IMG/VR virus record: IMGVR_UViG_3300046010_003925
Location: 1 to 24,905 of that record
DNA: 24,905 bases
Reading direction: 5' to 3' (one strand)
Origin: a virus
Part shown: positions 1 through 24,905 of the stretch, piece by piece
Layout: every line of letters begins with the position of its first letter
Position numbering within the stretch: position 1 is the first letter of the stretch
The notes under the pieces: model-generated
Told to the model about the DNA's origin: nothing
The model's input: the letters and a program-made list of their open reading frames with translations, nothing else
Databases searched by the model: none
Program-made: the position numbers and the translations under genes

Positions 1-3000
1 AGCAGTATATTTAGCTTCATCAAAAGCTGTTTTTCTAACAGCTTTATAATTTTCAGTCGCTAAATCTTGTAACTGTTTAGTATAAGCTCTACCTGATTCA
101 GTCGTCTGGTCTTGATTATTAGCAATATCTCGTAATTGTTCAGCTAAGTCTCGTGCTGTTTTTTTGGCAGGAGTTGCTGTAGCGTTATACAGCGATAATT
201 CGGCTGTATATTTAGCAGTCATAAATGCTGCTTCTTCAGTAGCATTATAGAGTTCAATTTTTCTAGCAATATCATCTTCAGTCTGTTTACCGTCGATATT
301 GGATATATCTGATTCTAGTTTCAATCTTCTTTTTTCAGCCGCTGTTGTCAAACGATATGTTGCAACAGCCTGTTCCTCAACATCTATAAACCCTTGTGCT
401 AATTCTCCTGTTGGTAATTGTGTTTCGACATATTTTTTAGAGGTCACAGTTTTATATGTTTCTGGAGCAACTAATGAATCAATTGATAACTTTTGTTTGG
501 CAATTGATTGAGCTTCACGAGCGGCATCAGCTAGTCCGTATTCAGCTATCTTAACTGCCATTGTAGTGATTGGTAAACCGCCTGTAGCTAACTCCATTAA
601 TGATTTATTTAATTGTACAATTTCAGCATCAACAGCGGCTATATCAGTGACATTAGTCATACTTTCTTTTTTAGTATTTAAACTAGAAATCCTAGCATCG
701 AGTTCTCCTGTGAGAGTCGTGTACAAGTTTTTAATATAGCTACTCGCCTCAGTTCCGATAAATTTTTCATACTTATCTATATTTTTTGTAAAATCTTCAT
801 ACTGTCGCAATGTCTGCGGAGTTAGCGCAAAATCAGTTGAGTTTCTGATATTTTGATTAGTATTAAATGCGCTGAAATCGAACTTTTTAGTAGAAGGGTC
901 GTAGACACCTAGCTCTTTCTTAATCTGATATTGTCGTTGTTCCAATAAGGTTGAGTTTAGCTTTAATATATTAGTTTCTGACGATAAAATAGTGTTTCTA
1001 TTTGCTAGGATAGCTTGATATGATTGTGTAATAGCTAATACCGATGCTTGCGCTTTAGCTTGTTCGTCTACCGTATCTTGTAACGGTTGCATCGCGGACG
1101 CTAGTTCTTTTGGTGTCGTAATACCTTGACCTGATGCGTCGAGTTCTGTTTTAGCAGCCGCTTTCATTGCACTATTAGCATCAAGCAATTCGTTCAATGC
1201 TTTCCACAAATCATTAACGCCAATTTTAGCTTTAATCTGGTCTGCATTCTTAACCGTATCCCATGTCATAGTATCGAACTTACTCGTGCCTAAATAAGAT
1301 GTCCATATAGACTTATATTGTTCCATCCATGATATATCTGCGGCATTTGATTTTGGAGCAGCGTAAGTTCCCACAGGTTCAGCTAATTTACTAACATTAC
1401 CTAATTTAATAGACGCTTTGGCTAAATTATCTGTTTCAACATCCAACATTTTTTTCAAGTCATTACCCGTGATATTGCTCGAAGATAAGCCTGTCATCTC
1501 AGAAGTAGGGTTTCTCGTATTAAACTGTGCAATCAAAGATGTTATTTTTGTAAATGAGTCGGTTAATTTATCCCCTGCCGATGTCGTAATATCGTAAAAC
1601 GCATTTAACGCATCCGATAAGTTTTTAACACCATCCTTAGCTGTACCTGTTGAATCCCACAATTCAGTCATGGCATTTGAGAATTCAACTATTGCCATGG
1701 GATTACCTACTAATTTTTCTTTAATAGAAATACCTAGTTTTTCTAAACCGCTAATTGCTACACTTGCTCCGATAGCTAATCTACCCACAGTTTCAAGCAT
1801 GCCTTCGCCCATTTTTTGGAATCGACCTAATAGGTTTCCAAAAATGTCAGTGGCTATACGGTCAGAGTACGCTGATATTTGGTCAGATAGATATTTCCCT
1901 ACATCTAAATTAGCGTCTTTTGCCTTAGCTTCTTTCCAATCAATTCGTAACGCAGCAGGATTGTAGTTATCTAACTTAGATGCTAATAAGTCGTTTATAC
2001 CTAGTGTCGACACACCTGTTAAGATAGCAGTTTGCAGATTGCCGAATACGGATAGTAAAGAGCCTGTTAATTCGCTTGATAAAGCTCCGTAGGTTTCAAC
2101 TATGCGTTTACTAGAGCTAAACCAACCTTTTGTTTTAAGCTCCCATTTAGCCCAAGATTGGGCATTCATCGACTGCTCCATTCCTTGACCAAAGAAATCG
2201 CTAAACGACACCACCATACCTTCGCCAAGTTGAGTAATCTTAGTTTTACCGATACCTAGTAGCTTACCTAAGCCCATTACTAAACCTGCGATAACTAAAC
2301 CTCCCACAAGTCCAAGAACAGCTCCACCAGCAGCGATAGCTCCTGAACCTATACCTGCACCCATACCCATACCGATACTACCAGCAGCGGCTGTCGCTGA
2401 CATCCCCGTTAATGCACCTACCGCCATTCCAGTTAAACCGCCGCTAGTCACTGCTCCTAAAGCCGCACCCGCAGCTAATCCGCCAACTTGCATACCTACA
2501 GAACCATTAGGGCTTACTGCGGCAGGTTGATTCGGTCTAGTAAATGTCCCTGCTGCTGACATGTTTGTGAACGAATTAGTGCTAATCGCTAATTTAGTAG
2601 TTAAGTTATTCACAGAACCCCCTAAATTACGCATTGCATCAGCAGTCGCCTTTAATTCAGGGTATTCGCTAGCGTGAATGTCATTTAGGGCTTTAATTAT
2701 GTTTGTGATAGAGTTACTTGTAGCGTCAGCATCTCCTAACACAGTACCTTTTTCTGAACTAGCAGCATGAGTATTATCGACTGGTTTGCTGCTGCTTCCA
2801 CCTAATAAGCCGAACCCTAACCCTGCCATAACAGCCATCATACCAGCCACGCCAGCAAAGCCCGCAAAACCACCTTGAGCGAACATACTAGACGCGCCTT
2901 CCGCTACTTTTACCACAGTGCGAGCAAGCGACATCGCTATTTCAACTGTGTGTAATCCGACTTCTACAGCGTGTAACGCTTTACGACCCGCAGACTGTTT

Positions 3001-6000
3001 ACTAAACATCTGTGATGCAGCACCCGCGATACTTGCGAATCCGCCGATAGTTGCTTGAGCTGAATCTAAGTCTAATTTAGATTTTTGTTTCGCATAATCA
3101 GCATCTAATTTAGCTAACTCTTTCGTGTTATTTTCTTTCGATTTAACTTCTTTTCGTTGATTAGTATAGCTTTGGTCTAATTGTTGAGCAGCATTTACAT
3201 TTTGAGTATTTGCTTCTAGCATTGATACTAACGATAATCCAACATCACCAACTGCTTTTCCAACAGAACCAAATGTTTCAGCAAGTAATTTAGCCGACAC
3301 ATTCATTTGAGCGAGAGCTTCTTGTAAATCGGTTTTATCAAACTCTAATTTAATCTTCATTGATTTATTAGAGAAGTATTCCTTCCACTGTGCGTCAAAC
3401 TTCTTAGCTTCAGCAGGGTCTATAGGACGAAGTTCGACTTTTGCTTTATCTCTTTCATTAATTAAGCTATCAATTGCACCTTGTCTAGTACCTGTCTTAT
3501 ATCGAGCAGCTTCGTTTTCTGAAGTAATTTTTTTCAAATGCTCTGCTGATTTCGACAACAACTGTTCTTCAGCTCTCGCATATTGTGTCATACCTTGAGT
3601 GGCAGAATTAAGCTGTAACTGTAATTGTAATTTACGTTCTTCTAGTTTAACAATACGTTGATTACGAGCTTCGTTTTGACCTAGCTCAACATTCGCTTTA
3701 GCTTCTAAATCAATTTGTTTTTGAACATTAGCTAATTCTTCAGATGCGTAAATTCCTTGATATTTGAGCAAGTTTCGAGAACCCTGTAAGTCAGGAATAG
3801 CTGACATTCCTTTATCTGCTACAAGTGCATTGATTCTACCTGAACGTGCTAACTCAATATCTTTTAGTGCATCTTTATTATCGAATTGATGTCTAATTGC
3901 ATATAGCTTCATTGTTTCAGCAGTTTCAGCTCGTAGACCATCTTGCTTAGTTTTATTAATAGCTTCTTGTGCTGTAAATTCGCTTTTCAATAACCCTAAG
4001 TTACGCATTTCAATATCAAAAGTTTTCTTAATAGATATTGATTTTTCAACGTCACCATCGCGCAAGGCTTTATCATATTGTGCGATTAAACCTTTAAGTT
4101 GTGCTTGTTTTTCTAATGCAGCAACGACTTCTTTGCTTTGTGCAGGGTCATGAGAACCAGAGCTGCTCATTTTGCTCACTTCGGACAATCTCGCTCTAGC
4201 ATAATCAAAGCCTAGACCTTTCGACATACCTCCTTCACCTTGAGCATACGCAGCAATGGCTTTTTCCATTGAGTTGTACTTAACTGCTAATTTCCCTAAT
4301 TCACGGGTCATCACATCTACTGTTTCAGGGATATTATATTTATCTTTTAATCCCCAACCTTTTGCAGTAGGGTCGGTAATTTGACCAACTCCGCCAGCCG
4401 TGTATTTTTGTCCTGGTGGTGGAATTAACTTCGTATGGATATTCTCCCCTGCGCTTTCATGGTTTATTATTGACGCTACCACATTTGCAGGAAAATTATA
4501 TTTTTGAGCAGCGGTTTCAATTAAAGGTTTTAAATCGGCTACTTTTTTAGCAACTTTAGTTTCGTCCATCACAAACGACAACTTCACAGGGTTCTTAGCA
4601 CTCGCTAACTCGATTGCGGAATTAAGTTTAACTGAGCTAGATTCTACCGATTGCATCATTGACGTAATAGTCGTATCTTTTGATTCTCTTGCTTGTGCTA
4701 ATTTAGATTCGTGTTCTTTTTGTTTTTTAGTTGCTTCTGCTAAATCATACATTGCTACAGCGGCAGCATGGATTTCCTCAGCTTTACCTTTAGGTAACAT
4801 TTTATCAAGGTTAGTGTAATAGTCTTCTGTACCAGGTGTACCTAACCTTTGTTTTAGTTCAGGTGATAATAAATCATGACCTTTCTCTTTTTTAGTGTAT
4901 AAGCTATCTAACAAATTATGTTGTATTTTTAATACTTCGTTCGCTTTTATCGTTTCTTGATTTAATTCACTTTCTTTTGTTTTAGCCACATTTAAAGCAA
5001 GTTCAGCCGCTTTAGCTACCGATGCGAATTCTTCATCTCTAGTACGAGTACCTTTTTTAGCAGATTCTTCCGCTAAAATTTCTGATTCGGCTTTAGCTTC
5101 TCTAAGTGTTTTTAGTGTTTTATTTAAGCTCTCTAGTTCTTTTACCGCCGCATCTCTATTATATCCTAAAACACTAGACACATTAGCCGCGATACTGTTT
5201 TGTTCATCGTGCATTTTAATAGAGGCGTTTAGCTCTCTAATACGAGCAACAGTTCTCTGTTCATCGGACTTCTTAGCTTCTTCTTCTTGATTTTTTTGAA
5301 ACCCATAAGTACCTGCGGTAACAGCTCCGACAGCTAATAATCCTATAGGATTACGAGCGAGTAGTGCTGTGGCAGCAGTAGCTTCACCGACTGCAACTTT
5401 AGCTGCTCTAGCGTTTATTGCCATTAGCATCATTGCACCTGCAACCAGTTCAATCCCTGATACGAGTTCAGGTAAATGATTCCCGATAGATTGCATCATA
5501 GTGAAAAAATTACCGCTTGCATCAGTGGCAGTATTAAAATTACCCACATATTTGGTGAATGCGTTATCTAGTTCTGTGAACCCTTGTGCGAATGTTTTAT
5601 GCGACTTAGCGTATTTATCATCTACTTCGCTTTGTGCTTTTAATAAGGCTTTAAACGATGCTTCAGATGACATATTGCCTGAAAGCATCATTTTACGAGT
5701 ATCTGCAATAGAAAGTCTATGTACTTCTTGGGTCGCAATAGCATCTAATTCGGCTTTAGATGCTCCACGCATCTGTGCTTCGTATAAATTAACTTCTTTT
5801 GCCGCTTCCATGTAATGGTCAGCGATTCCTTTCATCACAAGTGGCATACTGTCAAGGATAGACTTGAACTCCTGACCTCTGACGTAGACGCCGCCGAACG
5901 CTTGTTCTAACTGAAGTAAACCACCTCTAACTTGATTAGGGCTAGTTCCCATGATAGCAAGTGATTTAGTCACAACATCAATTAACTTCACTGTATCTTC

Positions 6001-7530
6001 TTGTGAAGCATTCAATGTTTCTGCCGCCCGTGACATTCTCAAATAAACGGAAGTTAAACTTTCAAGAGGAACTCGATTATCTTGAGCTAATTTAAACAAT
6101 CGTTCTTGCATTTCAGCAGCATGACCTGTTTTTTCTGTAGACATCGCAACTGCATTTTGGAAATGCACCCAACTATCAGCATAGTCCATAATCTGACGAC
6201 CTGACATCGCCACACCGACCATCATTAAAGTTTGTTGGAGTTTGTTTAAGCTGTTTGAGAGTTCGTTGATGACTGAGGTTTGATTACTAGAACTTGTCGA
6301 AGGTGGTAATTCTTGCGAAAGTTGACGTGATGAATCAGCTCGTTGTGTAGCAACATTGAATCCGCTCATTTGACGTTGCGCTACAATGTTTCGTCTTTCT
6401 AAGGCTTCGATTTCACGGTTAATTTGATTTACGACTGCGGAACTATTTGAATTGTTTGCGGTAGCTAAACTTACTTGTGCGTCACGGAGAGAATGGAGTG
6501 TAGTTATTTCATTGTTTAATGCGGTTGTTACTGATTGAATTGCAGATAGTTGCGTGGTTCTAATCACATTAGCAGCGGCTTGGTAGCTGATTGCTAATTC
6601 ATCATTGCCTTTTTTCTCAGCCGCATTTCGAGCAGCGAGATAGCTTTTATATTTTGCTAAATCCTCAGTAGTATCTATTGACGATGTGATAGCTGTAGTC
6701 GATACTGCTTTGGTTCTTTCTTTTGCAGCAGCTAACGCAACCTGTGTCTGACGATTATACTCCTCAGTCATGCGTCTAGTATGAGCTTGTTCTTCAGTAT
6801 ATTGAAGAACTAAATTCTGTCTATGTAACTCTAATTCTATTTTATTACCACTTGTTACCCTCGCTTGCGATTCCATAATGGAGTTTTGTAGCGTATTCAT
6901 TAACTCAGTTTTACCAGCTAAGGTAGCTGCTTTTAATTCTGAAAAATACTGTTTTACCTCTATCATCGCTTTGGCACTATCTAAATCAAATGAGCCGCCT
7001 TTTGATGATGATTGTGATGCAGATTCTTTCTTAATTTTAGCTATTTCAGCAGCTTCCGCTTTCGCATTTGCAATCGCTAATTTAGATGCAGTTTGTGCTT
7101 CTAATAAACGAAGTGAGTTTTCAGTCCGTATGGTATCAGTAATCCGTTTCTGCTCTTCTGTCACAGTAGACGTGCCTTGTTTAGCTCCTTCTGCTAAAGC
7201 AGCACCGAAGCCTTTTCCTAATTCACCTACTTTAGTTGATAAAGTGTCAATAGCAGTAGTGAGTCCTGAAAAAGAATTTGAATCTACTTGCACAACTAAT
7301 TTATTATTATTTAATTTGTTAATGAGTGCTTCTACGCCTTCTAGCTGTTTAGTCAACGCATTTGTAGAGGTTTGGTCAAATGAGAATTTAACATTCATTT
7401 GCTCAATTCGCTCGACCATTTTAGCTAAATGGTCTACTTTTTCAACGGTTTTGTTTATCTGACTATCGCTATCTCCTGTATCTACTTTGAGTGATAATGA
7501 TACTGTACCGCCTAATTCGCCACTTGACAT
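1..7530 (-). CDS. Tape measure protein with internal lytic transglycosylase domain (3' end outside window)
   Basis: This frame is open for 2510 codons from the ATG at 7530 to the left edge, so the gene is partial. AAGGA lies a few bases before the ATG, 13 nt after the preceding chaperone gene. Residues 1-430 are Gln/Glu/Lys/Ala-rich and probably coiled. About 440-570 match the conserved N-terminal tape measure domain. About 690-740 is hydrophobic. About 1000-1100 is an SLT-type transglycosylase domain: NHES with the probable catalytic Glu at 1025, then GVGQI, then AYAQG. A Gly/Ala-rich hydrophobic stretch lies near 1660-1760, and more coil follows. Such proteins set tail length inside the tube and are ejected at infection; the muralytic domain would open peptidoglycan locally. 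The role is clear from size, domains and its place after the chaperones. Confidence 0.95.
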   Translation of the reverse strand, partial: MSSGELGGTVSLSLKVDTGDSDSQINKTVEKVDHLAKMVERIEQMNVKFSFDQTSTNALTKQLEGVEALINKLNNNKLVVQVDSNSFSGLTTAIDTLSTKVGELGKGFGAALAEGAKQGTSTVTEEQKRITDTIRTENSLRLLEAQTASKLAIANAKAEAAEIAKIKKESASQSSSKGGSFDLDSAKAMIEVKQYFSELKAATLAGKTELMNTLQNSIMESQARVTSGNKIELELHRQNLVLQYTEEQAHTRRMTEEYNRQTQVALAAAKERTKAVSTTAITSSIDTTEDLAKYKSYLAARNAAEKKGNDELAISYQAAANVIRTTQLSAIQSVTTALNNEITTLHSLRDAQVSLATANNSNSSAVVNQINREIEALERRNIVAQRQMSGFNVATQRADSSRQLSQELPPSTSSSNQTSVINELSNSLNKLQQTLMMVGVAMSGRQIMDYADSWVHFQNAVAMSTEKTGHAAEMQERLFKLAQDNRVPLESLTSVYLRMSRAAETLNASQEDTVKLIDVVTKSLAIMGTSPNQVRGGLLQLEQAFGGVYVRGQEFKSILDSMPLVMKGIADHYMEAAKEVNLYEAQMRGASKAELDAIATQEVHRLSIADTRKMMLSGNMSSEASFKALLKAQSEVDDKYAKSHKTFAQGFTELDNAFTKYVGNFNTATDASGNFFTMMQSIGNHLPELVSGIELVAGAMMLMAINARAAKVAVGEATAATALLARNPIGLLAVGAVTAGTYGFQKNQEEEAKKSDEQRTVARIRELNASIKMHDEQNSIAANVSSVLGYNRDAAVKELESLNKTLKTLREAKAESEILAEESAKKGTRTRDEEFASVAKAAELALNVAKTKESELNQETIKANEVLKIQHNLLDSLYTKKEKGHDLLSPELKQRLGTPGTEDYYTNLDKMLPKGKAEEIHAAAVAMYDLAEATKKQKEHESKLAQARESKDTTITSMMQSVESSSVKLNSAIELASAKNPVKLSFVMDETKVAKKVADLKPLIETAAQKYNFPANVVASIINHESAGENIHTKLIPPPGQKYTAGGVGQITDPTAKGWGLKDKYNIPETVDVMTRELGKLAVKYNSMEKAIAAYAQGEGGMSKGLGFDYARARLSEVSKMSSSGSHDPAQSKEVVAALEKQAQLKGLIAQYDKALRDGDVEKSISIKKTFDIEMRNLGLLKSEFTAQEAINKTKQDGLRAETAETMKLYAIRHQFDNKDALKDIELARSGRINALVADKGMSAIPDLQGSRNLLKYQGIYASEELANVQKQIDLEAKANVELGQNEARNQRIVKLEERKLQLQLQLNSATQGMTQYARAEEQLLSKSAEHLKKITSENEAARYKTGTRQGAIDSLINERDKAKVELRPIDPAEAKKFDAQWKEYFSNKSMKIKLEFDKTDLQEALAQMNVSAKLLAETFGSVGKAVGDVGLSLVSMLEANTQNVNAAQQLDQSYTNQRKEVKSKENNTKELAKLDADYAKQKSKLDLDSAQATIGGFASIAGAASQMFSKQSAGRKALHAVEVGLHTVEIAMSLARTVVKVAEGASSMFAQGGFAGFAGVAGMMAVMAGLGFGLLGGSSSKPVDNTHAASSEKGTVLGDADATSNSITNIIKALNDIHASEYPELKATADAMRNLGGSVNNLTTKLAISTNSFTNMSAAGTFTRPNQPAAVSPNGSVGMQVGGLAAGAALGAVTSGGLTGMAVGALTGMSATAAAGSIGMGMGAGIGSGAIAAGGAVLGLVGGLVIAGLVMGLGKLLGIGKTKITQLGEGMVVSFSDFFGQGMEQSMNAQSWAKWELKTKGWFSSSKRIVETYGALSSELTGSLLSVFGNLQTAILTGVSTLGINDLLASKLDNYNPAALRIDWKEAKAKDANLDVGKYLSDQISAYSDRIATDIFGNLLGRFQKMGEGMLETVGRLAIGASVAISGLEKLGISIKEKLVGNPMAIVEFSNAMTELWDSTGTAKDGVKNLSDALNAFYDITTSAGDKLTDSFTKITSLIAQFNTRNPTSEMTGLSSSNITGNDLKKMLDVETDNLAKASIKLGNVSKLAEPVGTYAAPKSNAADISWMEQYKSIWTSYLGTSKFDTMTWDTVKNADQIKAKIGVNDLWKALNELLDANSAMKAAAKTELDASGQGITTPKELASAMQPLQDTVDEQAKAQASVLAITQSYQAILANRNTILSSETNILKLNSTLLEQRQYQIKKELGVYDPSTKKFDFSAFNTNQNIRNSTDFALTPQTLRQYEDFTKNIDKYEKFIGTEASSYIKNLYTTLTGELDARISSLNTKKESMTNVTDIAAVDAEIVQLNKSLMELATGGLPITTMAVKIAEYGLADAAREAQSIAKQKLSIDSLVAPETYKTVTSKKYVETQLPTGELAQGFIDVEEQAVATYRLTTAAEKRRLKLESDISNIDGKQTEDDIARKIELYNATEEAAFMTAKYTAELSLYNATATPAKKTARDLAEQLRDIANNQDQTTESGRAYTKQLQDLATENYKAVRKTAFDEAKYTA

Positions 7531-7543
7531 AGTTTTGTTCCTT

Positions 7544-8266
7544 TTATTTGTTAGAAGAAGATTCTTTTTCTGATTGTTTATTGTAATGGTCTAAAAATAC
7601 TCTATCGAGCATTTTAATAATACGAACCTCAAATGGACTAAATGAAAGTCCGTTCATATCACAATAGGCTTTGATTTCCGAATAGGTTATTGAGCCAATG
7701 CTCATTCCGCTAGGGCGTGTAGAATTTAAATTTAAAAAATGTTCCCACAAGTAAATCATGGAAGCTGCAAATTCTATAGGCTCTAGCAGCGGGTCTGATA
7801 TACCGTGGTTTCGATATAGAGAAGTCAGAGCGTCTCTTAATGTTGAGCCATCTTTTTGCTTTTCAGATAGTTTTAATTCATGTTCTGCGTATTTCACTAA
7901 GGAAGCAATATGCTCCTCTAGTTTCATAGAAATGTCATTCGACACATTGATAACTTGTTGGCGAATATACGGGTTAGTTGAACACAGTATAATCGCATTC
8001 TCCCTTGTGAATGGTTCAACAATACCTCTCCAACCCACAATTCTACCCGCAGCTGATAGTATTTCTAACTCCAAATCATTAGCGATAGGAATACTCGCGC
8101 TATCATGCAAGTCGTTAATTCGTTGAATTTGTGTGAGCTTTGATTTTAATAGACTGCTAACGGCTTTAGCGTGTGCAGATGTCACAGAGATATGCAAGTC
8201 GATAGGTCTCCCCGTTATTTCAGATATTACTTCAAATTCGATAGGTGTTTCATCTATAGATTGCAT
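7544..8266 (-). CDS. Tail assembly chaperone with C-terminal extension (G-T-like)
   Basis: The first 110 or so residues of this 240-residue protein are related to the chaperone at 9368-9763. Residues 75-105 and residues 89-119 of the other protein share 20 of 31 positions, with the core RIVGW.GI.E.FT.ENA and TNP.IR.Q. Residues 110-150 are a charged linker. About 155-222 form an extra helical domain with W-E-H-F-L and a motif around ITYSEIKAYC and LSFSPFEV, in the position of the T part of a lambda-type G-T protein. The frame opens upstream with TTG at 8329, but that codon lies in the promoter -35, so ATG 8266 is preferred; it has no clear Shine-Dalgarno. The protein probably links chaperone-coated tape measure to tube subunits. 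The family call is by resemblance and position. Confidence 0.8.
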   Translation of the reverse strand: MQSIDETPIEFEVISEITGRPIDLHISVTSAHAKAVSSLLKSKLTQIQRINDLHDSASIPIANDLELEILSAAGRIVGWRGIVEPFTRENAIILCSTNPYIRQQVINVSNDISMKLEEHIASLVKYAEHELKLSEKQKDGSTLRDALTSLYRNHGISDPLLEPIEFAASMIYLWEHFLNLNSTRPSGMSIGSITYSEIKAYCDMNGLSFSPFEVRIIKMLDRVFLDHYNKQSEKESSSNK

Positions 8267-8300
8267 ATTATTGATAATTAGACATGGAGTAGGTCTAATT

Positions 8301-8329
8301 ATTATTTCATAAATGAGGGTAAAAGTCAA
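8301..8329 (-). promoter_or_regulatory. Promoter of the second tail chaperone gene
   Basis: On the minus strand TTGACT (8329-8324) and AATAAT (8306-8301) are 17 bp apart, with TGA just before the -10. The stretch TATGAAATAATA is also found in the antirepressor promoter. Transcription would start near 8294, leaving a leader of only about 28 nt with no recognisable ribosome binding site. The tape measure gene probably belongs to the same transcript. Confidence 0.75.
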
Positions 8330-8347
8330 GTAGTGCGGATAAATAAA

Positions 8348-8378
8348 AACCTAGCCTATCATTGTGATAAGCTAGGTT
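8348..8378 (-). terminator. Rho-independent terminator of the antirepressor gene
   Basis: Arms AACCTAGC and GCTAGGTT enclose an inner TATCA/TGATA helix. On the minus strand TTTTTATTT follows. It lies 9 nt beyond the antirepressor stop and 19 nt before the next promoter. Confidence 0.88.
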
Positions 8379-8387
8379 CAAATGATA

Positions 8388-9140
8388 TTAAAGAGGTTTA
8401 GGTGATAGTTTCTCTACTTCTGAAACATTCCATTTGTAATTGTAACCAGACTTACCAAATCTATTCCAACTGTGATAAAACGAAATTTGCTCACCTTCTA
8501 ATGTCGGAATCCAATCTTTACCATTAGGTCGAGTTTGTAATCCAAGTCGTTCTAAGACGCGATTCATTTCAGCTCCAGAATAACCGAATTTTCTACCTAA
8601 TTCAGTTGGTTCTAGCATCAACACATCTGACGGTATATTGTCTTGTGCAGGAGCTAATTTTAATAGAGGTGTAAAATCAACATTGGTTTCTTTGTAAGTT
8701 AATTTAACACATTCAATCTGAGCCGAGTGAAGTGGTACTTGAAGTAACTGAGCAAACGCTAAATAACCTTCTGCGTAAGGGAGTGCGTCTTTAGGCGTCA
8801 TAGCTATCGCAATAGGTTTTTGTGAAATGAGTTTATTTTCGCACTCGATGAAGTAGTTTCGGTAATCATGAGCATTCTTAGTTTTCGCCATCATCGAAAT
8901 ATGCTTTGCGAAATCTAAAGATACTGCGAAATCACGGGTTTCATTACCGTTCAACTCAAGGTTGAACCCCACCCAATCTTTATTTTCTAAGAAAAATTCG
9001 TTATTAACTATATTCTTTTCAGACCATTTTGACCAAGCCGCTTTTGCTAAACCTAAGCCAATATAAAGCTCTCTAGCTGAAACTGAATTTACTTCTGAAT
9101 TATTGATAGTTTGTTGTACTACAGGGATTAAATCTTTCAT
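8388..9140 (-). CDS. AntA/AntB-type phage antirepressor
   Basis: This 250-residue protein would relieve repression by binding a phage repressor or other regulator. Residues 18-95 match the AntA/AntB N-terminal domain: VSARELY, a K..WS.W segment, DWVGF, and a ..DFA.SLDFAKHISMMAKT.....YR.YFIECE core. Residues 190-250 form a second small domain typical of phage regulatory protein C-termini. The open frame begins at TTG 9179, but AAAGGA precedes ATG 9140, so that start is chosen. The gene has its own promoter with an operator-like inverted repeat and its own terminator, and it lies inside the tail morphogenesis block between two chaperone genes, as expected of a 'moron' cassette. The family is secure; its target is not in the window. 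Confidence 0.88.
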   Translation of the reverse strand: MKDLIPVVQQTINNSEVNSVSARELYIGLGLAKAAWSKWSEKNIVNNEFFLENKDWVGFNLELNGNETRDFAVSLDFAKHISMMAKTKNAHDYRNYFIECENKLISQKPIAIAMTPKDALPYAEGYLAFAQLLQVPLHSAQIECVKLTYKETNVDFTPLLKLAPAQDNIPSDVLMLEPTELGRKFGYSGAEMNRVLERLGLQTRPNGKDWIPTLEGEQISFYHSWNRFGKSGYNYKWNVSEVEKLSPKPL

Positions 9141-9157
9141 GAGATGTTCCTTTATGG

Positions 9158-9238
9158 TGGCGGCTCTCAGAGGGTACAAAATATAAAACCCAACCGCCAG
9201 AATAAAGAATTTTTGATATTTATGTTCTAGTGCTGAGA
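9158..9238 (-). promoter_or_regulatory. Structured leader of the antirepressor mRNA
   Basis: The transcript leader is about 105 nt. TGGCGG (minus strand, from 9199) can pair with CCGCCA (ending 9158), with GGGT/ACCC inside. The segment between the inner and outer helices also pairs as TCTCAG (around 9238) with CTGAGA (around 9170). The second pairing crosses the first, so the two may be alternatives. The structure ends about 11 nt before the AAAGGA ribosome site. The function is inferred. Confidence 0.4.
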
Positions 9239-9241
9239 CAC

Positions 9242-9271
9242 TATAAAAAGTATTATTTCATACTTTTTATA
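9242..9271. promoter_or_regulatory. Operator-like inverted repeat over the antirepressor promoter
   Basis: Two perfect 12-bp arms, TATAAAAAGTAT (9242-9253) and ATACTTTTTATA (9260-9271), are separated by 6 bp. The repeat covers most of the promoter spacer and the -10, so a bound dimeric repressor would block transcription. A cruciform or an artefact of AT-richness is less likely given the length and placement. Confidence 0.7.
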
Positions 9272-9280
9272 AAATGTCAA
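9252..9280 (-). promoter_or_regulatory. Promoter of the antirepressor gene
   Basis: TTGACA (9280-9275) and AATAAT (9257-9252) have a 17-bp spacer with TGA before the -10. The perfect -35, ideal spacing and overlapping operator suggest a strong, repressible promoter. Confidence 0.82.
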
Positions 9281-9310
9281 GCACTTTACACATTCTACCA
9301 CACAAAAGAA

Positions 9311-9340
9311 AACCTCGTCAACAAAAAGTTTAACGAGGTT
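9311..9340 (-). terminator. Terminator after the first tail chaperone gene
   Basis: Arms AACCTCGT and ACGAGGTT close a helix with an AAC/GTT inner pairing and a T-rich loop. On the minus strand TTTTCTTTT follows. It sits about 27 nt past the chaperone stop, so the transcript is probably monocistronic. Confidence 0.85.
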
Positions 9341-9367
9341 CGCTAGTTTTTCTTAGGAGATAAGAAA

Positions 9368-9763
9368 TTACTTTGTGAAGTTAGTCACAACGCCTGATGC
9401 CGTCATAATTTGTTCACGGATTACAGGATTAGTTTTCACTAACTCTAATGCGTTTTCAGCGGTAAACGATTCTTCGATACCTGACCAACCGACGATACGT
9501 TTAGCTGCCAATTCGTATCCAAATAAAATGTCATCTTCTACTTTTTCAGCAGGGGCATCTTTACCTTTTTTAGCAGCGATTCGAGCTGCTTCACGTTTAC
9601 CGTTTACTGCTTTAGCAACTAAATCTGCAATCACTTTACTGTGTTCACCGATAATATCAATTTCGATACCTGTCGGTTGACCTGATTGCTCATCAATAAT
9701 TGCTAATTTAAAAGGGGTGTCACTTGCTTTTTCAATGTTTAAAGAACTTAATGAAATTGCCAT
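9368..9763 (-). CDS. Tail assembly chaperone (G-like)
   Basis: This 131-residue protein has the layout of siphophage tail chaperones: an N-terminal beta-rich part, a Lys/Ala-rich middle (residues 50-75), then RIVGWSGIEESFTAENALEL and TNPVIREQI near the C-terminus. These proteins coat the tape measure during tail assembly and are absent from virions. The frame can be read from TTG 9778, but GGAG lies 9 nt before ATG 9763, which is preferred. The gene has a consensus promoter, a hairpin at the very 5' end of its mRNA and its own terminator, suggesting high separate expression. No frameshift into a downstream T-like frame is seen; a terminator follows at once. Its paralogue is at 7544-8266. Confidence 0.82.
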   Translation of the reverse strand: MAISLSSLNIEKASDTPFKLAIIDEQSGQPTGIEIDIIGEHSKVIADLVAKAVNGKREAARIAAKKGKDAPAEKVEDDILFGYELAAKRIVGWSGIEESFTAENALELVKTNPVIREQIMTASGVVTNFTK

Positions 9764-9795
9764 GTTGTTTATCTCCAAGAGTTATGTTAGAATTT

Positions 9796-9813
9796 TATTG
9801 CATAATTGCAATA
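9796..9813 (-). promoter_or_regulatory. Inverted repeat at the 5' end of the chaperone mRNA
   Basis: TATTGCA and TGCAATA are perfect 7-bp arms with a 4-bp centre. The repeat begins at the predicted start of transcription, so it could be an operator at +1 or a 5'-terminal hairpin that stabilises the mRNA. The sequence does not decide between these. Confidence 0.5.
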
Positions 9814-9819
9814 CACGCG

Positions 9820-9849
9820 ATAATAACATAGTAGGTATAATTTTGTCAA
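9820..9849 (-). promoter_or_regulatory. Promoter of the first tail chaperone gene
   Basis: TTGACA (9849-9844) and TATTAT (9825-9820) are 18 bp apart, with TGT before the -10. A perfect TATAAT on the opposite strand (9836-9841) lies inside this spacer and could be the -10 of the divergent endonuclease gene, although no good -35 accompanies it. Confidence 0.78.
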
Positions 9850-9894
9850 GCGTTTTATTGAATAATATGTATAAAGTTTATTTGGGAGTTTATG

Positions 9895-10749
9895 ATGAGT
9901 GATTTAGAAGAACGAAAACATTGTATTTATATGATTACAAGCCCAAGTGGAAAGTCGTATATTGGTCAAACTTGTAATTATAAAAAGCGTATGCGAGAAC
10001 ACAGTAAGCCATATAGTGGGTGTACTGCGATTAAAGACAGCGTTAATAAATATGGGTGGGAGTCGTTTACACATAGGATTATATTAAGCGATTTGACATT
10101 ATCGCAAGCTAATAAGTATGAAGAATTTTATATTAAAGAACACAATACTTTAGTTCCAAACGGATATAATTTAAAATTGGGAGGTGATAATCACGCAATG
10201 TCGGACGATGTTAAAAGAAAAATAGGTGATAAAAATAGAGGCGTTAAAAGAACTCCTGCTCAAATAGAAGCTAATAGACTGAGAAAATTAGGAGTGTTTA
10301 ATTCAGATGAAACGAATGCTAAAATATCAAAAGCATTAAAAGGTAAGCCTAAATCCGAGGAGCATAAAGAGAAAACTAGGCAGTCGCATATCGGCATGAA
10401 AGCTACTGACGAAGCAAAATTAAACATGAGATTAGCACAGTTAGGTCGAAAAGTATCTGATGACACTAGGGGTAAACTAAAATCCTGTAAACTACAAAAA
10501 TCTATATCCGCTGAATTACCGCTATACATCAATAACATTAAGCACTTGCCTCCTGACACTGTATTCGATACTTGTGAGCTGGCAACATTATTGAACTTAA
10601 CAAAAGCTCCGATAGGGCGCAGGATTAGAGCTGGTAAATTTCCAAATTCATATTTTGAACTTCCTAAAGGAGGTAAAAAGTATTTTATTCCGATACAGGA
10701 CGTTCATAATTATTATAATCACCACATAACAAAAAGCCCTCTTAAGTGA
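9895..10749 (+). CDS. GIY-YIG homing endonuclease with NUMOD3 repeats
   Basis: This is the only recognised plus-strand gene; it lies antisense to its neighbours between tail tube and chaperone. Counting from ATG 9892, the nuclease domain covers residues 9-98: a CIY variant of GIY (11-13), YIG at 23-25, basic residues and His37, Glu77/78 in the YEEFYIKEH helix, and PNGYNL. NUMOD3-type DNA-binding repeats follow at about 104-120, 137-169 and 189-200. Residues 225-275 look like a helical DNA-binding tail (LATLLNLTKAPIGRRIRAGK). GGGAG lies 3 nt before ATG 9892 but 6 nt before ATG 9895, so the second ATG is used. Such free-standing enzymes cut cognate sites in related phages and spread themselves. 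It shares its 3' terminator with the tail tube gene. Confidence 0.9.
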   Translation: MSDLEERKHCIYMITSPSGKSYIGQTCNYKKRMREHSKPYSGCTAIKDSVNKYGWESFTHRIILSDLTLSQANKYEEFYIKEHNTLVPNGYNLKLGGDNHAMSDDVKRKIGDKNRGVKRTPAQIEANRLRKLGVFNSDETNAKISKALKGKPKSEEHKEKTRQSHIGMKATDEAKLNMRLAQLGRKVSDDTRGKLKSCKLQKSISAELPLYINNIKHLPPDTVFDTCELATLLNLTKAPIGRRIRAGKFPNSYFELPKGGKKYFIPIQDVHNYYNHHITKSPLK

Positions 10750-10757
10750 GGGCTTTT
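10732..10757. terminator. Bidirectional terminator between convergent genes
   Basis: Perfect 10-bp arms AAAAGCCCTC and GAGGGCTTTT flank a 6-nt loop. T-runs follow in both directions. The hairpin contains the stop codon of the endonuclease gene (10747-10749) and also ends the leftward tail tube transcript. Confidence 0.93.
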
Positions 10758-10776
10758 CTTTAAACCGTATTAACTT

Positions 10777-12456
10777 TTAGCTGAAATCTTGAATTTGCAA
10801 TGTAGTTGGTTCAAAACCAAGAGTTCCGTCACCTAATAACGCAGTGAATGGGACTGTCATAATAAGACCTTTATCGCCGTCATCTTTAGATGCGCCACCT
10901 GTTTTAATTCTAGGCATAACCACACTTAAACATTTTGTAGTGTTGTCACCGACTGAGTTAGATGTAAATACAGCGATTAACGATGCTTCTTGTTCTTTGT
11001 AGAACACATCTCGCCAAGTTGTATCAACGAAGTAAATTGACAAGTTACCTGAAACCGAAATTTTACCTAAGAAAATATCAGGTGTTTGGTCAGAACCTAC
11101 TACGTCAGCTTTTGAACCATTGCCATTCACAGTGAAGTCGAAAGATGTGATTAAACCTACTTTTTGAATAGTACCGCCTACTTTGTCGCGCATATAGATT
11201 GAACCTACAGCTGCTGAGAAAATAGGGTCAACACCAGAATCTAAAGGAGTTGAAGTAGTGATATTTTCAAGTAATGATTTTTCACCCACAAATGATTGTG
11301 AGTAGTCAGTAGGTGTTTTCATACGCTGACCCATGATTGTAAAATCACAAGTCGCAAGACCTGTTGATGGTAACTTAATTGACATCTGAGTAGGTCTACA
11401 ACCGACGAACAATTCGGAAGCTAACACACCTGAAGCATTAAGCGCACCTGCTGTAGATACGTCTTTATAGTAATGTTCAAATTGGAAAGAGCGTTTAGTA
11501 TGTCCTGTCAACGGAATATACGATTTTTTACCCAAAACTTCGTAATTAACAATACCTAACGTAGCACCAGTAGTTATATCTGTCCATGCTGCAGGTTTCA
11601 CTACAGGAATCAATGTTAATACTGCTGTTGTAGCATTTAAAGTAATGTTAAGGATAATTAGCGGGCAATATGTATTATTAGCGTATGTCGCGCCTAAGCC
11701 ATCAAACCAAACAATATCCCCAGTTCGTAGCTTATCAGATGCCGAGTTAGATAATGTTAAGTCACCTAAACTTTGTAACGTCAAAGTAAAGGCTAATCCA
11801 GAAGCCGTATTAGCTACTGTTGTAGCAGCGATGGTAGCACCTGTTGTAATTGCTTTCGATATAGATGTTTTAAAATCTTTACGAAGCACAGCTCCCATTA
11901 AATCTTGATATGTATTACCAGACAACTCTCCGTTAATAGACCCTTCGACACTAACACCACCATGTCTAAAATCGGCTAACTGAGCATCGGTACGAATTTC
12001 ATTAGACGAATAGGTTGCTTTTTTCAAGTCGATATTCGAGGTAACTCGTCGTAACATTCTAACGATTGCTTTCGGACTGTTTTGAACTGATAATGTCGCG
12101 CCAGTTGCTGCTGTTAGTGCAGTTGTTAAAGAGTCAGTAAGCGTTACTGTTACAGATACACTTGTCCCCAGTGCAATAGTTACATCTGCGGCAGTATAGT
12201 ATTTTGTTGCGCTATTACTAAATGTTAATGTAGAACCTTTCGGTAAAATACCCGCCGTCGATACTGTTGGAAACACGATAGTCGTTTCATCACTACCTGC
12301 CGCTGTAATTGTGGTTGCGATGCTACCAGTATATGCGAATAATGTAGTAGATGTGGTTGCAATAGTACCTAAATCACTAATACCTGCTGCATTTACAGCT
12401 TCAGGAACAAAAATTAGTTGTTTAAAAATACCGTTAGCAATAGATGTCATAGCCAT
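10777..12456 (-). CDS. Tail tube protein with beta-domain insertions
   Basis: This 559-residue protein resembles the Phage_tube_2 tail tube family. The signature EIRTDAQLADFRHG lies at residues 153-166, followed by V.G.INGELS, and the C-terminal half holds the long beta strands of a tube fold. It is much longer than usual members (about 300-400 residues). Thr/Ala/Ser-rich beta segments seem inserted at about 35-128 (with ILPKGSTLTFS) and about 195-310 (LRTGDIVWFDGLG); such segments often form extra surface domains on tail tubes. AAGGA is 8 nt before ATG 12456. It follows the tail terminator gene, as usual, and ends the capsid-to-tail-tube unit. The tube call is fairly firm; the inserts' role is inferred. 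Confidence 0.85.
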   Translation of the reverse strand: MAMTSIANGIFKQLIFVPEAVNAAGISDLGTIATTSTTLFAYTGSIATTITAAGSDETTIVFPTVSTAGILPKGSTLTFSNSATKYYTAADVTIALGTSVSVTVTLTDSLTTALTAATGATLSVQNSPKAIVRMLRRVTSNIDLKKATYSSNEIRTDAQLADFRHGGVSVEGSINGELSGNTYQDLMGAVLRKDFKTSISKAITTGATIAATTVANTASGLAFTLTLQSLGDLTLSNSASDKLRTGDIVWFDGLGATYANNTYCPLIILNITLNATTAVLTLIPVVKPAAWTDITTGATLGIVNYEVLGKKSYIPLTGHTKRSFQFEHYYKDVSTAGALNASGVLASELFVGCRPTQMSIKLPSTGLATCDFTIMGQRMKTPTDYSQSFVGEKSLLENITTSTPLDSGVDPIFSAAVGSIYMRDKVGGTIQKVGLITSFDFTVNGNGSKADVVGSDQTPDIFLGKISVSGNLSIYFVDTTWRDVFYKEQEASLIAVFTSNSVGDNTTKCLSVVMPRIKTGGASKDDGDKGLIMTVPFTALLGDGTLGFEPTTLQIQDFS

Positions 12457-12482
12457 AATATAATTCCTTGTTTCTTAATCGA

Positions 12483-12893
12483 TTAAGTATAAACGTCAAC
12501 AGTGAAAGAACATCTCACAATGACGACAAATCGGTCTACCTCGTTAGGCATGACGCGAATGTAGGGTGTACGAGTACAAATTAGTCTGAACCCGTTTTTA
12601 GTTAAGACCGTGCCTTGAGCAAAAATATGACGAATTGCCTCAGCTTGGGTCATTGCTTGTGTTGTTCCATTACCTAAAGGGTAACGAAGTGTAATTTGAA
12701 AAAATCCCTTTTCTCGGTATAATCCCGACGAACCTATTGTGGGGTCATCAGGCTCATTCATAATTAAATTTACAGATTGATACGGAACATTTGTCACAGG
12801 AGTGAAGGTTACGTTCTCATATTGGGTGCTTACCTTTGGAGTAAGTGTGTTTAACTGTGTTTCTAGCATCGAGCGAATATCAATCAGGCTCAT
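12483..12893 (-). CDS. Tail terminator protein (DUF4128-like)
   Basis: This 136-residue protein starts with an amphipathic helix (SLIDIRSMLETQLNTL), then has alternating strands including FQITLRYP and a C-terminal FVVIVRCSFTVDVY strand. This is the layout of lambda gpU-type tail terminators, which cap the finished tube and join it to the head. Its start overlaps the stop of the HK97-gp10-like gene by 4 nt, and it precedes the tail tube gene, the standard order. The family is assigned by pattern and position. Confidence 0.78.
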   Translation of the reverse strand: MSLIDIRSMLETQLNTLTPKVSTQYENVTFTPVTNVPYQSVNLIMNEPDDPTIGSSGLYREKGFFQITLRYPLGNGTTQAMTQAEAIRHIFAQGTVLTKNGFRLICTRTPYIRVMPNEVDRFVVIVRCSFTVDVYT

Positions 12894-13372
12894 TTTACTA
12901 CTCCGCTTTTAGCTTTTGCGATATACGATTCTATGTTTTGAGCAACCTTACCTGCTACGGCATGAGGTTTTGATTGCGCTTGTGGATTGTGAATAGCTGA
13001 GCCAAATTCAATTGCTTCTGCGTAAGACACATTATTTGTGAAATGGTGTGTGCCTACGATGTTCTTATTAACTTTTATTTCCTTCTTCAAATACTTAGAT
13101 GTACTTGAGTTTAGCTTCATCATGTCAGATTCATCTCGCATATCTAACACACCTGTTTTAGCTTCATTAAACCCGTATTGCCAATTCGCCTTATATTTCC
13201 CTTGTTCATAATCTTTAGGTGGATTACGACTCCATTCATCAGGTTGTCCTACAGGGGAATGAAACATTAAGCCGTCTACTATCTGATTTAACACAGAATC
13301 TACCACAACTTTAGCTTGTTTTTGTGTTTGTTCCGTTAGATTAGATAGTAATGCGGCTTTATTGAATTTCAT
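12890..13372 (-). CDS. HK97 gp10-like head-tail/tail completion protein
   Basis: This 160-residue protein shows family features: an N-terminal helix, SPVGQPDEWSRNPP followed by YKANWQYGFNE, then NNVSYAEAIEFGSAIHNPQA and a C-terminal helix. The pattern of a 'P.G.' substrate loop, 'G.lr.nW' and 'Ya..lEfG' is typical of HK97 gp10 relatives, which sit at the head-tail interface or assist tail completion. It starts one nucleotide into the preceding gene's stop and overlaps the next gene by 4 nt, indicating coupled translation. Confidence 0.82.
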   Translation of the reverse strand: MKFNKAALLSNLTEQTQKQAKVVVDSVLNQIVDGLMFHSPVGQPDEWSRNPPKDYEQGKYKANWQYGFNEAKTGVLDMRDESDMMKLNSSTSKYLKKEIKVNKNIVGTHHFTNNVSYAEAIEFGSAIHNPQAQSKPHAVAGKVAQNIESYIAKAKSGVVK

Positions 13373-13731
13373 TATGAAATACCTCTCACATTTAATTCAT
13401 ATAGTAAATTAGTTCCCGCAGGATTTGTTTCAGTCACAGTAACAATGTGATAATCTTTTGAATTAACAGTCACAATATCATTTGTAGATATAGAGCTTAT
13501 CCCTGATGGTTTGATAAGCAATTTTTTATCCCCTTTTAATATCGTCGTACCGTTAATATCTTTTTCACCGTAATCAAACAAAACGCCTGTTGATTGAACA
13601 GTCGCTACGGTATTCGTAACTAATCCTGTGTCAGGGTCGTATTCACCATAAGAATTACTCGACAAAGTGATAGATTGCCCGAATTCACCTATAATATCAT
13701 CTGCAACTAATACTAATTCTGACCAATTCAT
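13372..13731 (-). CDS. Head closure / head-tail joining protein
   Basis: The 119 residues have the SPP1 gp16 / lambda gpFII-type small beta-barrel layout: GQSITLSSNSYGEYDPDTG near the N-terminus, a GVLFDYGEKDING turn, KKLLIKPSG and NDIVTVNSKDYHIVTV, ending in LLYELNVRG. Proteins of this type plug the connector and provide the tail docking surface. It lies between the adaptor (13733-14278) and the gp10-like gene, matching its expected place in the series. Confidence 0.82.
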   Translation of the reverse strand: MNWSELVLVADDIIGEFGQSITLSSNSYGEYDPDTGLVTNTVATVQSTGVLFDYGEKDINGTTILKGDKKLLIKPSGISSISTNDIVTVNSKDYHIVTVTETNPAGTNLLYELNVRGIS

Positions 13732-13732
13732 G

Positions 13733-14278
13733 TTAGCGTACCACCATTGATGATGTTGATTTTAAATATCGTTTTAATAATGAATCCGCAGCAGGGTAGC
13801 TTGCGAATTGTTTAGCAGGTCTACTTTGTGTCGGATAGGTAATTTCTTTTTCGATTTGACCAATCTTTACTCTTGTTGACACACCTTCTTGGTTTAAATT
13901 ATCTGAAACCAATGCCCCTGTGAATGTTCGAGCTGCATATTCACAAGCTGCTCGCTGAATAGACTTAGGAATAACGACACCGATAATTAACGTAGGGTCT
14001 ACGGTGTCATAAATAAAGGTATCTAACGCTTCGGTATCATTAACTAATCTAGGAAATGATAATCCTTGTGTCGATAAGTATTGCTTTCCTTTAAACAAAT
14101 CTCTATAACGAAGCTCTATATAATCAGTTGCTTTAATCAACGCTTCTTGCTTTTGAGTATCAGTATAAGTAGCCCATACGGAATTACCTCTTTCAGAGAA
14201 ATAATCATTTGCAAACACAATAGTAGTGTATGAATTAGCATCTACAATACCTGTACCGTCCTCAACTATAAATGCCAT
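13733..14278 (-). CDS. Head-tail adaptor (DnaT-like family, PF20557 type)
   Basis: This 181-residue protein begins MAFIVEDGTGIVDANSY, then has YFSERGN..WA, KQEALIKATDYIE and CEYAARTF. These match the phage family often labelled 'DnaT-like ssDNA-binding protein'. The label comes from remote similarity. The position between capsid and head closure genes fits a connector adaptor such as HK97 gp6, so a replication role is unlikely. Helices predominate. Only 1 nt separates it from the head closure gene. Confidence 0.83.
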   Translation of the reverse strand: MAFIVEDGTGIVDANSYTTIVFANDYFSERGNSVWATYTDTQKQEALIKATDYIELRYRDLFKGKQYLSTQGLSFPRLVNDTEALDTFIYDTVDPTLIIGVVIPKSIQRAACEYAARTFTGALVSDNLNQEGVSTRVKIGQIEKEITYPTQSRPAKQFASYPAADSLLKRYLKSTSSMVVR

Positions 14279-14287
14279 AAATTCGTC

Positions 14288-14653
14288 CTACTCGTTAGTT
14301 ATTTTATAAGCGTTGTATCTGACTTTACCGCCGCACAGTCTTACCGCCCAATAAGCACACTTCGCTTTCCATTTAGGTGTTCCTTCTTCTAACATCGCTT
14401 TTAAGAATTGAGAGTCTGCGTATTTGCGACTAAATTCAGGGTTAGAATATAAGAAGTCATGCAACGTAGCAGCTCTATTGGCTAATCCTTCAAACAATAA
14501 AAAGACAATAGGTAATCTTGGAATGGACGCATAATCAGTCACAAATCCGATAGGGACGACAATATCTCTAATACCATTGTTATAAATAAGATATTGCATC
14601 AACTGTTTTTTACCGTCTGGTAGCTCTTTAACTACTAAGTTAGTTTCAAACAT
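14288..14653 (-). CDS. DUF1353 family protein
   Basis: The 121 residues carry DUF1353 hallmarks: FVTDYASIPRLP (about 38-49), AATLHDFLYS (about 61-70), a following R-K-YAD, and WAVRLCGG near the C-terminus. The conserved His-Asp and Tyr-Ala-Asp residues suggest an enzyme-like or metal-binding pocket, but the function is unknown. In other phages it often lies near lysis or tail genes; here it sits between head decoration candidates and the adaptor. Its ATG is preceded by AGGAAA from the end of the upstream 47-residue gene. Confidence 0.85.
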   Translation of the reverse strand: MFETNLVVKELPDGKKQLMQYLIYNNGIRDIVVPIGFVTDYASIPRLPIVFLLFEGLANRAATLHDFLYSNPEFSRKYADSQFLKAMLEEGTPKWKAKCAYWAVRLCGGKVRYNAYKITNE

Positions 14654-14654
14654 A

Positions 14655-14798
14655 TTATTTCCTCTTAGCTTTTGCTTTCTTAGCGATGGATAATGCTATC
14701 GCAACTGCTTGAGCTTGTTTCATCTTTGGGTGAGCTTTTAGTTCAGTAGCGATATTCTTGCTAATTGTCTTACGACTGTATCCTTGTTTTAATGGCAT
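14655..14798 (-). CDS. Small basic protein (DUF6496-like)
   Basis: This is a 47-residue ORF beginning MPLKQGYSRKTISKNIATEL and ending in a Lys/Arg/Ala tail, with QAQAVAIALSIAKKAK in between. The opening and the QAVAIALS helix match a short basic phage protein family common near structural genes. The function is unknown; the high positive charge fits nucleic acid binding. It begins 2 nt after the preceding gene and ends 1 nt before the DUF1353 start. Confidence 0.75.
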   Translation of the reverse strand: MPLKQGYSRKTISKNIATELKAHPKMKQAQAVAIALSIAKKAKAKRK

Positions 14799-14800
14799 TA

Positions 14801-15250
14801 TTAAAATCCTTCCGTAATATATGCACCATTCTCTAACGGTTCATATCTAATATAATGTCGCCAAGTTCCTGTGGTTGAGCCACCTGAAACAGTTATTTTT
14901 ATCTCCCCTGACGGTATTCTAATTCCTCTGGAATCAATCCCTAATGCAATCCCTGTGGTGTTTACCGCAGGTGCAGATGATAGTGTTGTGTTATCTAATG
15001 CGATTACCGTACCAGCAACCGCATTTGCGAGCGATGCTGTTTGACCGCTGAATGTATCGCTCACACCTGACTTAGACGTTATACCGTATCTAAATCTACT
15101 CGCGGTAGCATCATTACTCGTATAACACTCAGAAGATAATGCGTATATTTGAACATCGCCCATTACTTTAAATATAACTAAACCATCGCTAACGATTGCA
15201 GCGGAGGTTGTTGCCAAATGGTCACTAGCAGATGTTAATATACTGTGCAT
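14801..15250 (-). CDS. Beta-rich structural protein, possible head decoration
   Basis: I do not recognise a family. The 149 residues are Ser/Thr/Ala/Gly-rich and predicted mostly strand: VIFKVMGDVQIYALS, SLANAVAGTVIAL, GEIKITVSGGSTTGTW and HYIRYEPLE. There is no signal peptide or membrane segment. It follows another small beta protein, two genes after the capsid, where decoration or head-fibre proteins are often encoded. The ATG is 3 nt past the upstream gene's stop. The decoration role is inferred from composition and place. Confidence 0.6.
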   Translation of the reverse strand: MHSILTSASDHLATTSAAIVSDGLVIFKVMGDVQIYALSSECYTSNDATASRFRYGITSKSGVSDTFSGQTASLANAVAGTVIALDNTTLSSAPAVNTTGIALGIDSRGIRIPSGEIKITVSGGSTTGTWRHYIRYEPLENGAYITEGF

Positions 15251-15253
15251 ATC

Positions 15254-15583
15254 TTAATCGTCACATTCGATAAGTACGGCAGTTACAGTACCGCTTACAG
15301 CCGTCACATCTAACACATAATAATTTGCGGAGGTTACGACCTCTTGTGTTGTTGCTGTCACTGTTTTAATTGTGAAGTCCTTAGCAGGGTCGCCAAACGG
15401 ATTCGTCTTAATCACAACAGTAGCTGTTCCTGAAATGTGAATAGCGATTGTAGAGTACGCAGGAGCGTATAATGCAACGCTTCGTTTTACAGTCGTAGTA
15501 GAATTGCTTTGGGCAACAGTCGCCGATGAACCATTAGCATCTAATGTGACGGTTTTGAAAAACGTATCAGATGATTCGGGCAT
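15254..15583 (-). CDS. Small beta-sandwich protein, possible head decoration
   Basis: The 109 residues alternate short strands: TVTLDANGSSATVAQS, SVALYAPAYSTIAIHISGTATVVIKT, NYYVLDVTAVSGTVTAVLIE. The composition is like an Ig-like or capsid decoration domain. No precise family is recognised. Its start overlaps the end of the preceding coiled-coil gene by 17 nt in another frame, indicating coupled expression from the capsid transcript. Confidence 0.62.
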   Translation of the reverse strand: MPESSDTFFKTVTLDANGSSATVAQSNSTTTVKRSVALYAPAYSTIAIHISGTATVVIKTNPFGDPAKDFTIKTVTATTQEVVTSANYYVLDVTAVSGTVTAVLIECDD

Positions 15584-16142
15584 AATTTAACACCTGTTGT
15601 TTAGGTACTAATTCCATAATTTGTTCTACTGACAAACCAGATGCTTCTAACTTAGCAATGTTAGCTAATCGTTCCTGTGTTTCTTTTTCGCTTCGAGCTG
15701 CAAAACCTTCAATGTTCTTACGTTCATTTTCAAGATAAAGTTCTCTGACTGGAATTTTTAACTCTAACACATTCAACTGCACTGTTAATGCCGCAACTTC
15801 TTTTGCGATGTCACTTGCGGTTGCTTGTTTAGCCGCAATAGTCGCTCTAACAGCTTCAATCTCTGCTAATAACGCAGCCACGCCTTCTAATGCTACAGGA
15901 GCTTCTTCTACTGTCACAGTAGGTTGAGCGGCGACGACTTCAACCACATTGGCTTCAGGAGGCGCAACATATTCAGCTACGTTAGTTCTCGTTAAACCTA
16001 ACGCTGCTTTATTGATAGCTTCACGGGTTACTTTTTTATCACCTGTCGCAGCCTTCACAGCGTCAATAGATGGCAAACCGTCATCTGTCCACAACGAATC
16101 GTCTTCTGGACTAAAACCTTTAAGTGTATCTAATAAACTCAT
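15567..16142 (-). CDS. Coiled-coil protein downstream of major capsid gene
   Basis: In this 191-residue protein residues 1-50 form a compact N-terminal motif (DDSLWTDDGLPSIDAVKAATGD, then VTREAINKAALGLTR) that recurs at the start of short phage proteins encoded near head genes. After an Ala/Val/Pro-rich linker (55-85), residues 85-165 are a long coiled coil (LLAEIEAVRATIAAKQ and on). The function is unknown; a capsid-associated or assembly role is suggested by the position. AGGAA precedes the ATG, and a strong hairpin separates it from the capsid gene. Confidence 0.65.
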   Translation of the reverse strand: MSLLDTLKGFSPEDDSLWTDDGLPSIDAVKAATGDKKVTREAINKAALGLTRTNVAEYVAPPEANVVEVVAAQPTVTVEEAPVALEGVAALLAEIEAVRATIAAKQATASDIAKEVAALTVQLNVLELKIPVRELYLENERKNIEGFAARSEKETQERLANIAKLEASGLSVEQIMELVPKQQVLNYARII

Positions 16143-16169
16143 TTTATATTCCTATATGAATTAAGGTAT

Positions 16170-16199
16170 CCTAACCACCTACGTTAATAGGTGGTTAGG
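16170..16199 (-). other. Stable hairpin between capsid gene and downstream unit
   Basis: A perfect 12-bp stem (CCTAACCACCTA and its complement) closes a 6-nt loop 9 nt after the capsid stop. No T-run follows on the minus strand, so it is probably not a simple terminator. It may protect the capsid mRNA 3' end, cause partial termination, or mark a processing point that keeps capsid expression above downstream genes. Confidence 0.75.
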
Positions 16200-16207
16200 A
16201 GCTAGTC

Positions 16208-17206
16208 TTAGAATTCGCGTGTTACCAAAGCTAACATTGGAACTTGTTTGCTTTCTGGATACACTCGTGACCAGTTACCAGCAGTTGCTAATGCAGTCGC
16301 ACTTGCACCACCGATAGTCGTTGTACCAGCATACGAATGACCAATAGGTGCAATCGCTAATTCGATACGACTGTAAAGTGTTTCTAAGCCTGAACCTGTA
16401 CCCATTGATGGGTCGCGGAATACTTCAGTTGGAACTTTAGGCGAACCCATACCTAATTGAACTGCGCCATCGCCTAAGATGTAGGATGTGAACACACCTG
16501 CTGCATTAGGTAAGCCGTCATCATAGACTACTTTGAAGCCCATGTAGTACGCTACGTTAGTGTTCAAATCAGAATTCAATTGGAATGTGATTAAGTTTTG
16601 TTCCAACATTTTGAAATACACTTGTGAGTGAACATACAAGGTAGATAAGCTACCGAATGCGTCACCTTTTTTAGCAAGTGTGTTCAAGAACCATTTTGGT
16701 TGGAAATCAGTTGTACCTGCCACATAAGATGCGCCAGATTTATCGACAATCATGTCAGATGAGTTAGATGCTGCGTTAGCTGCAAACACACCTTTCAATG
16801 CTTGGACAACCAAGTATTGTGTGTTAATAGCCCAAAAATTAGATACACGACCTAAGATAGCTTGTACAGGGTCAGCTCCAGCCAAATCACCAGCCAAGTC
16901 ATAAACTGACCATGATTTGTTGCGCGACATACGATGAACAACTGCTTGCAATGAACCCAATTTAGCAGCAGTTGAAGTAGTTGTATCGTCAGTTGCTACG
17001 TTAGAATCGATAACTGAACCGTCATTGATGTCTTTAAACGCAGGTAAAGTAACGATATTGCCGCCACCCGCTAAGAAGTTATCTAAGAACGCAGAACGCT
17101 GTACAGCACCTGCTTGAATGAGTTTGCTTTTTTGAGCAGTTAAGACTTGTGTATATGCGGTAAAACTCTGTGGGACAATAATGTCTGAAATTTGTGTAGC
17201 TGCCAT
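16208..17206 (-). CDS. Major capsid protein (Gp13-like family)
   Basis: The 332 residues begin MAATQISDIIVPQSFTAYT, followed by KSKLIQAGAVQ, LAGGGNIVTLPAFKDIND and VVHRMSRNKSWSVYDLAG. This is the opening of Gp13-like phage major capsid proteins, which adopt the HK97 fold. YILGDGAVQLGMG and the C-terminal ELAIAPIGHSYAG segment also fit. No N-terminal delta domain is obvious, and a separate scaffold-like gene lies upstream, so a separate scaffold is likely. AAAGGA lies before the ATG. The gene has its own promoter and a terminator upstream of it, indicating independently set high expression. Confidence 0.92.
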   Translation of the reverse strand: MAATQISDIIVPQSFTAYTQVLTAQKSKLIQAGAVQRSAFLDNFLAGGGNIVTLPAFKDINDGSVIDSNVATDDTTTSTAAKLGSLQAVVHRMSRNKSWSVYDLAGDLAGADPVQAILGRVSNFWAINTQYLVVQALKGVFAANAASNSSDMIVDKSGASYVAGTTDFQPKWFLNTLAKKGDAFGSLSTLYVHSQVYFKMLEQNLITFQLNSDLNTNVAYYMGFKVVYDDGLPNAAGVFTSYILGDGAVQLGMGSPKVPTEVFRDPSMGTGSGLETLYSRIELAIAPIGHSYAGTTTIGGASATALATAGNWSRVYPESKQVPMLALVTREF

Positions 17207-17312
17207 GAGGTAAATCCTTTATTTAGTTTATGTGATTGTATTCATATTTTTCTCACCCATGTGATTAAAAAGTTAGTATTTAGTGATTCAAACCATGTTG
17301 AATTTATACGCT

Positions 17313-17341
17313 ACTGTACAGGAATTTGAATAAAAAGTCAA
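17313..17341 (-). promoter_or_regulatory. Promoter of the major capsid unit
   Basis: TTGACT (17341-17336) and TACAGT (17318-17313) have a 17-bp spacer. The leader to the capsid ATG is about 100 nt and holds three copies of AATCAC (minus strand) near 17237, 17266 and 17288. The promoter follows a terminator directly, resetting transcription before the capsid gene. Confidence 0.75.
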
Positions 17342-17387
17342 GCACTATTTTAACGATAAGTCAAATTTATTTTTGATAGGTAAAAAG

Positions 17388-17419
17388 AAACCCTTAATGA
17401 GATACCTCAGAAAGGGTTT
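17388..17419 (-). terminator. Terminator of the portal-scaffold unit
   Basis: Arms AAACCCTT and AAGGGTTT enclose a TGAG/CTCA inner helix. On the minus strand TCTTTTT follows. It lies about 185 nt past the scaffold stop, beyond the three-hairpin region, and just upstream of the capsid promoter. Confidence 0.85.
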
Positions 17420-17460
17420 TAGAGTAGGAGTAATAAAATGAAACACACATCAAACAAACC

Positions 17461-17595
17461 GAAGTTTTAAAAGTAATCTATATTATAAATCACTTTTAAA
17501 ACTTCCTAATACGAGGATATTGTACTAGGAAGTTTGTTGCATTATAACTGGAGAAGTTATGAAACGAGGATATTGTCACATAATTCTAGTTATAA
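17461..17595 (-). ncRNA. Tandem three-hairpin element in the scaffold 3' region
   Basis: Hairpin 1 (17461-17505) has perfect 14-bp arms; hairpin 2 (17499-17535) has perfect 10-bp arms; hairpin 3 (17542-17595) has 17 pairs with two small bulges. All have 17-nt loops. The loops of 2 and 3 share ACGAGGATATTGT (plus strand). Hairpins 1 and 2 overlap by 7 nt. The element begins 8 nt after the scaffold stop and lies before the terminator, so in the minus-strand reading it is a 3' untranslated region; a separate small RNA or a DNA-level protein site is equally possible. The structure is seen directly; the function is unknown. Confidence 0.6.
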
Positions 17596-17603
17596 GTAAA
17601 GAA

Positions 17604-18404
17604 TTATTTTCTATTCTGAGAAGCAGCTGCTTTTTGTAACTGAGCAGCTAATGCAGGGTTTTCACGCTCGATACGCATTTGTTCTGTCACATTACCGTTT
17701 ACACCACCGATGTAAGGATTGTTACCTTGATACATTTGTGCGCTAGAACCTCTTGCTCCACCACCGATATTATCGCCCCAATAATGAGGGTTCATCGCTT
17801 GTTGTTCACTCAACCACACATCAAAAGGTAAATAACCCACCACACCTGCAACGTCATTCTTCGTTAGGAATTTACCGTCCTCAGCTTCCACAAATAATCG
17901 TTCTGCTTTAAGCATGACTGTTTCTTCAAATCTAGGGTCAATTTTAGCCGCTTTAATTTTAGCAGTAAACTCATCGTTCATTCTACGAGTACGGTCTAAT
18001 TCTTCGTATCGCTTTACTTGTTGTTCAATCACAGAAAGTTGTTTGACTAATTGGTCACGTTCAGCGGTAATAGGTTGTAATTTAGCATTCGCTCTCGCAT
18101 TCGCCATAGCATCTAATTTACTATCATCAATAGCAGAACCTTTAGCGAGTTCTTCTAATTCAGTAATTCGAGCTAATTGCGTCTTAATTGCGTCAGGGTC
18201 TAAATCACCGTAAGCTGCTAATTTTTGTTTAGCTGCTTTAGTATCGTTGCGTTCTTTTTCTAACGCACCATATACTTTATTAAATTCTGATAACGGTTTA
18301 ATTCCTTCCACTTCCAACACAAATTTATCACCTGTTTGTACATACAAATTGTGAAGGTTCGCGTCTAATTCTTCTAAGCTATCGATTTCGTATTTTAAAG
18401 CCAT
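17604..18404 (-). CDS. Scaffolding-like protein
   Basis: This 266-residue protein begins MALKYEIDSLEELDANLHNLY with VLEVEGIKPLSEFNKV, an opening seen in phage scaffold genes. It continues as a highly charged coiled coil (residues 45-155: ALEKERNDTKAAKQKL, ITELEELA, QLSVIEQQVKRYEELDR). The C-terminus is Gly/Asn/Gln-rich, then a short basic helix (LAAQLQKAAASQNRK), as expected for a capsid-binding tail. The location between portal and capsid is the usual scaffold position. AAGGAAA precedes the ATG, and only 12 nt separate it from the portal stop. Confidence 0.85.
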   Translation of the reverse strand: MALKYEIDSLEELDANLHNLYVQTGDKFVLEVEGIKPLSEFNKVYGALEKERNDTKAAKQKLAAYGDLDPDAIKTQLARITELEELAKGSAIDDSKLDAMANARANAKLQPITAERDQLVKQLSVIEQQVKRYEELDRTRRMNDEFTAKIKAAKIDPRFEETVMLKAERLFVEAEDGKFLTKNDVAGVVGYLPFDVWLSEQQAMNPHYWGDNIGGGARGSSAQMYQGNNPYIGGVNGNVTEQMRIERENPALAAQLQKAAASQNRK

Positions 18405-18416
18405 CTTTAAGTTTCC

Positions 18417-19889
18417 TTATTTATTTGCCAACATTGGCGATTGTTGAGCGACATCGCTCGGTGTATTCGTTGGTTTAACTACTTCAATAGGCGGAGCTAA
18501 TTCTTCCCTATCCATTTGCTTACGTTCTTCTTCATACGTCATATTCGTCATATTTTGTGAACGTAAAATCTCGTGTAATGCAGCATCTGAAATAGGAAGC
18601 AATCCTGTTTGTTTCGCGGTAATCAACTGTGCGAAGTCCTGACCTGTCATAGATTTGTCAGAGAACTGTAGATTAGGAATGACTTTAACTTGAGAATCAT
18701 CTAAGTTCATCCATCTAGCACACTTCTTCAATAGTTCTTCTAAACCGTAAGCAGCCGTCACAGCTACTTGATTTAGATTAGCTGTTTGTGCAGCCATTCT
18801 CGTTTTAAGCGCGTCACCTGACTCTTGTTTAGAATTAGAGTTCATTAACTGACCTGCTTTAGTTACAGCGGCAGTCTTATCATTCTCTAATGAATGTCGC
18901 ATTTCAGTTAGACCCGATGAACTCACCCCGATGAATTTAGCATCTCCACCTTGGTCAACATCAATCTTAGAACCTGCGCCAATACGAGTAGCCTCACCGT
19001 CATTTCTAGCACCCCCAATCACAACTAATGTGTCTTGCCCTTGCATATACAAGGTGTGACGATAATCAGCTTCAGCACGATAGATGGCGAGCGATAAGTT
19101 AGCTAGTCCTAATAACGGCGGCACGTCAGGTGTACACAGAATATCTTTCGAGTTAATAAACACAAAGGGGATTTCAGTTAGCGTTTGTCCTCTAAACTTA
19201 GGCGTGACAAAACTCTCTTGTGTCTGTGAACCGTCAGTATATAGCAACACCGCTTGTTTATATTCGCTCGACTGATTATCTTCTTCGTTAGTTAATAAAT
19301 CACCTAACGATAATACACGATGTTTAGGTTGCTCAAACCATCCTAATCCTTCACGAACCCATGTTGTCTCATCTAACACAACTAAGTTTAGCGCGTTGAA
19401 TCCTACGTTATCTGAACCTTCGTCCCAATTGATAATATGTTCAGCATCATACATTGCGATATACGGATTACCACTACCGCTTGAGTCGATGTCTAATAAT
19501 AAACCAGAACGACCTGTAATGAACTGCTGTGCGTGTAATCTACGAAGTAAATGGTCTAAGTTATCGCCATTGATAGTCGCTTTATCACGCAAGAACTCCA
19601 TTTCAGGAGGTAGTTTTATTTGAGTTGGTTTATAGTGAAGCAAACCAATATAGCTTTCAACGGCATCATGCACAAAGTTGTGATATACCGCGCGTTGCTT
19701 GTATGAATTGTATGCAGTGCGTCCTTCTTGACCCGATAACATTCCGTCTAAAATATGACCGCCTGTAGGAGGAAGATACGTTTCGTTTTTACTTTTAACT
19801 TGTTTTTCACCTTTATAACAATCTCGCATTAACGTCCAATCGTCAATACTCGTATTATATAAAGGGTGTGATGATAATGTCGTACTCAT
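18417..19889 (-). CDS. Portal protein (DUF4055-type)
   Basis: The 490 residues show a phage portal layout: WTLMRDCYKGEKQVKSK and YLPPTGGHILDGM near the N-terminus, YNSYKQRAVYHNFVHDAVESYIGLLHYKP, then AQQFITGRSGLLLDID and, later, AIYRAEADYRHTLYMQGQDTLVVIGG. A long helical segment follows (about 360-410), with KQESGDALKTRMAAQTANLNQ, the likely channel-forming stem helix. The C-terminal tail (from about 455) is polar and Pro/Thr-rich. The dodecameric portal forms the DNA entry vertex and docks the terminase. Its ATG overlaps the stop of the 52-residue ORF (TAATG). Confidence 0.88.
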   Translation of the reverse strand: MSTTLSSHPLYNTSIDDWTLMRDCYKGEKQVKSKNETYLPPTGGHILDGMLSGQEGRTAYNSYKQRAVYHNFVHDAVESYIGLLHYKPTQIKLPPEMEFLRDKATINGDNLDHLLRRLHAQQFITGRSGLLLDIDSSGSGNPYIAMYDAEHIINWDEGSDNVGFNALNLVVLDETTWVREGLGWFEQPKHRVLSLGDLLTNEEDNQSSEYKQAVLLYTDGSQTQESFVTPKFRGQTLTEIPFVFINSKDILCTPDVPPLLGLANLSLAIYRAEADYRHTLYMQGQDTLVVIGGARNDGEATRIGAGSKIDVDQGGDAKFIGVSSSGLTEMRHSLENDKTAAVTKAGQLMNSNSKQESGDALKTRMAAQTANLNQVAVTAAYGLEELLKKCARWMNLDDSQVKVIPNLQFSDKSMTGQDFAQLITAKQTGLLPISDAALHEILRSQNMTNMTYEEERKQMDREELAPPIEVVKPTNTPSDVAQQSPMLANK

Positions 19890-20047
19890 TACAGTGCTGC
19901 TTCCACAACAGCTACCTCAATTTCGACAGCCGTAGGTGATGTGAGTACGTCTACAACAGCGTCTACTGTTTTTTTAGTGGCGACTGATTCTACAGCGTGA
20001 GCCGCATCTTTAGCTGCGTGTTCGATTTGATGAAATATATTACTCAT
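19889..20047 (-). CDS. Small ORF upstream of portal (52 residues)
   Basis: The ORF has a good ribosome site (GAAGG, then ATG 20047) and a TAATG overlap with the portal start, so it is probably translated and coupled to portal. The peptide MSNIFHQIEHAAKDAAHAVE with VVDVLTSPTAVEIEV is Ala/Val/Glu/His-rich and amphipathic, without a signal or membrane segment. No family is recognised. It follows the HU terminator with no promoter of its own, so it must rely on read-through or an undetected start. Confidence 0.6.
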   Translation of the reverse strand: MSNIFHQIEHAAKDAAHAVESVATKKTVDAVVDVLTSPTAVEIEVAVVEAAL

Positions 20048-20077
20048 TTATTATCCTTCTATCGTTAAATTAAAATT

Positions 20078-20099
20078 AAGGGGTCGATTAAGACCCCTT
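20078..20099 (-). terminator. Terminator after the HU-like gene
   Basis: Arms AAGGGGTC and GACCCCTT form an 8-bp stem with a 6-nt loop, followed on the minus strand by an AT-rich tract (AATTTTAATTT) rather than a pure T-run. It is 14 nt past the HU stop. It may be leaky, because portal and scaffold have no visible promoter of their own. Confidence 0.72.
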
Positions 20100-20113
20100 A
20101 TTGTTAAACCATT

Positions 20114-20404
20114 CTATACAAGCTGCTTAGACGCTTTAAACGCTAAGTATGGTTTCTCTGGCGCAGCGGCAATATCCAATGCTTCACCTGTAGATGGGTT
20201 ACGACCTACACGCGCTTCACGAGCTGGTCGTACTTTAGTTTTGAATGTGCCAAAGTTAGGAATTTTAATGCTGTCAGATTTCGCTTGGTCATTGATAGTA
20301 CCAAATACAACGTCAATTACATCGCGTACTTCGTTGTTGGTGAGTGTAATACCTAATTGACCCAACTCTACTTTTACTGCTGACAAATAATCTTTTAAAG
20401 CCAT
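20114..20404 (-). CDS. HU/IHF-family DNA-binding protein
   Basis: The 96 residues have the full family layout: two N-terminal helices, then IPNFGTFKTKVRPAREARVGRNPSTGE. The RNPSTG tip (68-73) carries the proline that wedges into bent DNA, and PYLAFKASKQL closes the domain. Such proteins bend and compact DNA as dimers. A phage copy in the packaging/head region could act in cos or pac complex formation, replication or regulation of phage promoters. It has its own consensus promoter with a palindrome in the spacer and its own terminator. The family is certain; the specific role is inferred. Confidence 0.95.
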   Translation of the reverse strand: MALKDYLSAVKVELGQLGITLTNNEVRDVIDVVFGTINDQAKSDSIKIPNFGTFKTKVRPAREARVGRNPSTGEALDIAAAPEKPYLAFKASKQLV

Positions 20405-20458
20405 TGTGATAAATCCTTGTGTTGTATTGAAAAATATGATATTTAAGTAATCAACGCG

Positions 20459-20487
20459 ATATTATCATAGCGAGTATCGCTTGTCAA
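20459..20487 (-). promoter_or_regulatory. Promoter of the HU-like gene, with palindrome in spacer
   Basis: TTGACA (20487-20482) and TAATAT (20464-20459) are 17 bp apart, with TGA before the -10. The spacer holds AGCGA-TAC-TCGCT, a 13-bp interrupted palindrome suited to a dimeric repressor. The leader is about 50 nt, and AAGGA lies before the ATG. Confidence 0.85.
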
Positions 20488-20515
20488 GACTTTTATTGAT
20501 TTAATCGTAATAAAA

Positions 20516-20539
20516 AAGCCGATAATTTATTATCGGCTT
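20516..20539 (-). terminator. Terminator of the three-small-gene cassette
   Basis: Perfect 10-bp arms AAGCCGATAA and TTATCGGCTT have a 4-nt loop. TTTTTTATTA follows on the minus strand. It lies 8 nt beyond the stop of the lipoprotein-like gene. Confidence 0.93.
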
Positions 20540-20546
20540 CGTCTGT

Positions 20547-20768
20547 CTACTCTTTACAAGTAAGCTCAATTTTATTCGGAGCAATATCTTTATTGATTCG
20601 CTCTCGATTAAGTTGTCGCAGTTCTAAGGGTAGCTTACAATACTCAGTCGCAATCGTTTTAACCACCATAGTGTCTATTTCACCTGCAACAGTTAAACCT
20701 GCGATTAGGTTGCTAGGCACACACGCCATTAACATTAGCGATGTTACGAACACAGTAATGTATTTCAT
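20547..20768 (-). CDS. Small putative secreted lipoprotein
   Basis: This 73-residue protein opens MKYITVFVTSLMLMACVPSN: a Lys, a hydrophobic run and a lipobox-like LMAC with Cys16, suggesting export and lipidation. The mature part is about 57 residues, with two further cysteines (EYCKLPLELR and the C-terminal LTCKE) that could form a disulfide in the periplasm. Its start overlaps the stop of the upstream gene (TAATG). Similar short phage peptides with a C-L-P ... N-x-I-x-x-x-C pattern are known as hypothetical proteins. Superinfection exclusion or Rz1-like functions are possibilities only; no Rz partner is seen. Confidence 0.72.
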   Translation of the reverse strand: MKYITVFVTSLMLMACVPSNLIAGLTVAGEIDTMVVKTIATEYCKLPLELRQLNRERINKDIAPNKIELTCKE

Positions 20769-20965
20769 TACTCAATGCTCGACAAACAGCTTTCGACAAA
20801 TGAATCACGATAAACTTCACCTAATTCGTTAATCCACACTACATCTATATGACGCTCTTCACAACCATTATCTGTAATATCTTCCACAGTCATTAAGGTG
20901 TCTAAACACACATCTGACTTTAAATGTACCACATCGCCTACTTCCAACGCTACTGTCACAATCAT
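20768..20965 (-). CDS. DUF2158-like small protein
   Basis: The 65 residues match the small DUF2158 (YodC-like) pattern: VGDVVHLKSD near the N-terminus, LMTVEDI, then HIDVVWINELGEVYRDSF and CL near the end. The family is a small beta-barrel of unknown function found widely in bacteria and phages. GGAG lies 7 nt before ATG 20965, and the stop overlaps the next start, so it is the middle gene of a three-gene cassette. Confidence 0.72.
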   Translation of the reverse strand: MIVTVALEVGDVVHLKSDVCLDTLMTVEDITDNGCEERHIDVVWINELGEVYRDSFVESCLSSIE

Positions 20966-21011
20966 TTCAAATCTCCAAAGTTTAAGGTTAATAATCGTCT
21001 ATTCCGATTTG

Positions 21012-21185
21012 TCATTCGTCATTGCAAGATTCATTTATCCATGATGACTGTTTGTAATCTTCAGGGTTAGGCTTAGTTTTCTTTTTGAAAATCTTATCGA
21101 AGTTTTCTTCATACAATTTTCGATTAGAGATTCTATCTCTATCACCTTTTCCTGCACCACTTGAGTTTCTTTCGTTATTAGCCAT
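21012..21185 (-). CDS. Small phage protein with GKGD motif
   Basis: This 57-residue ORF has GAGKGDRDRISN followed by YEENFDKIFKKK. This GKGD-x-x-R then Y-x-x-N-[FY]-D-x-I-F pattern recurs in short proteins of many phages, which supports it being a real gene. The function is unknown. It is Lys/Asp/Asn-rich, with no export signal. It is the first gene after the promoter at 21220-21249. Confidence 0.72.
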   Translation of the reverse strand: MANNERNSSGAGKGDRDRISNRKLYEENFDKIFKKKTKPNPEDYKQSSWINESCNDE

Positions 21186-21219
21186 ATCTAAATTTAATAA
21201 GTAATAAGTTGATTTGTGG

Positions 21220-21249
21220 AATATAGCATAGATTGTTTGTTTGTGTCAA
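21220..21249 (-). promoter_or_regulatory. Promoter of the three-small-gene cassette
   Basis: TTGACA (21249-21244) and TATATT (21225-21220) are 18 bp apart, with TGC before the -10. The -35 lies 5 nt beyond the stop codon of the HNH endonuclease gene, with no terminator between. Confidence 0.78.
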
Positions 21250-21254
21250 GATGT

Positions 21255-22346
21255 TTAACCGTGATTTGAAAATTCACCGTGTAATTCGGTAGATGCTTTG
21301 CAGTAGGCAGCGTGAGCAAGTTCGGGTGTGTCGTGATAGCCTAACCATTTAGACTTATTATCAAATCTAATAGTTGCTTGCCATTTATCTACTTTTTTAC
21401 TCCAAGTAACTCCTTTAAATCCAGAAGTATTATTAGCTGATTTTCCTCTATTTCTTGAATTTTCAAGATAAGATGATATTCTCAGATTTTCAATTCTATT
21501 ATCTAAAGCATCACCGTTTATATGGTCGATTATTTCGGCTTCTGTTGGCTTTTCACCACTGTGTAACCACCATACAAGTCTATTTAACCTTTGTGGCTTA
21601 TATGCTAATTTTACTCCCCAATATCCGTTTAGTAAATAACCAGCCTTCTTTCCAGACCACATTGAGTTCCACGCATTAGCTCCGCTTGCATTTTTGAAAT
21701 GGTGGTCAGGTCTGTTTTTCCAATATAAAAAACCAGTATCTCTCTCGTAAACAAAACATTCTTTTAGATATTGTAAAGTTAATTCAACATCATTAACAAT
21801 CTCTTTTGCTTCAAGATAATCATAACGATGTCTATTTTCTTCAGCATCCAATCTCGCTAATTTGGCTTCTTCAATGGTATCAAATACTCCTAAGTTAATC
21901 ATGTTATTCTTGATAGTCAAGAAGGCTTTCCATTTACCACTTTTAGTAACACTAACTCCAATCTCACCAGAAGTATTTCTGCTAGACGCTCGATTTTGAC
22001 CGTTTTCAGCAGATGTAACATCTCTTAAATTCTCAATTCGATTATTAGTTTTATCTCTATCAATGTGGTCGATTATGCCTTCTGGGTCTGCTCCAGTGTG
22101 AAGTTTCCAGATTGTTCTATGATTTAAATATCTAACGTCACCAATATCAAAGTATTTATAACCGCTAGTATAAGTAGAACCTACTTCTTTACCTGGATAA
22201 TGTTTATTAAATATATTCATCGAGCGTTCTGATTTAAAATGTTCTAAAGGTCGTTCTTTCCATAATAAAGAACCAGTTTCAGCACAGTAAGTGAACATTT
22301 CATTTAATAATTTTAAATCTGGCAAAGGTGTTATTTTGTTTTTCAT
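21255..22346 (-). CDS. Tandem double HNH-AP2 homing endonuclease
   Basis: This 363-residue protein is an internal duplication. Copy 1 (about 12-178) and copy 2 (about 191-360) each begin with a GxLxWK.RP.xHFK segment, then an HNH core (IIDHID with His94 and NNRIENLR; IIDHIN with His275 and LDNRIENLR), then an AP2-type DNA-binding domain (NTSGEIGVSV..KWKAFLTI; NTSGFKGVTW..KWQATIRF). Most free-standing phage relatives have one copy. The HR before the core in copy 1 (His76) is NR in copy 2 (Asn255). Such enzymes cut specific DNA sites and spread between phages. It has its own promoter, whose -35 overlaps the terL stop, and weak GAGAT before the ATG. HNH proteins can also assist terminase, but the AP2 domains favour homing. 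Confidence 0.9.
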   Translation of the reverse strand: MKNKITPLPDLKLLNEMFTYCAETGSLLWKERPLEHFKSERSMNIFNKHYPGKEVGSTYTSGYKYFDIGDVRYLNHRTIWKLHTGADPEGIIDHIDRDKTNNRIENLRDVTSAENGQNRASSRNTSGEIGVSVTKSGKWKAFLTIKNNMINLGVFDTIEEAKLARLDAEENRHRYDYLEAKEIVNDVELTLQYLKECFVYERDTGFLYWKNRPDHHFKNASGANAWNSMWSGKKAGYLLNGYWGVKLAYKPQRLNRLVWWLHSGEKPTEAEIIDHINGDALDNRIENLRISSYLENSRNRGKSANNTSGFKGVTWSKKVDKWQATIRFDNKSKWLGYHDTPELAHAAYCKASTELHGEFSNHG

Positions 22347-22377
22347 AGAATATCTCTAATAAATAATTTAAAAATAC

Positions 22378-22406
22378 AGTCTACCACAAAATATAAACCA
22401 TGTCAA
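22378..22406 (-). promoter_or_regulatory. Promoter of the HNH endonuclease gene
   Basis: TTGACA (22406-22401) and TAGACT (22383-22378) are 17 bp apart, with TGG before the -10. The -35 contains the terL stop codon TGA (22405-22403), so gene end and promoter are fused. Confidence 0.75.
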
Positions 22407-24016
22407 GTTAATCCTTGGGTTTTTCCTGATTTACTCCCTGTGTTTAAAGATAGTAGTTTATAGCGGCATACGTCGAGGTGGTGATCATTGTGACCATCTA
22501 CATCGTCAGGATTCTTTTTATCCCGCATCATATAAGGCACTACTTCTAAAAAGGCTCGATTGTCATCATTATTAAATACGAAAATTCCAGGTTTATCACG
22601 ATAATTTTTATTTTCTGTCACCATAGAATTAAACAGTCTTTCTTTAAATAACGTGATTCCATCTACTCTAGTACCTGGTTTTTTTAAACCGTCAAATCTT
22701 CGCCATGTTACGCCTTTATAAACTTTATTTCCGATAGTAACGTGCTGACTCATTAAACCGCATACGCTAGTACCGTTAATTTGTGAAAACATAGCAGTAT
22801 CGCAGACACCGTCTTTGACACTACCGTAAATACCATTCGCTAATTCGTGTTGAATTATTAGTTTTGACAACTCTTGTGGGAGAATATCTGTCCCAATATC
22901 ATATCTATCTTCCATACAAGTATAAATAGACGTAAAAATAAACAAATCGCCTTTTACAGTTGATTTTGTTTTTCCATTTTTAAGAATTACATCTTCTCCA
23001 TTAGATTCAGCAAAATAAATAACTGCTGAGGGACTCGACTGTCCCCAATCCATTACTCTGTCCATTGACCATTCTTTTGGAATATCAAATGGGTCGATAA
23101 CATGAGCATCAAAATTCCAAACATTTGCAAACATACCTGATTCATCCGCAACTGCATCCCAATTGCCGTCCACCCAGCAAGCTCTTAGCCTTGCGTCCTG
23201 TATGTTTGAGAGAGATGCAATGTAAGTTTGGTCTAATTTTGGATTCTCTGTATAATGACCTTGAATATGGCAAATTGTTCTAGTGATAATCTTCTTTTCT
23301 TTCGTAATTTGGTCTATAATTTCAGTTTCTTTTTTTATTATCTGACCTGGTTTTCCAATATCAACAAACCGCTTCTTTACGGCAAGCCCTGAGATGCCCG
23401 AGGGATTAGTCGTACTGAAAACACACATCGGAATTGGTGGAAGAATTGTTCCGTCTGGTAATGGGTGGTCTTCAGGTACAAAACCACTTCGATTGATAGA
23501 AAGCAATAAATCATAAATCCGCAAATCCCTATAGGACGTAAGCTCGTTTATGCCAATAAAGGGTACAGAAAAACCATGTAGGTTCTGGTAGTCGTCTTCT
23601 GTTTCAACTGAGCGAAACATTAGAACTTCACCTGATTTCCATGACCACTTTAAATCGCCTTTAGATGAATAAAACTTAGCCCCATCATCGAATGCACCAA
23701 ATAATCTCTTAGACTCCATTATCAAGTTATCTAAGTTTTTGTAACCCCTATCAATAATCACTCCAATCCAATGTGATTTGTATCCTAATCCAACTGTTTG
23801 TCTAAACCGCGCTAACTGTGCAATACTTTTCCCCACACCGCGCCCTGAAGAATATAGGATTTCGTCACTGGGGCAGTTTAAAGCGAGGGTTTGGCTGCCT
23901 TGATTTGGAGTAAAAACAACCTTCGTACTCTTGGGAATCAAAAATCCTTCATGCAATTTATACCCACTAGGAATCACACTACCTTCTACATATCGACAGG
24001 CTTCACTACTCATCAT
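22403..24016 (-). CDS. terL: Terminase large subunit
   Basis: This is the packaging motor ATPase and nuclease, 537 residues from ATG 24016. The ATPase domain shows Walker A GRGVGKS (58-64), Walker B FIGINEL and coupling motif STTNPSG. The nuclease domain shows MDWGQSSPSAVIYF, the acidic KDGVCDTAM segment and the C-terminal NDHHLDVCRY, the expected metal-binding acidic residues. The frame can be extended to TTG 24028, but the tandem ATGs at 24016/24013 are likelier starts. It overlaps the upstream 54-residue ORF by 11 nt. It forms the packaging complex with TerS (24692 onward) and portal. Confidence 0.96.
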   Translation of the reverse strand: MMSSEACRYVEGSVIPSGYKLHEGFLIPKSTKVVFTPNQGSQTLALNCPSDEILYSSGRGVGKSIAQLARFRQTVGLGYKSHWIGVIIDRGYKNLDNLIMESKRLFGAFDDGAKFYSSKGDLKWSWKSGEVLMFRSVETEDDYQNLHGFSVPFIGINELTSYRDLRIYDLLLSINRSGFVPEDHPLPDGTILPPIPMCVFSTTNPSGISGLAVKKRFVDIGKPGQIIKKETEIIDQITKEKKIITRTICHIQGHYTENPKLDQTYIASLSNIQDARLRACWVDGNWDAVADESGMFANVWNFDAHVIDPFDIPKEWSMDRVMDWGQSSPSAVIYFAESNGEDVILKNGKTKSTVKGDLFIFTSIYTCMEDRYDIGTDILPQELSKLIIQHELANGIYGSVKDGVCDTAMFSQINGTSVCGLMSQHVTIGNKVYKGVTWRRFDGLKKPGTRVDGITLFKERLFNSMVTENKNYRDKPGIFVFNNDDNRAFLEVVPYMMRDKKNPDDVDGHNDHHLDVCRYKLLSLNTGSKSGKTQGLT

Positions 24017-24170
24017 CCCAGCACCCAATCAAATCATAATCCTCACAGTCGATAGTCTGTCTTAGCTTAAACAATCCTTCATCATTGAGTTCGATATTAT
24101 CTAAAATATCATCTATGTTTATACCGTCTATTAGCTCATCGTGAGCATATTCAAATTCATCGTCCATCAT
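24006..24170 (-). CDS. Small acidic ORF overlapping terL
   Basis: This 54-residue ORF (MMDDEFEYAHDELIDGINID and on to CWDDE) is extremely acidic. Its start overlaps the preceding stop (TAATG), and its end overlaps the terL start by 11 nt, a chain that argues for translation. No family is recognised. Its composition resembles DNA mimics or small partner proteins, but that is speculation. Confidence 0.6.
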   Translation of the reverse strand: MMDDEFEYAHDELIDGINIDDILDNIELNDEGLFKLRQTIDCEDYDLIGCWDDE

Positions 24171-24469
24171 TAGTGTTTAGTTGTAGGGTCGGTGTGTAAT
24201 TTTTCATAATCCTTTTTATGTATTGGTGTGATTACAAAACCACAATCAAATACTGAAAATAGGGTGAGTAAATGGCTAACTGATACATTTTTAAATTGTC
24301 CTAGCATGATTGCATTGAAAACACCTTGTTCGCGCATATTTTCAATAACTTGTTTTTGAGTAAAAGATAGTCGTTTATTGATAGTTAGTTTATCTATCGT
24401 TTTAATTAACGTATCTGCGAGATGTGTGACAGCAACATGGTTTAATTTTTCATCGGAATCAATAATCAC
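24170..24469 (-). CDS. Hypothetical protein with possible HTH fold
   Basis: The 99-residue protein starts at GTG 24469 and overlaps the upstream gene by 11 nt. Residues 32-80 (RLSFTQKQVIENM, FNAIMLGQFKNVSVSHLLTLFSVFDCGFVI) have the helix spacing of XRE-like helix-turn-helix proteins of the 'LTQKEVA...LLKLLSALG' kind, though the recognition helix is degenerate. It could be a small DNA-binding regulator or packaging accessory. The assignment is weak; that the ORF is a gene is fairly secure from its overlaps on both sides. Confidence 0.65.
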   Translation of the reverse strand: MIIDSDEKLNHVAVTHLADTLIKTIDKLTINKRLSFTQKQVIENMREQGVFNAIMLGQFKNVSVSHLLTLFSVFDCGFVITPIHKKDYEKLHTDPTTKH

Positions 24470-24695
24470 AAAGACCGCCTATATCGTATTGGAAGTGTAA
24501 GTCAGCGAGTGTTTCGCTAGTTGTTTTAAAGAACGAGTAATAGATTCCTTCAGGCGTATTCGCCTTCACAATACTCGCAAAGCTGCTAGGAGAGAGTAAG
24601 ATAGAGGATTCAAATAGATTTGGATAACGATGCTTAACGAAGGTAATACCGTCTTTTAGTGAATAGCGATAATACCCGCTTTGTAATTTAATCAT
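24459..24695 (-). CDS. Hypothetical protein between terS and terL
   Basis: The 78-residue protein begins MIKLQSGYYRYSLKDGITFV at ATG 24695, preceded by GAGGCGAG; the frame continues upstream to 24755, but that part overlaps terS in another frame. Its ATGA overlaps the terS stop. It is rich in Tyr, Phe and Ser and shows mixed helix and strand with no membrane segment. No family is recognised. Confidence 0.68.
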   Translation of the reverse strand: MIKLQSGYYRYSLKDGITFVKHRYPNLFESSILLSPSSFASIVKANTPEGIYYSFFKTTSETLADLHFQYDIGGLCDY

Positions 24696-24905
24696 AAACT
24701 CGCCTCTAACTGTTTGTAGAGTTCGGCTTGTTGTGATTGGGCTTGTGCCGACCAATCATCAATAGATAAGGGTGCTGGGACTATCATCACAGAATGTTGC
24801 ACTTGTGAGGTGTCGGCTTGTTGTTTAGCGTCGAATCCCATTAGCTTGGATATTCTATCCATTGCAGTAATTCGAGCAGTAGGATTAGAATTTTCACCAT
24901 CAGCC
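24692..24905 (-). CDS. terS: Terminase small subunit, C-terminal part
   Basis: About 70 C-terminal residues are inside the window; the 5' part lies beyond the right edge. The visible part reads NPTARITAMDRISKLMGFDA, then VMIVPAPLSIDDWSAQAQSQQAELYK. This matches the end of many small terminase subunits: a 'Mr.is.llGf' helix, a 'vmiVP....ddW' strand and a final amphipathic helix. TerS recognises the packaging site and loads TerL. Its stop overlaps the next start as ATGA. Confidence 0.82.
   Translation of the reverse strand, partial: ADGENSNPTARITAMDRISKLMGFDAKQQADTSQVQHSVMIVPAPLSIDDWSAQAQSQQAELYKQLEASL

Follow-up and report, generated by a model that had tools for sequence, protein, structure and literature searches.

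Programmed frameshifting in tail chaperone genes is among the most conserved recoding events in phages, and the usual answer to why it is retained is that the short and long proteins are needed in a fixed ratio. The lambda pair G and G-T and other tail chaperones made by a programmed frameshift were reportedly described by Xu, Hendrix and Duda in 2004. In lambda, both gpG and gpG-T attach to the tape measure protein, and the tube protein is recruited by T (review PMC5009743). The stretch of DNA analysed here (the window, a metagenomic virus fragment of 24,905 nt) carries a short and a long chaperone as separate genes, which raises the question of what has taken the place of the frameshift. A clade that has lost the frameshift, next to an outgroup that frameshifts, is a natural test of whether selection keeps the ratio or the slip itself.

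The chaperone locus and its neighbours

The head and tail genes of the window all lie on the minus strand, in the order terminase, portal, capsid, connectors, tail terminator, tube, short chaperone, AntA-domain gene, long chaperone and tape measure. The relevant features are as follows.

1..7530, minus: tape measure protein gene, directly after the long chaperone and running off the window; strong Shine-Dalgarno (SD) pairing, -5.6 kcal/mol
7544..8266, minus: long tail assembly chaperone, G domain fused in frame to a T domain, 240 aa, ATG start; Phage_TAC_18, phrog_313
8267..8300, minus: leader of the long gene, without Shine-Dalgarno (SD energy +1.5 kcal/mol), with the inverted repeat TAATTAGAC...GTCTAATTA
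8301..8329, minus: predicted promoter of the long gene, TTGACT-17-AATAAT with TG, 10/12; TTGAC and ATAAT invariant in the window and six relatives
8347..8379, minus: second terminator, 3' of the AntA-domain gene and 5' of the long-gene promoter; -20.3 kcal/mol, z -7.1
8388..9140, minus: AntA/AntB antirepressor-domain gene, inserted between both chaperone genes; Pfam AntA E 2.8e-16
9310..9341, minus: intrinsic terminator of 12 pairs, directly 3' of the short gene; -15.7 kcal/mol, z -4.5
9368..9763, minus: short tail assembly chaperone (G form), 131 aa, ATG start; Phage_TAC_4, phrog_313
9771..9776, minus: Shine-Dalgarno of the short gene, GGAG (GGAGAT region); duplex energy -6.4 kcal/mol
9820..9849, minus: predicted promoter of the short gene, TTGACA-18-TATTAT with TG, 11/12; similar site upstream of the short gene in relative L005
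10777..12456, minus: major tail (tube) protein gene, 5' of the short chaperone; Phage_tube_2 E 1.1e-24

Both chaperone genes lie between the tube protein and the tape measure genes, the position expected for this family. Since no tail sheath gene was recognised in the window, the phage is likely a siphophage. The two separate reading frames of 131 and 240 residues, the near-consensus promoter, good ribosome site and own terminator of the short gene, and the TTGACT without a clear ribosome site before the long one are all found as the original prediction had them. The AntA-domain gene that separates the pair had not been named there; it is absent from between the chaperone genes in relatives L005, L021, L025 and L026, because of which the pair appears to be older than this insertion.

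The gap between the two genes is an insertion spot (8388-9140 in the window, 6579-8061 in L024, 6560-8660 in L038), occupied by AntA-domain or other genes in some relatives and by nothing in others. A GIY-YIG homing-type endonuclease gene lies on the opposite strand between the tube protein and short chaperone genes (9892-10749, plus strand), with similar-looking genes at that spot in L023/L024 and L038 and none in L005.

Homology of the two proteins and distribution of the gene pair

Profile searches place both proteins in the tail assembly chaperone family, and not in unrelated ones. The short protein matches Phage_TAC_4 (E 9.4e-6, 26.3 bits against a Pfam cut-off of 21.1) and phrog_313, 'Tail assembly chaperone' (E 2.3e-10). 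The long protein matches Phage_TAC_18 at residues 157-225 (E 2.3e-17, 63.3 bits against a cut-off of 27) and phrog_313 over residues 6-236, its G domain staying below the Pfam TAC_4 cut-off; for both proteins, the Pfam and PHROG matches above cut-off belong to TAC_4/TAC_18-type families only. Compared directly, the two share 37 of 118 residues (31%; BLASTP E 2e-19), and the families built around them align over 119 columns with a probability of 99.8% (hhalign E 1.4e-27), homology covering nearly the entire short protein. The 20 of 31 residues said to be shared in the core, the RIVGW..QI/QV stretch, proved correct when counted in the alignment. Judged by their sequences, the two proteins are real paralogues, far beyond chance resemblance.

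Concerning structure, the AlphaFold model of the short protein (pLDDT 78.7) has the HK97 tail assembly chaperone 2ob9 (Z 4.5) and YqbN 3klu (Z 3.3) as its best PDB neighbours by VIA-align, both weak; a Foldseek search of this model against the PDB gave nothing significant, 2ob9 ranking second with E 3.3. The model of the long protein, built with 8 sequences, is of low confidence and its N-domain is not resolved; its top viral Foldseek matches are full-length tape measure or tail assembly chaperones. A PDB sequence search with both families returned no matches.

In order to find relatives, IMG/VR, prokaryote genomes and annotated phages were scanned, and loci were classed by searching the three frames of the matching strand with profiles of the G and T domains. 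Separate short and in-frame long genes occur in at least 22 distinct contigs including the window, from about seven lineages, 13 of the 22 being one closely related lineage with many near copies. Within these contigs identity to the window is 62-100% for the short protein and about 45-100% for the long one, that of L087 being more diverged. The frameshift state was not seen in any contig with a short protein at or above 62% identity to that of the window. Outside the duplicated group (identity at most 45%), there are 28 loci, or 27 when L042 and L097, whose match is identical, are counted once, in which a single G gene stands with T in a different frame, and in seven further annotated phages the T frame is recognised next to an upstream gene in another frame with a weak G profile match; from the sequence, we infer a frameshift in these outgroups. 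By profile, six named phages share the G and T domains of the window and, for the most part, its gene order (Mannheimia phage vB_MhS_1152AP2, Synechococcus phage Ssp-JY42, Caulobacter phage DMCA, Limnohabitans phage DC31, Curvibacter phage P26059A and Pasteurella phage Pmp13); unlike in the window, G is one gene in all of them and T lies in the -1 or +1 frame. The prokaryote genome scan yielded three distant prophage or MAG relatives, none of them duplicated. The survey of relatives proposed with the original prediction hence gives a clean split between duplicated and frameshifted states.

It should be noted that in three relatives T lies in the +1 instead of the -1 frame (L014 at 3898, L017 at 3817, L108 at 4317), and therefore the direction of the slip has switched within the chaperone family. 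A Gallionella contig (L043, 1054-2892) holds a G-like domain in an open frame of about 613 codons with no recognisable T domain.

Slippery site and expression signals

In most outgroup -1 loci the G gene ends with AAT TTT after an A, i.e. the canonical A_AAU_UUU, and the two +1 junctions read, those of L014 and L017, are TTT CGA. An X_XXY_YYZ heptamer is present close to where G ends at 14 of 16 outgroup -1 loci versus 0 of 8 duplicated loci (Fisher p 6e-5, an optimistic value since there are close relatives among the 16). The window, L021 and L024 still encode Asn-Phe here, but with AAC TTC as against the AAT TTT of the outgroup, and therefore the slip site was removed there by synonymous change. 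The slippery site is absent from the duplicated group, in part through synonymous substitutions.

The -1 and +1 frames near the end of the short gene close within 23 codons, and equivalents of its terminator follow the short gene in L005, L021, L024 and L025, among the lineages folded. With no heptamer, closed frames and, in the lineages folded, a terminator, the short gene has no frameshift route into T, and the fused product from 9368-9763 that would have told against the original prediction is not expected. Neither the slippery site nor the overlapping T frame that mark the end of a lambda-type G gene is found in the short gene. Instead, a short gene stands with a longer one that repeats the short domain together with a downstream part, and the junction within the long gene has no heptamer and is read through in frame.

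A search for a hidden frameshift or a T remnant after the short gene found none. In-frame slippery heptamers within the long gene, which might give a second short product, are scattered and not conserved (codons 177-180 in the window, codon 187 in L025/L026, none in L021 and L024), and were not taken as functional.

Among the loci examined, SD energies are -5.4 to -6.4 kcal/mol for the short gene, +0.3 to +2.1 for the long gene and about -6 for the tape measure gene; in the window the pairing of the long gene is the weakest among the 18 genes scored. Promoter-like matches are frequent in this AT-rich stretch, 15 being found where 12.5 are expected, so a single match is not above chance. What supports the long-gene promoter is not the single match but the TTGAC and ATAAT that stay invariant across the window and the six aligned relatives, and the site remains with the long gene despite upstream insertions in the window, L024, L087 and L088. 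Codon adaptation, with the capsid and tube genes of the window as reference, is 0.738 for the short gene, 0.762 for the capsid gene and 0.529 for the long gene, the lowest scored (short versus long, permutation p 0.0005); the short gene exceeds the long one at all eight loci, with permutation p below 0.05 in seven and 0.052 in the eighth. Taking SD strength and codon usage as proxies, we infer that the short form is made in excess of the long one. Both differ, at the loci examined, in the direction expected from duplication with differential expression, as had been proposed.

The inverted repeat at the start of the long gene (8275-8302 in the window) overlaps the end of the -10 box with its first bases. 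Its arms pair at 9 of 9 positions, with compensatory changes in L021 and L088; it is weaker in L005 and lost in L025/L026. It could be an RNA hairpin at the 5' end of the transcript, or an operator.

Origin of the pair and competing explanations

The reading that we favour, with a probability of roughly 0.8, is that a duplication, together with an in-frame fusion, took the place of the programmed frameshift, and that the ratio is now set by promoters and translation initiation. The ancestor would be a siphophage chaperone gene that made G and G-T by programmed frameshifting and was then duplicated; one copy would have lost T and the slippery site and become a dedicated, highly expressed short chaperone (G), and the other, fused in frame, a dedicated long chaperone (G-T), each now probably its own transcription unit. 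The excess of the short form would come from a good ribosome site and optimal codons, set against the missing ribosome site and poor codons of the long gene. As in lambda, both forms would coat the tape measure protein, and by the same analogy the T domain of the rarer long form would recruit tail tube subunits.

In the tree of G domains the short proteins form one clade (99/96) and the long N-domains another (98/92), and the two are joined at 91/77 opposite all frameshifted G proteins, which is consistent with one duplication before the clade radiated. AU tests, however, do not reject separate origins of the short and long N-domains (p 0.15 and 0.19), and therefore the 91/77 branch is not firm and the long gene might be a fused chaperone transferred from another phage, the resident gene then losing T and the slippery site. 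The identity of only 31% between short and long N-domains and the presence of other inserted genes in the tail region of the window agree with such a transfer, but the best tree unites the two, and no in-frame fused relative was found outside the duplicated clade among the loci classified; we consider this origin unlikely.

Purifying selection is evident between the window and L005 in both the short gene (dN 0.11, dS 0.97, dN/dS about 0.12) and the long gene (dN 0.27, dS 1.9, dN/dS about 0.14). The long protein evolves faster, with 45-65% identity among relatives versus 62-86% for the short one, and, given the strong conservation of the short proteins and the fast divergence of the long N-domains, the function of the long form may have shifted. 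Taken further, it would no longer be the ratio-controlled G-T partner and would have a separate role, e.g. as tube recruiter or tape-measure-specific factor, with the short form alone acting as chaperone, for which its faster divergence and the position of its G domain under the TAC_4 cut-off could be adduced. Against this, all members keep both domains and the T motif, with purifying selection acting on them, and the tape measure gene adjoins the long gene wherever this is visible, which makes a separate role still more improbable than transfer. Finally, chance resemblance or an assembly artefact (a split, misassembled or duplicated contig) may be set aside almost entirely, since, although the window is a metagenomic fragment, the same arrangement recurs in at least 22 assembled contigs of 45-100% identity and the homology lies far above chance by both E-values given above.

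If duplication did replace the frameshift, the chaperone ratio could be regulated during infection, and not be fixed by the rate of slipping, because the long gene lacks a Shine-Dalgarno, begins with a covarying inverted repeat and is served by a promoter of its own; this extension is speculative, and we regard it as rather doubtful.

As in lambda, a short G and a long G-T carrying T at its C-terminus are encoded immediately ahead of the tape measure gene, and they presumably divide the work in the same way; unlike lambda, where one gene slips, the window has two genes with separate promoters and no slippery site. In some T4-like phages a short gene and a longer, fused one are reported to take the place of a frameshift (PMC10885494, citing Vladimirov et al. 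2022), an arrangement like the present one in that no frameshift is involved. Those are myophages, and the window has a siphophage-type tail module with proteins of the TAC_4/TAC_18 family. In Microbacterium cluster EA phages two ORFs seem to be separately expressed, and the available part of the report describes no duplicated G domain in the second ORF (PMC7302621). The principle of separate genes is therefore already known from these two reports. The present case adds a siphophage-type lineage that has chaperones of another family and frameshifted outgroups, in which the two genes are independent transcription units and the disappearance of the slippery site can be followed. As the outgroup relatives keep a frameshifted G/T, the switch from one state to the other can be located on a tree. 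A literature search found no description of duplicated chaperones in siphophages, which is weak evidence. The locus is thus a further separate-gene case outside T4-like phages, and it points to the expression signals that took over. In annotation, chaperone genes of this kind should not have a frameshift imposed on them by gene finders or frameshift predictors.

A last observation concerns the tape measure gene, of which the first part is nearly the same in the window (1-7530) and L004 (6562-12543) and the remainder strongly different. The two contigs are otherwise near-identical, and this change from sameness to strong difference suggests recombination inside the gene.

Follow-up and report, generated by a model that had tools for sequence, protein, structure and literature searches.

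A putative small-RNA gene between the scaffold and capsid genes of a tailed phage, with predicted unpaired segments complementary to ribosome-binding sites

The stretch of DNA analyzed here (the window; 24,905 nucleotides, IMG/VR record IMGVR_UViG_3300046010_003925) represents a tailed-phage contig with its head genes on the minus strand; an HNH endonuclease with an AP2 domain is encoded at 21255-22346 (minus). The scaffold and capsid genes are separated by a gap of 397 nt that contains a region of hairpins, described in an earlier note, made from the sequence alone, as three successive stem-loops. These hairpins are parts of a larger minus-strand unit (about 17600-17382), on the strand of the head genes, that looks like a small-RNA gene of the phage, with a promoter after the scaffold stop codon, a structured RNA and an intrinsic terminator (Table 1).

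Table 1. Features of the scaffold-capsid region, listed along the minus strand. Anti-start-site elements combine CUCC, an anti-Shine-Dalgarno sequence, with CAU, the anti-start codon.
Feature	Position	Strand	Remarks
Portal gene	19889-18417	minus	
Head scaffolding protein gene	17604..18404	minus	phrog_206; upstream neighbor of the RNA unit
Predicted small-RNA promoter	17572..17600	minus	-35 TTTACT (17600-17595), 17-nt spacer, extended -10 TGT-GACAAT (17580-17572)
Predicted small RNA	17382..17565	minus	about 184 nt; inferred from promoter and terminator, start placed 7 nt past the -10 box
Anti-start-site element 1	17545..17565	minus	CAU (17561-17559), 5 nt, CUCC (17553-17550); loop of a small 5' hairpin
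Hairpin 3	17542..17595	minus	loop holds the promoter's -10 box and start region
Hairpin 2	17499..17535	minus	loop ACAAUAUCCUCGU (17523-17511) with CCUC, the complement of GAGG
Hairpin 1, AU-rich	17461..17505	minus	extended by G.U pairs on the minus strand
Anti-start-site element 2	17421..17450	minus	UUUCAU (CAU 17440-17438), 7 nt, CUCC (17430-17427); linker before the terminator
Intrinsic terminator	17382..17419	minus	AAACCCTT..AAGGGTTT, then CTTTTT
Separate capsid promoter	17313..17341	minus	TTGACT-17-TACAGT
Major head (capsid) protein gene	16208..17206	minus	phrog_247; downstream neighbor of the RNA unit

The order of the unit recurs across the modules of related phages: the scaffold stop codon is followed by a TTGACA-type -35 box, 17 nt and an extended -10 box, then in most modules by a first anti-start-site element, one to three hairpins, a further element in the linker, an intrinsic terminator and the capsid gene's own promoter. 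In L179 and L166 only the last element has CAU. The predicted RNAs are structured and about 130-225 nt long. A predicted sigma70-type promoter with an extended -10 box (TGn) lies directly past the scaffold stop codon, at the same place, in all eight modules compared; seven match the consensus in at least 10 of 12 positions, the window's promoter in only 8 of 12. The call is supported by similar promoters upstream of other genes in these phages. On the opposite strand, promoter-like sites of 10/12 occur in three of the eight gaps (L058, L183 and L185), and only in the related pair L183/L185 do their positions agree. A terminator hairpin with a T-run is likewise at the same place in all eight modules; a simple terminator scan did not flag the window's copy and picked hairpin 1 instead.

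The inverted repeats of all three hairpins are present, and the region folds better than its shuffles on both the minus strand (17380-17603, z -7.26) and the plus strand (17455-17603, z -5.59); when the same stretch is folded on both strands, the minus strand reaches -45.2 kcal/mol vs -40.6 for the plus strand. The three hairpins of the earlier note are thus real as repeats and as a fold, but they belong to the minus strand, opposite to the one that was read. The loops of exactly 17 nt did not hold up, as that length was set by where pairing stopped: when the minus strand is folded, hairpin 1 pairs over 21 bp and leaves a loop of 3 nt, and the loops of hairpins 2 and 3 shrink to 9 nt. The seven bases 17499-17505 belong to both hairpin 1 and hairpin 2, so that the two full stems are mutually exclusive.

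The note had also pointed to a motif common to the loops of hairpins 2 and 3, and this is correct: the 13-mer ACGAGGATATTGT occurs in two exact copies, at 17511-17523 and 17564-17576. A repeat of 13 nt arises in 3 of 5000 sequences obtained by shuffling 17461-17595, and in 14 of 2000 when the whole gap is shuffled. The motif is peculiar to the window's phage, being absent from the modules of all 12 relatives (13 modules compared), where the closest sequences have 4 to 6 mismatches. A scan of viral contigs with the 15-mer TACAATATCCTCGTA gave 55 loci, none with a related portal gene and only one, L006, with a related capsid or scaffold gene; L006 is the same phage as the window. Hairpin 3 would require a transcript that continues from the scaffold gene, and would form in no other. 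Since dyads around a -10 box are found elsewhere in these phages, at G001 46522 with a T-run behind the dyad, hairpin 3 is best read as the 3' end structure, or a terminator-like structure, of such read-through mRNA, whose loop contains the next promoter. If so, the shared 13-mer would be the -10 and start region in hairpin 3 and the CCUC-bearing loop in hairpin 2. At the place of hairpin 2, a hairpin with a CUCC-bearing loop exists in L058, L250, L183 and L185, and no such equivalent was found in L071, L166 or L179.

Relatives were found through searches with the capsid and scaffold proteins. An element of the same plan lies in the same gap of L058 and L059 (capsid identity to the window 84%), L071 (59%), L179 (58%), L166 and L174 (47-48%), L250 (found by its scaffold, 63%), L258 and L264, and in nine of the 11 loci from L183 to L193 (53-55%), L186 and L192 having too little upstream DNA. 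It is missing from the scaffold-capsid gaps of L072 and L194/L195. For a uniform count we took the 142 loci with a capsid hit, set aside 7 that were too short and 21 duplicate or reversed ones, and kept 114 distinct upstream regions. The element occurs in 11 of these, several of them close variants, which are 11 of the 13 regions with a capsid identity of at least 47%, and in none of the regions below that value; 94 regions have neither feature, and nine have one CAT-CTCC and no promoter. The window's phage (L060) fails the strict promoter cut and was counted via its two CAT-CTCC elements. Among named phages, a DNA search with the gap found nothing beyond matches of about 30 nt (E about 0.4), and the seven gaps examined are all short; bacterial genomes yielded one capsid relative, at 34% identity. 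As far as these sequences indicate, the unit is confined to one subclade. In L072 a gene for a Tad2-like (Thoeris anti-defense) protein (L072:2344-2772) and in L199 an ORF with a sub-threshold HNH match (L199:2153-2785) take the place of the RNA, so that the gap seems to serve as a site for accessory genes.

The capsid gene's 5' leader (17297-17250, minus, in the window) has features of its own. CATGGG is present in 82 of 118 distinct leaders vs 5.8 in mononucleotide shuffles, CATGG occurs at least twice in 56 of the 118, and in 75 of them it lies in the loop of a stem with at least 4 bp, a count made without a control. In L064, L198, L213 and L223, inspected by eye, a terminator-like hairpin directly past the promoter contains a first CATGGG copy or a variant thereof. 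From these sequences, the CATGGG leader element is a candidate for capsid autoregulation or attenuation; the leaders of the window, L062, L063 and L064 have no Rfam match. In five of seven leaders (the window at 17245-17228, minus; L058, L071, L179 and L166; not L183 or L185) a mini-ORF of 5-6 codons lies just upstream of the capsid Shine-Dalgarno sequence, the peptides being MNTIT, MNKKLI, MNKQLI, MNKQLI and MNKSIN.

What the modules share is not the loop motif but, in the predicted folds, unpaired CUCC, usually with CAU at the spacing of a start site. The eight modules contain 21 CUCC vs 4.65 in shuffles, and in 16 of the 21 sites a CAU lies 4-10 nt upstream. The combined pattern of CAU, spacer and CUCC has 17 matches vs 0.47 expected, a number reached by none of 500 shuffles; here the eight modules represent about six lineages, and the pattern was defined after inspection of the same sequences. 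The CUCC are predicted to be unpaired with a mean probability of 0.85 (20 sites) vs 0.40 for all C and G positions. The unit likely yields a small phage RNA in which one to three segments are antisense to ribosome-binding sites.

Support for a conserved RNA structure comes from compensatory pairs in relatives. In the L183/L185 group (an alignment of seven sequences, with the structure drawn from L185), the AU-rich hairpin has four variable pairs, all of which are kept, two through double changes and two through G.U pairs that form on the minus strand. The cells with double changes in this group exceed all 500 shuffles, the pairs with double changes do not (2 vs 1.8); in three of the seven sequences one pair of the 5' hairpin no longer forms. 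Between L058 and L250, six pairs are changed on both sides, four of them in the promoter-spanning dyad equivalent to hairpin 3, and the AU-rich hairpin loses two pairs; with these two sequences only, the result is matched by 7 of 500 column shuffles, and pairing is destroyed when the partners are slid. Of the two features that the earlier note proposed to look for in relatives, compensatory changes in the stems are found, but the loop motif is not kept. As to the strand, the G.U pairs in these alignments favor minus. The folding energy of the minus strand is lower than that of the plus strand in all eight modules, and relative to the shuffle mean it is favored in seven of the eight, with single z values of -0.48 to -2.05; in L183 the difference runs the opposite way (z +0.53), and in L183 and L250 the z on the other strand is equal or better.

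The start sites that such an RNA might reach were taken from a simple purpose-made ORF caller. Genes for primase, helicase, DNA polymerase and ribonucleotide reductase lie opposite to the head genes in the L058 contig, and we took their strand as the early one there and, by analogy, in the L166 contig. GGAG is found at 29 of 70 early-strand start sites vs 13 of 57 late ones (p 0.037), and at 26 of 49 vs 13 of 41 in a stricter set (p 0.055). Eight of nine elements pair better with early- than with late-strand starts of these two long contigs (p<0.05, uncorrected), the exception being element 1 of L071 (p 0.08); reversed queries show a smaller difference in the same direction, and any anti-Shine-Dalgarno sequence pairs with start sites. 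In genome-wide matching, the 13 best non-self matches include 6 on predicted starts for the first L058 element, but only 2 for the second L058 element and 2 for the L166 element; the window contig has few early-strand genes, and its elements give 0 of 13 and 2 of 13. This matching revealed no single dominant mRNA target, and a lineage-specific matching of elements to start sites was not seen. The scaffold and capsid start sites themselves are poor pairing partners in three of the four genomes examined, ranking 61/64 and 43/64 in the L058 contig, 34/63 and 58/63 in L166 and 18/23 and 17/23 in the window, as against 8/36 and 15/36 in L189.

We propose, with a confidence slightly better than even, that the phage has a small-RNA gene here, whose product acts in trans on start sites, with the phage's own early-strand genes as the likeliest targets. 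Its predicted single-stranded segments, which read CAU-(4-10 nt)-CUCC and so are the complement of a ribosome-binding site with its start codon, would block ribosome entry by pairing with mRNAs at the Shine-Dalgarno sequence and the start codon. Early-strand genes are the likeliest targets because their start sites pair better than late-strand ones, and early translation would thereby be turned down; host mRNAs may also be targets. A small phage RNA was among the roles suggested in the earlier note, and it is the one that the predicted promoter, terminator and covarying stems support well. More tentatively, and on balance doubtfully, the RNA may be multi-headed and antisense to the consensus start site (Shine-Dalgarno and AUG at the right spacing), not to one gene, so that a single late-operon transcript would turn down the early genes as a class.

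The small RNA might instead be aimed at host mRNAs or at a host defense pathway, in which case the site would be a slot for accessory genes, as the Tad2-like gene and the HNH-like ORF that replace the RNA in L072 and L199 would suggest. This differs from the reading we prefer only in the target, and we consider it unlikely, because the elements look like complements of early start sites in the phages themselves.

One point speaks against the proposed small RNA: the complement of every element is a ribosome-binding site with ATG. On the plus strand there could be between one and three tiny genes, each with a strong ribosome-binding site, of which CAU-CUCC would be merely the complement. All eight modules have a Shine-Dalgarno sequence and ATG at start spacing on that strand; the peptides of L071 (MKTKNKTNNNES) and L179 (MKTRTNKRNES) are alike, and the first residues of one plus-strand ORF are kept between L183 and L185. 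Moreover, AGGAGG-N4-9-ATGA occurs in four of 11 records, once each and always at the RNA locus, vs three of 11 for a reversed control pattern. However, no plus-strand promoter occupies a common place across the modules, the ORFs have 2 to 46 codons and otherwise unrelated peptides, 5 of the 21 plus-strand GGAG sites lack an ATG, the frame of the last element's ORF is broken by indels between L183 and L185, and the G.U pairs favor the minus strand. We therefore judge tiny plus-strand genes to be quite improbable.

It is distinctly improbable, too, that the gap is only a boundary between a terminator and a promoter, with no regulatory RNA and a structure that stabilizes the end of the scaffold mRNA. 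Dyads do span the -10 box at other promoters of these phages (G001 46522, window 9280), and hairpin 1 itself scores as terminator-like, but a mere boundary leaves unexplained both the enriched unpaired CUCC with CAU and the presence of hairpins 1 and 2 together. Hardly credible are protein-binding 3' UTR hairpins that tune scaffold:capsid output, as suggested in the earlier note, even though two loops have a 13-nt motif in common: that motif is absent from all 12 relatives' modules, in which the stems and the unpaired CUCC are kept, the capsid gene is set apart by a terminator and a promoter of its own, and the scaffold and capsid start sites rank low as partners except in L189. A DNA site for a packaging or recombination protein, also raised there, is not supported, as the stem arms covary instead of staying conserved.

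Among known systems, bacterial small RNAs with C-rich loops, such as staphylococcal RNAIII and RsaE, use unpaired UCCC or CUCC to pair with Shine-Dalgarno sequences; unlike these, the present element lies in a phage head-gene operon and adds CAU at the spacing of a start codon. Protein-binding hairpins of the phage coat operator type keep the loop sequence on variable stems, and here none of the 12 relatives' modules comes within three mismatches of the motif. The c4 RNA of phages P1 and P7 adjoins the antirepressor operon that it controls, whereas the neighbors of our unit are the scaffold and capsid genes. An AntA-type gene lies at 8388-9140, and upstream of it, at 9280-9140 (minus), we note another strong promoter of the extended -10 type, its -10 box enclosed in a long dyad. 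In working principle c4 is nonetheless the closest relative that we found described: it is an antisense RNA acting on the antirepressor (ant) mRNA, phage-encoded and with segments, likely in loops, complementary to the region of a ribosome-binding site (PMC12197685). Complementarity of this kind in unpaired segments is also what the folds predict here; our unit differs in having several elements of differing sequence, another genome position and no Rfam match. Indeed, as the earlier note had stated, no named RNA family is recognizable: no Rfam family reaches its gathering score, and permissive scans give weak, mutually unrelated hits, none of them named c4.

As late phage RNAs, the closest are sRNA1 and sRNA2 of Pseudomonas phage PAK_P3, which are small, intergenic and about 100 nt long, and for which the authors hypothesize an action in trans (PMC4933390). 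They belong to another phage and another site, and the passages on them mention no repeated anti-start-site elements (PMC4933390). According to the same 2016 paper, descriptions of phage-encoded small RNAs were still few and came mostly from prophages; from a virulent phage, only those of T4 were known at the time, and their function was not (PMC4933390). Among the titles and abstract openings found in searches of the open-access literature for phage small RNAs, none describes such an element.

If a class of start sites is indeed repressed through repeated elements of one RNA, this would provide a direct and testable means of shifting translation from early to late genes in these phages. In that case, CAU, a spacer and CUCC in unpaired positions would also be a signature by which other such RNAs may be found.
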